A DNA stretch of 64,000 nt from Phycisphaerales bacterium. Lineage in GTDB: Bacteria > Planctomycetota > Phycisphaerae > Phycisphaerales > SM1A02. Below, piece by piece: positions 1 to 64,000 of the stretch. The stretch lies in assembly GCA_029268515.1 (NCBI GenBank), contig JAQWNP010000007.1, positions 1 to 64,000 of the forward strand, written 5' to 3'. The notes under the pieces are model-generated. The model saw only the letters and a program-made list of their open reading frames with translations. It did not search any database and was not told the DNA's origin. The translations under genes and the position numbers were made by a program. Numbering within the stretch: position 1 is the first letter of the stretch; every line of letters starts with the position of its first letter.

Positions 1-335
1 TTGACTGGCGTGGTCTGTTTGGCCAGATAGACGACACCAAAGCCACCTTCACCGAGCGCATCGATAATGGTATAGGGGCCGATGGTTTCACCGCGGGCAA
101 GCGTCATTCGTTGTGATCTGTCTGACGAGCTCTTGTGATCAGCGACGGTCTTCGTCTGCTGCTCGTTGAAGCGCAGCAGTTCGAGTACGTCGTTACACAG
201 ATCCGTGTCATCACCACATGCTTTGTCTAGGAACGCCCGTTGCTCTTGTTGAGGTAGATCAATGACTTGCATGAACAGTTCATGCACACGCTTGTCGTGA
301 TCATGTTGATCAGGAGCGTTTGTTTGATCAGGCAT
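1..335 (-). CDS. Ser/Thr protein kinase, N-terminal part (cut by window edge)
   Basis: This minus-strand gene starts with ATG at 335 and runs off the left edge; about 111 codons are visible. The first 80 residues are hydrophilic and predicted helical, with LPQQEQRAFLDKACG, a segment typical of planctomycete Hanks-type kinases. The glycine-rich ATP loop follows (IDALGEGGFGVVYLAKQ, near residues 91-107). The catalytic Lys, HRD and DFG motifs lie beyond the window. It would phosphorylate Ser/Thr on unknown partners. It lies 39 bp downstream of a second kinase on the same strand, with a nearly identical ATP loop, so the two are probably paralogues and possibly co-transcribed. Kinase identity is secure; substrate, length and membrane anchoring cannot be seen. 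Confidence 0.85.
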   Translation of the reverse strand, partial: MPDQTNAPDQHDHDKRVHELFMQVIDLPQQEQRAFLDKACGDDTDLCNDVLELLRFNEQQTKTVADHKSSSDRSQRMTLARGETIGPYTIIDALGEGGFGVVYLAKQTTPV

Positions 336-374
336 AGCTAAACAATTCTAAAAAAAGTGTGTAAACATTTTGGC

Positions 375-3300
375 CTACTCTTTTTCGAGCTCTTCAAGCT
401 GGGCTCGATATTGGGCGGCTCGCTTGATATTGCCGGCATCCTGATAGGCATTAATAAGATCGTTGATGTAAGAACGGATGTCCTGACTCCGTGGGCTTTC
501 TGGCCCATGAAACATCTGTACTTCTTTAAAGGCCTGTTCTAAAACTGGACCAGCTTTGTCGAGCTGCCCATCGAGAAAGAGGCAGCGTCCATAAGCGCCG
601 CGGACGATGGCCGCAATCGGTCGATAGCCCTGAGCCTCTAAGCCCGCCAATGCTGGCTCGTAGAGGCTGATTGACTCTTCGTATTGGCTGGTTTCACGTA
701 AGAGTCTTGCCAGCGCTTGCATGGTGATTAGTGTCTCAATTTGATCTGGTGCTTGGGCCTGTTGCGTTTGAAGGACTTGGCGAAGCAGCGGTTCAGCTTT
801 GGCAGACTGTCCCGACTCCTCATAGAGGTCAGCCAACGCGCGCCTGGTTTTAAGTGAAAGGGCATCATCAGGGCCGAACGTGGCTGTGATTTGCTCGACG
901 AGTTCGATGAGCATTGCTTCAGCACGTTGGTCTTGCTGGAGTGTGTCCAGGGCAACAGCCCAATTGAGTTTTAAGAAATAGGTGTCACGGGCTTCTGGGC
1001 CGTTGAGTTTTTCACTGAGCTTGGCGCCGCGTTCAAAGCGTTGTGCGGCTTGCTGGTACTGTCCGCTGTTGTAATACCAAGCGGCGAGATTGTTGAGGTT
1101 CGCAAGTGCCTCTTCACTTTCATCGCCATACATTTCGTCAATCACATCGCCTGCCGTCTGCAAGTACTCGGCGGCTTGTTCCATTTGGCCTTGTTCAGTA
1201 CAGACCGCACCCAGAGTATTCATCAAGTCAATCGTGTGGGGGTGAGCTCTTCCCAGGCGGCGCATTTGCTGCTCAAGTGCCCATTCAAGCATTTCTGTTG
1301 CTTGGTCGAGGCGGCCTGCGGTGTAGTGAATGATCGCCAGTTCATTGGCAGCGTTGAGTGCTGAGTCGGTCTCACCTCTTTGACGTGTGTCTTGCCATGC
1401 CTTCTCGGCAAGTTTAAGGGCCTCATCGAGTTCGCCGCGCTCCCGGAGCATGATGGCAAGATTCACTGCAACCTGTGATTGGATATTTGGTCGCATGAAT
1501 TGTTCTGTGGCCTGTGCTTCGATTGAAGCCGGCGTTTCTTGGCTGTCTTTGAACCCGGTACCGACGGTCAGTTGAGACATTTCGGGGCCAAGCAGACTGG
1601 CGTTGGGTCGTTGATCCACATTCGGCGGAAGGTCTATTTGTGTTTGTGGTTTTTCTTTCGCCAGCAGTGCTCGATAAATGGACTCCGCCTCTTCTGTTTT
1701 TCCCTGCTGATGTAAGAGGCTGGCAAGACCATTGGCCGTCATCATGGTCTCAATGTCATCTGGGCCATTGGCTTCGATTTGCTTTTCGAGTACATGGCGG
1801 AGCATTGACTCTGCAAGATCTATCTCACCAAGTTCTGCTTTGGATTGTGCTAAGGCAGCTTGGATCGATAGTGTCTTGGGATGATTTGGCCCATTAACTT
1901 GCTGGCGTAGTGTCAGGGCTTTGGTCATTTGTTGGGCCGCGGCTTCGAAGCGAGCGAGTCCAAAGTAAGCGCGTCCCATGGTGGTGCGGATGCGAGCCTC
2001 AAGCTCAGGCTCATCTGTAAAGTCTTCATCGATGTGCTGCATGGCCTGATCAAGCACTTCAATAAATGGTTGTTCTGCTCTGAATTGATCTGGCCCTGCG
2101 CCCCTTAAGCGTGGATCAATAGCGCTGAAGAGACGGTTATTCAAATAGCTAAAGATCAGTTGCGTTCGCTGCATTTCTTCGGTTGCTCTAATGGCTTCTT
2201 CCGTCGCTTGTTGTGCCGCCTCCTTTGCTTCATTGGACTTCAGTTCAGCAATCTGCCGCTGTTGCTCAAGTTGATCTGCAACTTCTTGCAGCGCGGCATA
2301 CTGCGCCGTGACTGTTTTTTTCTGAAGTTCAGCCTGATTGGCATTCTCTTGAGCGAGTTTTGCTTGGCGGTCAGCTTCTTTTTCATTAGATGCGGCTCGA
2401 ACTGCAAAGAGAGATGTTGCAACAATGCCAAGTACGAGCACAATGAAAATAATTGCCGCAGCGATCACTGGGCCCTTGTTGCGTTTAATCAATTTGCGCA
2501 AGCGGTAGTTTGCCGATTCAGGGCCAGCTTCAAGCGCATCGCCATCAAGATAGCGATGTACGTCATCGCCCATCTCTTTGGCAGAGGCATACCGTTCGTT
2601 GCGTTCCTTGCGCAGCGCTTTGAGTGGGATCCACTCAAGTTCCTTGCGCAGAATACCTCGTAAATGGTCGATACTTGTTGCTCTTAACTGAGCGACCTGG
2701 GAAGCATCGTTTGTGTCAATGCTGGTGAGCTTGGTGCTGGGTCTTTGTGGTGTTTGTTCGCGAATGATCCGTTGAATGCCGGCCAGGCCAGCTTCTCGAA
2801 GTGTCTGTGACTCAAAAGGTGTGTGGCCAGTCAGTAGTTCATACAGGAGCACGCCGAGGGAATAGACATCGCTTCGGGTATCGATGTCAACGGCGCTCAT
2901 CTCAGCCTGCTCAGGTGACATGTATTCTGGCGTTCCAATGAGCTGGCCTTGTTGAGTGAACAAGGTGTTTTCTGTCAGCGATTGGCTGGTGGCTTTTGCA
3001 ATGCCAAAGTCAATGATCTTAGGCTGAGGTTCATCTCGCTCATTGATAATGACCAGAATGTTGGCCGGCTTCAAATCACGGTGGATGACGCCCTTCATAT
3101 GTGCGTGTTGGATGGCATCACAGACGGCAGCAAAAAGCCGTAGTCGTGTTTGAGTGTTCATTCGATGCCGATCGCAATAGGTTGTGATCGGTTCACCTTG
3201 CACATATTCCATGACGAAAAAGGGCCGGTGATCGTCGGTCGTGCCCGCCTCATAGACACGCGCAATACCGGGATGGTTCATCAAGGCCAGTGCTTGTCGC

Positions 3301-3569
3301 TCAGCCTCAAAGCGCGCGATGACGGCCCGAGTGTCCATGCCTGGTTTGATGATCTTCAGCGCCACACGGCGTTTGACCGGTGCCAACTGATCGGCGAGAT
3401 AGACAACGCCAAAACCACCTTCGCCGAGCCGGCTTAGTATTTTGAAGTTTCCAACAGTATCGCCGGGCTGCAAACCAATGGGGTTTGATCGCCCACGCAC
3501 GCTAGGCTGATCAAGCGTGGCATCCGGATCAGGCGTTGGTTTGTCACCAGAACCTTCAGGCATGCCCAT
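375..3569 (-). CDS. Membrane-anchored Ser/Thr protein kinase with C-terminal TPR repeats
   Basis: A 1064-residue Hanks-type kinase. The kinase domain (about residues 40-330) has every key motif: GEGGFGVVYLA, VALKIIKPG with the ATP-binding Lys, HRDLKPANIL, DFGIAKA and GTPEYMSPEQ. One hydrophobic span follows (IAAAIIFIVLVLGIVATSLF, about 370-392), then a Gln/Glu/Ala-rich coiled coil of some 70 residues, then a long run of TPR units (about 500-1060; for example ARFEAAAQQMTKAL and QYQQAAQRFERGA). The plan is cytoplasmic kinase, membrane anchor and probably extracytoplasmic TPR sensor or scaffold, which is common in Planctomycetota. The start is the first ATG in frame, just before a Pro/Asp-rich leader. 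Substrates are unknown. It is the upstream partner of the truncated kinase at the window edge. Confidence 0.92.
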   Translation of the reverse strand: MGMPEGSGDKPTPDPDATLDQPSVRGRSNPIGLQPGDTVGNFKILSRLGEGGFGVVYLADQLAPVKRRVALKIIKPGMDTRAVIARFEAERQALALMNHPGIARVYEAGTTDDHRPFFVMEYVQGEPITTYCDRHRMNTQTRLRLFAAVCDAIQHAHMKGVIHRDLKPANILVIINERDEPQPKIIDFGIAKATSQSLTENTLFTQQGQLIGTPEYMSPEQAEMSAVDIDTRSDVYSLGVLLYELLTGHTPFESQTLREAGLAGIQRIIREQTPQRPSTKLTSIDTNDASQVAQLRATSIDHLRGILRKELEWIPLKALRKERNERYASAKEMGDDVHRYLDGDALEAGPESANYRLRKLIKRNKGPVIAAAIIFIVLVLGIVATSLFAVRAASNEKEADRQAKLAQENANQAELQKKTVTAQYAALQEVADQLEQQRQIAELKSNEAKEAAQQATEEAIRATEEMQRTQLIFSYLNNRLFSAIDPRLRGAGPDQFRAEQPFIEVLDQAMQHIDEDFTDEPELEARIRTTMGRAYFGLARFEAAAQQMTKALTLRQQVNGPNHPKTLSIQAALAQSKAELGEIDLAESMLRHVLEKQIEANGPDDIETMMTANGLASLLHQQGKTEEAESIYRALLAKEKPQTQIDLPPNVDQRPNASLLGPEMSQLTVGTGFKDSQETPASIEAQATEQFMRPNIQSQVAVNLAIMLRERGELDEALKLAEKAWQDTRQRGETDSALNAANELAIIHYTAGRLDQATEMLEWALEQQMRRLGRAHPHTIDLMNTLGAVCTEQGQMEQAAEYLQTAGDVIDEMYGDESEEALANLNNLAAWYYNSGQYQQAAQRFERGAKLSEKLNGPEARDTYFLKLNWAVALDTLQQDQRAEAMLIELVEQITATFGPDDALSLKTRRALADLYEESGQSAKAEPLLRQVLQTQQAQAPDQIETLITMQALARLLRETSQYEESISLYEPALAGLEAQGYRPIAAIVRGAYGRCLFLDGQLDKAGPVLEQAFKEVQMFHGPESPRSQDIRSYINDLINAYQDAGNIKRAAQYRAQLEELEKE

Positions 3570-3817
3570 CAGGGTACCGCAGGCATGGGCATCGAGGCAT
3601 TTTTTTATCTATGCAGAGCCAGTTCGCCTGGATATTAGGTGCTTGTGGCGTCATGTTGGACAAGGGAATCAGTTTGATGCCAGGCATCTCCAGGATTGAG
3701 CAATGCAATAACCGGAGTGCTTTCCTTGTGTCAGATTGGACTTTGGCGAGCTTTGTTGGGCATTCTTTCGAGCGTCTATATCGGGCTGCGTTGCTTCCTT
3801 GGTGGTTCGTGCGTCCA

Positions 3818-3846
3818 TTGGCGGGCCTGGGACATTTGAGTAGAAT
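3818..3846 (+). promoter_or_regulatory. Candidate housekeeping promoter of tRNA-Arg
   Basis: TTGGCG at 3818-3823 and TAGAAT at 3841-3846 are separated by 17 bp. Each is close to the sigma-70 -35 and -10 consensus. The predicted start, about 7 bp downstream of the -10 box, lies just before the tRNA at 3861. It could also drive fabI, 45 bp beyond the tRNA. Found by eye only. Confidence 0.5.
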
Positions 3847-3860
3847 CTGAATCTCCCTGA

Positions 3861-3934
<74 letters not shown>

Positions 3935-3979
3935 TTTGATCAGCGGCCATGGCCTTGCATATACAGGAGTCTGATTCGT

Positions 3980-4759
3980 ATGGGCATTCTTGAAGGGAAA
4001 CGCGGTCTGATTGTTGGTGTTGCCAACGAGCATAGTTACGGCACTCATATCGCGACCTCCATTAAGCGTGAGGGAGGTGAATGTCTTTTTACGCATTTGC
4101 CTGGCGAAAAGATGGCTCGTCGTTGTTCAAAGGCAATCGAAAAAGTTGGTATTGCTGATCCATGGCTTGAACCTCTCGATGCCTCTAATGATGAAGATCT
4201 CGATCGCGTCTTCGACAAGTTGGGTAAGGACTTTGGTTCGATTGATTTCTTGGTGCACTCGATCGCTTTTGCGGATCGTGATTGGCTCAAGGCAGGAAAG
4301 TTTGCGGCGACACCACGAGAAGTGTTTAATCAAGCGCTTGATATCAGTGCCTATACCTATATGGCAATGGGTAATCGTGCGGCTCAGATCATGCCCAATG
4401 GTGGTGGAATGGTCTCTATGAGTTACTACGGCGCTGAGAAGGCAATACCTGGCTATAACGTGATGGGTGTTGCGAAGTCGGCACTTGAATCAGCAACACG
4501 TTATCTGGCGGCTGATTTGGGTGAAAAAGATGTGCGTGTCAATTGCATCTCGGGTGGCCCACTTCGAACGCTCAGTGCAATGGCAGTGGGAGGCTTTGCT
4601 GATATTCTTGATTGGGTGCAACAGAAGTCGCCGCTCAAACGCAATGTGACTGGCGGCAATGTCGGTGATACGGCCGCTTTCTTGCTCAGCCCACTGGCTG
4701 GTGGCGTGACTGGTGAAGTCATCCATGTTGACTGTGGTTACAGTACGATTGGACTATAG
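3980..4759 (+). CDS. fabI: Enoyl-[acyl-carrier-protein] reductase (NADH), FabI type
   Basis: Predicted to reduce trans-2-enoyl-ACP in the last step of each fatty-acid elongation round, in the cytoplasm. The 259-residue protein has the FabI form of the SDR fold: an N-terminal nucleotide-binding segment (GLIVGVANEHSYGTHIA), SIAFAD, and the active-site spacing Y-x6-K in YNVMGVAKSALE, followed by NCISGGPLRTLSA. Length is normal for FabI. I use ATG 3980, preceded by CAGGAG at 3963-3968. An upstream in-frame start at 3908 would lie inside the tRNA and add residues with no counterpart in the family. It may share the tRNA promoter. FabI rather than another SDR is well supported by the Y-x6-K spacing. 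Confidence 0.95.
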   Translation: MGILEGKRGLIVGVANEHSYGTHIATSIKREGGECLFTHLPGEKMARRCSKAIEKVGIADPWLEPLDASNDEDLDRVFDKLGKDFGSIDFLVHSIAFADRDWLKAGKFAATPREVFNQALDISAYTYMAMGNRAAQIMPNGGGMVSMSYYGAEKAIPGYNVMGVAKSALESATRYLAADLGEKDVRVNCISGGPLRTLSAMAVGGFADILDWVQQKSPLKRNVTGGNVGDTAAFLLSPLAGGVTGEVIHVDCGYSTIGL

Positions 4760-4848
4760 AATCGATCGAAGGGATGAATGTTGCAGGTTTGTGGATCTAC
4801 GCTCTGGTTGTAGGTCAGTAGAGTTTTTTAGGCGAGAGGGTGATAGTG

Positions 4849-5238
4849 ATGGCGACGATTTATATTGTTGAAGGACCAAATAATGGTGAGGCTTACCTTC
4901 TTAGTGAGGGGGAGGTTGTGATTGGTCGTGGGGAGGAGTCGAGCATTGCCTTGGCTGATGAAAAGACCTCTCGCTCGCATTTGAGTGTGAGCTATAGCCA
5001 TGATTCGAGAAAGCATGTTGCCAAGGATCTGAAGTCAACCAATGGAACTCGATGCAATGGCAAGCTCATGTCGACTGCGACCGTGCTCAGTGATGGTGAC
5101 CAGCTCGCATTTGGAGATACGGTGATTGAGTATTCTTCAGCAACGTTCGAGTCGGCTGCGGAGGCGAAAGAGGCTCGAACCGTCTCGTCTCGCCAAGGAA
5201 CCAATACGCTCATGGATAATCAGAACGCAGGCTGGTAG
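4849..5238 (+). CDS. FHA-domain protein
   Basis: A 129-residue protein that is almost entirely one forkhead-associated domain, a phosphothreonine-binding module. The core signature is present: VVIGRGEESSIAL with the Gly-Arg pair, then TSRSHLSVS with the Ser-Arg-x-x-His motif, then LKSTNGTRCNG. The last 30 residues are polar and probably disordered. ATG 4849 is chosen because GAGAGGG (4834-4840) sits 8 bp upstream; a GTG at 4840 would overlap that ribosome site. It would read Thr phosphorylation made by Hanks-type kinases, two of which lie 1.3 kb away, although a direct link is inference. Partner unknown. Confidence 0.88.
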   Translation: MATIYIVEGPNNGEAYLLSEGEVVIGRGEESSIALADEKTSRSHLSVSYSHDSRKHVAKDLKSTNGTRCNGKLMSTATVLSDGDQLAFGDTVIEYSSATFESAAEAKEARTVSSRQGTNTLMDNQNAGW

Positions 5239-5257
5239 GCAATGGCGGCCCCTGAGG

Positions 5258-6241
5258 TCAGATGTCCGACAATTGCGAGTCAAAAAGCCAAGCGCCGGGA
5301 TGATTGAGGTCGCATTCTGGAACGAGGCGTTCTTTCAGCATTTGGGTGAGATGGCTCAGGCCTTCTCGGGTCTGGCTGCTGATGCAGATATCACCATCAT
5401 CGCATTTGGCAATGTCAGCCATGGTCCTAACCGTGATGTCTGGCGCGCGAGAAAACACCGTATCCAGCCACCCACAGTCAGGCGCGCTTAGTAAAACAAC
5501 AAGATCTGCACGCGCCACCACTGAAGCGGCTAGTTCGATAGCGCTTGCTTCAATGGGGTCCTGTGTTTGACGGAGACCAGGCGTGTCGTGAACAAGGGCT
5601 GTGATGCCGGCGAGATCGATGAGACCGGTCGTATAGTCTCGGGTCGTCCCTGGCAGATGGGTTGCGATCGAGATGGTCCTGCCCATCAGTGCGTTCATCA
5701 GTGAGCTCTTGCCTGCGTTGGGTTGGCCGACCAAGGCGATGTGAGCTGGTTGAATCAGGCGATTGAGTCGCAAGCTTCGACTCAGGTCGTCACGATCGAG
5801 CACAGGTTTGAGCCGCCAGCGTTTGGGCTGGTCTAGAAGGAGATCAACCGCTAGGCGGCTATTGGCTTTTGCCAGGGTGCGAAGCATCAACGCTTCATAA
5901 GCGTCGGCGGCTTCTGGGAAGAGTGATTGGCAGTCGATGTCTTGGGCATCGCTCCAGAGAGCGCCTTGTTCAATGAGCCATGAAGCCAGTCGCTCCACAA
6001 TTCTTGGCCCACCATGGGGCATAAGCAGTGCGGTCTTTTCTGAGAGCGGTAATGCAAGGCCTTCGTCAATATCTACAAAGTCGACTAAATGTGTTTGGCC
6101 CAAACGCAGATCATTTCGCCCGGTCAGCTTGCTGAGTATTGCGGCGCAATCTCCTTGCAGCAAGATGATCGCAACGGCACCTGGAATTGGTGGTGTTGTC
6201 AGTGTGGCTCTAACGACAGCTTCAGCTTTCTTCTTGCTCAT
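5258..6241 (-). CDS. Reduced MnmE/TrmE-like GTPase lacking the C-terminal cysteine motif
   Basis: A 327-residue relative of MnmE, the tRNA wobble-uridine modification GTPase, which is normally about 450 residues. An MnmE-like N-terminal region is recognisable (PGAVAIILLQGD, PHGGPRIVERLASWLI), but the folate-site segments of true MnmE (NSYTGED, EFTLRAF) are missing. The G domain is clear: G1 GQPNAGKSS (172-180), G2 TTRDYT, G3 DTPG (219-222). At the G4 position the usual NKxD reads TMAD (about 273-276). The helical tail ending in C-[IVL]-G-K is absent. ATG 6241 is chosen because it fits the family start; the gene then overlaps coaX by 20 nt and is probably coupled to it. It may be a separate GTPase family and not a functional MnmE. 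Confidence 0.72.
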   Translation of the reverse strand: MSKKKAEAVVRATLTTPPIPGAVAIILLQGDCAAILSKLTGRNDLRLGQTHLVDFVDIDEGLALPLSEKTALLMPHGGPRIVERLASWLIEQGALWSDAQDIDCQSLFPEAADAYEALMLRTLAKANSRLAVDLLLDQPKRWRLKPVLDRDDLSRSLRLNRLIQPAHIALVGQPNAGKSSLMNALMGRTISIATHLPGTTRDYTTGLIDLAGITALVHDTPGLRQTQDPIEASAIELAASVVARADLVVLLSAPDCGWLDTVFSRAPDITVRTMADIAKCDDGDICISSQTREGLSHLTQMLKERLVPECDLNHPGAWLFDSQLSDI

Positions 6242-7010
6242 GTTGATCAGTAGCAAGTGCATGGCGCACGGCCACAGCAATTCCCTCGAGTGTCAGGTCT
6301 GGAATCACGCGATCTACAAAGTCATCTTGGTCAAACAACAGTTGACTGTCACCACCTGTGGCCACGACTAATGGATACGCTCGATAGTGCTCTGCATAAC
6401 GTTCAACAACAACACGAACAAGGCCTCGGATTCCATAGTAGACGCCTTGCAGCATTGCCTCTGCGGTATTTCGGCCAAAGGGTTCGTCATCAGGTTTGCG
6501 CCATTTGATTTCAGGAAGCGCTGAAGCATGTTGAGAGAGTGCCTCGAGTTGCATATGTGCGCCGGGTGCGATCGCGCCGCCATGGAATGTGCCTTCGCCG
6601 TCAACAAAGTCAACAGTGACTGCGGTGCCTGCATCGACAATAACGCATGCCTGTTGGAGTTGGTCAAAGGCTGCTGCGGCATTGAGCATCCGATCGATGC
6701 CGGTCAGCGTTTCGCGATCAAGTGATTGGCCAATTGGAACGGGCACATCTCTCCCGACTTGATAGACGTCGGTGGCCAATTGGTCCTGAAGTGCTGAGGT
6801 CATTGTCTCGCCCATCTGTTCATGGACAGCGGCAAGGACGATTGCGGGCACTTCTGGGAGACGTTTTGTTTCGGCAACCACATGCTGGACTATTTTGGCG
6901 AGGTCTGTATTTGGGATACGAACGGCTGTCGCGAGCTTCCCCTCGCTGATTTGGCCAATCTGGGTCCGGGTGTTACCTACATTCATTGCGATGACTTCTG
7001 GCTGTGGCAT
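6222..7010 (-). CDS. coaX: Type III pantothenate kinase (CoaX)
   Basis: Predicted to phosphorylate pantothenate, the first step of coenzyme A synthesis. The ASKHA-fold motifs are present: an N-terminal phosphate loop, TGIDRMLNAAAAF with the Gly-x-Asp-Arg of the active site, VDAGTAVTVDFV, and FHGGAIAPG. Length (262 residues) is normal. The N-terminal loop reads NVGNTRTQIG, where the family has Asp-x-Gly-Asn-Thr; the first Asp is Asn here. I start at ATG 7010 because an upstream ATG at 7049 adds residues with no family counterpart. It is divergent from folD with 37 bp between starts. A separate coaB domain lies at 42.3-42.9 kb. Confidence 0.88.
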   Translation of the reverse strand: MPQPEVIAMNVGNTRTQIGQISEGKLATAVRIPNTDLAKIVQHVVAETKRLPEVPAIVLAAVHEQMGETMTSALQDQLATDVYQVGRDVPVPIGQSLDRETLTGIDRMLNAAAAFDQLQQACVIVDAGTAVTVDFVDGEGTFHGGAIAPGAHMQLEALSQHASALPEIKWRKPDDEPFGRNTAEAMLQGVYYGIRGLVRVVVERYAEHYRAYPLVVATGGDSQLLFDQDDFVDRVIPDLTLEGIAVAVRHALATDQHEQEES

Positions 7011-7047
7011 CCCCACAGTGTACGCAGGAGACGATATTCTTGTGGGC

Positions 7048-7923
7048 ATGATGGAAGCAACAGCGACAATGATTGACGGGATCTCTCTGGCAGCGAAGTT
7101 TAAAGCCCAGATAGGGGCGCTTGTGGCTGAGGTGAAAGCGCAGGGGCGGCCGGTCAGGCTCGATGCCTTACTGGTTGGTGGGGCTGATAGTCCTGCAGCA
7201 ATTTATGCCCGGAATCAGGCCAAGACCTGTCTTGAGGTTGGTATTGAATATCACCTTCATGAGCTCTCTGGTCAGGCGACGGAAGATGACATCCTGGGTC
7301 GCATTCTCTTACTCAATGCCAATGAGGATGTGCGAGCCATCATGATGCATCTGCCTTTGCCAAAAGGTGTGGACACCGAGCGAATTCAATCCATGATTGC
7401 AGTTGATAAAGATGTAGAAGGTGTGAATCCAGCGAACATTGGTAAGGTTGTCTATGGTCGCCGTAGCTTGGTGCCGTGCACGGCTCTTGCAGTCATGGAG
7501 ATGATTGAGTCCACAGGTGTGGAGCTTGAGGGGGCTTGTGCTGTATGTGTGGGTGCCAGCAACATCGTAGGGAAGCCTGTCGCAGTTCTTTTAATGCGAG
7601 CTCAGGCAACAGTGGTTTCTACAAACGTGCATACCAAATCTCTAGACGCGCTGGTGCGTGGTGCTGATATTGTCGTTTCAGCGGCAGGCGTTGCTGGTCT
7701 GGTAAGAGGCGACATGATTAAACCCGGCGCGGTGGTGATCGATGTTGGCATCAATCGGGTCAAAGGCGATGACGGCCAGGTGCATACGGTTGGTGATGTT
7801 GTCTACGATGAGGTGGCGCAAGTCGCAGGCTACGTCTCGCCAGTTCCTGGTGGCGTTGGTCCGATGACCGTAGCAATGATGCTCCGCAATACGGTTGAAG
7901 CTGCCGAGCGTCTTGGTCGCTAG
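7048..7923 (+). CDS. folD: FolD-family methylenetetrahydrofolate dehydrogenase, altered cyclohydrolase site
   Basis: FolD normally oxidises 5,10-methylene-THF to methenyl-THF and hydrolyses that to 10-formyl-THF. This 291-residue protein has the family's length and motifs: AIYARNQAKTCLEVGI, HLPLPKG, DKDVEGVNPANIGK, CVGASNIVGKPVA and the C-terminal VPGGVGPMTVAMML. Three residues differ at positions known to matter for catalysis in the human enzyme: Lys56 is Gln57 here, Gln100 is His101, and Asp125 is Glu124. The NAD(P)-binding half looks normal. Two ATGs (7048, 7051) precede the conserved region; CAGGAG lies 17 bp upstream, a rather long gap. It converges on purC with 3 bp between stop codons. 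Family certain; full bifunctionality doubtful. Confidence 0.9.
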   Translation: MMEATATMIDGISLAAKFKAQIGALVAEVKAQGRPVRLDALLVGGADSPAAIYARNQAKTCLEVGIEYHLHELSGQATEDDILGRILLLNANEDVRAIMMHLPLPKGVDTERIQSMIAVDKDVEGVNPANIGKVVYGRRSLVPCTALAVMEMIESTGVELEGACAVCVGASNIVGKPVAVLLMRAQATVVSTNVHTKSLDALVRGADIVVSAAGVAGLVRGDMIKPGAVVIDVGINRVKGDDGQVHTVGDVVYDEVAQVAGYVSPVPGGVGPMTVAMMLRNTVEAAERLGR

Positions 7924-7926
7924 CGT

Positions 7927-8874
7927 TTAGTCGAAGAGGCGGTCACGAGCTTCGCGATAGCGTTTGAGCGTGTTGCTAATAATTTCATCGGGGAGCTCTG
8001 GGCCTGGAGGGGTTTTATCCCAGCTTCCGGCCTTCACCATGCCAAGCAAGTGGTTTCGTACGTACTGCTTGTCGAATGAGTTCTGATCGCGGCCCGCTTC
8101 ATACTCTTCTGCAGGCCAAAAGCGTGATGAATCAGGTGTCAAAATCTCATCGATCAAAATAGGTTCGCCGCACCGGTTGCCTTGGTGGTCGATCGGGTAG
8201 CCAAATTCAAACTTGGTATCAGCGAGAATAATGCCACGGGCTCGGGCGTACTCGGCGGCGGCGTTGTACATATTGAGCGAGACCGTGCGCAAGTGCTCCA
8301 TGACATCCTTGCCAGCAATCGAGCATGAGGTTTCAAAGTCGATGTTCTCATCATGCCCCACAGTGGCTTTGGTTGCTGGGGTAAAAATCGGTTCAGGCAG
8401 CTGGCTGCACTGCATCAGGCCCGCGGGTAGAGAGACGCCGCAGACGGACTGATTTTGTTGATATTCGACCCATCCAGAGCCAGCGAGGTAGCCGCGCACG
8501 ACAAACTCAACAGGAATGACTTCGCAGGCCCGTCCGACCATCACTCGTCCATCAATCGAGGCGGCTTCATCTTCCGAGATGCCGGGAACATCGTTGCCCC
8601 GCGTTGATAGAAGGTGGTCTTCGATGATGTTGAGTTCGCGGACAAAGTCAAACCACTTTTCAGCGATGCCAGTGAGCATGCAGCCCTTGCCCGGAACTGG
8701 TGTGGGCAAGACGACGTCAAAAGCGCTAATGCGGTCAGAGGCGATGATCAACATTCGAGGCGGGGTATTGGCATCGCCTGGAACTTCATAAATATCGCGT
8801 ACTTTGCCCTGTCGACGGCCGGGGAGGGGGAGATCGGTCTGAAAAACGGTGTTCATTGAATCTGTCATACTCAT
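7927..8874 (-). CDS. purC: Phosphoribosylaminoimidazole-succinocarboxamide synthase
   Basis: Joins aspartate to CAIR with ATP in purine synthesis. The 315-residue form matches the longer yeast-like SAICAR synthases. Visible motifs: GKVRDIYEV near the N terminus, IASDRISAFDVVLP, PVEFVVRGYLAGSGW, and ILADTKFEFG followed by ILIDEILTPDSSR. I use ATG 8874; ATGs at 8868 and 8856 are alternatives, and none has a strong ribosome site. The longer in-frame extension upstream has no family counterpart. It faces folD, which makes the one-carbon units used in the same pathway, although the two genes are convergent and so not in one operon. Confidence 0.94.
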   Translation of the reverse strand: MSMTDSMNTVFQTDLPLPGRRQGKVRDIYEVPGDANTPPRMLIIASDRISAFDVVLPTPVPGKGCMLTGIAEKWFDFVRELNIIEDHLLSTRGNDVPGISEDEAASIDGRVMVGRACEVIPVEFVVRGYLAGSGWVEYQQNQSVCGVSLPAGLMQCSQLPEPIFTPATKATVGHDENIDFETSCSIAGKDVMEHLRTVSLNMYNAAAEYARARGIILADTKFEFGYPIDHQGNRCGEPILIDEILTPDSSRFWPAEEYEAGRDQNSFDKQYVRNHLLGMVKAGSWDKTPPGPELPDEIISNTLKRYREARDRLFD

Positions 8875-9081
8875 GGGGCTTAGTCTAGCATTGCTGCTGT
8901 GGTAAAAATGGACATAGACACCTTTTCCGGATTCTCCGGATTGAAAGCACCCTCTCATATTGCAGTCGGCTCGTTTCACGCGACAATGGGAAGATAGCGG
9001 TTCGTGCGGGCCGTATTGAGAAGGATTGTGGGCGGCCTCAAATCAAGGGTCGCGGTTGAATGCTGGATTTGGAAAGAGCTT

Positions 9082-10620
9082 ATGTCGCTGTCATTGGAAT
9101 ATTTCAGTCCCTCAGTTGAAGATGCTGGTGAAGGCAATCTTGATGCCTCAAGCGCTTATCTCATGGACAAGAATCTGCGAGCCTTGCCAGGAAAAATAGA
9201 CTTTCGCAAGAGCACCAAGGCTGGCGTGAATGGGATTCTTCGTGGGGATTCGGGGGCAGCGGGTGCGATGGCCATGACGGTTCAGTACGACGTAGCAGGG
9301 CGTGGTCTATTGATGCTGCAGACATGCCTTCTCCGCCAAAGAGACGAGCCTTACAACTTATCAGTTGAACTGGCTCGGCATCGCATCAAGATGTTTCTGA
9401 GCAAATCGGAAGAGTGGCAGATGTTCGATCTCAGCCAAGAGCATCCCGCGGTTGCAAATTGGGAAGACGCGCGTCAACTGTTGACTCGGGCGCTGGTCGC
9501 TAAAAATGGTTGTGAGGCGACTCGTTTAGCGAACAAGGCATTGGCTAAAAGTGTGGATGCGTCAGAGCGTCTGGCCACGGCACATGCGCAAATTCTATTG
9601 CACCGTCGCTATGGCCAGCGTGCTGCTTCTACAACGACCTTGGGCTTGCGTCTTTGGCCGAGTCGATTTGATCAGTCTGTGCTTGATTTAGTTGAGCGAG
9701 AGTTTGATGTTGTTTCACTGCCACTGATCTGGCGTGATATGGAGCCTCGTCAAGGTGAGATTGACTGGCGAGCAACCGATCGATTGATGTCTTGGGCTGA
9801 AAAGTGTGGCAAGCCTGTTCTTGCGGGGCCACTGCTTAATCTTTCGGAGCGTTGGATGCCCGATTGGATGCAAGTGTGGAAACATGATTACAAGGCTTGT
9901 CGCGATTTGCTTTATGATCATCTGCATCGTGTTGTTGATCGCTATAAGAACGCGGTAGCCATATGGAATGTCGGGAGTGGCCTGAATCTCAATGACTATT
10001 TCTCATTCACGCCCCAACAACTGCTCGATCTGACTCGAATGAGTGTGTTGGCGGTGCGAGAAGCGCGTCGCACCGCTCGTTGTTTACTAGAGCTTCGTGA
10101 GCCATTCGGCGAGCATGGTGCCATCAACAAGGACTCAATTGCACCGCGTGTATTTTTGGAGCAAGTGCTGCAAGAAGGTATTCGTATAGATGCGATTGGC
10201 GTCCAGCTGTTGTTTGGAGATGCTCGAGGCGGAATTCAGGTTCGAGATCTCATGCAGGTCAGTGATCTCTTGGATTCGTTTTTCCTTATTGAAATTCCAG
10301 TGGTTTTGACAGCTATTGGCGTGCCCAGTGAACAGGGGCAAGGAGAGGCTCTGCTTGGCGGTCAGTGGATGGGGGCCTGGTCTCAAGAGAAACAGGCGAT
10401 GTGGGCCACACGTACCTTTGCAATGTCACTCTCTAAGCCATTTGTTGATTCGGTACTGTGGACAGATCTCTATGACCACGATGGTGTGGCATTGAAGCAC
10501 TCTGGTTTGATTAGTGAGAAGGGGAAGCCCAAGATGGCGCTTAGCCGTCTTGCAGCCCATCGGCGCACGCTTCGCAAGCCGCTGGGGCCGCTGCGATTGC
10601 CAGTGAAGGCAAACACATGA
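9082..10620 (+). CDS. GH10-fold (xylanase-like) protein lacking both catalytic glutamates
   Basis: A 512-residue protein with no obvious signal peptide. The C-terminal 320 residues follow the glycoside hydrolase family 10 barrel: FDVVSLPLIWRDMEP and GEIDWRATDRLMSWAEKCG (early strands), AIWNVGSGLN (strand 4), IDAIGVQLLFGD (strand 6), PVVLTAIGVP (strand 7), and VLWTDLYDHDG with GKPKMALSRL at the end. In active GH10 enzymes strand 4 reads WDVVNE and strand 7 TELD; here the acid/base Glu is Gly300 and the nucleophile Glu is Ala411. The first 190 residues carry an unrecognised domain. ATG 9082 is preceded by GGAAAGAG. It overlaps the ComEA-like gene by 4 nt (ATGA). A carbohydrate-binding or structural role is inference. 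Confidence 0.75.
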   Translation: MSLSLEYFSPSVEDAGEGNLDASSAYLMDKNLRALPGKIDFRKSTKAGVNGILRGDSGAAGAMAMTVQYDVAGRGLLMLQTCLLRQRDEPYNLSVELARHRIKMFLSKSEEWQMFDLSQEHPAVANWEDARQLLTRALVAKNGCEATRLANKALAKSVDASERLATAHAQILLHRRYGQRAASTTTLGLRLWPSRFDQSVLDLVEREFDVVSLPLIWRDMEPRQGEIDWRATDRLMSWAEKCGKPVLAGPLLNLSERWMPDWMQVWKHDYKACRDLLYDHLHRVVDRYKNAVAIWNVGSGLNLNDYFSFTPQQLLDLTRMSVLAVREARRTARCLLELREPFGEHGAINKDSIAPRVFLEQVLQEGIRIDAIGVQLLFGDARGGIQVRDLMQVSDLLDSFFLIEIPVVLTAIGVPSEQGQGEALLGGQWMGAWSQEKQAMWATRTFAMSLSKPFVDSVLWTDLYDHDGVALKHSGLISEKGKPKMALSRLAAHRRTLRKPLGPLRLPVKANT

Positions 10621-10940
10621 GCCGCTCTTGTTTATCGCAGCAAAAGTTGTTTGTGAGTTTGTTGCTTGGTTTGTCTGTTGTGACGACATTCGCAGTGCCT
10701 CCTCTGCCATCGCGTTCAATTCTTGCGCCCGATCTCCGAATAGATATCAATCAAGCGAAGACTGCTGAATTAGAGTTATTGCCAGGAATTGGGGCAGCAT
10801 TGGCTCAGCGGATCGTGCGGTGGCGACAAGAAACAGGTCTGTATGCTTCGGTCGACGATCTTGATCAGATCGCTGGCATTGGACCGGTTCGGATCGCTGA
10901 ACTCAGATTGCTTGTGGTCGCAAGTAGCTCGCGCCGATAG
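10617..10940 (+). CDS. ComEA-like helix-hairpin-helix protein
   Basis: A 107-residue protein with an N-terminal hydrophobic segment (about residues 10-28, a membrane anchor or signal) and a ComEA-type double helix-hairpin-helix DNA-binding module: DINQAKTAELELLPGIG, ALAQRIVRWRQETG and DLDQIAGIGPVRIAELR. ComEA proteins bind incoming DNA outside the inner membrane during natural transformation; similar short modules also occur in other contexts. Its start overlaps the stop of the GH10-like gene by 4 nt, so the two are probably co-translated. mfd follows 35 bp downstream. Domain secure, uptake role inferred. Confidence 0.82.
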   Translation: MSRSCLSQQKLFVSLLLGLSVVTTFAVPPLPSRSILAPDLRIDINQAKTAELELLPGIGAALAQRIVRWRQETGLYASVDDLDQIAGIGPVRIAELRLLVVASSSRR

Positions 10941-10975
10941 AGTAGGCCTGATCATCCCGGTCGTATCCGGGCCCC

Positions 10976-13900
10976 ATGACCCAGGGGATAGTGGGTGTGA
11001 CGATGGTGGAGCTATTTGTGGCTGTGACCTGGATGGATCGACTGCGCGCGGATCCCGCAATGGCGGAGAGTTTGCGACGTATCAGGGCTGGAGGCCTTGT
11101 CGATTTTGCGCCATTGAATCAAACTGCCGCGGTCGTTTTTGCTGCAACCACCTGTCAGTTGCTCGCTGATTCCAAAGGGCCGGTGGTTTTTGTGACGGCT
11201 CATCTTGATGCGGTGGATGATGCGGCCGATGAGGCGGCGGGTTTGTTGCGTGATGATATTCATCCGGGCTTATCTACATATGTATTTCCGGCTCAGCAAA
11301 CGCTGCCAGGGATGGAGCAGACCAGCCCAGAAATTCTTGCTCAACGCCTTCATGTGCAGCAGCAGTTTTTACTCAACGCGGTGGCAGGCATGGTTGTTTG
11401 CTCTGCTGCCTCATTGATGCAATCGCTCCCCGCACCAGATGAGATTGCCCATTTGGTGCACCCGCTTAAAGTTGGGCAGAATGTTGATCGGGGGGGACTG
11501 CTGGCTTGGCTCAATCAAGCAGGCTATCGTCGGGTTGATTCGATTGATGGGCCAGGGCAGTTTGCGGTACGCGGTGGTATTGTCGATTTGTTCCCAAGTC
11601 TTGGTATGCCTGTGCGGCTGGATCTCTTCGGTGATGAACTCGAGTCACTGCATGAGGTTGATCTTGACACCCTTGGTTCTGATCGCCGTATTGATCGTGT
11701 CGAAATTATCGCAGCAGATATCGATCAGACGCACTGGGAACATGGTGTCACCTTGGCTGACCTGCTTCCAGACGACGCGGTTGTGGTACTCAGTGATATC
11801 CGGGAGCTGGCCGAGCAGGGACGCAGTTATCTCGATCGCGTGCAAGATCAGGCAGGGCTTCTGACCTGGGAAGAAGTGCAAGCCAAGCTTCTGGAGCGGG
11901 CCAGTTGTGTCTGCGCCATCCGCAGTCACGATTCACCAGGTGACGCTCAGGCAATTTCAGCATCGATGGCAGACCCACCAGCGCTGACCCCAGGCATGGG
12001 GCCAGCAGAACTATTGATGGAACTTGTTTCACATCAAAATGTCGTGGTGACTTGCCAAAATAATGGTGAAGCTCAACGTCTTGAAGAGATCATTGAGCAG
12101 CAGGAAACACTCGTTGATAAGGTGCAAATTGAGCTTCGCTATTTGCGAGAGTCTTTTGTTCTCGGCTCGCCACCTGACCAGTGGATGCTGCTGCCTCATG
12201 ATGAACTGATGGGCCGTCATGGTGTCCGTCGTCGCTTTGCTCAGCGTGGGCAGGGTGATGGTGCGAAAGATGGCGTTGGTGCTCATCAGGATCAAGCAGG
12301 TGGTGATCGGCCAGGTATTGATCGCTTTGTCGAAATTGCCGTAGGTGATCTTGTGGTGCATCGAGACCATGGTGTGGCCAAGTACATCGGGATCACGCCC
12401 AGCTCACGCGTCAAGCAGTCTACTGAGCCGGAAGTGGAAGAGTATGTGACACTTGAGTTTGCCAAACGGGCACTGGTCCATGTGCCGGTGACGCGTATCG
12501 ATCTCGTGCAGAAGTACATTGGGGCATTTCATGGTGATCCCAAACTCTCAACGCTGGGTAGCAAGACTTGGGCGAAGCAAAAAGCTGATGTTGCTGGCGC
12601 GGTAGAGTCATTTGCGGGTGATCTTCTTCGTGTGCAGGCGGCTCGAGCGTCTGTCAAAGGTATTAAGTATGAACCTGATTCATCCTGGCAATCAGAGTTT
12701 GAAGCCTCGTTTCCATATGATGAAACGGCTGATCAGCTTGATGCGATTGCCAATGTCAAAAGAGATATGGAGCGATGGCGTCCCATGGATCGATTGATCT
12801 GTGGAGATGTTGGTTTTGGTAAAACAGAAGTCGCGGTGCGGGCGGCATTCAAAGCGGTCAATGCAGGCAAGCAGGTGGCTGTGCTGGTGCCGACGACGGT
12901 GCTTGCTGAGCAGCATGATCGTACTTTCGCTGCTCGAATGGCCGGTTACCCCATGGTTGTTGAGTCGCTGAGCCGTTTCAAAGGCCCCAGCGATCAAAAG
13001 GAAATCGCCAAGCGGGTTGGCTTGGGTGAAGTTGATGTGCTCATTGGTACCCATCGGATCTTAAGCAGTGATATTCGATTTGCAGACCTTGGGCTTGTCA
13101 TTATCGATGAAGAACAGCGTTTCGGTGTCGAGCATAAACAGCGGCTGTTAGCGATGCGTGCCACTGTCGATGTGTTGACACTCAGTGCGACGCCAATTCC
13201 AAGAACGCTGCATATGGCAATGTTAGGTTTGCGTGACATTAGCTCACTGAAGACGCCGCCTCTTGATCGCCGTGCGGTGGTGACAGAAGTCATGGCCTAC
13301 GAAAAGTCGCGTATCGCTCGTGCGTTGGAGCGTGAACTTGCTCGTGAGGGGCAGGCGTTTTACTTACACAATCGTGTGCACAGTATTGAGTCGACTGCCG
13401 ATGAGGTCCAGCGGATGGTGCCCAATGCGAGAATTGCCATTGGCCATGGTCAAATGCGTCCGCGTGAGCTTGAGCGAGTCATGCTGGCATTCATTCGCCG
13501 TGAGATCGACATCTTGGTGTGCACCACGATTATCGAATCTGGTATTGATATTCCCAATGCCAATACAATGATCGTTGATCAGGCTCATCAGTTCGGGTTG
13601 GCGCAGCTTCATCAGCTTCGCGGCCGAGTAGGGCGGTATAAGAACAGGGCTTATTGTTATCTCTTGCTGCCGCGTGATCGGCCGCCCACGGCCATTGCGC
13701 TGCAGCGGCTCAAAGCGATTGAAGGCTTTAGCATGTTGGGCGCGGGTTATCAGATTGCACTGCGTGATCTGGAGATTCGTGGGGCTGGCAATCTGATTGG
13801 TTCTGAGCAATCCGGACATATCTCGGTCATTGGGTATGAGATGTACTGTCGTTTGCTCGAAAAATCAGTGCGTCAACTCAAGCGTGAGCCCGAGCCGCCA

Positions 13901-14380
13901 CCATCACCACAAGTGGAGTTGCGGATTCAGGTGGGATTGCCACGGGGGTACATCCCCTCAGAAACACGCAGGCTTGATGCCTATCGGCGGCTTGCAGAGG
14001 CAACTGATGAAGCTCAGCTCGATCGAGCAGTCGCCGCTTTGGAAAGTGCTTATGGGCAGTTGCCAGTGGTCTCACATCGCCTGGTTGACCTGCATCGGGT
14101 TCGTGTCCTGGCGGCAAATTTGGCTGTTCACTCGGTGCTCCGAATGGCAGAGGATCTGGTCTTCAAGACCAAAAATGGGCACCTTCTTGAAGTTCAGCTC
14201 GCTGATGCGCCAGGTATGCGGCGGGTGGTTGGTCAGCCAGATGCTCAGGGGATGGTCGAATTTTTCTATCGACCACCAGCGGAAGAGTTCAAGGCGGATG
14301 TGGTTGCGTCGAGGTTGGCTCACCGGCTTCGTGGGTCTTCATCTGAAAGAGGGGGCGTTTCAGAGGGGCCTGCTTCCTGA
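10976..14380 (+). CDS. mfd: Transcription-repair coupling factor
   Basis: Mfd is an ATP-driven translocase that removes RNA polymerase stalled at DNA damage and recruits UvrA. The 1134-residue protein has the full plan: a UvrB-like N-terminal region (GGIVDLFPSLGMPVRLDLFG), an RNA-polymerase-interacting domain (VGDLVVHRDHGVAKYIGI), helicase motor motifs (GDVGFGKTEVAVRAAF as Walker A, DEEQRFGVEHKQRL as the DEEQ box, LSATPIPRTLHM), the second RecA domain (TTIIESGIDIPNANTMI, HQLRGRVGR), and the C-terminal domain. ATG 10976 is uncertain because it lacks a clear ribosome site and follows a CCCGG/CCGGG hairpin (10956-10971); ATG 11003 and 11033 are alternatives. A Gly/Asp/Gln-rich insert near residues 420-440 looks disordered. 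Confidence 0.95.
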   Translation: MTQGIVGVTMVELFVAVTWMDRLRADPAMAESLRRIRAGGLVDFAPLNQTAAVVFAATTCQLLADSKGPVVFVTAHLDAVDDAADEAAGLLRDDIHPGLSTYVFPAQQTLPGMEQTSPEILAQRLHVQQQFLLNAVAGMVVCSAASLMQSLPAPDEIAHLVHPLKVGQNVDRGGLLAWLNQAGYRRVDSIDGPGQFAVRGGIVDLFPSLGMPVRLDLFGDELESLHEVDLDTLGSDRRIDRVEIIAADIDQTHWEHGVTLADLLPDDAVVVLSDIRELAEQGRSYLDRVQDQAGLLTWEEVQAKLLERASCVCAIRSHDSPGDAQAISASMADPPALTPGMGPAELLMELVSHQNVVVTCQNNGEAQRLEEIIEQQETLVDKVQIELRYLRESFVLGSPPDQWMLLPHDELMGRHGVRRRFAQRGQGDGAKDGVGAHQDQAGGDRPGIDRFVEIAVGDLVVHRDHGVAKYIGITPSSRVKQSTEPEVEEYVTLEFAKRALVHVPVTRIDLVQKYIGAFHGDPKLSTLGSKTWAKQKADVAGAVESFAGDLLRVQAARASVKGIKYEPDSSWQSEFEASFPYDETADQLDAIANVKRDMERWRPMDRLICGDVGFGKTEVAVRAAFKAVNAGKQVAVLVPTTVLAEQHDRTFAARMAGYPMVVESLSRFKGPSDQKEIAKRVGLGEVDVLIGTHRILSSDIRFADLGLVIIDEEQRFGVEHKQRLLAMRATVDVLTLSATPIPRTLHMAMLGLRDISSLKTPPLDRRAVVTEVMAYEKSRIARALERELAREGQAFYLHNRVHSIESTADEVQRMVPNARIAIGHGQMRPRELERVMLAFIRREIDILVCTTIIESGIDIPNANTMIVDQAHQFGLAQLHQLRGRVGRYKNRAYCYLLLPRDRPPTAIALQRLKAIEGFSMLGAGYQIALRDLEIRGAGNLIGSEQSGHISVIGYEMYCRLLEKSVRQLKREPEPPPSPQVELRIQVGLPRGYIPSETRRLDAYRRLAEATDEAQLDRAVAALESAYGQLPVVSHRLVDLHRVRVLAANLAVHSVLRMAEDLVFKTKNGHLLEVQLADAPGMRRVVGQPDAQGMVEFFYRPPAEEFKADVVASRLAHRLRGSSSERGGVSEGPAS

Positions 14381-14488
14381 GCGATCAGAGGTGAGATCGG
14401 TTTTGTCCCAGCCTTTCTTGCAGAGCACTGGCTTGCACGGCCGATCTTCCTTGAGCTGATCAAGCCCCTATGGAGGTAGACCCACAAT

Positions 14489-14899
14489 ATGGAAGCAAAC
14501 GGACGAGCAGTATTGCCTGCGACACGTAGTTCAGTCACGCACAAATTCGCGATCACTGGCCACGAGGGTTATTTGACCATTGGTCTTTTTGAGAATGGCC
14601 AGGTGGGTGAGATCTTCATCAAAATGAGTAAGGAAGGCTCGACGCTGTCTGGTCTGATTCAGGGTTTTACGAGAGCCTTCAGTCTCGCTTTGCAGTACGG
14701 GCTACCCCTGCAAGCGGCCTGTGATCGCTTTCGAGGAATGCGTTTTGATCCAATGGGCGCCACCAGTAACCCTGATATTCCAGAGGCGACCAGTATTCTT
14801 GACTACGTGGCTCGGTATCTGGAGTTTCGCTTTGTTGAACAGCGCGGCTCTCCAAGCAGTAAATCACGCCAGCCCATTGCGGTTTTTAGTGAATCATAA
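14489..14899 (+). CDS. Stand-alone TSCPD domain protein (class II ribonucleotide reductase C-terminal type)
   Basis: A 136-residue protein that matches the C-terminal TSCPD region of adenosylcobalamin-dependent ribonucleotide reductases (NrdJ): GHEGYLTIGLFENG, GEIFIKMSKEGSTLSGL, FSLALQYGLPLQA and RFDPMGATSNPDI, then SILDYVARYLEFRF. The usual paired cysteines of the TSCPD name are not obvious here. A good ribosome site, GGAGG at 14472-14476, precedes ATG 14489. The catalytic reductase is not in this window. In some bacteria NrdJ is split into two genes; this could be the small partner or a free regulatory or DNA-binding domain. A strong terminator follows. Confidence 0.85.
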   Translation: MEANGRAVLPATRSSVTHKFAITGHEGYLTIGLFENGQVGEIFIKMSKEGSTLSGLIQGFTRAFSLALQYGLPLQAACDRFRGMRFDPMGATSNPDIPEATSILDYVARYLEFRFVEQRGSPSSKSRQPIAVFSES

Positions 14900-14913
14900 A
14901 GTGAGCACCACTT

Positions 14914-14953
14914 AACGAAAACGCCCGCCTCATTGATAGGCGGGCGTTTTTTT
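14914..14953. terminator. Bidirectional rho-independent terminator
   Basis: A perfect 10-bp stem pairs 14921-14930 with 14938-14947 around a 7-nt loop. A run of seven T follows on the plus strand. On the minus strand the matching T run comes from AAAA at 14918-14921. It ends the mfd/TSCPD unit from the left and the rplI operon from the right. Confidence 0.92.
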
Positions 14954-14976
14954 GTATTTATAGCGGACGGTCTAGG

Positions 14977-15570
14977 TCATGACTGAGTGGCAGCTTCTTC
15001 GGTCTCAGTTGCTGATGCTGAAGTCTCGTCCTCGGCCCCGGTCTCAGGTGTTTGATCTTTCTGCTCCTGATCATCGGGGGTCTCATCGTTGTCTTCTAAT
15101 TCTTCTAAGGTGCGATCAGGTTTGACGATCAGTGTCACATCTGTCTTGAGATCCTTGTCGAATTGAATGGGTACCAGATATTCACCGACGCGACGAATAG
15201 ACTGGGCGAGCCGAACGGAGCGGACGCCAACGTTATAGCCAGCCTCAACAAGGGCGTCAGCAATATCTCGCTGACTCACAGATCCATACAAGGCGCCCTG
15301 ATCGTTGCAGCTGCGGACCACAGAGATGGTTACGGCTTCCATGCGAGTCAGTAGTTCGACACGTGCTGATCGCAGCGCTTGCAGTTCCGCCTCAGCTTCA
15401 GCTCGGCGTTCAGCCAATGCTGCAATTCGGTGCTTTGTTGGTGGCTCGGCAAGGCCATGTGGAATCAGAAAGTTGCTTGCATAGCCGCGCTTGGCGCGGA
15501 CGACATCGCCGACAATGCCAAGGCCTTCGACGTTTTCGAGTAACAATAAGTTGACGCGTTTCATTGCCAT
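14977..15570 (-). CDS. rplI: 50S ribosomal protein bL9 with acidic tail
   Basis: bL9 binds 23S rRNA near the L1 stalk. The N-terminal domain is typical (VNLLLLENVEGLGIVGDVVRA, RGYASNFLIPHGLA), followed by the long helix and the C-terminal domain (ALYGSVSQRDIADAL, VGVRSVRL). About 45 extra residues at the end are rich in Glu, Asp, Thr and Gln and look disordered; standard bL9 stops near residue 150. ATG 15570 is preceded by GAGG. It is the last gene of the minus-strand operon, 162 bp after ssb, and ends just before the shared terminator. Confidence 0.95.
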   Translation of the reverse strand: MAMKRVNLLLLENVEGLGIVGDVVRAKRGYASNFLIPHGLAEPPTKHRIAALAERRAEAEAELQALRSARVELLTRMEAVTISVVRSCNDQGALYGSVSQRDIADALVEAGYNVGVRSVRLAQSIRRVGEYLVPIQFDKDLKTDVTLIVKPDRTLEELEDNDETPDDQEQKDQTPETGAEDETSASATETEEAATQS

Positions 15571-15732
15571 GGTGCGCTGTCCTCGTTCGGGTGACGGTGA
15601 GGAGTGCTCGTCACAGCGACCAGCACCCCAACGCGTGGTGCTCGCAAGCACCATTAGTTGTGGGTCGGGGACTATAGCAGGATCAACCGCGTTATGCGGT
15701 TGGCGAGCGTCAATAGACTCATCTGAGGTGTT

Positions 15733-16167
15733 CTAGAAGGGGATATCGGCTTCGCTGACCGGTTGGTGTTGGCCACCTGCATTGGCTGCTGGTGCAGATT
15801 GTTGTTGGCCGCCACCAGCACCACCGCTACCGCCGCGTGAGTCGACGAACTGAAAGTTCTCGACCACCACCTTGAGCTTAGAACGATTCCCACCATCTTT
15901 GTCCTGCCATGAATCGAGCTTGAGGCGTCCTTCGATAAACACGGGGCGTCCCTTGGCTAGATATTGGTTCATGACTTCAGCAGTGCGACCCCAGGCTTCG
16001 CAGTCAACAAAGGTGGTTTCCTCTCGCTGCTCACCGGTGTCTTTGGTCTTATAGCGTCGGTTAACCGCCAGACCAATATTCGCAACGGCTTGGTTGCTCG
16101 GGGTGTATTTAAGTTCAACGTCACGGGTCAGATTGCCCATGAGCATTACGCGGTTGAAGTTCGCCAT
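15733..16167 (-). CDS. ssb: Single-stranded DNA-binding protein
   Basis: A 144-residue SSB that coats single-stranded DNA in replication, repair and recombination. The OB fold is clear (FNRVMLMGNLTRDVELKYTP, NIGLAVNRRYKT, FVDCEAWGRTAEV, FIEGRLKLDSW). A Gly/Gln-rich linker leads to the acidic tip EADIPF, which recruits partner proteins. ATG 16167 has AGGGAGG just upstream, so I do not use the longer in-frame ORF from 16197. It lies between rpsF and rplI, the classic ssb location, but rpsR, normally next to it, is absent. Confidence 0.96.
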   Translation of the reverse strand: MANFNRVMLMGNLTRDVELKYTPSNQAVANIGLAVNRRYKTKDTGEQREETTFVDCEAWGRTAEVMNQYLAKGRPVFIEGRLKLDSWQDKDGGNRSKLKVVVENFQFVDSRGGSGGAGGGQQQSAPAANAGGQHQPVSEADIPF

Positions 16168-16258
16168 TGTGACCTCCCTGTTCTCAAAGCGTTTCAATCA
16201 GGATAGCGGCTTGGGGCCTTTTGGTCAGGAATGAGCCCCGTGCGCGACAGGTTGCGAT

Positions 16259-16768
16259 TTAGCTTGTTTCGGTGTTTTCGCTCGGGGCCTCAGTGACCAC
16301 AGCCTGGGCCACAGGTTCTTCATCGACAACGGTTTCCATCGTGGCGATGGGCTCTGGAGCTGTTTCTGGGGCAGCATCAGTCGCTGGTGTTGCAGGGCCT
16401 TGGTCACGCAAGTTGATCTCGTCGGACAGTGAGGCCTGGCCATCAGATTCTTCAATCTGCTCTTGTGTGACGTGATCGGCGCGTGTGACCATGCCACGAA
16501 GCAGTTGCTCCGAGAGGTTGCATCCCTTCTCGATGTTGGCGATCTGATCAGCAGCAGCCTTAAAGTAGGTCAGGAAATAGATGCCTCTTTTATTTCCCTT
16601 GATGTCATAGGCAAGGCGACGTTCATCCCACTTCGCAAAAGAGATGACCTGCGCATCAGCCCGTGCCAAGAGTTCGTGGACATGGTCAGATGCAGCCTTG
16701 AGGTCGGTTGCAACAGAGGCCGGGAAAAGGAAGAGGCCTTCATAGGTATGGGTGCGGATCTTAGACAT
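16259..16768 (-). CDS. rpsF: 30S ribosomal protein bS6 with extended tail
   Basis: bS6 binds 16S rRNA together with bS18. The core is about 100 residues: YEGLFLFPASVATDL, VISFAKWDERRLAYDIKG, KRGIYFLTYFKA, NIEKGCNLSEQLLRGMV. It is followed by about 65 residues rich in Ala, Pro, Glu and Thr, an unusually long acidic tail for this family that matches the acidic tails on bL9 and bL25 in the same operon. It lies 36 bp after pth and 91 bp before ssb. Confidence 0.94.
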   Translation of the reverse strand: MSKIRTHTYEGLFLFPASVATDLKAASDHVHELLARADAQVISFAKWDERRLAYDIKGNKRGIYFLTYFKAAADQIANIEKGCNLSEQLLRGMVTRADHVTQEQIEESDGQASLSDEINLRDQGPATPATDAAPETAPEPIATMETVVDEEPVAQAVVTEAPSENTETS

Positions 16769-16804
16769 TTGAATTAGTACTCCGTGACCAGTCGTAGGTC
16801 TTTC

Positions 16805-17389
16805 TCAAGCAGTCGCTTTTCGATTAAATCGGTTCATTGTTTCGGTTGTGCCGGCAGTGACCCAGCAGGTCGCTGCTGCAACGGCATCTTCAAGAGCGGG
16901 CTCAAGTTGCTCACGCTGATCTTCGCGAAAGCGCCCGAGAACATAATCTTTTTGAGGAATTTGCCCTGGTTCATCAATACCAATACGCAGGCGTGCGTAT
17001 TGGCCAGAGCCCAGTCGTTGTTCAATATCAGTGAGGCCATTGTGCCCACCAGCAGAACCACTGGGCCGCATGCGTATGCTGCCGCACGGTAGGGCGACAT
17101 CATCAACAAGTACCAGGACGTCTTCCTCAATATTCAACTTATAGAAATTTGCTGCCTCGCTGAGGCTTACGCCAGAGCGATTCATGAACGTCGTTGGCTT
17201 TACAAGTAGGACTTTCTCGTCACTGATCTGAACATCAATGACGACGGCATGGAACTTGCTTCTGGCCGGCGCTGCATCGCCATAGCGTCTGGCCAAGCGA
17301 TCAAGTACATCGAACCCAACATTGTGTCGGGTTGAAACATACTTAGAACCGGGATTGCCAAGGCCTGCGATGAGCTTCATAACATTCAT
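16805..17389 (-). CDS. pth: Peptidyl-tRNA hydrolase
   Basis: Releases tRNA from peptidyl-tRNA dropped by ribosomes. The active-site motifs are intact: GLGNPGSKYVSTRHNVGF (with the catalytic His), VKPTTFMNRSG, VLVDDVALP (with the key Asp), and GSAGGHNGLTDIEQRLG. The 194-residue length is normal. ATG 17389 or ATG 17380 could be the start; neither has a strong ribosome site. It follows rplY by 12 bp, a common pairing, and precedes rpsF. Confidence 0.96.
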   Translation of the reverse strand: MNVMKLIAGLGNPGSKYVSTRHNVGFDVLDRLARRYGDAAPARSKFHAVVIDVQISDEKVLLVKPTTFMNRSGVSLSEAANFYKLNIEEDVLVLVDDVALPCGSIRMRPSGSAGGHNGLTDIEQRLGSGQYARLRIGIDEPGQIPQKDYVLGRFREDQREQLEPALEDAVAAATCWVTAGTTETMNRFNRKATA

Positions 17390-17401
17390 GCAACGAGGTG
17401 G

Positions 17402-18058
17402 TTACTCGCTGGCATTACCCTCTGCTTCGTCAGATTTAGACTCTGTAATTACTTCTGGCTCGGCGCCTTCAGTCGTGACGTCTGCTTCTTCGCCCAGCTC
17501 TTCCTCTTCCTGTACGAAGATGATTGAAGCAATGGTTGAAGTTGGGTCTGCATCGCATCGGACGCCAGGTGGTAGTTCGATGTCAGCAATGGTGAGCATG
17601 GTTTCCATCGACCCCAGGTCTACTCGAATTGAATCAGGAATAGCACGAACCTTGCAGATCACTTCGAGGTCACTTTGCTCTGAGCGGAAAATAGCGCCTG
17701 GTTTCTTGGATTCTGGCGCTTCGCCATGGAACTCCAGGGATACCTTCACGGTCACCTCTTGGTTCAGGTTGACACGTGCAAAGTCAATATGAATCACATC
17801 ATCGCCAAGGCAGCCGAATTGCAGATCTTTGACCAGGCAAGTGGCCTTTTTCTCCTTGCCAATTTTGAGTTCAATGACGTGAGCTCCAGCATGGAGCGTA
17901 CGTAGAATCTCTTCGGCATTGAGGCTAATTGCTTCAGGTGTTTCTTCTTGTCCGTAGATCACCGCTGGAAGCCGGCCATCTTTTCGGAGTCGCTGGCTAT
18001 AACGGGAGCCAGTCTTTTCGCGTGGCTCAGCGGTGAGGGTTGGGTTTTCTGAACTCAT
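17402..18058 (-). CDS. rplY: 50S ribosomal protein bL25, long CTC form
   Basis: Binds 5S rRNA. The 218-residue protein has the N-terminal 5S-binding domain (REKTGSRYSQRLRKDGRLPA, VIYGQEETPEAI), the C-terminal beta domain of the longer CTC form (HIDFARVNLNQEVTVKVSLEF, IADIELPPGV), and an acidic tail rich in Glu. The start overlaps the stop of prs by 4 nt, indicating translational coupling. Assignment is firm. Confidence 0.95.
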   Translation of the reverse strand: MSSENPTLTAEPREKTGSRYSQRLRKDGRLPAVIYGQEETPEAISLNAEEILRTLHAGAHVIELKIGKEKKATCLVKDLQFGCLGDDVIHIDFARVNLNQEVTVKVSLEFHGEAPESKKPGAIFRSEQSDLEVICKVRAIPDSIRVDLGSMETMLTIADIELPPGVRCDADPTSTIASIIFVQEEEELGEEADVTTEGAEPEVITESKSDEAEGNASE

Positions 18059-19089
18059 GATGTCGTCCTTGTTTGGCTCGAGCCAGCCGCTTCAGCGGCT
18101 GCAACTCTTTTTGAGCGGTTGATTTCACGAAACAGTGCCGAAATCGACATGTCGTGATGAATTCGATAGATCGCTTCGCCAAGCAGATTGGCGACGGTCA
18201 GTTGGGTCAGCATTGGTCGGATGGGATCGAGTCGTCCATCATCATCGGGAATGGTGTCTGTCACGATCACGCGAGAGATTGGTGCCTCATTGAGCCGTTC
18301 CATGGCCAAGCCGACCATGACCGCGTGAGTCGCAGCAACAATGACATCTCGAGCGCCGTTTTCCATGACAACGCGAGCCGCTTCGCAGACAGTGCCAGCT
18401 GTGGAGACCATGTCATCGACCATGATGACTGTCCGGCCACTGGTGTCACCGATCAAATGGTTCGAAGTGACATTCATGCCTGAGACGCGACGCTTGTCAA
18501 TAATGGCGAGCTCGGCGTTAAGGAGCGTTGCGTAGTTGGTCGCCACTTTGACGTTGCCAACATCAGGCGAGACCAGCACGATATCGCCCAGCTCGCTGCG
18601 AATTGATTGAAGGTAGTTGCCAATCACCTTGCTTGCGGAAAGGTGATCGACGGGAATATCAAAGAAGCCCTGGATTTGAGCTGCATGAAGATCCATACAT
18701 AAAAGGCGGTCGGCACCAGCTGCAGTAATGAGGTTGGCGACCAGTTTGGCAGTAATGGGCGTACGACCTTCATCCTTGCGATCTTGTCGGGCATAGCCAA
18801 AGTAGGGGACGACAGCGGTGATGCGCCGAGCGCTCGCTCGCTTAAGGCAGTCGATGTAGATCAGCAGCTCCATCAGATTGGCGTTGACCGGATCGCAGGT
18901 TGGCTGCACCACAAAGCAGTCGCGGCCGCGCACATCTTCTTCAATCTTGACAATGACTTCGCCATCGGGGAACAGCTCTGTATTGGCGGCAGCAAGCGGG
19001 ATATTGAGGTGGCCGCACATGGTCTCTGCAAGCTTGACGCCAGAGCGTCCGGCAAAGATCTTCAGGTCGTCTCGATCAACAGCACTCAT
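18055..19089 (-). CDS. prs: Ribose-phosphate pyrophosphokinase
   Basis: Makes PRPP from ribose 5-phosphate and ATP for nucleotide, His and Trp synthesis. Motifs: FAGRSGVKLAETMCGHL at the N terminus, FPDGEVIVKI, PYFGYARQDRKDEGRTPI (ATP loop), CMDLHAAQIQGFFDIPVDHL, and the PRPP-binding VMVDD-type loop (IMVDDMVSTAGTVCEAA). About 25 polar residues extend beyond the usual end. Start ATG 19089 overlaps the stop of the upstream uridylyltransferase gene by 4 nt, and its own stop overlaps rplY. The PRPP gene sits between GlcNAc-1-P uridylyltransferase and bL25, a common bacterial arrangement. Confidence 0.96.
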   Translation of the reverse strand: MSAVDRDDLKIFAGRSGVKLAETMCGHLNIPLAAANTELFPDGEVIVKIEEDVRGRDCFVVQPTCDPVNANLMELLIYIDCLKRASARRITAVVPYFGYARQDRKDEGRTPITAKLVANLITAAGADRLLCMDLHAAQIQGFFDIPVDHLSASKVIGNYLQSIRSELGDIVLVSPDVGNVKVATNYATLLNAELAIIDKRRVSGMNVTSNHLIGDTSGRTVIMVDDMVSTAGTVCEAARVVMENGARDVIVAATHAVMVGLAMERLNEAPISRVIVTDTIPDDDGRLDPIRPMLTQLTVANLLGEAIYRIHHDMSISALFREINRSKRVAAAEAAGSSQTRTTS

Positions 19090-19901
19090 TGCGTGATCTC
19101 CTCAGTTTGTGTGCGGGCTTGTTTAGAAAGTCGATTTCTAAGGATCGCATCTACCTCGGCAAGATGTTCTGGCGTGTTAATCGAAAGGACATCTTCTGGT
19201 GGCACGCCATCAACGAGTTCGACATGTTGTCCGAGCTCATTGAGCCGCATCGGTAGCGTGGTCACGTAATACTCGCCGGAAACCCCGTCTGGCCTGAGCT
19301 CTGACAGCAGACGAAAGAGCGTTTGCCCATCAAAGCATGCATAGCTTGGGTAGACCTCGTGGATTTTCTTTTGCTCGTCGGTGCAGTTTTTCTCTTCGAC
19401 GATTGCCTCAAAGCCACCACTCGAATTGCGAACAATTCGTCCATACGTCGTTGGGTCGGGAATGACGCTTGTGGCGAGTGTGGCCGCAGCATCAGTGGCG
19501 CGGTGTTGCTGGATCATTCGTTCAATGGTTTCAGCTCGAATCAACGGTCCATCGCCGGCCAGTACGAGCACATCACCTTCGCCATCTTTGAAGTGCTCAT
19601 GAGCGCATAAAGTGGCATGCCCTGTACCGAGTTGTTGGTCTTGTACTGAGAAGACTACGTCATCTGCAGCGACTGCTTGTTTGACATCTTCAGCACCAAA
19701 GCCCACCACCACGGCAATTTTGTTGCAGCCAGCGGCACGGCAGGCATCAATCACCCATGAAACAATGGGGCGGTCTGCCACTGGGTGAAGGACTTTTGGT
19801 AGATCGCTATTCATACGCGTACCTTTGCCTGCAGCCAAAATGATAGCGCCGAGCTCTTGCTCGTTGGTGCGATTGTTTTTTTGGCTCATGCCGCTATTCA
19901 T
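19086..19901 (-). CDS. glmU: GlmU-type N-acetylglucosamine-1-phosphate uridylyltransferase, single domain
   Basis: Predicted to make UDP-GlcNAc from GlcNAc-1-P and UTP. The nucleotidyltransferase domain has LAAGKGTRMNSDLPKVLHP, DQQLGTGHATL, VLAGDGPLI, TYGRIVRN and GEYYVTTLPM. True bifunctional GlmU is about 450 residues, with a left-handed beta-helix acetyltransferase; this protein ends after about 271 residues, so that half must be supplied by another protein. ATG 19901 has a weak TAAGG upstream; ATG 19889 is equally possible. A longer start at 19958 would lie 5 bp from the tRNA-Gln 3' end. First gene of the minus-strand operon leading to rplI. Confidence 0.83.
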   Translation of the reverse strand: MNSGMSQKNNRTNEQELGAIILAAGKGTRMNSDLPKVLHPVADRPIVSWVIDACRAAGCNKIAVVVGFGAEDVKQAVAADDVVFSVQDQQLGTGHATLCAHEHFKDGEGDVLVLAGDGPLIRAETIERMIQQHRATDAAATLATSVIPDPTTYGRIVRNSSGGFEAIVEEKNCTDEQKKIHEVYPSYACFDGQTLFRLLSELRPDGVSGEYYVTTLPMRLNELGQHVELVDGVPPEDVLSINTPEHLAEVDAILRNRLSKQARTQTEEITQ

Positions 19902-19962
19902 CGCGAACGTAGCCTTACGTGGTGCGTTCTTGTCTTGCGTGGGCTCAGGCGGCTTCAAGAAG

Positions 19963-20034
19963 CTGGCCCGCCAAGACTTGAACTTGGAATGCCTGTACCA
20001 AAAACAGGTGTGTTACCGATTACACCACGGGCCA
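19963..20034 (-). tRNA. tRNA-Gln (anticodon UUG)
   Basis: On the minus strand the acceptor TGGCCCG (20034-20028) pairs with CGGGCCA. The D arm is GTGT/ACAC. The anticodon stem CCTGT/ACAGG holds loop TTTTGGT with TTG at 34-36, reading Gln CAA. The T arm is CCAAG-TTCAAGT-CTTGG. The discriminator is G and CCA is not encoded. It lies directly upstream of the glmU-type gene on the same strand. Confidence 0.95.
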
Positions 20035-20047
20035 GTGAACCTGCCAT

Positions 20048-20077
20048 GATTTTGTCTTGCGGTGACGGGGGCTGTTA
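20048..20077 (-). promoter_or_regulatory. Candidate promoter of tRNA-Gln and the following operon
   Basis: On the minus strand TTAACA (20077-20072) and CAAAAT (20053-20048) are 18 bp apart, with the predicted start a few bases before the tRNA 5' end at 20034. Both boxes are imperfect; position is the main support. Confidence 0.35.
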
Positions 20078-20271
20078 AGCGTGGTCCGCGCGACAAGGCA
20101 TGCAGGAGCGGCACTGTAAATCCCGAGGCGGGAGTATGTCGTTGCCGCTTGACATACCCCATGAGGCGCCAGCTTCGGGCTCAAGAATCACCCATCACTG
20201 TCACCAACGGCCCCTCAAAGGGGAGCGACAGATTGTATGAGGCCTATGAGGGGCGTCAAGGGGCACTCTCG

Positions 20272-20361
20272 ATGCTGTGGGCACTGATTTTGTGGATTGC
20301 CCTGGGCATGGCCATTTTGAGGGGCTGTTTTTTTGCCATCTTGAGGGGACATCTGCTTTGA
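20272..20361 (+). CDS. Candidate 29-residue hydrophobic peptide
   Basis: A short ORF in the otherwise gene-poor stretch. ATG 20272 has AAGGGG (20258-20263) 8 bp upstream, a good ribosome site. The peptide is nearly all hydrophobic (MLWALILWIALGMAILRG at the start) and holds a repeated AILRG motif from the 14-bp DNA repeat. It would span the membrane once. Size and character recall small type I toxin peptides, but no antisense RNA was identified. It could be chance: a longer in-frame ORF from about 20062 exists and shows no domain. Confidence 0.25.
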   Translation: MLWALILWIALGMAILRGCFFAILRGHLL

Positions 20362-20921
20362 AGTGGGGTAGTTCTGTAGGGAGAGCGTTGAGTCCTGCTA
20401 ATTGAGTGTGGGGACTTCAGATTGAGAAGTTCATGGCTGGGGTGGGAGAGAGAGGCTCCTTTGGTCACCTAATGGTGTGTGGCACTCAGATTGTGATCCT
20501 AGAAATACCCTGCCCGGCTATTTCAGTCGGATTTCTCTGGCCATTCTGATGCCCGCTGTAAGAAGACTCACCCCTGCCACCCCCCACGCAAATCGAATTC
20601 ATGGTCATTGAGAGAAGGAAATAAAGCCCCCTCCCTGATTTGAGAGAAAGAAGAGAGAAAGACAGACGCCCCTGACTGGATAGGCATCCAGCGGGGGTGT
20701 TGGTCTATCGAAGGTTCTACCGTTGTTAAGAGGTTCAAGGGAACCACACCTGCAGGGTGACGCGTATCCAAAAGAGGTACGCCCTCATCGAACGCACCTG
20801 TTTAAGGATTCTGCTGGCCGCAGTGGTCTTTTTTTGAGTGCGTGTGCAATGAAATCATGGCAATGGCATATAGAAGCATGTAGAAGTCAGCGGGCTTGCG
20901 CGACGCCATTGGAGTCACATC

Positions 20922-21038
20922 ATGTTCTTGCCCATAATAATTTCGGTGTTCTTCATTGTGTTCTTCGCTGGTCGTTTTGTCTACTTTCAAATCGATCTCG
21001 ACTCACTGACCCCAGCCGTTGCTGAGGTCACGCCGTAA
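20922..21038 (+). CDS. 38-residue membrane peptide carrying a copied gene tail
   Basis: ATG 20922 has GGAG (20911-20914) 7 bp upstream. Residues 2-21 form one membrane span (FLPIIISVFFIVFFAGR). The last 16 residues, QIDLDSLTPAVAEVTP, equal the last 16 of the large membrane protein downstream (QIDLDSLHPAVAEVTP) except for one residue. The DNA of this tail is a near-perfect copy. Its stop TAA overlaps the ATG of the large gene (TAATG), so ribosomes ending here could restart there. I read it as what is left of an upstream duplicate of the large gene, possibly kept as a coupling leader. Expression is unproven. Confidence 0.5.
   Translation: MFLPIIISVFFIVFFAGRFVYFQIDLDSLTPAVAEVTP
20985..21038 (+). 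repeat. Gene-tail direct repeat, upstream copy
   Basis: Positions 20988-21038 match 23012-23062 at 49 of 51 bases, same orientation, both ending in the stop codon TAA. The two copies bracket the gene at 21038-23062. Similarity ends at the stop codon and fades within a few bases at the other side. Confidence 0.93.
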
Positions 21039-23062
21039 TGGTCAACAAGCAAGCCATCTTGGAGAATTCAAAGCTAGGCGCTGACGCCTATGCCAGGCCA
21101 GCGCCGCGCCCGGCCGCCTTGCCGCCGGAGGATGCGCCTATGTCACCGCATCTTGATCTGGGCAGCTGGCGCGAGTGGGATCGAGGGCTCCGTCATTATC
21201 GCGTCGCGGCGAGTTCTAAAAAAAGCTTGCTTTGGATCGGGGCGCCTCTCCTGGCGGTCCTCATCTTGTTGCATTTCTATCTTAGTTTCTGGATATATTC
21301 TTCGGGTATCGGCGTCATCATGCCGGCGTTCTTCTTGTGGTACTTGATTGACCATGCTTTGACTGCACGTCGACGGTTGTCGCCCCGCGACAACTTCTTT
21401 GACAAGGTGATCGCGAGGGGGGGGCTAGTTTGCCCTCAGTGTGAAGTTCCTTTGGAAGCAGCCTCGGCGCCAGATCGATGGTCATGCAGTCAATGTGCCT
21501 CGAGCTACACAGGTCAACAACTGACGCGCTTGATCGATGGCAAGTTCGCCAAATTTCGTGCGGCCGATGCCTCCCCGGTTTGGAAGTGGATTTATAGAAA
21601 GTTAGGTTTGCACGCTGCGACAGATCGCATTGCCCTGGCATTCTGTAGTGTGGAATTCGCGATCATAGGTCTAACTTTCTATCTCTTGCTCGCCAGTCTC
21701 TTTGGGTTAATTGAAGCAGAGATATTTGACCGTAATGTGAGTGTGTTCGCTTTCTTGCCACCTGCATTTATCATCATCGGGACGGTGTTAATCATTGGTG
21801 GCATCCGCTTAAGACGGGAGCCTTACAGTCGCTGCGCCCATTGTTTCTATACCGTGCCAGAGGGCATCGCTTTGCCTGATCGCTGTAGTGAATGTGGTTG
21901 CAGCTGGCATGCGCCTGGTGGGCTACTGCATCACCGCATTGAGTGGCGGCCTGTGGGGTATGGCGGATTGGTTTTTTCTCTTCTTGCCCTTCTCTTGCTT
22001 GGCAACGGCATGTATCGTGATTGGCAGCTGAACCAAGCACTCCAAACGCCCACCACCGCAACAGCATCAGCGCTCATTGCGGGGCTTGGGCAAGACAATG
22101 GCTATTGGGGCGATGATGCCAAGGCGTTGCAGGCGGAACTGCACCAAAGGAACCTGACGCCCCTTGAAGATCAGTCGCTCGTGAAGGTCTATATCACTCG
22201 TCTAGAGGGTGATGAATCACTCGGGAATCTGGGCTGGAATTGGTTGATCTCAATGATAGATAGTGGGCAACTTGATGCAGCCACGGAAGATCGAGTCGTC
22301 CGCGCCAGCCCTTCAATTTCTTCTTCCTATGGAGTTGACTGGAAGTATGAGGTGCCATCCCGACCATCGATTTCACTTGTTCGTCACGCACAGATTCCTG
22401 TCCAAGCGATTGCATTGCAAGTGGTTATTAATGGTGAAGAGCAAGAGTGCTCGATTGGGCCATGGAAACGCGGCAATCGTAGGGCAGCGATACAGGTGGC
22501 GCCGTATGTGCCTCGCAAAAGCAGAAATCTGATTGAGGTCACGGTCTGGTTTTCCGAAGCCGGTTTCAAGATTGACAACGAGGCGCATCTCGCCCCAGCT
22601 TATCTCCGTGAGCACGCACCATTGGGTGTCTGGTCAGTATCAACCGAGTTTGAACAACTCGCACTGGAGGTTCCAAAGTTTGCCTTTGGTGATGTTCACT
22701 TTAGAAGCTACATACACCCTGATTCAGTTCTTGGGGGGTATGGGGCTGCACGCAAAAAAGAGGTGACGATCAAAGCGCCGAAACTTACCTCACAACAGGC
22801 TATCGAGCTTGTTGATGCCAAAGCGGCACTGGGTGCGCTGGTCAAGGATCCGATCTTGCAGGTGGCCCCAGTCACGGAATCTGGTCAATTGATCTGGGAT
22901 GAAGCGGTTATTGAAGTGGTGCGCTCCTCAGGCAGTACGGAATTAGATCAGCTGGTGGTGAATTACATGGAGCTCGCCGATATCGAATTTGGTGTCAGTT
23001 GTACACATGTGCAAATCGATCTCGACTCACTGCACCCAGCCGTTGCTGAGGTCACGCCGTAA
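21038..23062 (+). CDS. Multi-span membrane protein with two zinc ribbons, function unknown
   Basis: 674 residues that I do not recognise as a named family. Hydrophobic spans lie near 64-86, 91-108, 198-226, 234-257 and 308-325. Two four-cysteine zinc ribbons lie between spans: Cys132/135 with Cys150/153, and Cys266/269 with Cys283/286. The 350-residue C-terminal part is soluble, with beta-rich stretches (VPVQAIALQVVINGEEQECS-like). ATG 21038 overlaps the stop of the 38-residue ORF (TAATG) with GAGG 10 bp upstream; ATG 21140 has a stronger ribosome site (GGAGG, 8 bp) and is a real alternative, which would remove an Ala/Pro-rich 34-residue leader. The paired zinc-ribbon and membrane layout is frequent in planctomycete hypothetical proteins. 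Confidence 0.85.
   Translation: MVNKQAILENSKLGADAYARPAPRPAALPPEDAPMSPHLDLGSWREWDRGLRHYRVAASSKKSLLWIGAPLLAVLILLHFYLSFWIYSSGIGVIMPAFFLWYLIDHALTARRRLSPRDNFFDKVIARGGLVCPQCEVPLEAASAPDRWSCSQCASSYTGQQLTRLIDGKFAKFRAADASPVWKWIYRKLGLHAATDRIALAFCSVEFAIIGLTFYLLLASLFGLIEAEIFDRNVSVFAFLPPAFIIIGTVLIIGGIRLRREPYSRCAHCFYTVPEGIALPDRCSECGCSWHAPGGLLHHRIEWRPVGYGGLVFSLLALLLLGNGMYRDWQLNQALQTPTTATASALIAGLGQDNGYWGDDAKALQAELHQRNLTPLEDQSLVKVYITRLEGDESLGNLGWNWLISMIDSGQLDAATEDRVVRASPSISSSYGVDWKYEVPSRPSISLVRHAQIPVQAIALQVVINGEEQECSIGPWKRGNRRAAIQVAPYVPRKSRNLIEVTVWFSEAGFKIDNEAHLAPAYLREHAPLGVWSVSTEFEQLALEVPKFAFGDVHFRSYIHPDSVLGGYGAARKKEVTIKAPKLTSQQAIELVDAKAALGALVKDPILQVAPVTESGQLIWDEAVIEVVRSSGSTELDQLVVNYMELADIEFGVSCTHVQIDLDSLHPAVAEVTP
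23009..23062 (+). repeat. Gene-tail direct repeat, downstream copy
   Basis: This is the true 3' end of the zinc-ribbon membrane protein gene. It matches 20985-21038, as described for the upstream copy. Confidence 0.93.
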
Positions 23063-23077
23063 GAGCCGCCGCTCTTA
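23060..23077. terminator. Palindrome containing both convergent stop codons
   Basis: A perfect 7-bp inverted repeat (TAAGAGC, 4-nt loop CGCC, GCTCTTA). The left end is the TAA of the plus-strand membrane protein gene; the right end is the TAA of the minus-strand aldo/keto reductase. There is no T run, so it is at best a weak two-way transcription stop or an mRNA-end stabiliser. Confidence 0.45.
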
Positions 23078-24031
23078 TCCGCCTAAGATCGCCGCGCAGC
23101 GTTCCAGCACACTTTCATCCAACGTCAAATCACTGGCCGTGATGTTCTCTTTTAATTGCTCAGGCTTACTAGCCCCAACAATTACGGAACTCACCTCGGG
23201 GCGGCGCAGGCACCAAGCCAAGGCCAAGGTCGCCAGCGGCAGCCCCATGCCATCAGCAACTTCTTTAAGACGTGCGACGATCGCATGGTTCTTTTCGGTG
23301 AGGCGCGGTTGTAAGAACTGGCCCTGCTCTGGATGCGCGGCGCGGGTTCCATCAGGCACGCCCTCAGCATATTTGCCGGTGAGCATGCCTTCGCCTAAGG
23401 GAGAGAAGGCCACGATGCCCATGCCCATCGCTTTGCAAGTGGGGAACGCCGACTCTTCCCAATGGCGCTCCAGCATGTTGTATTGCGGTTGGCTACTGAT
23501 CGGCAGATGCCAGCGATGCTCTTCGCAGAGGCCGTGGGCATCAGCAATCTGTTCGGCGGTCCATTCACTGACACCCCAATAGAGAATCTTGCCTGTATTG
23601 ACCAGATCGTTCATGGCTCGGCAGGTCTCGATCAGTGGTACTGACGGGTCATAACGATGACATTGATAGAGGTCGATGTAGTCGCACTCAAGGCGGCGCA
23701 GCGAAGCGTGGCACTGATCAAAAATATGTTTGCGACTCAGTCCACGATCATTGGCACCGGGAAAGGGCCACTCGCGTGACATGGGCCAGAAGACTTTGGT
23801 GGCCAGGACAATTGCATCACGGCGCAATGACTTGATGGCCTTGCCTAAGAGTTGTTCGGCGTCACCCTGGTCATAGACGTTGGCGGTATCAAAGAAGTTG
23901 ATACCGTTGTCATAGGCAGTGTTGACCATCTGCTGGCCATGCTGGGTGGATTGATCTTTGAAGGTCAGCCAGGAACCGAATCCAACTTCGGAGACCTGCA
24001 AACCCCAGCGACCAAGTTGTCTGTATTTCAT
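23075..24031 (-). CDS. Aldo/keto reductase (voltage-gated K-channel beta/YghZ-like)
   Basis: A 318-residue NADPH-dependent reductase of the AKR barrel family. The catalytic tetrad is visible: FFDTANVYDQG (Asp and Tyr), LATKVFWPMS (Lys) and DLYQCHRYD (His). The cofactor end also fits: FSPLGEGMLTGKY, and SSVIVGASKPEQLKEN at the C-terminal phosphate site. Sequence resembles the Kv-beta/YghZ subgroup, which reduces aldehydes such as methylglyoxal; the substrate here is unknown. It is divergent from aat, with 66 bp between starts, and converges on the zinc-ribbon gene through a stop-codon palindrome. Confidence 0.92.
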   Translation of the reverse strand: MKYRQLGRWGLQVSEVGFGSWLTFKDQSTQHGQQMVNTAYDNGINFFDTANVYDQGDAEQLLGKAIKSLRRDAIVLATKVFWPMSREWPFPGANDRGLSRKHIFDQCHASLRRLECDYIDLYQCHRYDPSVPLIETCRAMNDLVNTGKILYWGVSEWTAEQIADAHGLCEEHRWHLPISSQPQYNMLERHWEESAFPTCKAMGMGIVAFSPLGEGMLTGKYAEGVPDGTRAAHPEQGQFLQPRLTEKNHAIVARLKEVADGMGLPLATLALAWCLRRPEVSSVIVGASKPEQLKENITASDLTLDESVLERCAAILGG

Positions 24032-24097
24032 GGTGAGAAACTCCCATATGGGTCAACAGCGGTCGGGTACTGTATCCAAGGAAGGCAACCCTCGCCC

Positions 24098-24751
24098 ATG
24101 GACCAACTCGTACCACCATCTGGCTTTGATCCCGATCAGCCCTCACCGCAGGATCTGCTGTGGGGATATCGCCAAGGCCTCTTCCCAATGGGCAGCCCCG
24201 AGCATGGGGGGCTGGACTGGTATTGCCCTGATCCACGGGCCGTTCTGGATCTGAGTGCCTTTCATGTCCCTCGGTCATTGGCCCGCAGGGTGCGTTCAAA
24301 GCGATTCGAGATTTGTTTTGATCGAGATTTTGAGGCCGTCATTGATGCCTGCAGCCGCCTGGATGATCAGAAAGAAGAAGGGAACTGGATTACGCCAGCA
24401 ATTCGGGCGGCCTATCTGAGGCTCCATCAGCAAGGGCATGCACATAGCGTGGAGGCATATCGAGGTGGGGCCTTGGTCGGAGGCCTGTACGGGGTACGCA
24501 TTGGGGCTGCTTTTTTTGGTGAATCAATGTTCAGTGATCCTGGGCGCGGTGGACGCGATGCCTCCAAAGTGGCATTGGTCCATCTGGTTGAGCAGCTGCG
24601 GCTGGCCGAGTTTTTATTGCTTGATGTGCAATTTCATACGCCCCATCTCGAGCAGTTCGGATGCCAAGAATTGCCCCGTGAGGATTATCTTGAGCAGCTC
24701 GCGGTCGCAGTTGAGCAGCAATGTGGCCCCCTTGGGGCTGCGAATCTGTAG
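24098..24751 (+). CDS. aat: Leucyl/phenylalanyl-tRNA--protein transferase
   Basis: Adds Leu or Phe to proteins with N-terminal Arg or Lys, marking them for ClpAP through ClpS. Visible motifs: GLFPMG, WYCPDPRAVLDL, FDRDFEAVIDACS, GNWITPAIRAAYLRLHQQG, HSVEAYRGGALVGGLYGV, FFGESMFS and LLDVQFHTPHLEQFG. The 217-residue length is normal. ATG 24098 follows AAGGAAGG at 24079-24086. A much longer in-frame ORF from 23852 overlaps the divergent reductase gene and has no family support. ychF follows 38 bp later. Confidence 0.95.
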   Translation: MDQLVPPSGFDPDQPSPQDLLWGYRQGLFPMGSPEHGGLDWYCPDPRAVLDLSAFHVPRSLARRVRSKRFEICFDRDFEAVIDACSRLDDQKEEGNWITPAIRAAYLRLHQQGHAHSVEAYRGGALVGGLYGVRIGAAFFGESMFSDPGRGGRDASKVALVHLVEQLRLAEFLLLDVQFHTPHLEQFGCQELPREDYLEQLAVAVEQQCGPLGAANL

Positions 24752-24789
24752 GATGTCGCCGCTGAGATTCAAACTAGGAGTGATGAACG

Positions 24790-25863
24790 ATGGAATGCGG
24801 CCTCGTTGGTTTTAGTTCAACAGGAAAAAGTACGCTGCTGGCGGCGCTGGTTGGCGGGCAGAGCAAAATCAGTTCATCTGGCTCAGCGATGAAGCCAGCG
24901 ATGGGGATGGCGCCTGTGCCTGACCCACGCTTAGAGACAATCGCAGCGCTGATTCCGCCAGAGAAAATTATTCCCGTCAGTTTGACGCTGATCGATATTC
25001 CTGGTCTGCCGTCAGGGCAAGATCCAAAGCAACTCAATAATGTGCTTTCTCACTTGCGTCAGGTCGATGCGCTTTGCTTGGTGCTCCGTTGCTATGACGC
25101 CCCTGGTCTGCCAGAAGCTGATCCAGTAGCGGAGGCACGCGCTTGGGATGACGAAGTTGTGTTGGCAGATCTCATTGTGGTGGAAAGCGCTCTTGATAAA
25201 GCAAAACGCGCTGCTCGAGGGCGTGATCCCGAAGCGCCGGCGCGACAATCGTTGCTGGAAAAGGTTTCTGCCACATTAGAAGCAGGTATGCCGGTTCGTG
25301 AAATGGCCAAAGAACTCGATGACACAGAAACTCGTTTGTTGAGTGCCTATGGCTTGATTACTTCAAAGCCAGTGCTCTTTGTGGCCAATGTCGGAGAGGA
25401 TGACCCCAGCGGGCAAGGGGCGGCAGCGACAGCGCTGGCCGAGTACGCGGTTTCCAAAGGTGCTTTGAGTGTGCCGGTTTGCGCCGTACTTGAAGCAGAG
25501 ATTGCCGAGATGGATGTGGATGACCGCAATGAGATGTTAGAGGGACTGGGTCTCAGCGAGCCGGCCATTGGACCACTGGCTCGTGCGTTGTATCAGTCTC
25601 TCGGGTTGGCGTGTTTCTATACCGCTGGCGAAAAAGAGGTCCGTGCGTGGACGATTGTTCATGGTGCCACGGCGCCGCAGGCGGCAGGGGCCATTCACTC
25701 TGATATCGAACGCGGCTTTATTCGCGCCGAGTGTTTTCATGTTGATGATCTGGTGGCCCATGAGAGTGAAAAAGCTATTCGCGGAGCGGGCAAGCTTCGC
25801 AGTGAAGGCAAGTCATACGTCATGCAAGATGGTGATGTGGTGCACTTTCTTTTTAATGTCTAG
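24790..25863 (+). CDS. ychF: YchF/OLA1-family GTPase (divergent)
   Basis: A 357-residue Obg-related P-loop NTPase that binds ribosomes; many members prefer ATP. Domains in order: G domain with Walker A GFSSTGKST (7-15) and G3 LIDIPGLPSG, a coiled-coil insert (about 130-190), and a C-terminal TGS domain (VRAWTIVHGATAPQAAGAIH, then SYVMQDGDVVHFLFNV). It differs from typical YchF: Walker A is normally GLPNVGKST, and the KGEGLGN stretch after G3 is shortened. ATG 24790 has AGGAG 9 bp upstream. Its last 41 coding bases are repeated 655 bp downstream. Confidence 0.88.
   Translation: MECGLVGFSSTGKSTLLAALVGGQSKISSSGSAMKPAMGMAPVPDPRLETIAALIPPEKIIPVSLTLIDIPGLPSGQDPKQLNNVLSHLRQVDALCLVLRCYDAPGLPEADPVAEARAWDDEVVLADLIVVESALDKAKRAARGRDPEAPARQSLLEKVSATLEAGMPVREMAKELDDTETRLLSAYGLITSKPVLFVANVGEDDPSGQGAAATALAEYAVSKGALSVPVCAVLEAEIAEMDVDDRNEMLEGLGLSEPAIGPLARALYQSLGLACFYTAGEKEVRAWTIVHGATAPQAAGAIHSDIERGFIRAECFHVDDLVAHESEKAIRGAGKLRSEGKSYVMQDGDVVHFLFNV
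25822..25862 (+). repeat. ychF-tail direct repeat, original copy
   Basis: The last 13 codons of ychF plus the start of its stop codon. They match 26477-26517 at 40 of 41 bases in the same orientation. The two copies bracket the small membrane gene at 25897-26253 and its frameshifted neighbour. Confidence 0.95.
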
Positions 25864-25896
25864 CTCTTTGTTGTTCAATTAAGTAAAAGAACATGA

Positions 25897-26253
25897 CTAA
25901 GTCAGCGACCAAATGTAAACGGCGATGGCGAAGCAAATGGGCAGGGCTCCGATGGCAACCACGTAGAGCGACAAGGCGCGGCGTTGTTTTTTTGCGTAGC
26001 TGGCCAGTCCAAATAAAATCGCAAGTACTGAAAGTGGAATCGTCAAGAAAGCAAAGATCCAAATGCTTGCGAAGAAATCGTTGGCGGCTGCGTTGTCAAA
26101 GCTAAAAAAATGAAAGAAGTCATGGCCTTCATAGGCAGTTGAGGCATGCTCGCTGGCTACGTATAAGATGATTGCCGTGGCAAAAGTTAACATGGAACAC
26201 ACCATGCTGATGATTGAAATAATCAGTAGAAGTGAAAAGTTCTGTTTGTTCAT
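25897..26253 (-). CDS. Small membrane protein, family member 1
   Basis: 118 residues with three hydrophobic segments: about 7-33, 61-82 and 94-116. It is not a recognised family. The C-terminal half (LFGLASYAKKQRRALSLYVV then YIWSLT) aligns with the 112-residue protein at 26562-26900 (CGLLSCRSKQHRKASLFLTI then VWGLTA), so the two are paralogues. ATG 26253 overlaps the stop of the upstream pseudogene frame (TAATG), and AGGAAGG lies about 11 bp upstream. It converges on ychF with 33 bp between stops. Confidence 0.65.
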   Translation of the reverse strand: MNKQNFSLLLIISIISMVCSMLTFATAIILYVASEHASTAYEGHDFFHFFSFDNAAANDFFASIWIFAFLTIPLSVLAILFGLASYAKKQRRALSLYVVAIGALPICFAIAVYIWSLT

Positions 26254-26430
26254 TATTTCTCGGCCTTCCTGATATGACGCGTCACTTCGTGATGTAGTTT
26301 AGAATCATTGGGCTTTGCAAAGGTGATCTCTAAGTAGTCGGAAATATATCCGAGCGGAACCACAAGCAAAGAACAGACGAGGCTTAATTTTGCAATTCGT
26401 CTATAGGATAGAAGCTGTTCTTTTCTTCAT
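26253..26430 (-). pseudogene. Frameshifted remnant of a third small membrane protein
   Basis: ATG 26430 opens MKKRTASIL and then hits a stop. The paralogue at 26562-26900 begins MKERTASILKRVAKVSLICS. One extra base here (TAGA in place of AAA between the CTA and CGA codons) breaks the frame; past it the match resumes as RIAKLSLVCSLLVVPLG, then runs unrelated to TAA at 26255-26253, which overlaps the next ATG. The ribosome-site region (CGGAAG, 7 bp) is still intact, and similarity to the paralogue continues into the leader at 26431-26476. Confidence 0.7.
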
Positions 26431-26476
26431 GCGGCGTCTTCCGATTCAAAATTGTTTAGTGCACATGTTCGGCGAT

Positions 26477-26517
26477 ATGCAAGATGGTGATGTGGTGCAC
26501 TTTCTTTTTAACGTCTG
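26477..26517 (+). repeat. ychF-tail direct repeat, displaced copy
   Basis: Forty of 41 bases equal the end of ychF (25822-25862), starting exactly at ATG CAA GAT and ending at the stop region. There is no ychF sequence upstream of it. On its left it abuts the leader of the frameshifted membrane gene, which marks the likely duplication breakpoint at 26476/26477. Confidence 0.95.
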
Positions 26518-26561
26518 ATGCTCAAATTGAATCAACAGAGAGATTGGCCACTCAATTAGAC

Positions 26562-26900
26562 TTATGCAGTGAGTCCCCAAACCAGTACAAGGGCAAGTAT
26601 CAATGTGCCGCTGGTGATGGTAAGGAATAGGGATGCTTTGCGGTGTTGCTTACTGCGACAGCTGAGTAGTCCGCAGACAAAGGTAATTATTAAACCCGGA
26701 AGCACGACAAAGAACAAGAGTAGCCAGTCAATGAAGAGCACTAAACAAAAAAGATTTAATCTTGCGTCGGAGGATGTTTTGTCGCTGGGATTGTCACCGC
26801 TTAAGGCGAGCCCTAAGAATCCGAGCAGAACCGCAAGCAAAGAACAGATGAGGCTTACTTTTGCAACTCGTTTTAGGATAGAAGCCGTTCTTTCCTTCAT
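26562..26900 (-). CDS. Small membrane protein, family member 2
   Basis: 112 residues with hydrophobic spans near 14-34, 50-78 and 90-110. Paralogue of the protein at 25897-26253 and of the remnant at 26253-26430. AGGAAG lies 7 bp before ATG 26900, a good ribosome site. No known domain. The gene lies between the displaced ychF tail and the BamE-like gene; no promoter was identified. Confidence 0.62.
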   Translation of the reverse strand: MKERTASILKRVAKVSLICSLLAVLLGFLGLALSGDNPSDKTSSDARLNLFCLVLFIDWLLLFFVVLPGLIITFVCGLLSCRSKQHRKASLFLTITSGTLILALVLVWGLTA

Positions 26901-27094
26901 GAAACGTCTTCCTTTTTAAAGATTTTTAGTCAATGCGTAGGCGATAAGTAAAGCGAAGCTGATTGGCTATGCGTTCTTCTTAAACACTCTCATTGACTGG
27001 CGATCTGAGTCCGGCTGAGAAGTAGTTTATAGTGAAACAGTTGCCCGCATGCCCGTGCGACTAATCGATGAGCTCATCTGAGAAAGGTCATTCC

Positions 27095-27508
27095 ATGCAA
27101 GATCAAGAGACAACAGGAGATAAGCAAGCCAGTCGTCCTTGGATTTGGATTGTTTTACTGCTTGTCTTCGTCGTGCTTCTGTTGGTTTTTGCCGTGGTCT
27201 TGCCTACTGGCGAGCCGTTCGATTCGAATACTTGGAAGCAAGCTCAAGCTGGCCAGGACGATGCCTCGATCGAGACGAGATTTCAGATGGCCGAAAGTGT
27301 GGTTGCATCGGGGCTGCTTCTTGGCAAGCCACGATCTGAGGTCATCGCCTTGCTTGGGAACGATCCTCATTCAGGCTATTTTGAAGGAAGCCTGGCGTAT
27401 GAGCTGGGTCCCCAGCGGAATAGTTACTTTGCCATCGACTCTGATTGGCTGGTGATTCAATTTGATGGTGATGATCAGGTGGTCGAAGTACGTATCAGAT
27501 CAGATTGA
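27095..27508 (+). CDS. Membrane-anchored BamE/SmpA-like protein
   Basis: 137 residues. A short polar head is followed by one strong membrane span (WIWIVLLLVFVVLLLVFAVV, about 17-37). The C-terminal 80 residues resemble the small SmpA/OmlA (BamE-like) fold: a helix with LLLGKPRSEVIALLGNDP, then strands GSLAYELGP and WLVIQFDGDDQVVEVRI. Classical BamE is a lipoprotein of the outer-membrane assembly complex; here the anchor is a transmembrane helix, so the role may differ. ATG 27095 has AGAAAGG 7 bp upstream and is preferred to 27068. No lipobox is seen. Confidence 0.62.
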   Translation: MQDQETTGDKQASRPWIWIVLLLVFVVLLLVFAVVLPTGEPFDSNTWKQAQAGQDDASIETRFQMAESVVASGLLLGKPRSEVIALLGNDPHSGYFEGSLAYELGPQRNSYFAIDSDWLVIQFDGDDQVVEVRIRSD

Positions 27509-27627
27509 TGCTCTTTGGACTCGCCCTTGATGGGGTGGGCCCTTTTCTCGCACCAGTATGGGGCGTAAACTGGCCTTAAATTGCTAAGTGCTTGCGGCAT
27601 AAGCCGATGATGTTGACAATGAAGTCA

Positions 27628-27644
27628 CCTCTGTCAATCAGAGG
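27628..27644 (+). promoter_or_regulatory. Hairpin covering the mrdA ribosome-binding site
   Basis: CCTCTG, loop TCAAT, CAGAGG forms a perfect 6-bp stem. The right arm holds AGAGG, the best ribosome site for ATG 27650, 5 bp away. Folding would hide it. Confidence 0.4.
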
Positions 27645-27649
27645 CAGGA

Positions 27650-30100
27650 ATGGAGTCTGCTGTGGCCAGGAGGGCCTCTGACAAATCAGCTCGAACCAGT
27701 ATGTTTCAACGCCGTGTGCGTTTGCTGGTGTTGCTGTTGCTGGTTGTACTCGGTATTGAGTTCATTCAGTTGGCACGGCTGTCTCTTTTCGAGGGCGATG
27801 AGCTACTTGCTCAGGCTGAGGCTCGACTTGTCAGACGTAATTATCTACCAACCTATCGCGGCAGACTTCTTGATCGGAATGGTCGGATTATTGCCGAAGA
27901 TCGGGCTGCCAGTGACATTGCCATTGCCTACGAGTTACTCAATGGAAATTGGCAGCGGCATAAGTCACGGGTCAAGGCCAAGCGCATGGTCGGTGCGACT
28001 GCTTGGTCAGAGATGACCGCTTCGGAGCGTGATGAAGCAGGGCGAGCATACTTACCGCTTTATGAACAAGAAGCTGAAGGTCTGCTTGAGACTATTGCTG
28101 GGCTCGGAGGTATTGGGCAGCTTGAGATGCAGCGCCAAATTGATGAGATCAAAGGGCGCGTCCAGCGCATGGCATCGACGGTTTGGGCTCGGCAGCTCAG
28201 TGACCATCTCGCGAAGGGGCGCTCAGAAAAGACTTTTCGAGTCAAGCCAATCCGAGAGCAAGAGCAGGCCCATGTGGTGCTCGCTGGACTTGATGAAGAG
28301 AAGGCGCTTTCGATTGAATACGCCACCGAATCGCATCGCGATCTGATTGAGATTCGTCCAACACGAGCCAGGTTTTATCCTTGGTCGGCCCAAGAGGTCA
28401 CGTTACGGCGTGACAACTTGCCAGCACCGATTCGAGCGGCGTCGCCGATGACGGTGCACAGCACTGGTGTGGCGGACCATTTACTCGGCAATGTTCGTTC
28501 GAAAGTATGGCGAGAAGATGTGCAGCGCCGGCCAATGTCAAAGCCTGATGGGCTTGATCTGGGTGGATACCGCCAAGGTGATGAAGTCGGAGCCAGTGGT
28601 TTGGAGTGGGTGCTTGAAGATCGACTGCGCGGTGAGCGCGGTTTAGTGCGCACGCGCGTTGATCGCGGTGTGATGGAACATCGAAAGTCAAAGCCCGGTG
28701 GGGATGTGCCGCTGACCATCGACATTGAGTTGCAGGCTCGCGTGCAGGCTATTTTGGACCCAAGCTTTGGTCTTACGCAGGTGCAGCCTTGGCATCGCAA
28801 TACTGGACTGCCCCTAGGCACACGGCTCAATGCAGCGGCTATTGTTTTGGAAGTTGCAACAGGTGAGATCCTTGCGGCTGTTTCGATGCCAACAATTGAT
28901 ATGGGCTTGCAGATGTCTGATGTAGATCAAGACATCGCGCAGCCCATTGTGAATCGACCCTTTGAAGCAATCTACCCACCTGGATCAATCATTAAACCGC
29001 TTGTTCTAGCCGTTGCGTGTGCAGAAGATCAGCATCGGCTTCATGACCCCATTGAATGTACAGGCCATTTTTTCCCCAACCGGCCCACGGTGGCTCGTTG
29101 TTGGATCTATCGGCAGCAACACAATATGGGAACCCATGGGCCGCTGATTGCATCGGAGGCACTGGCTCGTTCCTGCAATATCTTCTTTTACACGTTGGCG
29201 GATCGACTTGGTTTGACACGTCTTGCTGAGGGGTATCGCCAGCTTGGGTTGGGACAGATGTTAATGCCCGTAAGAGGCCTGGGCACTGTGGGCGGTGATG
29301 GTGAGTCGAGGCGTTTGCTGCAGTCATCTGGTTTGGTGCCCGATACGATCTCACAGCGCGCTCAAGGACGTGGTGGTGAGCTTGCATTTACGACAGCGAT
29401 CGCCGGTATTGGACAGGGGCCCATTGCATGGACGCCACTTCAAGCAGTGAACGCCTATGCCATGCTTGCTCGTGGTGGTGATGTGCGCGACCCAACGCTG
29501 ATTGCTTGGGCCCAGGGGCAGTCGCCTCAGCCACAGCGTATGGCATTGCATATGGATGAAGCGGTACAGGCTTCGATTCTCAAGGGCTTACGAGAATCTG
29601 TCTCGAAGCGCTATGGCACTGGGCACCATCTGACCCATAGCGGTGGGCAACAAGAGCCAATCTTTAACGCCCCTGGTGCGATGGTTTGGGGCAAGACTGG
29701 TACAGCCCAGGCGCCGCCTCGAAAGTATGACTCTAATCAGGATGGTCAGCTGAATCATGAAGATGAAGCTCAAGGTGATCTTGATCATGCATGGTTTGTT
29801 GGTCTTGCTGGCGATGAAACCAGCCAGACGCCGGCGTATGCGATTGCAGTGATCGTGGAATATGGTGGCTCAGGTGGTCGGTGCGCTGGTCCAGTGGCCA
29901 ATCAGATTGTCTGGGCACTACAGGAAACGGGATATCTTGAGCGTCCATTCAGTGACAGCGCCGTCATGGATTCGGCGCTGATGTTGGTGCCAGGTGGTGG
30001 CTTGATGCGTTCTGCAATGCCATCGGGATGGCCGCAACATGTTTTGCAAGGTGGTGTCAATGAAGGTGATCAGCCTTCGTATCAGGAGCAGCAGCCTTAG
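27650..30100 (+). CDS. mrdA: Penicillin-binding protein 2 (elongation transpeptidase)
   Basis: Cross-links peptidoglycan during cell elongation as RodA's partner. Plan of the 816 residues: short cytoplasmic tail, one span (about 24-42), PBP dimerisation region (about 60-330), transpeptidase domain. All three active-site motifs are intact: S446-I-I-K449, S508-C-N510 and K682-T-G684. Just after KTGTAQ lies YDSNQDGQLNHEDE (residues 693-706), which matches an EF-hand calcium loop. It is longer than E. coli PBP2 (633 residues), chiefly through a charged helical insert after residue 100. ATG 27650 lies next to a ribosome site in a hairpin. The stop overlaps the rodA start by one base. Confidence 0.93.
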   Translation: MESAVARRASDKSARTSMFQRRVRLLVLLLLVVLGIEFIQLARLSLFEGDELLAQAEARLVRRNYLPTYRGRLLDRNGRIIAEDRAASDIAIAYELLNGNWQRHKSRVKAKRMVGATAWSEMTASERDEAGRAYLPLYEQEAEGLLETIAGLGGIGQLEMQRQIDEIKGRVQRMASTVWARQLSDHLAKGRSEKTFRVKPIREQEQAHVVLAGLDEEKALSIEYATESHRDLIEIRPTRARFYPWSAQEVTLRRDNLPAPIRAASPMTVHSTGVADHLLGNVRSKVWREDVQRRPMSKPDGLDLGGYRQGDEVGASGLEWVLEDRLRGERGLVRTRVDRGVMEHRKSKPGGDVPLTIDIELQARVQAILDPSFGLTQVQPWHRNTGLPLGTRLNAAAIVLEVATGEILAAVSMPTIDMGLQMSDVDQDIAQPIVNRPFEAIYPPGSIIKPLVLAVACAEDQHRLHDPIECTGHFFPNRPTVARCWIYRQQHNMGTHGPLIASEALARSCNIFFYTLADRLGLTRLAEGYRQLGLGQMLMPVRGLGTVGGDGESRRLLQSSGLVPDTISQRAQGRGGELAFTTAIAGIGQGPIAWTPLQAVNAYAMLARGGDVRDPTLIAWAQGQSPQPQRMALHMDEAVQASILKGLRESVSKRYGTGHHLTHSGGQQEPIFNAPGAMVWGKTGTAQAPPRKYDSNQDGQLNHEDEAQGDLDHAWFVGLAGDETSQTPAYAIAVIVEYGGSGGRCAGPVANQIVWALQETGYLERPFSDSAVMDSALMLVPGGGLMRSAMPSGWPQHVLQGGVNEGDQPSYQEQQP

Positions 30101-31311
30101 TGAGTGGTGTCGCAATAAAACGAGGTTCCACACAGGGGCGATTGCCGGGCGCAGGTCGGGCGATGCACGCCTCACGTGTCGTCATGATCAATCCAGCGCT
30201 GATGAGCTGCGCTGCGGCACTCTTTTTGAGTTTGCTTGGTGTTGTGGTTATTGGCACCACTGAGCCAGGGTATGCGGCTCGACATGCCATGTTGTTGTCG
30301 GTGTCACTTGTGACGGCATGTATTGTTGCTTGGGTTCATCCTCGCACTTGGTGTCAATTGGCGATACCGGGCATGGTGTTCACGCTTGGATTGTTGGTGT
30401 TTGTGTTGGTGCCTTGGATACCAGATGCGCTGGTCCACCCTCGGCATGGGGCGCGACGCTGGATCAATTTAGGTCTGATCGATATGCAGCCATCAGAACT
30501 GGCAAAGGTGTCATACATCGTGGTCTTGGCTGCTTACTTCCGGTATCGAAAGAACCACCGTAGTTTGCGTGGCCTCGTGATTCCCCTGGGCCTGACACTT
30601 ATTCCGATCGGGTTGATTTTAGTAGAACCAGACCTTGGGACTTCGCTTCTGTTCTTGCCCACCTTATTTGCAATGCTGATTGCCGCTGGAGCGCGATTCA
30701 AACATCTTCTTATTTTGATTCTCTTGGGATTGGTGGCTGCAGGTTGTATGGCGCCGCTACTGAAGCCCCATCAGCGAGCACGGATTGCAGCGATGGTTGC
30801 TCATGTGCAGGGCGATACTCAGTTCGATCATGACATTGGGTTTCAAGGTGCTCGGGCGCGCACATTGATCGGGGCTGGTGGTTTGACTGGACTGGGACGT
30901 GAGCAGGCTTCAGTGCTGATTGAGTACAATCACCTGCCAGAAGAACATAACGATATGGTTTTCGCGGTCATCGGTTGTCGTTGGGGCCTGCTTGGAGCAG
31001 GGGTCACATGGCTGGCCTTTTTGGTCTTGGCCGTTGGCGGGATCATTGCAGCTGCCCGCACCAAAGAGGCATTTAGTCGTTTGCTGGCAGTTGGTATCGT
31101 GGCCATGCTGGTGAGCCAAATGCTCATCAATACTGGTATGACCATTGGTCTGATGCCCATTACAGGTTTGACACTGCCTTTTGTGAGCTATGGAGGTTCA
31201 AGCCTGATTATCGCCTGGATTATGATGGGACTGCTGATGGGTATTTCAATGCGAAGATCACCAATACTTGCCAAATCCCCCTTTGAGTTCGACGATGGTG
31301 AAGATGAGTAG
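30100..31311 (+). CDS. rodA: Peptidoglycan glycosyltransferase RodA (SEDS family)
   Basis: Polymerises lipid II at the inner membrane for cell elongation. The 403-residue multi-span protein has SEDS hallmarks: HGARRWINLGLIDMQPSELAK, LVEPDLGTSLLFLP (with the catalytic Asp region), LIEYNHLPEEHNDMVFAVI and LTLPFVSYGGSSLI. The GTG start at 30100 overlaps the mrdA stop (TAGTG), giving a coupled mrdA-rodA pair. About 25 N-terminal residues before the first span are unusual and could mean that translation begins at the in-frame ATG 30163. Confidence 0.93.
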   Translation: MSGVAIKRGSTQGRLPGAGRAMHASRVVMINPALMSCAAALFLSLLGVVVIGTTEPGYAARHAMLLSVSLVTACIVAWVHPRTWCQLAIPGMVFTLGLLVFVLVPWIPDALVHPRHGARRWINLGLIDMQPSELAKVSYIVVLAAYFRYRKNHRSLRGLVIPLGLTLIPIGLILVEPDLGTSLLFLPTLFAMLIAAGARFKHLLILILLGLVAAGCMAPLLKPHQRARIAAMVAHVQGDTQFDHDIGFQGARARTLIGAGGLTGLGREQASVLIEYNHLPEEHNDMVFAVIGCRWGLLGAGVTWLAFLVLAVGGIIAAARTKEAFSRLLAVGIVAMLVSQMLINTGMTIGLMPITGLTLPFVSYGGSSLIIAWIMMGLLMGISMRRSPILAKSPFEFDDGEDE

Positions 31312-32041
31312 TTCCTTTACACCACCCGACGAATTTCTTGAGAAGGCCCAAGCAGCTGGCATTGGATTTGAGCCCGGTGATCTGGAGCGCCTCGAGGGCT
31401 ATGTTGCCGCCTTGATTGAAGTGAATCAGGTGATGAACTTGACGGCTATCGCCGAGCCCGCGGAGGTGTGGCATCGTCATGTGCTCGAGAGCCTGCGCTT
31501 AATAGGGCATCTGCGTGCGGTCGAGGCCTCATCGGTACTCGATCTGGGATCGGGTGGGGGGTGCCCCGGATTGCCACTGGCCATTGTATCGCCAGATATT
31601 CGGATGACATTGCTTGAAGCGACAGGCAAGAAAGCGAATTTCCTTAAAGAGATTAGTCAGTTCTTGGAGTTAGAGAATGTGACGGTTATTAATGCTCGCG
31701 CAGAAAATCATGGCCGCTTCGATGGCAGGGAGATGTATGAGGTCGTGTTAGCAAGAGCGGTTGGTCCACTTAATGTTTTGGTTGAACTGGCGGTACCGTT
31801 GCTTTGTGAGGGCGGCGTTCTTGTTGCTGTTAAGGGTGATCGCGCTGAAGCGGAAATAGCTCATGCAGCAACAGCTTTAAAGTTACTGGGCGCTCAAGTT
31901 CAAGACACGCTTCGTATGGAAACCGCCACGGTTGTCAGTGTCGTCAAGGAATCGCCAACCAATCGCCTCTATCCACGTCGCCCGGGGGAACCCAAGCGAT
32001 CGCCATTGGGCGGCAAGATGGCAAGTAAGAGCCGCTTATGA
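31304..32041 (+). CDS. rsmG: 16S rRNA (guanine-527-N7)-methyltransferase
   Basis: Methylates G527 of 16S rRNA using S-adenosylmethionine. Motifs: EVNQVMNLTAIAEP before the domain, HVLESL, VLDLGSGGGCPGLPLAI (SAM-binding loop), LLEATGKKANFLKEI, and VLARAVGPLNVLVELAVPLL. About 245 residues. ATG 31304 overlaps the end of rodA by 8 nt; ATG 31295 is an alternative. Its stop overlaps the dinG start by 4 nt. The C-terminal end is basic. Confidence 0.93.
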   Translation: MSSSFTPPDEFLEKAQAAGIGFEPGDLERLEGYVAALIEVNQVMNLTAIAEPAEVWHRHVLESLRLIGHLRAVEASSVLDLGSGGGCPGLPLAIVSPDIRMTLLEATGKKANFLKEISQFLELENVTVINARAENHGRFDGREMYEVVLARAVGPLNVLVELAVPLLCEGGVLVAVKGDRAEAEIAHAATALKLLGAQVQDTLRMETATVVSVVKESPTNRLYPRRPGEPKRSPLGGKMASKSRL

Positions 32042-34080
32042 TTCTGGATGTTGAAGAATTTCTGACGCCGACCAGCGCCGTCGCTGGTGTGCTTGAGGGG
32101 TTTGAAGAGCGTTTAGAGCAGAAGCGCATGGCTGCAGCGGTCAGTGGTGCTCTTGCCAGTGGTCAGCACCTGCTGGTAGAGGCAGGAACAGGCACAGGAA
32201 AGTCTTTTGCGTATCTTTTGCCGGCACTCAAGCGCGTTGTTGAACAGCGTGAGCGAATTTTGATTTCGACCAATACCATCAATTTGCAAGAGCAACTTGT
32301 CGAGCGGGACATTCCAGTTCTCTTGAGTACGCTGTCAGATCCAGTCCGTGCGGTCTTAGTCAAAGGGCGTGGCAACTATATTTCTTTACGCCGTATGGAA
32401 CTGGCCATCAAACGACGTGGGCGAATTCTCTCGCGACCGAGCGAGCATGCATCGCTCGATGTCATCGATCGCTGGGCTCGTGATACGCGTGATGGAACCC
32501 TCGCGACGTTGCCGCAACTGAGCGCCCCGGGGGTCTGGGACCATGTGGTGTCCGATGCGAATAATTGTATGGGGCGGCGATGCCCCACCTACGAGAAGTG
32601 CTTCTATCAGCGTGCTCGTAAAGAGATGGAAGACAGTGATCTCCTGATCTGTAATCACGCAGTCTTTTTCTCCGATCTTGCCCTTCGCATGCAAGGCAGT
32701 GGTTTCTTGCCGGCCTATGACCATGTGATTCTCGATGAAGGTCATGCGCTGGAAGATGTGGCCGCCGAGCATTTTGGATTGAGTATTAGTGAATCACAGG
32801 TGGCCCATCTTCTCACTGGGTTGTGGGAACCATCTGGATCAAAAGGCTTCTTAGTTCATCTGGCTGGACTGGAAACTGGTTCTGCGCAGATTGACGCTGC
32901 TATTAAGCAGGTGCAACGCTGCCGTGATCATGCTGACAACTTTTTTAACAAGCTGGAACAATATGCCCAGTCCCATGGTGCTGCCAATGGGCGGATTACT
33001 GAGCGAAATGTTGTAGAAGAGTCTCTCAGTGCGTCACTGTCTGATCTTGCTGAGTTGCTCAATATCATTCGTCAATCAGTGGATGATGAGCAAAGTGGCT
33101 TTGAGTTAGGTAGCTTTCTGGAACGAGCTCGAGAGCAGTCCCAAACGATCGAAGGGCTTCTGAATCAGGTGTTGCCGGGCTGCGTTTATTGCGTGGAGGT
33201 GACCAGGCCGGCAAAAGGGCCACGTCGAGCAGTCATTAAGTGTATGGCTATTGAGGTTGCTGGCTTACTGCAGGACCATCTCTTTGGCCGTCAGAAATCA
33301 GTGATCGTCACCAGCGCTACATTAACAACCGTGAGCGGCGAATTTGAACACATCGCAAAGCGTCTTGGTTGTGAAGAAGCAGAGACCTTACAAGTTGGTA
33401 GCCCCTTTGATCATGCACGACTCATGCGTGTTGTGATTGACCGCAGTACCCCCGAGCCGCGAGATCCGCAAGTTGTTGAAGGACTCTGTCAGCGACTGGA
33501 GGTCTTGCTCGAACGCACTGATGGGGGCGCTTTTGTATTATTTACGAGCTACAGCATGCTCAAAAAGGTTGCCAATGCCATGGCTGAAGTGAGCCGTGCG
33601 CATGGTTACCAGCAATTGGTGCAGGGAAAGGGTGGCACGCGCTCTGTCCTACTTGAGCAATTTCGTACTGACCATCGCTCTGTACTGATGGGTACCGCTA
33701 GCTTCTGGCAGGGTGTGGATGTTCGCGGGCAGGCGTTGCGTAGTGTGATTATTACACGGCTGCCTTTCGAGGTGCCGGATCGCCCCTTGGTGGAAGCTCG
33801 CTGCGACCTGATTAAGCAGCGTGGCGGCAACCCCTTTAAAGATGACCAGCTGCCCAGGGCGGTGTTGCGTTTTCGGCAGGGTATCGGCCGCTTGATTCGT
33901 TCAACGACGGATGAAGGACTGGTGGCGGTACTCGACCCTCGTATTATGACCAAGGGCTATGGGCGAAGTTTTCTCAAGGCTTTGCCACAGGGGGTGGTGG
34001 TGCGAGAGGAAAATTTAGTGGATCCTGCGGTCGAGGGATGTGAGTATGTCGTCAGTGAGCAGGGCTTGGAGCTGCTTTAG
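32038..34080 (+). CDS. dinG: DinG/YoaA-family (XPD-like) DNA helicase
   Basis: A superfamily 2 5'-3' helicase acting on structured DNA and damage. The 680-residue protein has Walker A EAGTGTGKS (Lys55), STNTINLQEQL, CNHAVFF, the motif II box as DEGH (233-236, usually DEAH), VIVTSATL, FDHARLMRVV, LFTSYSML, FWQGVDVRG and RFRQGIGRLIR. Three cysteines of the usual iron-sulphur site are present (Cys177, 182, 188); the first, normally in NYLC, is Ser116 (GNYISLRR). It overlaps rsmG by 4 nt. Family firm; precise orthology to DinG, YoaA or another member is not settled. Confidence 0.88.
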   Translation: MILDVEEFLTPTSAVAGVLEGFEERLEQKRMAAAVSGALASGQHLLVEAGTGTGKSFAYLLPALKRVVEQRERILISTNTINLQEQLVERDIPVLLSTLSDPVRAVLVKGRGNYISLRRMELAIKRRGRILSRPSEHASLDVIDRWARDTRDGTLATLPQLSAPGVWDHVVSDANNCMGRRCPTYEKCFYQRARKEMEDSDLLICNHAVFFSDLALRMQGSGFLPAYDHVILDEGHALEDVAAEHFGLSISESQVAHLLTGLWEPSGSKGFLVHLAGLETGSAQIDAAIKQVQRCRDHADNFFNKLEQYAQSHGAANGRITERNVVEESLSASLSDLAELLNIIRQSVDDEQSGFELGSFLERAREQSQTIEGLLNQVLPGCVYCVEVTRPAKGPRRAVIKCMAIEVAGLLQDHLFGRQKSVIVTSATLTTVSGEFEHIAKRLGCEEAETLQVGSPFDHARLMRVVIDRSTPEPRDPQVVEGLCQRLEVLLERTDGGAFVLFTSYSMLKKVANAMAEVSRAHGYQQLVQGKGGTRSVLLEQFRTDHRSVLMGTASFWQGVDVRGQALRSVIITRLPFEVPDRPLVEARCDLIKQRGGNPFKDDQLPRAVLRFRQGIGRLIRSTTDEGLVAVLDPRIMTKGYGRSFLKALPQGVVVREENLVDPAVEGCEYVVSEQGLELL

Positions 34081-34180
34081 CAGAAACCATTGAAGTTGCT
34101 CAAGGTGAACGCGTTCGTCGGCTATGATCTGTCTCTCCCAAAACAAGAGCCACCTTTAAAATCAGAAAGCAAAAAGAGAC

Positions 34181-35587
34181 ATGATTGGCAAAGTGTTCAA
34201 AGCCTATGACGTTCGGGCGACCTATCCAAAGCCATTGACTGAAAAAGTGGCTTGGCAGATTGGGGCTGGGGCTGCTCGATATCTGACCGAATTTGCAGCC
34301 GCAGCAGGGCGTGAAGAGCCCATGATGAAGCACATTGTGGTTGGGCACGATATGCGCACGCATTCACCAGTATTGGTTGAGGCGCTTTGTAATGGCATCC
34401 GAGATTTCGGTGTTCATGTCATTGATATTGGCATGGTCGATACGCCGATGATTTACTTTGCTGTGAACCATCTTGGGTGTTGTGGTGGTATTCAAACGAC
34501 GGCAAGTCATAATCCTGCCAACTACAATGGGTTTAAGTTTTCGAAGATCGCAGCGAAACCGGTTGGCATGGGGAGTGGTCTTGAAGAGGTGCAACGTTTT
34601 GCGGTGGTCTCGGATCCGAATAAACCTCGTAACGGTGGCGGTCGAATTGAAGCCCGAGATTTATGGGAACCCTATCGAGCTCATGTTCATCAGTTTTTAG
34701 ATCCTGGATTGCTTGATGGGTCAAAGCAAATCAAGGTCGCTATTGATGCGTCCAATGGCATGGCTGGGACCATGGTTCCTAAATTGTTTGGAGATGTTCC
34801 AGGAATCAAAATCAATAAGATCAACTTTGATAATTCAACAGGTGTCTTCGTGCATGAACCGAATCCACTGGTCGAGAGCAACCTTCAGCAGTTGAAAGAA
34901 ACGGTTGTCTCAAAGAAAGTTGACTTAGGGGTTTGCTTCGATGGGGATGCAGATCGTTGTGTGGTTGTTGATGAGCAAGGATCGTCTATTGGTTGTGATC
35001 TACTGACGGCATGGCTTTCGGAAGGCTTTTTAGCGAAGTCGCCAGGGAGTGCCGTTGTCTTTGATCTTCGATCAAGTAAATCAGTCTCTGAAATGATTAC
35101 CGAGGCTGGTGGTCGTCCTGTGAAATCGCGGGTTGGCCATGTCTTCATGAAGCAGGCCATGGCTGAGAACAGTGCTGCGTTTGGCGGGGAGCTCTCTGGT
35201 CACTTTTACTTTCGTGATAATTTCAATGCAGACTCTGGTGCGATCGCGTTTGCGGCTGTTGTCAGCGCACTGATTAACGCGGATACGAAAATGAGTCAGC
35301 AGATTGAGCGCGCCAAGCGTTATGTGCAGTCTGGCGAAATGAACTTTGAAGTTGAAGAAAAGGAAGCAGCTATGGAAACGCTTGTGGAAGCGTTTTCAGA
35401 TGCCACTTTGGAAGAACTTGACGGTATCACGCTTGATTCAGGTGATTGGTGGTGCAACGTGCGGGCCAGTAATACAGAGCCCTTGTTGCGACTCAATTTA
35501 GAAGGGCCAAATGCCGCTACAGTTGATGCAAAAGTGGCTGAAGTCGCTGAGCATCTTGCCCATCTAGGCAAAATGGTAGATCACTAA
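34181..35587 (+). CDS. Phosphomannomutase/phosphoglucomutase
   Basis: Interconverts hexose 6- and 1-phosphates for cell-surface sugars. The alpha-D-phosphohexomutase motifs are all present in the 468 residues: KAYDVRATYP at the N terminus, TTASHNPANYNGFKF with the phospho-Ser, VCFDGDADRCVVV for Mg2+, FGGELSGHFYFRD for sugar choice, and RASNTEPLLRL for phosphate. Its AlgC/ManB-like motifs suggest dual mannose/glucose use, but specificity cannot be fixed from this. ATG 34181 is preceded by AAGAG. It lies 100 bp after dinG and converges on thiG. Confidence 0.92.
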   Translation: MIGKVFKAYDVRATYPKPLTEKVAWQIGAGAARYLTEFAAAAGREEPMMKHIVVGHDMRTHSPVLVEALCNGIRDFGVHVIDIGMVDTPMIYFAVNHLGCCGGIQTTASHNPANYNGFKFSKIAAKPVGMGSGLEEVQRFAVVSDPNKPRNGGGRIEARDLWEPYRAHVHQFLDPGLLDGSKQIKVAIDASNGMAGTMVPKLFGDVPGIKINKINFDNSTGVFVHEPNPLVESNLQQLKETVVSKKVDLGVCFDGDADRCVVVDEQGSSIGCDLLTAWLSEGFLAKSPGSAVVFDLRSSKSVSEMITEAGGRPVKSRVGHVFMKQAMAENSAAFGGELSGHFYFRDNFNADSGAIAFAAVVSALINADTKMSQQIERAKRYVQSGEMNFEVEEKEAAMETLVEAFSDATLEELDGITLDSGDWWCNVRASNTEPLLRLNLEGPNAATVDAKVAEVAEHLAHLGKMVDH

Positions 35588-35596
35588 AACCACGAG

Positions 35597-36466
35597 CTAC
35601 TCACCTGGAATGGTGGTGATCACGCCTTCCCAAGGACTTGATGCGGTTGCGTAGAGCTTTTTGGGAATTCGCCCAGCGGCATAGCCAAGGCGGCCAGCTT
35701 CACAAGCATGACGCATCGCGTGGGCCATGTTGATCGGATCTTTGGCGTGGGCGATGCCGGTGTTGAGCAGGACGCCATCAGCGCCGAGCTCCATGGCGGC
35801 GGTGACATCACTGGGTGTGCCCACGCCGGCATCAACAATCACTGGGTAGTTTGGGTCTCCACCATGTTCTGTATCTTTGAGTAGCTGCAAAATGATTGCA
35901 ATCGCTGCAGGGTTCGCAATGCCACGGCCAGATCCAATAGGGCTGCCTGCTGGCATCACACTTGCCGCGCCAGCATCACGTAAGCGACAAGCCATAATTG
36001 GATCATCACTGGAATAGCACATGACGGTAAAGCCATCAGCTGCAAGTTGTCGGCATGCTTCAAGTGTGCCGACAGGATCAGGTAGGAGGGTGGTGCGGTC
36101 GCCTAGGACTTCAAGCTTGACCCAAGCGGCCCCAGGGTTGTTCATTTGGCTCAGAATTTCTCGACCAAGTTGGGCGATTCGAACGGCGTCATCACAGCTA
36201 AAACAGCCGGCGGTATTAGGCAAGATGGTATAGCGGTCGGTATCAATGAAGTCGAGCAGTGATCGGCCTTGGTCATCAATGAGTCTCTCGCGGCGTACTG
36301 CAACGGTAATCACGTTGGCGCCGGATGCATCGAGCGCCTGTTGCATTGTTTCGTAGTCGCCGTACTTGCCGGTGCCAACGATCAAGCGATTGGTAATATT
36401 GACTGGCCCAACCATGAGGTCCGCTGGGTCAGTTGTATTTGGTGTCTTTGGCATTGTGTGCGCCAT
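35597..36466 (-). CDS. thiG: Thiazole synthase
   Basis: Builds the thiazole phosphate of thiamine from deoxyxylulose phosphate, dehydroglycine and ThiS-thiocarboxylate. Visible motifs: [47 protein letters not shown] with the Schiff-base Lys, [12 protein letters not shown], and [20 protein letters not shown] with [10 protein letters not shown]. About 289 residues including a short polar leader. It begins 3 bp after the end of thiS and converges with the phosphomutase gene. Confidence 0.95.
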
Positions 36467-36469
36467 TTT

Positions 36470-36670
36470 TCAGCCGCCTCCAACCAGCGTGACAATTTCA
36501 ACCTGATCGCCGCTGTTTAAATGGTGCTGTTCATGCATGGCTTTTGGTACCAGTTGTTGGTTGACTTCAACTGCGCAGGGTTTGTTCGTGAGATCGCGAA
36601 GCGATAGTAAACAAGCAATGGTGGCCTGTTCCTGAATTTGCTGTGCGGTGCCATTGAGCATGATTTCCAT
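36470..36670 (-). CDS. thiS: Sulphur carrier protein ThiS
   Basis: A 66-residue ubiquitin-like carrier that hands sulphur to ThiG. It has a typical start (MEIMLNGTAQQI), CAVEVNQQLVPKAMH, and the functional C-terminal Gly-Gly (VTLVGGG). It sits 3 bp upstream of thiG on the same strand, so the two form an operon. I looked in the 143 bp upstream for a TPP riboswitch and saw no conserved core. Confidence 0.93.
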   Translation of the reverse strand: MEIMLNGTAQQIQEQATIACLLSLRDLTNKPCAVEVNQQLVPKAMHEQHHLNSGDQVEIVTLVGGG

Positions 36671-36813
36671 GAGCCAAGCATTATACGCCGATCGAGGCAG
36701 CTTTCCGGAGGAATGACCACGTTTGTGATACCAGGCCGAACGGGCCTATCTGGAGCCCAGGAGCGCCGTGCCTCTCTCAAAAATGGGGTGGTTTACTGAT
36801 TCTCGAAAGCCGT

Positions 36814-38406
36814 TTAGATAACGAATTCAACAAGAAGGCTAATCACAATAAACAACGGAATGAGAATTGGGATGCTGTAGCGGAACATGTATCCAAAGAA
36901 GCTTGGCATTTTCACGCCTGATTGCTCAGCAATCGCTTTGACCATGAAGTTTGGTCCATTGCCGATATAACTCATGGCGCCCATAAAGACGGCGCCAAGG
37001 CTAATGGCTGCCAAGTGACTATCACTGATGACATACTCTTTGGCGGTGCCTTCAGCGATAATAAGCGTATCCATGCCCTCTGTGATTGGTACCTGTTGGG
37101 CAAGTTGCAAGAAAACCAGATACGTCGGTGCGTTATCAAGGAAGCTTGAAAGAATGCCAGTGGCCCAGAAGAAATGCCATGGTTCTCCAAAGGCATTGGT
37201 GATCGTGCTTCCTGAAATCTTGAGCACTTCAAGTGGCACCTGCATGGCAATGAAAATACCGATAAAAATAACGGCAACCTCAATGATGGCCGCAAAGTTG
37301 AATTGATTGTCAGTGCGAATTTGAGGTCGCGTTGTTCCCCAGGCAATGACCACAATGCCGAGCATAATAAGCTCACGCATAAACAGAAAAGGTTCCCAAT
37401 TTGTGCCAGGAACAACTTTCGTCGGATCAATCAACGCCAGCACGACTACGAGCAAAGCAAGCCAAAACAAGTTGAACCAGCCCACTAGGCGAAGTGGTTC
37501 AATATTGCGATCGTCACGGCGAACATCAGCTGGTGCCTCGCGCTTATAGGCACGGGTGTCAATGATGTAATAGACAATGAGAAGAACAATGCAGCAGATC
37601 AGCCACTCGGGCCAGAGTCCAAGTGTCCATGTGAAGGGCACGCCGGCAAGGAAGCCCAGGAAAAGTGGTGGGTCGCCAACAGGCAGAAGGGTTCCACCAA
37701 TATTGCTGGCGAGAAAAATGAAGAAGACAACAGTATGAACTTTATGCTTTCTCTCTTTGTTGGTATTCAACAGCGGCCTGATCAAAAGCATGCTGGCGCC
37801 GGTCGTGCCAATGAAGCTTGCGATGCCAGCACCAACCAACAAGAAGGTGGTGTTTGTGAGTGGGTGCGCCGCAAGGTCGCCTGAGAGACGAATGCCACCG
37901 GATATGACGTACAGACTAAAGAGCAGAACAATGAACGGGATGTACTCTTCAATGATGGCATGGTTCATCACGTACGGCAGTGAGTGCAAGCCTTCTGCAA
38001 GTAAGTAGTACAACATGGTGAGGCCAGCAAAGCACATCGAGACGATGAATCGATTGAGGTTGTTTTCCCACCAGTGGTGTGTCGAACTCAGGAGCGGAAG
38101 CACTGCAATGCAGCCAAGAATCCCGATAAACGGAAGAATGCCGATGTACCAAACTGGTGGAAGCACCTTTGGTGTGTGATCGTCATGGGCCTCGTGCACT
38201 TCATGATCGGTTGCCGCTGTGGTGGCGAGTGCTGGTTCTGCTTCAGCGGTAGCGGTTTGTTGTGTGTGATCACTGGGGGTGGAATGACCCACAAGGCCCC
38301 AAACGGTGAGAATGGCCACAATCAACCCAATCAAGATCGCAGCGGCAGCAATTGGGCCAAGCCTGGTTTCGTTTGGCAAATTGATGTCAGGAGGCGTGGT
38401 AGTCAC
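36814..38406 (-). CDS. Ion transporter superfamily carrier, NhaD-like Na+/H+ antiporter
   Basis: A 530-residue protein with about 12 spans from the ion-transporter (IT) superfamily, which includes NhaD antiporters and citrate carriers. Motifs fitting NhaD-type proteins: SFIGTTGASMLLIRPLL, FIFLASNIGGTLLPVGDPP, SSFLDNAPTYLVFLQLA and SYIGNGPNFMVKAI. A first span near 18-42 is followed by a His/Asp/Glu-rich stretch (DHEVHEAHDDHTPK), then the core. The start is GTG at 38406 with no clear ribosome site. It is divergent from the NHL-repeat gene. Na+ specificity is inferred. Confidence 0.82.
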   Translation of the reverse strand: MTTTPPDINLPNETRLGPIAAAAILIGLIVAILTVWGLVGHSTPSDHTQQTATAEAEPALATTAATDHEVHEAHDDHTPKVLPPVWYIGILPFIGILGCIAVLPLLSSTHHWWENNLNRFIVSMCFAGLTMLYYLLAEGLHSLPYVMNHAIIEEYIPFIVLLFSLYVISGGIRLSGDLAAHPLTNTTFLLVGAGIASFIGTTGASMLLIRPLLNTNKERKHKVHTVVFFIFLASNIGGTLLPVGDPPLFLGFLAGVPFTWTLGLWPEWLICCIVLLIVYYIIDTRAYKREAPADVRRDDRNIEPLRLVGWFNLFWLALLVVVLALIDPTKVVPGTNWEPFLFMRELIMLGIVVIAWGTTRPQIRTDNQFNFAAIIEVAVIFIGIFIAMQVPLEVLKISGSTITNAFGEPWHFFWATGILSSFLDNAPTYLVFLQLAQQVPITEGMDTLIIAEGTAKEYVISDSHLAAISLGAVFMGAMSYIGNGPNFMVKAIAEQSGVKMPSFFGYMFRYSIPILIPLFIVISLLVEFVI

Positions 38407-38530
38407 TGGTCAGATAGGGCCAATCTTGTTCGTTTTGTCGAGGTGTTCTCTTGCTCGTTGGCGTAGAGTAACGAAGCATCCGGGTACTGTGTGGAACTTT
38501 GAGCCTTAGAATGAGGAACAGTTGTTAAAA

Positions 38531-40483
38531 ATGGAAGGTGTCTCAGTGAAGATGACTAGGCAGGGCAGTGTTTTAGGATGGCAATTGGCGCTGATGGCGA
38601 TGGCAGCTTTGCTATTGACGCAACCTTTATCAGTTCGGGCCCAATCCCAAAAGGCAATCGGTTGGACTTATTCACAGACCGTCGGTGATCTGGATATGCC
38701 GCGGGCAGCCGCTATTTTACCGCCTGATGAGACAGGTACTTACAGTGTCGTGCTGGCAGAACGCGGTGGCGTGCGTTTGTTGAGTGGTCAACATGGGCAG
38801 TTTGATGATCCTGCTGGCCTGACGATTTTTGACGATGTCGGCAATCCTTCCGCGATCGTTGCTGATGGCGACCAGCGCATTTATATTGCAGATGCTGACC
38901 GTCATCAAATTATTGTGCTTGATGCCTGGGGAGCGCCGCTGGCAGTTTGGGGCGGTCCTGAGGAATTATTTGAGCCTGCTGGCTTGGCCATTGATGAGCA
39001 GCGTGGTGTGCTTTACGTTGCGGACACTGGGCAACATCGTATTGCAAGGTATAGCCTTGACGGACAGTTGCAGGGTTATTGGCAAGGACCAAAGGAGTTG
39101 CCGCTGAAGAGGCCCGCGGGGCTTGCTGTTGCAGCAGATGGTCAGCTTGTTGTTTCTGATACCGGTAATCATCGGTTACTGATTGTTCAACCTGAATCGC
39201 TCAGTGAATCTGTTGGCCCAGCGCAGCAAGTTGGGCAGTGGGGTATGTATCCAGGCATGCTTGACGAGCCAGCAGCGTTGCAGATCGTTGATGGATTGAT
39301 CTATGTGACCGAGCGGCGTAATCATCGTGTGCAAGTTTTTGACATGGCCGGTCAAAGCCAGGGTATGTGGGGTAAACATGCACTAATGCCTCATCAAGGC
39401 GAGGGCAAACTACATTACCCAGATCAGTTTCTCGTTGCCCCTGATGGTACCTGGGCAATGGTTGTTGAAGGGCTCGAAGATCGCATGCAGGTCTTTAAAC
39501 CTGGAGACCCATTGGTAGCGCCTGCAGGGCCGCAAGGGATCTTGGCTCAGGAGACCAAGACGCACTTCGGCGCCCATCCAGCAATTTCAGGAGAACTTCT
39601 GGTGATACCTGATCCAGAAACGCACCAGGTCTATGTCTTTCGAATGACCGCGCGAGAACCAATTCTGATTACGCAATTTGGTATGCGTGGCACGGGCGCT
39701 GGTCGTTTTATGGATCTGAGTGGTTTGTCAGTGAATGGTCAGACCATTGAGGTGCTTGACCCTTCGACTTCACGACTGGCGCAGTTTCGTTTGGATTGGA
39801 AGCCAGAGGATCCATTGAAATTTGACCCCTTGATTAGTCGTTTGGTCAAGAGCCGTGATTTTGGTGAGGACGCAACTGCAAAAGGGCAGCGCGGGCTTTG
39901 GCTTGGCGCGATGGTTCTTGATGATGATGGTCGGCGATTTATGATCGATCAAGCCAATGCTGAGATTCTTGTGATTGATTCAGAAGGCAAAGTTGAAAGA
40001 CGCTTTGGCCAAAGTGATTTGCCAGAACAGTCCTTGAGCCGGCCAACAGCTCTCGTGCTGGATCAAAAGGAGCAGCTCTACATCGTCGATGCGACGAAAA
40101 AGATGGTGTTTATATTTGGTGTCGATGGTCAGTTTGTTGGGACCTTCGGTGGCCCAGATGTTCTCGAAAGTCCTTTTGGTGTAACGGTCGTCGGCGATAG
40201 GGTGTACGTCACAGATCGCGCCACCGGTGAGATTGTCGTGTTCGATGTTGGTGATGACCAGGTGGTTCAGCGTATTGCGGGGCCTGGTGGACGGGGATTC
40301 GATGTCGACCAGATGTTCAAGCCATCTGGAATTGTGCACGATCACCAGGGGCGGCTCATCGTGCTTGATGAGGGCAATCATCGTGGGCAAATTTGGTCGC
40401 CGCAGGGGCAATGGTTGGTCACTTTTGGCCTTGGCCGCTCATACACACCGGATCGCAGGCCGCGGCCAATACCCAGTGAATAA
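38531..40483 (+). CDS. Secreted NHL-repeat beta-propeller protein
   Basis: About 650 residues: an N-terminal signal peptide (LALMAMAALLLTQPLSVRAQ), then repeated NHL-type blades (for example PAGLAIDEQRGVLYVADTGQ, PAGLAVAADGQLVVSDTGN, PSGIVHDHQGRLIVLDEGNH), about ten in all. Such propellers bind proteins or ligands outside the cytoplasm. Starts at 38531 (ATG) or 38552 (ATG) both keep a signal peptide; I choose 38531. It precedes the YtkA-like lipoprotein and the di-haem peroxidase on the same strand, so a shared envelope redox role is possible but unproven. Confidence 0.85.
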   Translation: MEGVSVKMTRQGSVLGWQLALMAMAALLLTQPLSVRAQSQKAIGWTYSQTVGDLDMPRAAAILPPDETGTYSVVLAERGGVRLLSGQHGQFDDPAGLTIFDDVGNPSAIVADGDQRIYIADADRHQIIVLDAWGAPLAVWGGPEELFEPAGLAIDEQRGVLYVADTGQHRIARYSLDGQLQGYWQGPKELPLKRPAGLAVAADGQLVVSDTGNHRLLIVQPESLSESVGPAQQVGQWGMYPGMLDEPAALQIVDGLIYVTERRNHRVQVFDMAGQSQGMWGKHALMPHQGEGKLHYPDQFLVAPDGTWAMVVEGLEDRMQVFKPGDPLVAPAGPQGILAQETKTHFGAHPAISGELLVIPDPETHQVYVFRMTAREPILITQFGMRGTGAGRFMDLSGLSVNGQTIEVLDPSTSRLAQFRLDWKPEDPLKFDPLISRLVKSRDFGEDATAKGQRGLWLGAMVLDDDGRRFMIDQANAEILVIDSEGKVERRFGQSDLPEQSLSRPTALVLDQKEQLYIVDATKKMVFIFGVDGQFVGTFGGPDVLESPFGVTVVGDRVYVTDRATGEIVVFDVGDDQVVQRIAGPGGRGFDVDQMFKPSGIVHDHQGRLIVLDEGNHRGQIWSPQGQWLVTFGLGRSYTPDRRPRPIPSE

Positions 40484-40534
40484 TCCTGAGACTTGATTTC
40501 CTCTTGAGGCCCAAGGCGTCCTACAATCTTTGCG

Positions 40535-41017
40535 GTGAAGAATTATCATTCCATAGGCGTGTTTATTGGCAGTGTCATGATTGCGTGTATCGCAGCGGCG
40601 ACGGCTTGCTGCGCTCCGTATCAGGGAGGCGAGTCAACGCTGGTAGTCGATGCACCAGCGCAGGGGCGCGAGCCTTTTCAAGGCCATGTTATTGAAAGTA
40701 ATGCAGGTAATTATCTGGTGCAGTTTGCTTCTTCGCCCGACCCAATGCCTGTCAGTGAATTGTGTGAGCTCAAGGTCCGAGTGTTGCGGCCTAATGGCAA
40801 AGTCATTGCGACCGAGGATCTGCAGCTATTTGCAGATGCCGCGATGCCACACCATGGACACGGTATGAATGTGGTGCCGCAAGTTGAAGCTCAAAACGAT
40901 GGCCTTTTTCTTGTCGATGGAATGCTCTTTCATATGCCAGGTCGATGGGAGCTTTACTTTGACATCACTGAAAACGATGTGACGGAGCGAGCTCAGTGCG
41001 TTGTTTTCTTCGAGTAA
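40535..41017 (+). CDS. YtkA-like lipoprotein with His/Met-rich motif
   Basis: 160 residues. The N terminus has a signal segment ending in ATACCAPYQ, a plausible lipobox. The mature part resembles the YtkA-like domain: an early immunoglobulin-like half (LCELKVRVLRPNGKVI), then AAMPHHGHGMNVVP with metal-binding character, and DGMLFHMPGRWELYFDI. Proteins of this type are often linked to copper handling in the envelope. The GTG start at 40535 is the best in-frame choice but lacks a clear ribosome site. Its TAA overlaps the peroxidase ATG (TAATG). Confidence 0.72.
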   Translation: MKNYHSIGVFIGSVMIACIAAATACCAPYQGGESTLVVDAPAQGREPFQGHVIESNAGNYLVQFASSPDPMPVSELCELKVRVLRPNGKVIATEDLQLFADAAMPHHGHGMNVVPQVEAQNDGLFLVDGMLFHMPGRWELYFDITENDVTERAQCVVFFE

Positions 41018-42324
41018 TGTTTCTGTTGTCAGCAGTGATGGGAGTGGCTGTTGTGACGCAGGCGCAAGATGCTGTGAAGCCAGCGTCGCTGACACCGACA
41101 GAGAAACAACGTATTGCGCGGCATGGCTTTCTGCCTCAATTGCCTGCAGATTCAACCAATATGTATGCGGAAGATGAAGCAGCTGTTGCACTTGGGCATC
41201 GGTTGTTTTTTGAGAAGCGCCTCAGCGGTAATGGACAATTGAGTTGTATGTCTTGCCACGACCCAAGTCAGGCATTTACCGACGGCCTCAAAGTGGCCAG
41301 CGGTGCGGGGCAGGTTTCTCGGAATACGCCTACGCTTTTGAATGTGGCGCATCAGCGCTGGTTCTTCTGGGATGGACGCATGGACACGCTGTGGGGTCAA
41401 GCATTAGAGCCAATTGAGCGTAGCAAAGAAATGGATGGTGATCGCGTCTCAGTTGCTCGTTTGTTGATCACCGATCAGACGTTGCGGCAAGCGTATGAGT
41501 CAGCCTTCGGTCCACTACCGTTACCCAAGGCAACCGCGTCGTGGCCTGAAAGAGCAGCCCCTCGTTTTGATGACAGTCAAATCTCAGCAGCGTGGGCAAG
41601 TATGCCTGCAGGGCAGCAAGCGGTCGTTAATGAAATCTTTGTCAATACAGGTAAGTCGATCGCGGCCTATGAACGAAAGCTTGTGACGGGTCCTTCGCCA
41701 TTTGATCTTTATGTTCAGGGTATGACACAAGATGCCACCGCGTTGCCTCAAGGGATGACGCCATCGGCGGTGCGTGGCGCGGCTCTCTTTGTGGGGCGAG
41801 CAAACTGCCGGATGTGCCATGTTGGAGCATTGCTCTCCGATGGAGAGTTTCATTCGGTAGGTATTGTCGGTAACGCAGGGGACGTGATGCAATTGCCAGG
41901 TCGATTTGATGGCGTTCGGCAGTTGCAAGCGAATCCATTTCGAGCCGCCGGTATCTACAGCGATGATCCAACGGGCAAGCAAGCAAAGCTTGCGGGGCGA
42001 TTGGTCGGTGGGCCTGAGCTCTGGGGGCAAATTCGTACGCCTTCACTGCGTAATGTTGCCCAGACGGCGCCGTATATGCATAACGGTCAGTTTGCCTCGC
42101 TGGAAGAGGTTCTGGCTTATTACTCGACCTTAGATGGCGCGATCTTTCCGGGGCACCACCAGGAAGCCATTTTGGAGCCACTGGGCCTGACGGAACAAGA
42201 GCAGGCAGATCTCAAGGCCTTCCTTGAGTCACTCACTGGTACGCCGCCAGAAGAGATTTATTTATCGCCACCAGTGACAGGCGAGCCTTCTGGCCAATCG
42301 CCGAGCTCATCGAGTAACCAGTGA
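41017..42324 (+). CDS. Di-haem cytochrome c peroxidase (CcpA/MauG family)
   Basis: About 435 residues. The signal peptide is MFLLSAVMGVAVVTQAQ. Two c-type haem sites: CMSCH (near residue 80) in a GNGQLSCMSCHDPSQ context, and CRMCH (near 270). Family motifs: RNTPTLLNVAHQRWFFWDGR, ELWGQIRTPSLRNVAQTAPYMHNG and ILEPLGLTEQEQADLKAFL. Predicted to reduce H2O2 in the periplasm or oxidise another partner. ATG 41017 overlaps the stop of the YtkA-like gene, so I prefer it to GTG 40996. Its 3' end overlaps the convergent coaB end by 67 bp. Confidence 0.9.
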   Translation: MFLLSAVMGVAVVTQAQDAVKPASLTPTEKQRIARHGFLPQLPADSTNMYAEDEAAVALGHRLFFEKRLSGNGQLSCMSCHDPSQAFTDGLKVASGAGQVSRNTPTLLNVAHQRWFFWDGRMDTLWGQALEPIERSKEMDGDRVSVARLLITDQTLRQAYESAFGPLPLPKATASWPERAAPRFDDSQISAAWASMPAGQQAVVNEIFVNTGKSIAAYERKLVTGPSPFDLYVQGMTQDATALPQGMTPSAVRGAALFVGRANCRMCHVGALLSDGEFHSVGIVGNAGDVMQLPGRFDGVRQLQANPFRAAGIYSDDPTGKQAKLAGRLVGGPELWGQIRTPSLRNVAQTAPYMHNGQFASLEEVLAYYSTLDGAIFPGHHQEAILEPLGLTEQEQADLKAFLESLTGTPPEEIYLSPPVTGEPSGQSPSSSSNQ

Positions 42325-42917
42325 GCAAAGGCTTGCTTGGTCTGTTCTGGGGCCAAGCGATGTGTTCCATCGGAAAAAAACAGTTGCCCGGTGATGTTGA
42401 GCGCGTCCATTGTCTCAAGCGGATTGGCAACAATCGCATCGAGCTTCTTTTTTGATAGCTTTTCAAGCGCGCGGGGCACGAGATTGGCAGCCTCTTCGAG
42501 GGCAAAGCCAACCACGCGTTGGTTTTTCTTGCGTTGGAGTCCGGCGACGAGATCAGGGGTTGACTCTAGATGGAGATCGAGGCCTTGTGGCTGGCGGGCA
42601 TGCTTCGCAGGCCTTGAGTCAGTTGGCAGGCGGTAGTCAGCGACTGCAGCGGCCATAATGAGGAGATCGCAGCTTGGCCAGTATGAATCAAGGAGTTGGG
42701 AGAGTTCTTCGGTTGTTTGGAATCGTTGGGTCTCGAGCCCCTCTAGCTGCGGAACGGGCAAGGCTGTTGGTCCAAGCAGAAGGGTTGTTTTCCAATGGCG
42801 ATTGCAGCTTTCTTCAGCGATCGACAGCCCCAAGCGACCCGATGAACGATTGCCGATGTATCGGACGTCATCAATGGGCTCGTGGGTTGGGCCAGCGGTG
42901 ATTAGAAGGTGCATCAT
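42258..42917 (-). CDS. coaB: Phosphopantothenate--cysteine ligase (stand-alone CoaB domain)
   Basis: 219 residues equal to the C-terminal half of bacterial CoaBC: LITAGPTHEPIDDVRYIGN, SSGRLGLSIAEE, LLIMAAAVADYRL, RVVGFALEEAANL and KKKLDAIVANPLE. It joins phosphopantothenate and cysteine in CoA synthesis. The CoaC flavin decarboxylase half is missing and must be encoded elsewhere. It overlaps the end of the peroxidase gene by 67 bp on opposite strands. ATG 42917 or 42914 starts the protein. Confidence 0.9.
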   Translation of the reverse strand: MMHLLITAGPTHEPIDDVRYIGNRSSGRLGLSIAEESCNRHWKTTLLLGPTALPVPQLEGLETQRFQTTEELSQLLDSYWPSCDLLIMAAAVADYRLPTDSRPAKHARQPQGLDLHLESTPDLVAGLQRKKNQRVVGFALEEAANLVPRALEKLSKKKLDAIVANPLETMDALNITGQLFFSDGTHRLAPEQTKQAFAHWLLDELGDWPEGSPVTGGDK

Positions 42918-43305
42918 GGCTCTTATCTAGAAAATGTTGATCGCAGAGCCCTTTGAGGGCTTAATAGTGGAACCGTGGTAGATAGACTTAACGTAAAGCT
43001 CTATGGGCGCTACTGGCCCTCTACAATGAGGGATACTGTAGATTCAATTCTAAGCCTAGGTGTCGTTGTTGGTCATCGGTCGCCTCAGCATCCATCTCAG
43101 GGTTGCAGGGCCTGTAAGGGCGGTTAATACTACTCATCATATCGATGGGAAGATGCCGATTCGGTTGGCAGCAACTGGTCACGAGGGTTGTGGCCATGGG
43201 CGAAGCGATGATAATGGTCGCTCCAAGCATTGTTTGGGGCGCGAGAGCTAAAATGGCAGGTCCAGTAGTGACCTGTTGATTGTTTGAGAGGAACTGGCAT
43301 CAATT
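42918..43305. other. 388-bp divergent leader between coaB and the first GspE gene
   Basis: No credible gene. It holds an AGCCCT-TTG-AGGGCT hairpin near 42952-42966, a CCCTC/GAGGG hairpin near 43018-43032, and a CAGGTC/GACCTG hairpin at 43257-43275 listed separately. It must contain promoters for both flanking genes, but I could not place them with confidence. Confidence 0.5.
43257..43275 (+). promoter_or_regulatory. Inverted repeat upstream of gspE-like gene 1
   Basis: CAGGTC, 7-nt spacer, GACCTG; a perfect 6-bp dyad ending 30 bp before ATG 43306. A related dyad with the same GACCT/AGGTC arms precedes the second ATPase gene (46585-46601). Operator or RNA hairpin; role unknown. Confidence 0.35.
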
Positions 43306-45072
43306 ATGGCCAGAAAACGTAAGAAACTTGGCGAGATCCTCCGTGAACGTAAGTTTGCGACGAAGGAGACCCTGACTCAAGGGTTGGAGATCTCGCATGG
43401 CTCAGGCAAGCGATTAGGCGAGGCCATGGTTGAAGCAGGCCTTCTGGATGAAAGCAACCTTGCGGAAGCCTTGGCTGAACAGTTTGGAATGGAATATGTC
43501 GATCTGAATTCAGATGATATTGAGAGTCGCTGCGATATGTCGCTTGTGCCAGGCGACATGGTTAAGAAACATCTTATCGTTCCGATGGAGAAGGTTAGTG
43601 GTCGCATGAAGCTCGTCGTGCACGACCCAATGGATCTTGAACTTCTCGATCTCCTTCGCTTTCGTTTGAATTGCGAAATTGATACTGCGGTATCCAGTAA
43701 GTCACAGTTGCGAGAATTCATTGAGGGCGTCAATGCTGCAGAGGGGCAAGCTGGCGATGGCGGTAGTTTGTTTGGTGGGCAAGAGTCACTGGTGACTGAT
43801 TCGGTTGATGTCACCATGGATCGCTCAGTCGATACATCTGTTGATGCATCTGTCGACATTGCTGCTGGCGATGGTGATGATGCGCCTATTATTCGCTTGG
43901 TCACGCGGCTTATCACTGAGGCCGTTCGGACCAGGGCAAGTGATATTCATGTTGAGCCAATGAATGATCGCGTTCTGCTTCGGTATCGGATTGATGGTGT
44001 TTGCCACGTGCGTGACAATCTGCCCAAGCGCATGCAACAAGCAATGCTTGCTAGATTAAAACTCATGGCGGGTGTGAATATTGCAGAGCGTCGAATACCC
44101 CAAGACGGTCGTATCAAGATGACTGTTGATGAAGACGTTGTTGATTTTCGTGTCAGTGTCTGCCCCGCGTACCACGGTGAGTCAGTGGTGCTTCGTATTT
44201 TGCGACCTGATTCGGTGCGTATTGGTTTAGAGAATTTGGGTTTTGAAAGCGATCATCTTCAGACATTCAACAAGATTATTCGCCGGCCCAACGGTATCTT
44301 CCTCGTAACGGGGCCAACTGGTTCTGGCAAGACGACGACGCTCTATTCTGCGTTAGATATCTTGAATCGCCCTGATCGTAAGATCATCACAGCTGAAGAT
44401 CCGATTGAATATAGTTTTGCTGGTATCAACCAGTGTCAAGTGCGTGAGCAGATTGGCCTGTCTTTCTCATGGATTCTTAAGTCCATGCTTCGCCAAGCGC
44501 CGAACATTATTCTGATTGGTGAAATTCGTGACCGGGAAGTCGCGGACATTGCTATTCAGGCAGCATTGACAGGTCACTTGGTCTTTTCAACGTTGCATAC
44601 CAATGACGCGCCTTCAGCCATGACGCGTCTGATTGATATGGGTGTGAAGCCATACTTGGTGGCGAGCTCAATTCAGGCAGTCATGGCTCAGCGATTGTTC
44701 CGCGTGCTTTGCGATCATTGCAAGGAGCCCGATACCGATGTACCTCCAAAGGTGGCAGAGTTGGTTGGTCTGGAGCCAGAAGACCTTCGGTCAGGTGCCA
44801 TTTGTAAGCCTGTCGGATGTGCCAAATGTGGCAAAATCGGCTTCCGAGGCCGGCGGGCCCTGTTTGAGTTAATGAAATTGAATACGGAGATTCGAGAATT
44901 GGCCTTCCAGCAGGGTACTGTGGGAGATATCCGGGCTGCGGCGATTCGTTCTGGTATGCGAGAGCTCGTTGAGGATGGCAAGATGAAGATCTTGCGAGGC
45001 GAAACGACGCCGGTCGAGGTCGCGAGGTTCGCGCAGGCTGATAGTCTGTTAGAGGCAAATATCGACGTCTGA
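43306..45072 (+). CDS. Type IV pilus/type II secretion assembly ATPase 1 (GspE/PilB family)
   Basis: A 588-residue hexameric ATPase that drives pseudopilus assembly. In order: N-terminal GspE/PilB domain (LGEILRERKFATKETLTQGL, ALAEQFGMEYVDL); a linker with four SVD triplets (about 168-188); N2 domain (SDIHVEPMNDRVLLRYRIDG); ATPase core with Walker A GPTGSGKTTT (Lys342), Asp box ITAEDPIEY, Walker B IILIGEIRD and His box STLHTNDAPSAMTRL; zinc knuckle Cys469/472 and Cys505/508. GAGAGG-AACT precedes ATG 43306. It lies 34 bp before pilT. Whether it serves a pilus or secretion system is open. Confidence 0.93.
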   Translation: MARKRKKLGEILRERKFATKETLTQGLEISHGSGKRLGEAMVEAGLLDESNLAEALAEQFGMEYVDLNSDDIESRCDMSLVPGDMVKKHLIVPMEKVSGRMKLVVHDPMDLELLDLLRFRLNCEIDTAVSSKSQLREFIEGVNAAEGQAGDGGSLFGGQESLVTDSVDVTMDRSVDTSVDASVDIAAGDGDDAPIIRLVTRLITEAVRTRASDIHVEPMNDRVLLRYRIDGVCHVRDNLPKRMQQAMLARLKLMAGVNIAERRIPQDGRIKMTVDEDVVDFRVSVCPAYHGESVVLRILRPDSVRIGLENLGFESDHLQTFNKIIRRPNGIFLVTGPTGSGKTTTLYSALDILNRPDRKIITAEDPIEYSFAGINQCQVREQIGLSFSWILKSMLRQAPNIILIGEIRDREVADIAIQAALTGHLVFSTLHTNDAPSAMTRLIDMGVKPYLVASSIQAVMAQRLFRVLCDHCKEPDTDVPPKVAELVGLEPEDLRSGAICKPVGCAKCGKIGFRGRRALFELMKLNTEIRELAFQQGTVGDIRAAAIRSGMRELVEDGKMKILRGETTPVEVARFAQADSLLEANIDV

Positions 45073-45106
45073 GTTCTCTTGAGAGCCAGAGACGCTGGAG
45101 TCACTT

Positions 45107-46225
45107 ATGTCAACCATTCAGATAGATCGTCTTCTCGACACAGTCATTCGTCAAAATGCATCGGACTTGCACTTGACGGTGGGGCGTAAGCCAACCCTGC
45201 GCCTCAATGGTCGTTTGCGGAACCTTGATACGAAGGTGCTCGACAATGATGACTGTGTTGCGCTGATGAAGTCTATTACGCCCGAAAGAGCTCAGCAGGA
45301 ATTACAGGAAGATGGGAGTTGTGACTTCGGTTTTGCCTATGGCACTGAGGCTCGCTTTCGTGTTGCTATTTTTCGTCAGCGTGGCGCACTGGCGCTCGTG
45401 CTTCGATTGATTCCAAATAAACTTCTGAGCTTCGATGATATTGGCCTGCCAGACATTGTTAAAGAGTTGATCCGACGCCCGCGTGGATTATTTATCGTGA
45501 CTGGGCCAACCGGTTCAGGTAAGACGACATCGCTAGCGACGATGATTGACTTTATTAATGACAATTTAGACCGGCATATTGTGACCGTTGAAGATCCAAT
45601 TGAGTACTACCACTATCACAAGCGAGCGGTACTCAATCAGCGTGAAGTTGGTGTTGATGTGCCGAGCTTTGCTGAGGCATTGCGTCGTGTGCTTCGTGCC
45701 GACCCCGATGTGATTCTCGTCGGTGAAATGCGTGACCTCGAGACGATTGAGGCGGCAATCCGTGCGGCAGAAACGGGCCACCTTGTTTTTGCAACGCTTC
45801 ACACCACAGGGGCAGCGGGCACCATCACGCGTGTGATTGATGCTTTTCCAGTGAATCAGCAGGCCCAAGTTCGTGTGCAGCTATCGACGTCGTTGATCGC
45901 GGTACTGAGCCAGGTGCTCTTGGCTCGTTGTGACAAAGATGGACGTGTGGCGGCCTATGAATTTCTGGCTGTCACGCCAGCTATTGCCAACCTCATCCGT
46001 GAGAACAAGACCTTCCGAATTGATTCAGCCATCCAGACGGGCCGTAAGTTTGGAATGCAGTTGCTTGATGACCACCTCTGGAAACTCTATGGCAAGGGCA
46101 TGATTGATGCTGATGAAATGATCGATAAGGCGAAGGATCCTGGTGATTTATCTGAGAAGGTTCACCGATCTGGAAATCGGGTTGGTCGCACTGAATATGA
46201 TGCTGAGGCCGAACCTACGGGCTAG
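45107..46225 (+). CDS. pilT: Twitching motility/retraction ATPase PilT
   Basis: 372 residues, typical of PilT, which powers filament retraction. It lacks the long N-terminal domain and zinc knuckle of PilB. Motifs: IRQNASDLHLTVGRKPTLRLNG (cut here: SDLHLTVG), Walker A GPTGSGKTTS (Lys139), VTVEDPIEY, DVILVGEMRDLETI and TLHTTGAAGTITRVID; also the AIRAAETGHLVFATLH stretch. Being next to GspE 1 suggests that the system includes a retractable filament and is not only a secretion pseudopilus. The last 20 residues are polar. A possible terminator follows. Confidence 0.94.
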   Translation: MSTIQIDRLLDTVIRQNASDLHLTVGRKPTLRLNGRLRNLDTKVLDNDDCVALMKSITPERAQQELQEDGSCDFGFAYGTEARFRVAIFRQRGALALVLRLIPNKLLSFDDIGLPDIVKELIRRPRGLFIVTGPTGSGKTTSLATMIDFINDNLDRHIVTVEDPIEYYHYHKRAVLNQREVGVDVPSFAEALRRVLRADPDVILVGEMRDLETIEAAIRAAETGHLVFATLHTTGAAGTITRVIDAFPVNQQAQVRVQLSTSLIAVLSQVLLARCDKDGRVAAYEFLAVTPAIANLIRENKTFRIDSAIQTGRKFGMQLLDDHLWKLYGKGMIDADEMIDKAKDPGDLSEKVHRSGNRVGRTEYDAEAEPTG

Positions 46226-46684
46226 CCAGTATTGTGGGTAACTGCCTTCAGGCAACCTGGATAGCGGCTTTTTTTGTCTAACATCAACCCCTCTTTTAGC
46301 CTCTAAGGGGCACTTTGCATCTTTATTGAGGCGTGTTTTTAGGTCTTTAAATAGAGCCCGTTTTTCTGGATAAACTGTCGGTTGAGGATTGTTGCCGGGG
46401 GCAAATTGGTTGCAGAACTTAAGTGTCCGAACAAAAAATACCGCCTCTTTCTCTTGTTGAGGTCGATAGAGCTGTCATATTGAGCGTATAGCTAGTAGGT
46501 GGGATCGGGGCGTTGGCAGTTGTGGATAGCTGCTGGCTTAATCAGAGGCGGGATTTTCCGGCCTCGTTGGGCACCGAGTTGACTTGACCTACGCGAGGTC
46601 ATCAGGCGGGCCCATTGTTTTCGGTGGCTCATTATGGCCGCCAGTGTAAGCACTCACTGTTTGCACAGGATGCAGGAGTTTCTC
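46226..46684. other. 459-bp leader before the second ATPase gene
   Basis: No gene seen. Near 46243-46275 a stem with CAGG/CCTG at its centre and GCC/GGC at its base is followed by seven T, a possible weak terminator for pilT. A CCCC...TTAG/CTAA...GGGG hairpin lies at 46288-46310. A TGACCT-ACGCG-AGGTCA dyad lies at 46585-46601, 83 bp before the start codon. Promoter not placed. Confidence 0.45.
46585..46601 (+). promoter_or_regulatory. Inverted repeat upstream of gspE-like gene 2
   Basis: TGACCT, 5-nt spacer, AGGTCA; a perfect 6-bp dyad with the same core arms as the one before gspE-like gene 1. It could be an operator for a shared regulator. Confidence 0.35.
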
Positions 46685-48460
46685 GTGGCAAAAACCACAG
46701 CATCTCAAACAGACACCGTTAAGGTCAGCGAGCTTAAGGGACGTCGTATTGGGCGTGTCTTGACCAAGCTGGGCAAAGTCACGCGCGAGCAGGTGCATGA
46801 GGCATTGTCCGTTCAGCGTGCTCGTAAGGAGAAGGGTGATAAGGCGCTCCTGGGTGACTTACTTCAAGAGATGGGCGTCATCACAGCGGATGATGTTTTA
46901 GCAGCCGTCGCAGGCCAGGCCGGGATGCGAATGGTCAATATTGAGATCGATGAGATTTCAGCTGAGGCGATTGAAGCGCTGCCAGTGGAAACGGCCAATA
47001 CCTATCAGATTATTCCTCTGTCATTTAATGAGGCGACGCGACAGATTTCGATCGCGATGAAGAGTCCAGACAACTTTCGCGCGGTTGATGACCTGCGTTT
47101 GTTGATGGGATTCAAAGTGGATGCAGTGGTGGCACCAGCAAGCCAGATTGATGCGGTGCTGGAAAAATTCTACAGCGAGCAAAAGGCATCGATGGCCGAC
47201 ATGATGGCCGAGCTCGAAGGAAGTGATGAGCTTGCGGTATTGGAAGGTCGGGGTGATTCCATCGACCTGGAAGTGCTCGCAAGCGCTGCAGAAGATAACA
47301 AGGTTGTTCGTTTACTCAATATGGTTTTGCTGCAAGCCATTAAGGACAAGGCATCGGATATTCACTTTGAGCCCTTTGAAGAAGAGTTCAAGATGCGTTA
47401 CCGCATTGATGGTGTTCTTTACGAGATGATTCCTCCGCCGCAGCACTTGGCGCTGCCAATTGTGTCTCGCATTAAGGTGATGGCCAATCTCGATATCGCT
47501 GAACGGCGGCTTCCGCAGGATGGTCGTATCGAGTTGGTGGTTAATAATCTTCCAATCGATCTACGTATCTCAGTATTGCCGACCATGTTTGGTGAGTCAG
47601 TCGTGATGCGTGTGCTCGATCGTTCGAATGTGCAGTTGAGCCTCAATAAGATTGGGCTGCGGGATGACGAGTTAGAAGAGATGGAAGGTCTGATCCGCAA
47701 GCCAAACGGAATTGTCTTGATCACTGGGCCAACCGGCTCCGGTAAGACAACGACCTTGTATGCGGCGTTGACGGAACTCAATGAGGCCGATACGAAGATT
47801 CTTACTGCTGAAGATCCTGTGGAATATGACATTGATGGCATGATTCAGTGTCAGGTGAATCTTGATCAAGATCTCACATTCGGCCGTTTGCTTCGCTCCT
47901 TCTTGCGTCAAGATCCAGATATTATTCTGGTGGGTGAAATTCGTGACCTTGAAACAGCGCAAATTGCTATTCAGGCTGCGTTGACGGGCCACTTGGTGTT
48001 TTCAACGATCCATACCAATGATGCGCCATCTTCAGTGCTCCGGCTGGTTGATCTCGGCGTCGAAAAATTTCTGTTGACGGCAACAGTTGAAGCGATTGTG
48101 GCGCAGCGATTGGTGCGTCGTGTATGCATCGCTTGTAAGGAAGAATTTACGCCAACAGATGAAGAGCTCTTGGAGCTCGAACTGCGGCGCGATGCTGTTG
48201 AAGGTCGGACCTTCTTCCGCGGCCGTGGCTGTGAAGCGTGTAATAACAGTGGTTACAAGGGTCGCTTGGCAATCTTCGAGATCATGCCGCTGGATGACAA
48301 GATTCGTAACATGATTATGGCCGATGCATCGACAGCGGTATTGCGTGAAGAAGCGCGTAAGCGAGGCATGCGTACGTTGCGTGAATCGGGGCTCTTTGCC
48401 ATCTTTGAAGGGCAAACAACGATTGATGAGGTCGTCCGCGAGACGATTGTTGAAGAATAA
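46685..48460 (+). CDS. Type IV pilus/type II secretion assembly ATPase 2 (GspE/PilB family)
   Basis: 591 residues, paralogous to ATPase 1. N-terminal domain (RIGRVLTKLGKVTREQVHEAL, cut as VTREQVHEAL; AAVAGQAGMRMVNI), N2 domain (KASDIHFEPFEEEFKMRYRI), Walker A GPTGSGKTTT (Lys354), LTAEDPVEYDI, DIILVGEIRDLET, STIHTNDAPSSVLRL, and a zinc knuckle CIACK ... CEACNNSGYKG. I choose GTG 46685 because AGGAG ends 7 bp upstream; an ATG at 46634 in frame has no ribosome site. It starts a tight run into pilC and the pseudopilins, so this copy is the likely motor for them. Confidence 0.92.
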   Translation: MAKTTASQTDTVKVSELKGRRIGRVLTKLGKVTREQVHEALSVQRARKEKGDKALLGDLLQEMGVITADDVLAAVAGQAGMRMVNIEIDEISAEAIEALPVETANTYQIIPLSFNEATRQISIAMKSPDNFRAVDDLRLLMGFKVDAVVAPASQIDAVLEKFYSEQKASMADMMAELEGSDELAVLEGRGDSIDLEVLASAAEDNKVVRLLNMVLLQAIKDKASDIHFEPFEEEFKMRYRIDGVLYEMIPPPQHLALPIVSRIKVMANLDIAERRLPQDGRIELVVNNLPIDLRISVLPTMFGESVVMRVLDRSNVQLSLNKIGLRDDELEEMEGLIRKPNGIVLITGPTGSGKTTTLYAALTELNEADTKILTAEDPVEYDIDGMIQCQVNLDQDLTFGRLLRSFLRQDPDIILVGEIRDLETAQIAIQAALTGHLVFSTIHTNDAPSSVLRLVDLGVEKFLLTATVEAIVAQRLVRRVCIACKEEFTPTDEELLELELRRDAVEGRTFFRGRGCEACNNSGYKGRLAIFEIMPLDDKIRNMIMADASTAVLREEARKRGMRTLRESGLFAIFEGQTTIDEVVRETIVEE

Positions 48461-48538
48461 ACCTTTGGGTGGATGGTTGGGTCTCGCCTGTTGAAAGACA
48501 AGCATGATTCAGCCGTGTTAGGTCAGGAGACGACAGGT

Positions 48539-49843
48539 ATGCCAACCTATCAGTATGAAGCATTGAACTCTGCAGGTAAGCCAGAATCTGGCTCCATTGA
48601 AGCGTCGTCGAGTGAAGAGGCGATTCAACGCATTCGCCAGCAGGGACATTTTCCCACCTCTGTGCGCGAGCAAAAAGTCAAAGGTGGCAAGGTTGGTAAG
48701 AAGAAGGGTGAGCCTAAGAAGAAAGGCAAGAAAAAGAAAAAAGGCGAATTTTCGATCAGCATTTTTCCTGTCAGCGGTAAGAAGCTTTGTCTCTTTACAC
48801 GACAGCTTTCAACGTTGCAAGATGCTGGTCTTCCCTTATTGCGGTCGCTGCAGATTCTCGAATCACAGGAGAAGCCTGGTCAGCTCAAATCTATTTTGGG
48901 CGCGATTTGTGAGGATGTGGAAGCTGGTTCAACGCTTTCAGATGCAATGGCGAAACACCCGCGTGCCTTCAATCGACTTTATTGCAAGATGGTCAATGCT
49001 GGTGAAATTGGTGGTGTGATCGACATCATTCTTCAGCGGCTGGCCAACTTTATGGAAAAGGCCCAACGCTTGAAGCGTCGTATTATTGGCGCTTGTATTT
49101 ATCCTGCAGTGGTCATCTTTATTGCGGTCGCGATCGTGATGGGCATCATGTATTTTGTGATTCCAAAGTTCCAAGAGATCTTTTTGGACTTCGATGTGCC
49201 ACTTCCGAAGCTGACGCTCTTTATGATTGATACAAGTGCTTGGGTGGTAGGGAATCTCAGTGAAAACCAGCTTGTGCCGGGCTGGATTATTGTCGTTGGC
49301 TCGCCATTTATCTTGTGGGTTCTTTTGTTTTTAGTACGGAAGACGCGCCATGGTCGCGCTATTACAGACCAGATCCGTCTGCGCTTGCCGCTTTTTGGAA
49401 CCATTATTCGCAAGACTGCTGTGGCTCGCTTTACGCGAACGTTGGGCACCTTGATTTCTGCTGGTGTGCCTATTCTTGAAGCGATCATGATTACCCGAGA
49501 TACCTCTGGAAATCATGTGTATGAAGTCGCACTGACGAATGTGCATGACTCTATTCGTGAGGGTGAAACATTTGCGGGGCCACTTCGTGAAGCGAAGGTC
49601 TGTGACCCAATTGTCGTGAATATGATCGATGTTGGTGAAGAGACCGGTGATCTTGATGTCATGCTTAACAAGATTGCAGATAACTATGACGAAGAGGTTG
49701 ATGTGGCGGTTCAAGCGCTGCTTAGCCTTTTGGAGCCGCTGATGGTGGTGGTTCTTGGTGGCATCGTTGGCACCATTGTTTTGGCACTGTTCTTGCCATT
49801 GGTGAACATGATTGAATCGGTATCAGGCCGTACGGGCGGTTGA
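48539..49843 (+). CDS. pilC: Inner-membrane platform protein PilC/GspF
   Basis: 434 residues. The platform couples the assembly ATPase to pilin insertion. It has PilC/GspF repeats: LCLFTRQLSTLQDAGLPLLR, CEDVEAGSTLSDAMAKHPRAF, KMVNAGEIGGVIDIILQRLA, then the second copy FTRTLGTLISAGVPILEAI and MIDVGEETGDLDVMLNKIAD. Three spans lie near residues 195, 255 and 405. A Lys-rich stretch (about 50-75, with runs of KKK) separates the N-terminal segment from the first repeat. ATG 48539 has AGGAGA upstream. It follows ATPase 2 by 78 bp and runs into the pseudopilin genes. Confidence 0.94.
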   Translation: MPTYQYEALNSAGKPESGSIEASSSEEAIQRIRQQGHFPTSVREQKVKGGKVGKKKGEPKKKGKKKKKGEFSISIFPVSGKKLCLFTRQLSTLQDAGLPLLRSLQILESQEKPGQLKSILGAICEDVEAGSTLSDAMAKHPRAFNRLYCKMVNAGEIGGVIDIILQRLANFMEKAQRLKRRIIGACIYPAVVIFIAVAIVMGIMYFVIPKFQEIFLDFDVPLPKLTLFMIDTSAWVVGNLSENQLVPGWIIVVGSPFILWVLLFLVRKTRHGRAITDQIRLRLPLFGTIIRKTAVARFTRTLGTLISAGVPILEAIMITRDTSGNHVYEVALTNVHDSIREGETFAGPLREAKVCDPIVVNMIDVGEETGDLDVMLNKIADNYDEEVDVAVQALLSLLEPLMVVVLGGIVGTIVLALFLPLVNMIESVSGRTGG

Positions 49844-49868
49844 TGTGTACGACATGAGGAACATACGC

Positions 49869-50867
49869 GTGAGACATCGTCGAGCATTTAGTTTAGTGGA
49901 GCTGCTTATTACAGTGGGCTTGATCATTGTGGTCGCCACACTGGTGATTTATGTGAGTTCTGCGGCTCGGCGTACAGCCCAAGAGGCCAATACCCAGGCG
50001 CTGATGACGTCAATCTCACAAGGATTGACGCAGTTCAAAAATGACACCGGTTATTACCCGCCGGTACTGAACGATGACCGAAGTCTCATGCCTGCTTTTT
50101 CAAACAGTGGGTTTGACCCCTTTATGAGTCCGTCGGTTGATGATGATGATTATGGCGACGATCGCCAGCAGTGGTATTCAGAAACAACGCTGGCCGAATA
50201 TTTGCTGGGCTATGGTGGCTATAACCAAGATGGCTATGGCAAATATTATCTAAACGGCAACAACCAGCTCCCCGTACGTCCCAAAGAGAACCCGCCACTT
50301 GGCATTCGCCATCCGGGGCCTGATGGTGTCTGGGGGGCGCAGCGCTATGGCAATGGGTCGCTCGTCGATCGCGACCCTGATGTTAATCCTAGCAATCTCT
50401 ACCGCCAGCAAGAGCTTTCTGGGCGTGTGCTCGGTCCCTACATCACGCTCTCTGATGAGCGGCTGGTTGGCATGCTGACAGCAAATGGCAAGGTGCTCTT
50501 TCCAGGTGACCCTGGCTACAGTGACAATGGTCCCAAAGCCATTGCTGATTACTGGGGCAATGCGATTCGCTATTACCGCACGCCGTATGCTGGCACTGAC
50601 CCTGGCACAAAGTTACATGAAGCGCCCGGCGCTGAATTTACGCCGTCACTTTCAGATGTGGTGGTACTGCGTCCACAGTCAATTGTTGGAGGTCAAGTGA
50701 TCGATTCGCAAGTGCTCGATGCCAATGGTGAAGGCAAGGCGCTGCGACAAACCCGTTCGGCAGATTTTGCACTCTTTTCACGGGGCGCTGATCAAGCCGT
50801 TGATGAAGATCGCCGTGTCGATGAAGAAGAATTCAATATCGATAACCTCGTGGAGATTGGTCCATGA
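49869..50867 (+). CDS. Prepilin-type protein, GspG-like
   Basis: 332 residues. Prepilin leader RHRRAFSLVELLITVGLI, with Ala at the -1 position and Glu at +5, then a hydrophobic helix and ARRTAQEANTQALMTSISQG, QFKNDTGYYPP as in major pseudopilins. It is more than twice the length of GspG (about 140). GTG 49869 is chosen because GAGGAA lies 7 bp upstream; ATG 49854 is an alternative. The stop overlaps the next start by 4 nt. C-terminal part Asp/Glu-rich. Confidence 0.85.
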   Translation: MRHRRAFSLVELLITVGLIIVVATLVIYVSSAARRTAQEANTQALMTSISQGLTQFKNDTGYYPPVLNDDRSLMPAFSNSGFDPFMSPSVDDDDYGDDRQQWYSETTLAEYLLGYGGYNQDGYGKYYLNGNNQLPVRPKENPPLGIRHPGPDGVWGAQRYGNGSLVDRDPDVNPSNLYRQQELSGRVLGPYITLSDERLVGMLTANGKVLFPGDPGYSDNGPKAIADYWGNAIRYYRTPYAGTDPGTKLHEAPGAEFTPSLSDVVVLRPQSIVGGQVIDSQVLDANGEGKALRQTRSADFALFSRGADQAVDEDRRVDEEEFNIDNLVEIGP

Positions 50868-51820
50868 GGTATCAACAGCGTCATCGAAGCCACGGCTTTA
50901 CCATGATCGAGTTGATCGTGGTGATTGTCATTATTGTGATTGTGGCTGTGGTCACGGCATTGAGCTTTAGCTCTGTTTCTCGCAACGCGCGTTTGACGGG
51001 GTCGATTACCACCGTCAAAGGGGCGCTTGGCAAAGGGCGCGCTTTAGCGATGGAACGAAACGAGTGGGTCGTGGTGGCTTTTCGGCCGGTGCCTGATCCG
51101 AGCGAGCCGGCGCTGATCAATGAAGATGATGATGACTATCTTTCTGATGAGCAGGAAAAACGAGCCACCCGTACTGAAATTCTCTTTGGTCAGTTTACCG
51201 GTGAGACCGGAACTTGGAGTCCATATTGGCCACCAGAAGATCAGCAGGGCTTGCCCCCTCAAGATCTTTACCAGGGCAGTAGTAGTACGCTTGACGATCG
51301 TTATGTTGAGATTCCCGGCGCCGAGCGCTATGTGCTACCGCGCGGTATTAAGGTGGCCGGTATTGATTATTACAACTCGACGGCTGCAAACGGCGGCATG
51401 GTCTGGGCCACGGGGCCTGAGCTGAAGGATGTGCCGGTTGATGAACTGGACAATATCGATTTCGGCGCCCACCGGTGGTTCATGGTCGGCGTGATGTTTG
51501 CCCCCGATGGCACTGTGCGAACGAGAAACAATCAATCTGATGGCCGGTATCTTTGGATGGACTTCAACAACAATGGTTGGCAAGAGCAGGCCAATTCGGG
51601 CGTTAGTGGATTTCTCTTTCTGCATCCTCAGGATGAGCCGCGTTTGAAATTAACGATGATCTTGGGTGTCTATGACGGCGAAGAAGCACGTGAACTGCTT
51701 TTAGACCCTCTAGACCCAGCCTCTTTTGAAATTAACGAACTCATCGGGCCTAACGGCTATATCAGTGAGAACGTGGACCCACTGTATTTCAACCGCTTTA
51801 GTGGAGTGATCATGGAATGA
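50864..51820 (+). CDS. Prepilin-type protein, GspH-like
   Basis: 318 residues. The leader ends HG and the mature protein begins FTMIELIVVIVIIVIVAVVT, a standard type III prepilin signal with Glu at +5. The following ARLTGSITTVKGALGKGRAL AMERN stretch (here split) recalls GspH/FimT. It overlaps both neighbours by 4 nt (ATGA), so it is co-translated with the whole pseudopilin run. The C-terminal 200 residues have no recognised domain. Confidence 0.83.
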   Translation: MRYQQRHRSHGFTMIELIVVIVIIVIVAVVTALSFSSVSRNARLTGSITTVKGALGKGRALAMERNEWVVVAFRPVPDPSEPALINEDDDDYLSDEQEKRATRTEILFGQFTGETGTWSPYWPPEDQQGLPPQDLYQGSSSTLDDRYVEIPGAERYVLPRGIKVAGIDYYNSTAANGGMVWATGPELKDVPVDELDNIDFGAHRWFMVGVMFAPDGTVRTRNNQSDGRYLWMDFNNNGWQEQANSGVSGFLFLHPQDEPRLKLTMILGVYDGEEARELLLDPLDPASFEINELIGPNGYISENVDPLYFNRFSGVIME

Positions 51821-52971
51821 GACTTCTGCTTATGAAAACAAAACGCGGCAATGCGACGCGCGGTATGTCACTGGTTGAGTTGATGTTGGCCATCGGCATT
51901 TTGGGCGTGGGCTTAATTTGTATCGCTGCGGTCTTTCCCGCTGGCATTCGCCAAACGGATGAAGCCGTTGATGATGTGATGGGGCCAATTGTGGCCAACA
52001 ATGCGCTGTCGGTGATTCGCAGTAAGGTCAAGCCTGAAATGTTTGGCACTCGTGAGGAGGTCGCCGATTTGGCCACTGGCTTTGAGCCACCAACGGCAAG
52101 CGGTGATTGGTTCTGGCGCCGACCAGCGTTGTTTGATCCAGCGGATGCAGAGGGCACTGTCACTGTGGATTCCAGCTTGCCAGCAAGTGGTTCGCTGACC
52201 CATGGAGCGGGCGCGGTGCATGTGTTTGTTAATTCTTCTGTGGCGCCGGTAGATGGCTTTGATGTCGATGAGGCTACTTTGGGCGTGATGCCCTATAACA
52301 CGCAACTCAATGATGATAACGTTCCTTCAGCAGTCATTTTGACCCAGGGTGAGCGCTGTTACCCGATGGCCGATCAGCTTGACGGCACCAATGCAGGGCT
52401 GGGGTATTTCGGTGAAGTGAACCCCGAGCAATTCTTGCCGCCGCGACCGCGCTATCGGTGGGATTGCATGTTCCGCCGCCATGACGGCAAGGTGCTGGTG
52501 GCCATCTTTGTTTACCGTGTGATTGATCAAGCCCAGGGATCGCGTGCCTACTGGTCGCAGAGTGATGGCGAGGACATGGGTGTGCGTCATCTGAATCTTG
52601 AAGAGGTGCAAGCATCTATTCCAGCGGTCAGTCGTCTGAAGCTTTCAGAGGTCATGTCTGATGCAGCTAGTCCAGCCTACGCCAAACTGCGTGAGGCCTT
52701 GGAACCAGGGCAGTGGCTCATCGATCAGAACAACATTGTGCATCGCCCGCTGAACGGTTGGGTGGATAGTGATGATGAGCGTTGGTGTGAGTTTCGGTCG
52801 CCGATTCCAATTGGCGGTCCAGCGCGCGTGAATCACTATAAGGATGGTGACCCTGACCTTGGGGCTGTGACCAACCTTTGGTACCTACCGCTTGAAGTTG
52901 AAGTACAAGATGGTCAAGGCAGTCGCTTTGTTGATGTGGTGCCCGTGTATGCCACGGTGCGAGAGCTCTAA
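51817..52971 (+). CDS. Prepilin-type protein, GspI/PilV-like
   Basis: 384 residues. Prepilin motif TRG then MSLVELMLAIGILGVGLICI, with Glu at +5, typical of GspI/PilV. The body has no recognised domain. Start ATG 51817 overlaps the preceding stop by 4 nt; ATG 51832 is also possible. Its TAA overlaps the next ATG (TAATG). Confidence 0.82.
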   Translation: MRLLLMKTKRGNATRGMSLVELMLAIGILGVGLICIAAVFPAGIRQTDEAVDDVMGPIVANNALSVIRSKVKPEMFGTREEVADLATGFEPPTASGDWFWRRPALFDPADAEGTVTVDSSLPASGSLTHGAGAVHVFVNSSVAPVDGFDVDEATLGVMPYNTQLNDDNVPSAVILTQGERCYPMADQLDGTNAGLGYFGEVNPEQFLPPRPRYRWDCMFRRHDGKVLVAIFVYRVIDQAQGSRAYWSQSDGEDMGVRHLNLEEVQASIPAVSRLKLSEVMSDAASPAYAKLREALEPGQWLIDQNNIVHRPLNGWVDSDDERWCEFRSPIPIGGPARVNHYKDGDPDLGAVTNLWYLPLEVEVQDGQGSRFVDVVPVYATVREL

Positions 52972-54542
52972 TGCGAAATAAGAACCCACAATCTCATGGT
53001 CGCCGCTTTGTGATCACAGGCCGCGGCTTTACCTTGGCAGAGCTCTTGGTGGCTGTTGCTATTTTTGTCTTGATTATTATTGCCGTGGGCCAGGTCTTTT
53101 CTGCGGCCTCGACCATCTCTGGTGTTGGTGATTCGACCAACGATCTCTTGCAAGATTCGGTGGCCATTGAGCGACAAATTCGTGATGACATTGATCGCAT
53201 CAGTCATAATGGATTTTTGGCAATTCATTCAGTGGCCATCCCCAATGACATCAACGTGGCCATTACTGGCAAACTGCTTGATCCTGGCCGGCCACAAGAG
53301 GCGCCAATTCGCGCCGATCAACTGGTCTTCTTTGGCGAGGGAAACTTTCCAAGTAGCACACTTCAATTGATGGATGATGCGTCGGCAACGCAAACAAATC
53401 CCACCGACTTGTGGGCCGCAGGTTCAGCAGCCCGCATCTATTACGGTCACGCATTTCAAATACCATCTTCCAAAGATGCGGATCTACCGACTGTAAGTTC
53501 TGTTCAATACACCTATGATCCAAATCCTGATGCGGTCATGACCCCATGGATGACAGGTGATGTTGCTCAAGTGAGAACGCGGCATTCACGTTCCGGAGAT
53601 AGTAATGGCGATATCTATACCTTCAGCGATGCAGGGGTGGCCGATGCCAGTCAGCCCGCGGCGACCGATTGGATTTTGAGTCGCCAGGCAGTGGTGCTGG
53701 CTGATGACGATGAGTCACCGCCGGATGATGACGATAAGACGTTTTTTCAGAACCTCTTCCGTACTGCGAAATCAATCTTTAAGGATCAAACAGTAGCGGG
53801 TATCACGCCACAAGTGCGCGATGGGCGACATGACATCGCCGCCACCGAGCTTCCAGAAATCCGTGCCTTGGTAACAGAAGACCCGCAAACGGGTCGGCAG
53901 CGGTTCTTGCTTGATCAGCAGCAGTTCATCAGTGATCAGGCGGTCTACTGGCCCCGCGCCGAGCGCAAGCCGCCCAGCACCAGCTCGCTTGACCAGGCGC
54001 TGAGTAATCATGTGCTAACGGGTGGATGTAGTGAGTTCATTGTCGAGTGGACGTATGACGATTTGGCGGGCAGCGCTCAAGATGAGAACAACGGTTCACA
54101 GTTGTACGGGCCACGGCAGCCGGCCGATCGACCAATTCGTTGGTTTGGTCTCAGCGATGCGCAGGTCGCCTCACTGACAGGTATTGATAATTTGAGCGAG
54201 CAAGAGCAGCGGCGCGTCTTCCGCGGTGTTGGTAACTATCGTGATCTTCCGCTCGAAGAGCAAGCAGAAGTATTGACCCCAGAAACAGAGGGGGTTTTTC
54301 AGAAAGTGGTCTACCCAGCTGAGCCAGACTTTGGCGGCTTTGGTGGACAGGCACCATACCGGGAGTATTGGGCCATCTTTGGTTACAACCAAAATGGCGC
54401 CTTTGATACTGTTGGCAACCTTCGCCAGGATTTTGTTCCATGGCCGACGGCCTTACGTATCACCATGGTGCTCAATGACCGGCAGAAGAATCTTGAAGGG
54501 GGGCGGATCTTCCAGTTCATCGTGGAGCTACCTGAGAAATGA
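52971..54542 (+). CDS. Prepilin-type protein, GspJ-like
   Basis: 523 residues, while typical GspJ is about 200. Prepilin motif GRG then FTLAELLVAVAIFVLIIIAV, followed by GVGDSTNDLLQDSVAIERQI and RDDIDRISHNGFLAI, reminiscent of GspJ. The rest is Asp-rich with no recognised domain. The start overlaps the previous stop (TAATG). It ends 37 bp before the giant GspK-like gene. The GspJ assignment rests on gene order and the N-terminal third. Confidence 0.8.
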   Translation: MRNKNPQSHGRRFVITGRGFTLAELLVAVAIFVLIIIAVGQVFSAASTISGVGDSTNDLLQDSVAIERQIRDDIDRISHNGFLAIHSVAIPNDINVAITGKLLDPGRPQEAPIRADQLVFFGEGNFPSSTLQLMDDASATQTNPTDLWAAGSAARIYYGHAFQIPSSKDADLPTVSSVQYTYDPNPDAVMTPWMTGDVAQVRTRHSRSGDSNGDIYTFSDAGVADASQPAATDWILSRQAVVLADDDESPPDDDDKTFFQNLFRTAKSIFKDQTVAGITPQVRDGRHDIAATELPEIRALVTEDPQTGRQRFLLDQQQFISDQAVYWPRAERKPPSTSSLDQALSNHVLTGGCSEFIVEWTYDDLAGSAQDENNGSQLYGPRQPADRPIRWFGLSDAQVASLTGIDNLSEQEQRRVFRGVGNYRDLPLEEQAEVLTPETEGVFQKVVYPAEPDFGGFGGQAPYREYWAIFGYNQNGAFDTVGNLRQDFVPWPTALRITMVLNDRQKNLEGGRIFQFIVELPEK

Positions 54543-54579
54543 ATACCCAGAAGTTCATCACGATAAGCGAGGTGACGCA

Positions 54580-57500
54580 ATGAAGTACATCGACTTACCA
54601 ATTCGTTTAACCGATCGTCGCCAATGGCGCGGCAACGCCATGATTTTGGTGGCCGCGATGTTGACGTTGCTGGTGATTATGGCCACCGCCTATATCTCAC
54701 GCACTCGGGCGACGCGCTCCACCGCGGCCGCTCACCAGAGCGCAGCCCAAAGAGAGGGCGCCGGCGAACATGTTGGCGCCATGCTGGCTGAAGAGTTGGC
54801 CCAGGCCCTGTTTGCGCGGCCACTGGCTGTGCCAGAAGGTGGGTTCTCTTTTGATGCTGATGCTGACAACTATGTTGGCAATTCTAATAATGCTCGAATT
54901 CAATCAGGTGCTCAGCTTGTGGGTGATGGCACTGGCTTTCCCCAGCCTGGTGCGGTGGGGCCTGACGATCGCGGTGGCCGCTACAGCGCCGATCGCTGGC
55001 ATCCGTTTAATCACGCGCCCATGCATGTGGCCCCAGTGACCAACTTGCCCGACGATAATGGCGTGATCTTTCCGCCGGTAGGTCCTCGTAACGCGATCGG
55101 CAACCCCGGCTTTGGTGATAGTCGCTGGCTGCGCTCGACCGAGCCGCTGCGCTGGGCCAGTAATTGGCAGACCACCGGTCAGACCAGTGAAGATCTCAAT
55201 GCCTTTTCACACTGGAAGCACATGACCTATCTGGCCCGGCCCGACAATGGTTGGCGTCTTTGCACAGACATTTCAAATGTGGGGCCGCAAACCACGCTGA
55301 TGAACTTGAACTTGCCCGTGGAGCAATGGCTGCCGACACCACCGGGTGGTGTCAGTGATGAGGGGTATGCGCTTTTAAACAGCACTTCAGGTAATGCCAC
55401 CCTCAATACCACGCCCGATCCGAACAATCCTGAGCAAACGCTCTTTGATGCTGCCTGGGATAACTGGTTTAGTGGTAACACAGTGGCGATCGATCAAAGT
55501 GGGGCCCTTGCTTACGCCGATCCTACCTTGGCGCCACCCAACCACTATGACCTCAGCGATCTTGATGGTGATGGCAACAACTACAACTTCCGTGACCGTC
55601 CTGAAGCGGCGTACGCCAAGTTTGACACGGCGGGCAACATCAACTGGCGCTGGTATGTTGAGCGTCGATTGAACGATACTGATGGTGATGGCTTTACCGA
55701 TTCCTTTTGGTGGATTCCACCGCTGCCGATCAAAGATGGGGTGCATCATGTGGTTGGCGTTTCAGTCGTTGATCTCAGTGGTAAGCTGAACCTCAACACC
55801 GCGACGATCTTCCGTCGCAATGAAGATTCGCGATATCAAAATGATGCGGGCTTTGTGCTTCCCCAAGCGACTGCAGGGCATACCCCAGCTGATGTGGCGT
55901 TGGTTGGACAAGAAGTGCCGCCGTTAATTCATAATGGTGGCGGCGGATTTCCACAGCAAGGTGGTGGAAATATTTCGCAGGAAGAGATTACTTCTTCAAC
56001 GGGTAGTTTTAACTGGAATACAGGTTTCTTTGACACCCCCATGAACCAACCTGGTTGGTTTCAAAGGCAGCCCGTGGATAATGCCGAGCGATGGGTTGAA
56101 TACTCTGGTGGCGGTAATGGGCATCAAGTGATTTGGCCACATCTAGAGTGGTATGCCAACACCGATGGGGTTCCGACTGACGGTATGCCGCGCTGGCGTC
56201 TGTTTGGCAACTACACTGATGATCCGTTCCTTGAGCTCTTTGGTCTCAACGGCAACCTTGATTTCTGGGATGAAGCGTATGACGACACACAGAACTCAGA
56301 AATTCACCCTTGGGCGACACAGCAAGGGCGGTTGCGCTATTGGAACCTCAAAGGCAGTCGCCCTGATGATCCACTGGCAGGTTTGACCAACCTTGATCTC
56401 AGTGAAGAGCTTGAGTTAGCAGCGTATCACGGCCAGAATCGGCCTTATCAATTTTCAGAGCTGGAGAACTACACCCACTGGGAGGGACCTAGTTGGGCAC
56501 AAATTGGACCACTGCGAGGTCGTAATAATCGAGCGGAAACAAGTGAGGGCCTCGGTCAGCTCAGTAACCAGCAGTTGGTCTTTGATAATCGCCGCAAGCT
56601 CACTGGCTATAACGGCGCTCGCAATGATGAATTGCCAGCGTGGCTGCGCTTCTCAAAGCGTCGTCCCAATCTCTTGACCCCTGATCAGTGGGATTATCCC
56701 GACGCGATTGAAGGAGCCAGTGAATTTCGCCGCGTCATGAACGAGTTTGATGATCAGCGCGGTTGGAAGCTTGACCTGCGCGAAGATCGTTTTCCCAACG
56801 GAGAGAGCCGGCCCCGGCTTGATAATGATCCTACTACTGGTTACTTGTCACTCTCGCAGCGTTTATCGCCAACCTTAATGATGGCTTTGACCGATGGTCC
56901 TGAGATGACCTTTGGTGCCGGTGCTTTTGGCGATGATCTTGATCCAGCCGCGCCGTACCACAGTTACTTTGGCGTGTATAACAGCGTTACAGATGAGGCC
57001 TATCGCAATACCCGTCGTTTGGCGGCCGCCTATGCTGCTAACATTTTGCAGTGGCGCGACAGTGACCAAGATCTCAAGTTAGTCGAAGCGGTACCGCTGC
57101 CAGATGTTGGCTTGCATCAACCCGAGTTGTATGCCGGTGGTAGTCAACCTGTTGATACCAATCAGATGCAGATGAACAATCGCTACTTCCTGGGCGTGGA
57201 GCCTCAGCCGTTCTTGCTAGAAGCGTTTGTGGCCCATGTGCATTCCGCGCAAGAGATACCCGAGCGAGATGAGCTTGGTATTCCTTACCGAGATGAAGAC
57301 CAAGAAGCCAATACCGTCTTCGAGAATCCATATGGTCCTTGCGCCAATGGCACTGGTGGTTCAGCCACTCCACAGTCAACACCGGGTCCCAACGATCCGA
57401 ATTGGCAAAGCACGATTGTGGTGGTTCAAATTGCCAACCCCTTTGATGTTGCTATTGACCTTTCTGATTATGTGATTGATGTGTTTGGTCAAGAGTTTGA

Positions 57501-60435
57501 AATAGCTGATTTGGTTGGGACGCCAACCGCAGACACGACTCAACAGCCAGCCTTCTTAGCCGAGCAGCTCTTGTTGCCACCTGGTACGCCTGAAGCGCCG
57601 TATACGGCGGTCTTCTATGCCATGGATGAAAATATCAGCCGAATAGTTCAGCAGGGGGCCAGTGCTGAGAGCTCTGAGCAAGATCCACTGGAACAACCGT
57701 GGATCGACTTCCTTGATCTCAAGGTGAAGCCCATTTGGACCAACGCGGTACAAGCGCCGACAGCCGGCTCGCCGGTCGTCGACTTGCCTTCTTATGACTA
57801 TGACGATCCTAACAGCACGCCAACACTGCAGCCACTGGGGCCGCAAGGCCAAATGCAGGGGTCACTGGTGGTCAACGTGAACCGTGTACATGAAGAGCTC
57901 TTGTTGCCACCAGCATGGCGCACCTATCGCTGCTGGTATGACGATGAACTTGACAGTGTGGCTTCGCCAACAATTCAGCTCAAGCGTTATGTGGCGCCGA
58001 TTCCCGTCCAGCAAGATGTGCCCGGTTCAGGTGGGCAGCAGCAAGCCCCGCCACTGGTCGTGGTTGATCGGCTTGATGACCCAAGTTGGAGCTATACCGG
58101 TGGCAATACACTGAGTTATGACTTTGATGAAACCTTTGCCGGTGCCATTCATGAGATGGGTGAAGACGTTGGTCAAATTCTGCAGGATGCCCCAACCCTG
58201 CCAATGAACAGTTATTTGAATCCCAATCAGTCACCTTCGCCTTATGAGCCTTCTGGGCTGACGCTTGATCAAAAGAACGATGCCGATCGTTTTACCCATT
58301 GGACACAGTGGGTGCGGGCTTCACGCAGTTGGGGATACGACCGTGATGGCAATGGTACGTATGATCCTGATGAGCGTAACCCGCGTTATGTCTTTGCTGA
58401 TCGAGTGATTACCAAGCCAGCTCAAGTCACCGTCGATGTACCAGATGCTTCGGGGGCGCCGGTTGCGTACAGCGATCTTTCCTTCTTTGACGGTGAATCC
58501 GGTATTCCCAATCAAAGTCAAACAGGCAATGATGCTGCAGGGGATCCACTAAGCGGTTTGAAAGGTGGCCAGCGCTTCAACATGACCGAGGCGCCTGATG
58601 ATGCGAATTTTGAAAATGGTCTGACAAACCCACGTGAAGCCTGGTTCCTTCGTGACTACTGGCCTGCCGGAGCAGGCGTTGATTTGAACGGGGCTCAGTC
58701 GCTCAGTGCGCGCAAGCCAACCTTCTTCAACTTCGCGATCGAGAAAACACCTGTGAGTGAGTTTGATCCGGAAGATGCAATCACATGGTCCATTCCCGAT
58801 AAGGGTTGGTATGGGCAAGCTCAAGCCTCATCTGGTGGTACGGGTGAACCGCCTGAGTTCTCTCAAGAAGCGACCGTGGAGGATCTGGAGAGCGATGAAA
58901 TTGAACTAGAACTGACCGGTAACTTTGATCGTTCCGCCAGCCGCTATTGGTATCCCATGCAAATGTTGCAGAAAGACTGGAACTTTGAGCAGGTTGGTGA
59001 ACTCAACAACGTGTGGCTCTTTGGTCATGAAATTGCCATGCGCAATGGAACTGACTACGCCACCACCTTGACGACCTTCTCAGAGTTTATGAGTCGAGAA
59101 GAAGAGGATCTCACTGGCGCCGATGCCCAGGTGAACCGCCTGCGCGTCAAGCCGACGTTCAGTGGCACACCAGCAGATGATATTAGTCCTGCTCCAGCCT
59201 ATAACTGGGGCGCTAATGCCGGCACTATTGGCGGCGCCTCAAATGTGCTTGACCCAACCGATCCGCGCTGGCAACAACCAGTGGTGCCCATGGGCAGCCG
59301 TGTCTTTGATGCCTTTGTCTGTGACGGGCTTGGTGAAGTCTATGACATCAACAATGACTTCAAGGTGGATCAGATCGATCGTCAGGAGATGGCCGATTTT
59401 CGTTTCTCTAACGCCAATGGTTTTACTGGCAAGTCGACGCCGGGTTTGGTCAATGTCAATACCGCCACTGTTGAAGTGCTGCGAGCATTGCCGAACATGT
59501 TTAAGGCGGTCCACATGGACTACAATGAGAAGTTAGATACCTGGGGCTCAGCGGCTGTTGATATGAACCCCCGTGTCGGTGTGCCTGAGTCCATTATTCA
59601 TTACCGTGATTTACTTGGCGGAGCCAACATTGTGGATATTGGTAGTGGGCCGGAGATTGGTACTGATGAAACCGGCTATCGCAATGGCCCCTGGTATCAC
59701 ACCCGTGGTACGCGCTGGCGCAGTCCTGCAGGACTCGGCGGTACAGAGCCTCTGGTCGATAACATGCGCGATGAGCCAGGTATTACTTCGATTGGTGAAT
59801 TGCTTTTGCTTGATCGCCCTGGGGCCAGCCCCTTTGGTGGTAGCCATGACTTTGATGGTTTTGCATTCAACTATTCTGCTGACGCCAGTTGGACACCCGT
59901 GGATCGCTATTTGAGTTCTGATGGCTACCGTATTGGCTTTGCAGCGTTGGACCCATTCCGTGTCAATGACACACAGCTCGGTGGTGGTTTTAACGATACT
60001 GATGGTGATGGTCTTCCTGATGCCGATACAGGCCCCATGAGTTCTATGGATGGTTTGCCAAGTTACAGTCGTGGTTCACTTGGCGCCTATCTCTCGACCG
60101 ACAGGCAGACCACACATGACCCCTATGCCAATGGATCAGCGTCTGGCCAGGAACAGTACCTGGGCGATCGTGTCTCCAGTGACAGTGAAGAGGCCAACTT
60201 GCTGTTCTCGGGCATCTCGAATCTGATTACCACACGAAGTGACCTGTTCTTGGTCTACTTCAATGTGCGTGGCTTCAAAGAGACCCGCTACCCAGACGGT
60301 ACGATCGGCTGGGACGCCACCAATAAGGATGCCATTGTTGATGAAAGCCGTTGGGTCATGATCGTCGATCGCAGTGAGGTCGAGTCGCCCAGCGACGAGC
60401 CGCGTATTCTTCTTTTGGAGCGTGTCGACAACTAA
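54580..60435 (+). CDS. Giant GspK-like pseudopilin-associated protein
   Basis: 1951 residues, against about 300 for typical GspK. The N terminus has a membrane span (AMILVAAMLTLLVIMATAYI) preceded by basic residues, and a GspK-style start. Two GspK-like helix-hairpin segments are seen: GKLNLNTATIF near 401 and GLVNVNTATVEVLRALPNMF near 1623. Several Asp-rich calcium-loop motifs occur (near 328, 366, 1254, 1588 and 1806; for example DTDGDGLPDADT). A region near 945-1010 (VQIANPFDVAIDLSDYVIDV) resembles a lamin-tail-like beta domain. ATG 54580 has GCGAGGTG upstream and follows the GspJ-like gene; a longer ORF from 54331 overlaps that gene. A strong terminator follows. Confidence 0.8.
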   Translation: MKYIDLPIRLTDRRQWRGNAMILVAAMLTLLVIMATAYISRTRATRSTAAAHQSAAQREGAGEHVGAMLAEELAQALFARPLAVPEGGFSFDADADNYVGNSNNARIQSGAQLVGDGTGFPQPGAVGPDDRGGRYSADRWHPFNHAPMHVAPVTNLPDDNGVIFPPVGPRNAIGNPGFGDSRWLRSTEPLRWASNWQTTGQTSEDLNAFSHWKHMTYLARPDNGWRLCTDISNVGPQTTLMNLNLPVEQWLPTPPGGVSDEGYALLNSTSGNATLNTTPDPNNPEQTLFDAAWDNWFSGNTVAIDQSGALAYADPTLAPPNHYDLSDLDGDGNNYNFRDRPEAAYAKFDTAGNINWRWYVERRLNDTDGDGFTDSFWWIPPLPIKDGVHHVVGVSVVDLSGKLNLNTATIFRRNEDSRYQNDAGFVLPQATAGHTPADVALVGQEVPPLIHNGGGGFPQQGGGNISQEEITSSTGSFNWNTGFFDTPMNQPGWFQRQPVDNAERWVEYSGGGNGHQVIWPHLEWYANTDGVPTDGMPRWRLFGNYTDDPFLELFGLNGNLDFWDEAYDDTQNSEIHPWATQQGRLRYWNLKGSRPDDPLAGLTNLDLSEELELAAYHGQNRPYQFSELENYTHWEGPSWAQIGPLRGRNNRAETSEGLGQLSNQQLVFDNRRKLTGYNGARNDELPAWLRFSKRRPNLLTPDQWDYPDAIEGASEFRRVMNEFDDQRGWKLDLREDRFPNGESRPRLDNDPTTGYLSLSQRLSPTLMMALTDGPEMTFGAGAFGDDLDPAAPYHSYFGVYNSVTDEAYRNTRRLAAAYAANILQWRDSDQDLKLVEAVPLPDVGLHQPELYAGGSQPVDTNQMQMNNRYFLGVEPQPFLLEAFVAHVHSAQEIPERDELGIPYRDEDQEANTVFENPYGPCANGTGGSATPQSTPGPNDPNWQSTIVVVQIANPFDVAIDLSDYVIDVFGQEFEIADLVGTPTADTTQQPAFLAEQLLLPPGTPEAPYTAVFYAMDENISRIVQQGASAESSEQDPLEQPWIDFLDLKVKPIWTNAVQAPTAGSPVVDLPSYDYDDPNSTPTLQPLGPQGQMQGSLVVNVNRVHEELLLPPAWRTYRCWYDDELDSVASPTIQLKRYVAPIPVQQDVPGSGGQQQAPPLVVVDRLDDPSWSYTGGNTLSYDFDETFAGAIHEMGEDVGQILQDAPTLPMNSYLNPNQSPSPYEPSGLTLDQKNDADRFTHWTQWVRASRSWGYDRDGNGTYDPDERNPRYVFADRVITKPAQVTVDVPDASGAPVAYSDLSFFDGESGIPNQSQTGNDAAGDPLSGLKGGQRFNMTEAPDDANFENGLTNPREAWFLRDYWPAGAGVDLNGAQSLSARKPTFFNFAIEKTPVSEFDPEDAITWSIPDKGWYGQAQASSGGTGEPPEFSQEATVEDLESDEIELELTGNFDRSASRYWYPMQMLQKDWNFEQVGELNNVWLFGHEIAMRNGTDYATTLTTFSEFMSREEEDLTGADAQVNRLRVKPTFSGTPADDISPAPAYNWGANAGTIGGASNVLDPTDPRWQQPVVPMGSRVFDAFVCDGLGEVYDINNDFKVDQIDRQEMADFRFSNANGFTGKSTPGLVNVNTATVEVLRALPNMFKAVHMDYNEKLDTWGSAAVDMNPRVGVPESIIHYRDLLGGANIVDIGSGPEIGTDETGYRNGPWYHTRGTRWRSPAGLGGTEPLVDNMRDEPGITSIGELLLLDRPGASPFGGSHDFDGFAFNYSADASWTPVDRYLSSDGYRIGFAALDPFRVNDTQLGGGFNDTDGDGLPDADTGPMSSMDGLPSYSRGSLGAYLSTDRQTTHDPYANGSASGQEQYLGDRVSSDSEEANLLFSGISNLITTRSDLFLVYFNVRGFKETRYPDGTIGWDATNKDAIVDESRWVMIVDRSEVESPSDEPRILLLERVDN

Positions 60436-60477
60436 CCGGCTGGGGGTATCTTCCGCCCAGCAGTAAATTTACAACCG

Positions 60478-60528
60478 CCGCGCCCCGTCACGCTCATCCG
60501 CTTCGAGCTGCGGGGCGTGGTCTTTTTT
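60478..60528 (+). terminator. Rho-independent terminator after the pilin cluster
   Basis: A 10-bp stem pairs 60478-60487 with 60511-60520 (one G-U). The loop holds a further GCTC/GAGC pairing. TCTTTTTT follows at 60521. It closes the pilB2-to-GspK run. Confidence 0.88.
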
Positions 60529-60555
60529 GGTTGGTCAAGAGGCGCTGACTGAGGC

Positions 60556-62160
60556 GTGTGTCAGGTGGGGTTGATTCTGTCAGGCGTAGCCGAGTTGGTG
60601 TTCTTTGGGTACGCTTTAGCAGCCATGTTGATGACACTCGCCACTGAATATGTTGACATTCTCCTCGCCGCATTTGGGCAGATGGCTTCTGAGCACTCTG
60701 AGCAAATGATGGAGGCCACCCGAGCGCAGCAAGAGGCTTCGGGTGTTGTTCAAACACCCATTCCCGGCGAAAAAGTTGAGGCGCTTACCAGTGTGGGGGC
60801 GGCATTAGTTCCACAAGGCCTCAGTGAACTCAACAGTGCTGTTGGCGGCCTTGAGTTTGCCTTGGCGGTGGTGGTGAGTCTGACCGCGCTGGCAGCCTGG
60901 ATCAATGATCGGTTCTTCCGTGTGCCGGCGGCCATTGTGGCTTTGGTGTCTGGCGCGGTGTATGCGCTGGTGACACTTCTTCTCGTAAAAACTGGGGTGG
61001 TTGATTCTAATTACCTGAAGAACTTATTAGAGACCTATCAGTTTCAAGATCTGGTGTTGCATGGACTGCTTGGATTTATTCTTTTCGCGGCGGCATTGCA
61101 GGTTGATTTAGGCAAACTCAGAAGCGCGGCTTGGGGCATTGCCTACTTGTCAACGCTTGGGGTGGTTATTTTTATATTGCTGTTTGGGACCATGATCTGG
61201 TGTGTCATCACGGGCATGAATTACGTCTGGCCAGGCGAGATCAAACCTTTTGTATGGATCGGTTGTATCGTCATGGCCGCGATCATTGCGCCCACTGATG
61301 CTGCGGCGGTGATCTCAATTATGCGGCGTGTCAAAGCGCCAGAAAAATTACGTCTGACAGTGGCTGGTGAATCACTGTTCAACGATGCGGTAAGTATTGT
61401 GCTGTTTCTCGTAGCTGCCCAGCTGTACTTGTCGACCGAGTCGGTTCATGCAGGTGATATTGCATTGCAGTTGACGCGCGAGCTGGTTGGTGGGTTTGTA
61501 TTGGGTGGTGTGTTGGCCCTTATTGGCCTCGGTATGCTGCGGAGCACTATTAATTCAAGCACGCGTGTCTTGATTACCTTGGGTATTGTCTTAGCTGGAA
61601 CTTGCGCTGCCATTGTTCTCAAGACATCGGGACCGTTGGCGATGGTGGTGGCGGGCATTTTGATCGGTGAATTTGCCAAGGGTGGTACGCCCAAATCGCG
61701 GCACACGACAGCCAGCTTCTGGGACGTGATCGATCAAGCCCTCAACGGCATTCTGTTTATGCTCTTGGGCCTGGAGTTGCTGCAACTGACTTGGAAGCCT
61801 GCGGTGATAATAGCCTCGTTTGTTGTCTTCTGGTTTATTCTGGTGGCTCGTTACTTGAGTTTATGGTTGCCTGGGCTTCTTGTTGGACCCGAAAATCGTT
61901 TCTCGCAAGGCCAGCTCATCTTGCTGACCTGGTGTGGGCTGCGCGGTGGGGTATCAGTCGCGTTAGCCCTGGCCTTAGGGTCGGAAGCGGTGATCGCTGG
62001 AATGATGGATGGAGAGATGCGTGAGAAATTTGATACCCACATTCATCCATCGATCATCTTGTCTGCTTTTATTTTGGTGACCATGTCGATGTTGCTGCAG
62101 GGTCTCACAGCGCCGATGGTGGTGCGATGGGTAGCACGACGCGAAGAAAAGGCTGACTAA
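60556..62160 (+). CDS. CPA1-family Na+(K+)/H+ antiporter
   Basis: 534 residues with about 12 spans. CPA1/NhaP signature segments are present: APTDAAAVISIMRRV, VAGESLFNDAVSIVLFLV (with the ion-binding Asn-Asp pair), and WCGLRGGVSVALALALG. It exchanges Na+ or K+ for H+ at the inner membrane. The N-terminal 90 residues hold one extra hydrophobic stretch (about 5-40) and a polar section before the core. The start is GTG 60556 in this reading, with GAGG upstream; ATG 60625 is an alternative. It lies after the pilin-cluster terminator, convergent with uppS. Confidence 0.9.
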   Translation: MCQVGLILSGVAELVFFGYALAAMLMTLATEYVDILLAAFGQMASEHSEQMMEATRAQQEASGVVQTPIPGEKVEALTSVGAALVPQGLSELNSAVGGLEFALAVVVSLTALAAWINDRFFRVPAAIVALVSGAVYALVTLLLVKTGVVDSNYLKNLLETYQFQDLVLHGLLGFILFAAALQVDLGKLRSAAWGIAYLSTLGVVIFILLFGTMIWCVITGMNYVWPGEIKPFVWIGCIVMAAIIAPTDAAAVISIMRRVKAPEKLRLTVAGESLFNDAVSIVLFLVAAQLYLSTESVHAGDIALQLTRELVGGFVLGGVLALIGLGMLRSTINSSTRVLITLGIVLAGTCAAIVLKTSGPLAMVVAGILIGEFAKGGTPKSRHTTASFWDVIDQALNGILFMLLGLELLQLTWKPAVIIASFVVFWFILVARYLSLWLPGLLVGPENRFSQGQLILLTWCGLRGGVSVALALALGSEAVIAGMMDGEMREKFDTHIHPSIILSAFILVTMSMLLQGLTAPMVVRWVARREEKAD

Positions 62161-62174
62161 GTCAGACTTCTCGT

Positions 62175-62966
62175 TTATGAGTTTGTTTTGTCGACCCCAC
62201 CAAAGCGGCGGTCGCGGCTGGCATAATCGCGAATCGCTTTGTGTAAGTCTTCATCGCAAAAATCTGGCCAATACGTGTCAGTGACATGAATCTCGGCGTA
62301 GCTGATTTGCCAGAGCAAATAGTTTGAGATGCGATGTTCGCCAGCGGTGCGGATCAGAAGATCTGGATCAGGCTGTCCTGCGGTATAGAGGTGATCTGAA
62401 ACCAACTGCTCGGTAATTGCGTCACGGTCCAGTTTGCCGCTGGCTACCTTGTTGGCGATGGCGGTGACGGCATCAGTGATCTCTTGGCGTGAGCTGTAGT
62501 TGACCGCCAAGTTGAGTGTCAGGCCGGTGCAGTGGCTGGTCGCTTCAATCGTTTCATCGACCGCGGCGAGCACGGCGGGGTCAAGGCCCTCACGGCGGCC
62601 AATTTGTTGGAATCGCACGTTGTTGCGGATGAGCTCGTCGCGTTCCTTGGCAAGGTACTCCAAGTACAGCGACATCAGGGCGCTGACCTCTTCGGGCGGT
62701 CGCTTCCAGTTTTCAATTGAAAAGGAATACATCGTCATGGTGTCGATGTGCAGGTGCCCGGCTGCGATAATGATGTCGCGTGTGACAGGAGCGCCAGCTC
62801 GGTGGCCACTGATGCGCGGCTTGCCATGCTCGAGTGCCCAGCGTCCGTTGCCGTCCATGATGATGGCAATATGTTTGGGGCGCCGCTCCAGCGGCACGTC
62901 GGGCAGGGGATCTTGCGCGGGCTCAGTGCGCTGTTGAGAGGTTGGTGTCGAAGCGTTGCTGGGCAT
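62175..62966 (-). CDS. uppS: Isoprenyl (undecaprenyl) diphosphate synthase
   Basis: Makes the C55 lipid carrier for peptidoglycan and surface glycans. Cis-prenyltransferase motifs are intact: IAIIMDGNGRWALEHG with the catalytic Asp, SGHRAGA, TMYSFSIENWKRP, LTLNLAVNYSSRQEI, and DLLIRTAGEHRISNYLLWQ with ISYAEIHVTDTYWPDF. The first 30 residues are polar and probably disordered. Length 263. It converges on the antiporter and is divergent from the secreted-protein gene. Product chain length is inferred. Confidence 0.94.
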   Translation of the reverse strand: MPSNASTPTSQQRTEPAQDPLPDVPLERRPKHIAIIMDGNGRWALEHGKPRISGHRAGAPVTRDIIIAAGHLHIDTMTMYSFSIENWKRPPEEVSALMSLYLEYLAKERDELIRNNVRFQQIGRREGLDPAVLAAVDETIEATSHCTGLTLNLAVNYSSRQEITDAVTAIANKVASGKLDRDAITEQLVSDHLYTAGQPDPDLLIRTAGEHRISNYLLWQISYAEIHVTDTYWPDFCDEDLHKAIRDYASRDRRFGGVDKTNS

Positions 62967-63102
62967 ATCTGCTCTATGGTAGTGGGTTGCTGATCGCCTT
63001 GTTACACAAGCGTGACAATAGATCTCGCTTGGCGGCGTTGAACATCTGAAGGGTCAAACATCTGTTGATTGTAAACCATGCTGATTGGCAAGGAGTCTAT
63101 CA

Positions 63103-64000
63103 ATGCGCCGTTCTCTGTCTCAAAAGAAGCTTGAAATCCGCTTTGGTCGGTTTTGCGGGTATCCATTCTCTCTCGACGATTGCTTCAGGCGAAGTGGGCC
63201 GACGACATTTGTCGGACATTTGCTCCTGATTGGTGTGCTTTGGGGGGCATGGAGCGACCCATTGGTGGCCCAAGATCAGATGACGCCGCTGGCCGAAACC
63301 ACTGTGGTTGGTGTTGATTATCTTGATGCTGGCGCTTTGGCTCAAGCGACTGGCCCTGAATGGGTCAAGTTGCGTGATCAAGCGCTGTCGCTTGATGCGG
63401 TGTCGTTCGAGGCGTTGATCGCCGAGCTTGGCGCGCCAGAGGCGCCACTTGACTACCACGCCACGGCATCACTGCTTCTTGCATGGCAGCGCGCCCCAGA
63501 ACTGGGCGCCTTTCTGGATGTTGAAATTCAAGCCAATCTCGAGGCTGATGGGTATTTGCCGCGGCCTTACATTCGCGGAATGGAGGGGAAGCGTGCGTTT
63601 GTGGTCAGAACACCACCGCCTGGCTTCGATGCGAAATACAGGAAAACACTGTGGTTTGGTACGGGGGCCTACTTGCAAGCGACTAGGCAGGTCAAGCACG
63701 ATGCGTTTCTATTTTCGCTCGAGCGTCACTGGAAGCGTAACGATTTACCCTCTTATCTACGTGGCATTGAAAGGGTCGAGCCGGAGGGTACGGTAGAAGA
63801 CAGTGGCAAAGGGGTTGATCAAGATTCTCTCTGGCGTGAAGAGGTTGAGATCTATCTCTTTACGCTAGAGCAACGGCCTTCAGCGATGACAGGGCGAGGT
63901 CAGCGACTTATCACACACTACGCGCGGGCGAACCCACAAGACAGCCGTGTCATTCCGGCGCTGAGCCAGGCGATTCTTGCTTGCGATCGCAAGATTTTGT
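63103..64000 (+). CDS. Probable secreted or anchored protein, function unknown (cut by window edge)
   Basis: Open from ATG 63103 to the window end, 299 codons without a stop. AAGGAG (63090-63095) lies 7 bp upstream, a strong ribosome site. Residues 1-35 are basic and polar; about 36-53 are hydrophobic (TTFVGHLLLIGVLWGAW) and act as a signal or anchor, followed by a possible cleavage region near VAQDQ. The visible mature part (ETTVVGVDYLDAGALAQATG, LDYHATASLLLAWQRAPELG) has no domain I recognise. Divergent from uppS, 136 bp apart. Confidence 0.72.
   Translation, partial: MRRSLSQKKLEIRFGRFCGYPFSLDDCFRRSGPTTFVGHLLLIGVLWGAWSDPLVAQDQMTPLAETTVVGVDYLDAGALAQATGPEWVKLRDQALSLDAVSFEALIAELGAPEAPLDYHATASLLLAWQRAPELGAFLDVEIQANLEADGYLPRPYIRGMEGKRAFVVRTPPPGFDAKYRKTLWFGTGAYLQATRQVKHDAFLFSLERHWKRNDLPSYLRGIERVEPEGTVEDSGKGVDQDSLWREEVEIYLFTLEQRPSAMTGRGQRLITHYARANPQDSRVIPALSQAILACDRKIL

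Follow-up and report, generated by a model that had tools for sequence, protein, structure and literature searches.

A 38-codon reading frame next to a predicted zinc-ribbon membrane gene of a Phycisphaerales bacterium: a probable tandem copy that kept both ends and lost its interior

Several described systems involve duplicated or partial gene copies. The genes mtrA-1 and mtrA-2 of methanogens are tandem paralogues which were partly homogenised by gene conversion (PMC4632066). In amplifications of Salmonella, duplication can be followed by internal deletion (reviewed in PMC3857721). In the pilE/pilS system of Neisseria, antigenic variation is achieved by gene conversion from partial gene copies (PMC3899283). 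A literature search retrieved these related mechanisms and no report on the locus described here. It lies in a stretch of 64,000 nucleotides (hereafter the window) corresponding to positions 1 to 64,000 of contig JAQWNP010000007.1 from a Phycisphaerales bacterium (assembly GCA_029268515.1).

The locus contains a 674-codon gene (21038-23062, plus strand) which is predicted to encode a zinc-ribbon membrane protein, and the last 51 bases of which occur a second time upstream. The upstream copy of this tail (20988-21038, plus strand; QIDLDSLTPAVAEVTP*) and the downstream copy (23012-23062, plus strand) form a 51-nt direct repeat with a spacing of 2024 nt. They are identical at 49 of 51 positions, while about 5e-18 such matches would be expected by chance in the entire window. 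As the two tails differ at two bases, they represent distinct copies. Further copies of the tail are absent from the 3.2-Mb genome, in which an 18-nt core of the repeat, searched with up to two mismatches, matched at these two places only, and the tail pattern was not found in the viral contigs searched. The upstream copy forms the end of a 38-codon ORF (20922-21038, plus strand), which overlaps the 674-codon ORF by one base in the sequence TAATG. A GGAG motif is located 7 nt ahead of the ATG of the short ORF, and a GAGG motif 10 nt ahead of the ATG of the large gene. The best 19-residue hydropathy value in the 38-mer is 2.4, which corresponds to one membrane span. An earlier, sequence-only reading of this DNA had claimed the match of 49 out of 51 bases, a 38-codon ORF with ribosome site and membrane span, and the overlap of its stop with the ATG of the full gene. 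Direct comparison of the sequences bore out each of these features.

The same reading had suggested looking for a tandem pair of the gene in close relatives. Such a pair is present in a contig of 3289 bases from an uncultured Phycisphaerae bacterium (CALCOW010000491.1, hereafter C491), which was assigned to a genome bin of the window's genus (G001). The upstream copy, cut by the contig end, comprises at least 166 codons, and the downstream copy is complete with 699 codons. The former ends with QIDLDSLNPAVAEVTP (...VQIDLDSLNPAVAEVTP). The bases after its stop, TAATGGTCAACAAG..., are those found in the window too, and the junction of the tail with TAATGG is common to both. The position of the 38-codon ORF is thus occupied in the relative by a longer copy (at least 166 amino acids) with the same tail and junction. 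The downstream copy of C491 begins with MFFIIIFSVFFIVFFAGPFVY after a 64-base spacer. In order to gauge the strain distance, the syntenic downstream flank was used, which consists of an aldo/keto-reductase-like gene, named from its sequence (23075-24031, minus strand). The first 622 nt after the stop of the zinc-ribbon gene are identical to C491 at 600 positions (96.5%) without any gap, so that both loci are positional equivalents. Other contigs of the G001 bin match the window with 69-82% identity over their main matches. Given this difference, C491 probably comes from a closely related strain of the window species and was binned wrongly, or else represents transferred DNA, and any assignment to a host is tentative; whichever its origin, the C491 locus is a very close relative of the window locus. 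The comparison of the tandem pair draws on this single relative and on a 3.3-kb contig without the N-terminal part of its upstream copy. Among 181 genomes of the family, the DNA search retrieved, outside of the window genome and the G001 bin, the reductase flank only, and the protein search gave one further distant relative passing the threshold of 1e-8.

The homology of the 38-codon ORF to the family gene is found at both ends. The leader with the ribosome-binding site (GACGCCATTGGAGTCACATC; 20902-20921, plus strand) is identical to the leader of the downstream copy in C491 (L034 548-567), and leader and head together are identical to the head of that copy at 78 of 86 nt. The head comprises the first 21 codons (MFLPIIISVFFIVFFAGRFVY; 20922-20984, plus strand) and contains the membrane span. 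The tail is homologous to that of the window gene, as given above, and is identical to the tails of the upstream and downstream copies in C491 at 49/51 and 48/51 nt, respectively. The complete ORF reads MFLPIIISVFFIVFFAGRFVY-FQIDLDSLTPAVAEVTP, the head of the relative being joined in frame and directly to its tail, with the exact join (20984/20985) known from one assembly only. Since it carries both the head and the tail of the relative's gene, the 38-codon ORF is very probably an upstream paralogue which lost its interior in frame and kept both ends. The earlier proposal of an upstream tandem copy reduced to a remnant stands in this respect, as the upstream tandem partner is present in the relative, where it shares both the tail and the TAATGG junction. 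The part of the proposal according to which only the tail was kept has to be abandoned, because the head survives too.

The ends of the gene copies are much better conserved than their bodies. The window protein shows 40% identity with the complete copy of C491 and 45% with the part of the upstream copy present on the contig. The two copies of C491 share only about 31% protein identity, yet 50 of their 51 tail bases are alike, and all four tails are identical at 48-50 of 51 positions in DNA (94-98%). The edge of this conservation is sharp: the 30-nt blocks just before the tail agree at 4-12 of 30 positions within a genome, which is near chance, as opposed to 49/51 and 50/51 in the tails. The tail has most likely been homogenised or exchanged by recombination, because selection at the protein level alone is not expected to preserve silent positions. 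Tails match at 49-50/51 within a genome and at 48-49/51 between genomes, with too few sites for a distinction. An alanine codon is GCC in both window tails and GCG in both tails of C491, which fits concerted change within genomes, albeit as weak evidence from one site. As near-identical tails are found on C491 proteins of such low identity, tail identity does not date the duplication. The 49/51 match in the window is therefore no sign that the duplication there was recent; such similarity of tails belongs to the locus as such and carries no information on how old it is.

The following history is proposed. The ancestor would have carried a tandem array of at least two divergent copies of the zinc-ribbon membrane gene, the ends of which were kept alike via recombination while the bodies were diverging. 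In the window lineage, an in-frame deletion in the upstream copy would have brought the final 17 codons directly behind codon 21 of the head, removing about 660 codons if the lost copy was as long as the gene of the relative. A microhomology of CTAC may have been present at the break points, as judged from the relative, where the head contains GTCTAC and the codons before the tail TACTAC. We infer the break points, on the basis of the relative's sequence, as well as the order of events and the recombination mechanism. The upstream copy in C491 (L003 2787-3287, minus strand) appears to be missing some 90-120 residues that the other copies have (approximately 429-550 in the window protein). This shortened copy is perhaps an intermediate stage of the same decay.

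The surviving gene differs from the relative's copy at its beginning. Its codons 1-17 (MVNKQAILENSKLGADA; 21038-21088, plus strand), referred to as the junction segment, are identical at 46 of 51 positions to the spacer between the tandem copies of C491. The surviving gene lacks the membrane span found at the N-terminus of the copy in the relative, and both proteins align well from about RPAALP onward. Since its first 17 codons correspond to the spacer and the span is missing, it seems that leader and head of the surviving gene have been lost, and that it now begins at the junction ATG overlapping the stop of the remnant. As a possible alternative, the junction segment would not be a plain spacer but form the head of another gene type, re-joined at a shared GACGCC. 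The 45 bases that precede the first copy agree with the junction at 19 positions (shuffle p 0.018), which is too weak to be used.

Translation of the surviving gene is probably coupled to that of the 38-codon ORF, because the stop of the remnant overlaps the start of the survivor and the remnant keeps both leader and ribosome site. Both transcription and translation would begin from the first leader, and ribosomes that have completed the 38-mer would re-initiate on the large gene at TAATG. The remnant would then furnish the pair with leader and ribosome site, and this offers a plain reason for its retention. The 51-bp repeats could also recombine and delete the gene between them, in which case the product would consist of one tail followed by GAGCCGCCGCTC.

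Sequence searches with the surviving protein in Pfam, NCBIfam and PDB produced weak matches only, all of them below the cut-off. The structure predicted from a three-row alignment (mean pLDDT 47, pTM 0.26) was too poor for a fold search. Hydropathy and pairs of CxxC motifs indicate that the gene product is most likely a zinc-ribbon protein that is anchored in the membrane and has a soluble C-terminal domain. More distant homologues display both zinc ribbons and the membrane core, and those found elsewhere in the order appear to have neither the N-terminal span nor the C-terminal extension that bears the tail.

Alternative explanations of the locus were considered. It is conceivable, but rather unlikely, that the locus is a hypervariable cassette site, where strains within one planctomycete species exchange or differentially lose divergent zinc-ribbon bodies between constant ends (leader and head, junction, 51-bp tail). 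The gutted 38-codon copy would then be a by-product supplying a leader, a ribosome site and a membrane anchor peptide.

It is improbable that the 38-codon ORF is the older form, namely a small membrane-peptide gene in which a 2-kb body was inserted between head and tail in the lineage of the relative. The apparent lack of N-terminal span and tail in homologues elsewhere in the order would make head and tail add-ons to the core, and the bases flanking the body may be read as a short target duplication (CTAC). However, the window gene and both copies of the relative carry the tail after a shared C-terminal extension, neither a transposase nor an integrase is encoded between the repeats, and no free-standing homologue of the 38-mer was found in the 181 genomes of the family. 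The polarity of the event, deletion as opposed to insertion of a body, rests on one genome pair and on this absence of free-standing 38-mers.

An assembly artefact, which the sequence-only reading had named as a result that would speak against its proposal, is very unlikely. Near-identical ends of tandem genes are a typical site of collapse in short-read assembly, and a tandem array could have been collapsed here with the interior reads dropped. This explanation is opposed by the recurrence of both the tail-TAATGG junction and the leader-head segment in the independently assembled C491, and by a join which is in frame and window tails which differ at two bases. That the 51-bp repeat is a one-off copy of the tail unrelated to a second gene (templated insertion or duplication of an attachment site), as its end at the stop codon and a separate tail echo nearby (25822-25861 / 26477-26516) might suggest, is hardly credible and largely refuted by the tandem pair of C491, since at this upstream position the relative has a genuine second copy, in which tail and junction are the same, the ORF also has a head homologous to the gene family, and no integrase lies between the repeats.

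Two further candidates were rejected. For an integrative element with duplicated att sites, the zinc-ribbon gene is alone between the repeats, and scans of that gene revealed no integrase or transposase. For silent cassettes of the pilS type, the window has a single remnant without a body, and the genome has no further copies of the tail.

Additional repeats were observed in the window. A gene at 24790-25863, judged by eye to be GTPase-like, has 40 bases at its end (25822-25861) that are found again 655 bases further downstream (26477-26516), with 39 of 40 identical. Around this tail echo, the segments 26348-26460 and 26819-26930 are copies which are 81-91% alike and apparently represent the head of a small membrane protein gene on the minus strand; this pair may be another gutted tandem copy. 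A direct repeat of 221 bases with 71% identity (44482-44702 and 47897-48117), 3.4 kb apart, probably reflects paralogues or repeated domains. A last repeat (55664-55704 and 59984-60024), read by eye, would encode NDTDGDG-type motifs, as in calcium-binding repeats.

With the 38-codon ORF regarded as the internally deleted upstream paralogue, the locus is a case of ordinary gene birth-and-death caught part-way, with local homogenisation, and not a new kind of element. It illustrates a route to a short coupled ORF, which would be the leftover of a tandem copy that lost its interior and kept its start signals and tail, rather than a designed leader peptide. Near-identical ends on strongly divergent bodies, next to flanks of 96.5% identity, suggest that genes turn over rapidly in this little-studied group of bacteria, and make the locus a simple place to look for variation at the strain level.

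Compared with the systems described above, the locus shares with pilE/pilS the variable bodies, the shared ends and the partial copy adjoining a full one. Nothing here points to a silent store, to switching or to a surface antigen, however, and the remnant lacks a body that it could donate. The likeness to mtrA-1/mtrA-2 is that of two paralogues in one prokaryotic operon, where one segment is kept alike and another differs, the latter being a membrane span in mtrA. In mtrA, however, the operon has a known function and homogenisation has affected an entire domain over long periods, whereas in the present locus it is confined to some 51 bp of the 3' end and apparently the head, and one copy is gutted. 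As in the amplifications of Salmonella, a segment would first have been duplicated and then have lost its interior. In contrast to that case, the deletion proposed for the window lies inside a single gene copy and is in frame, leaving a short ORF which overlaps the next gene.
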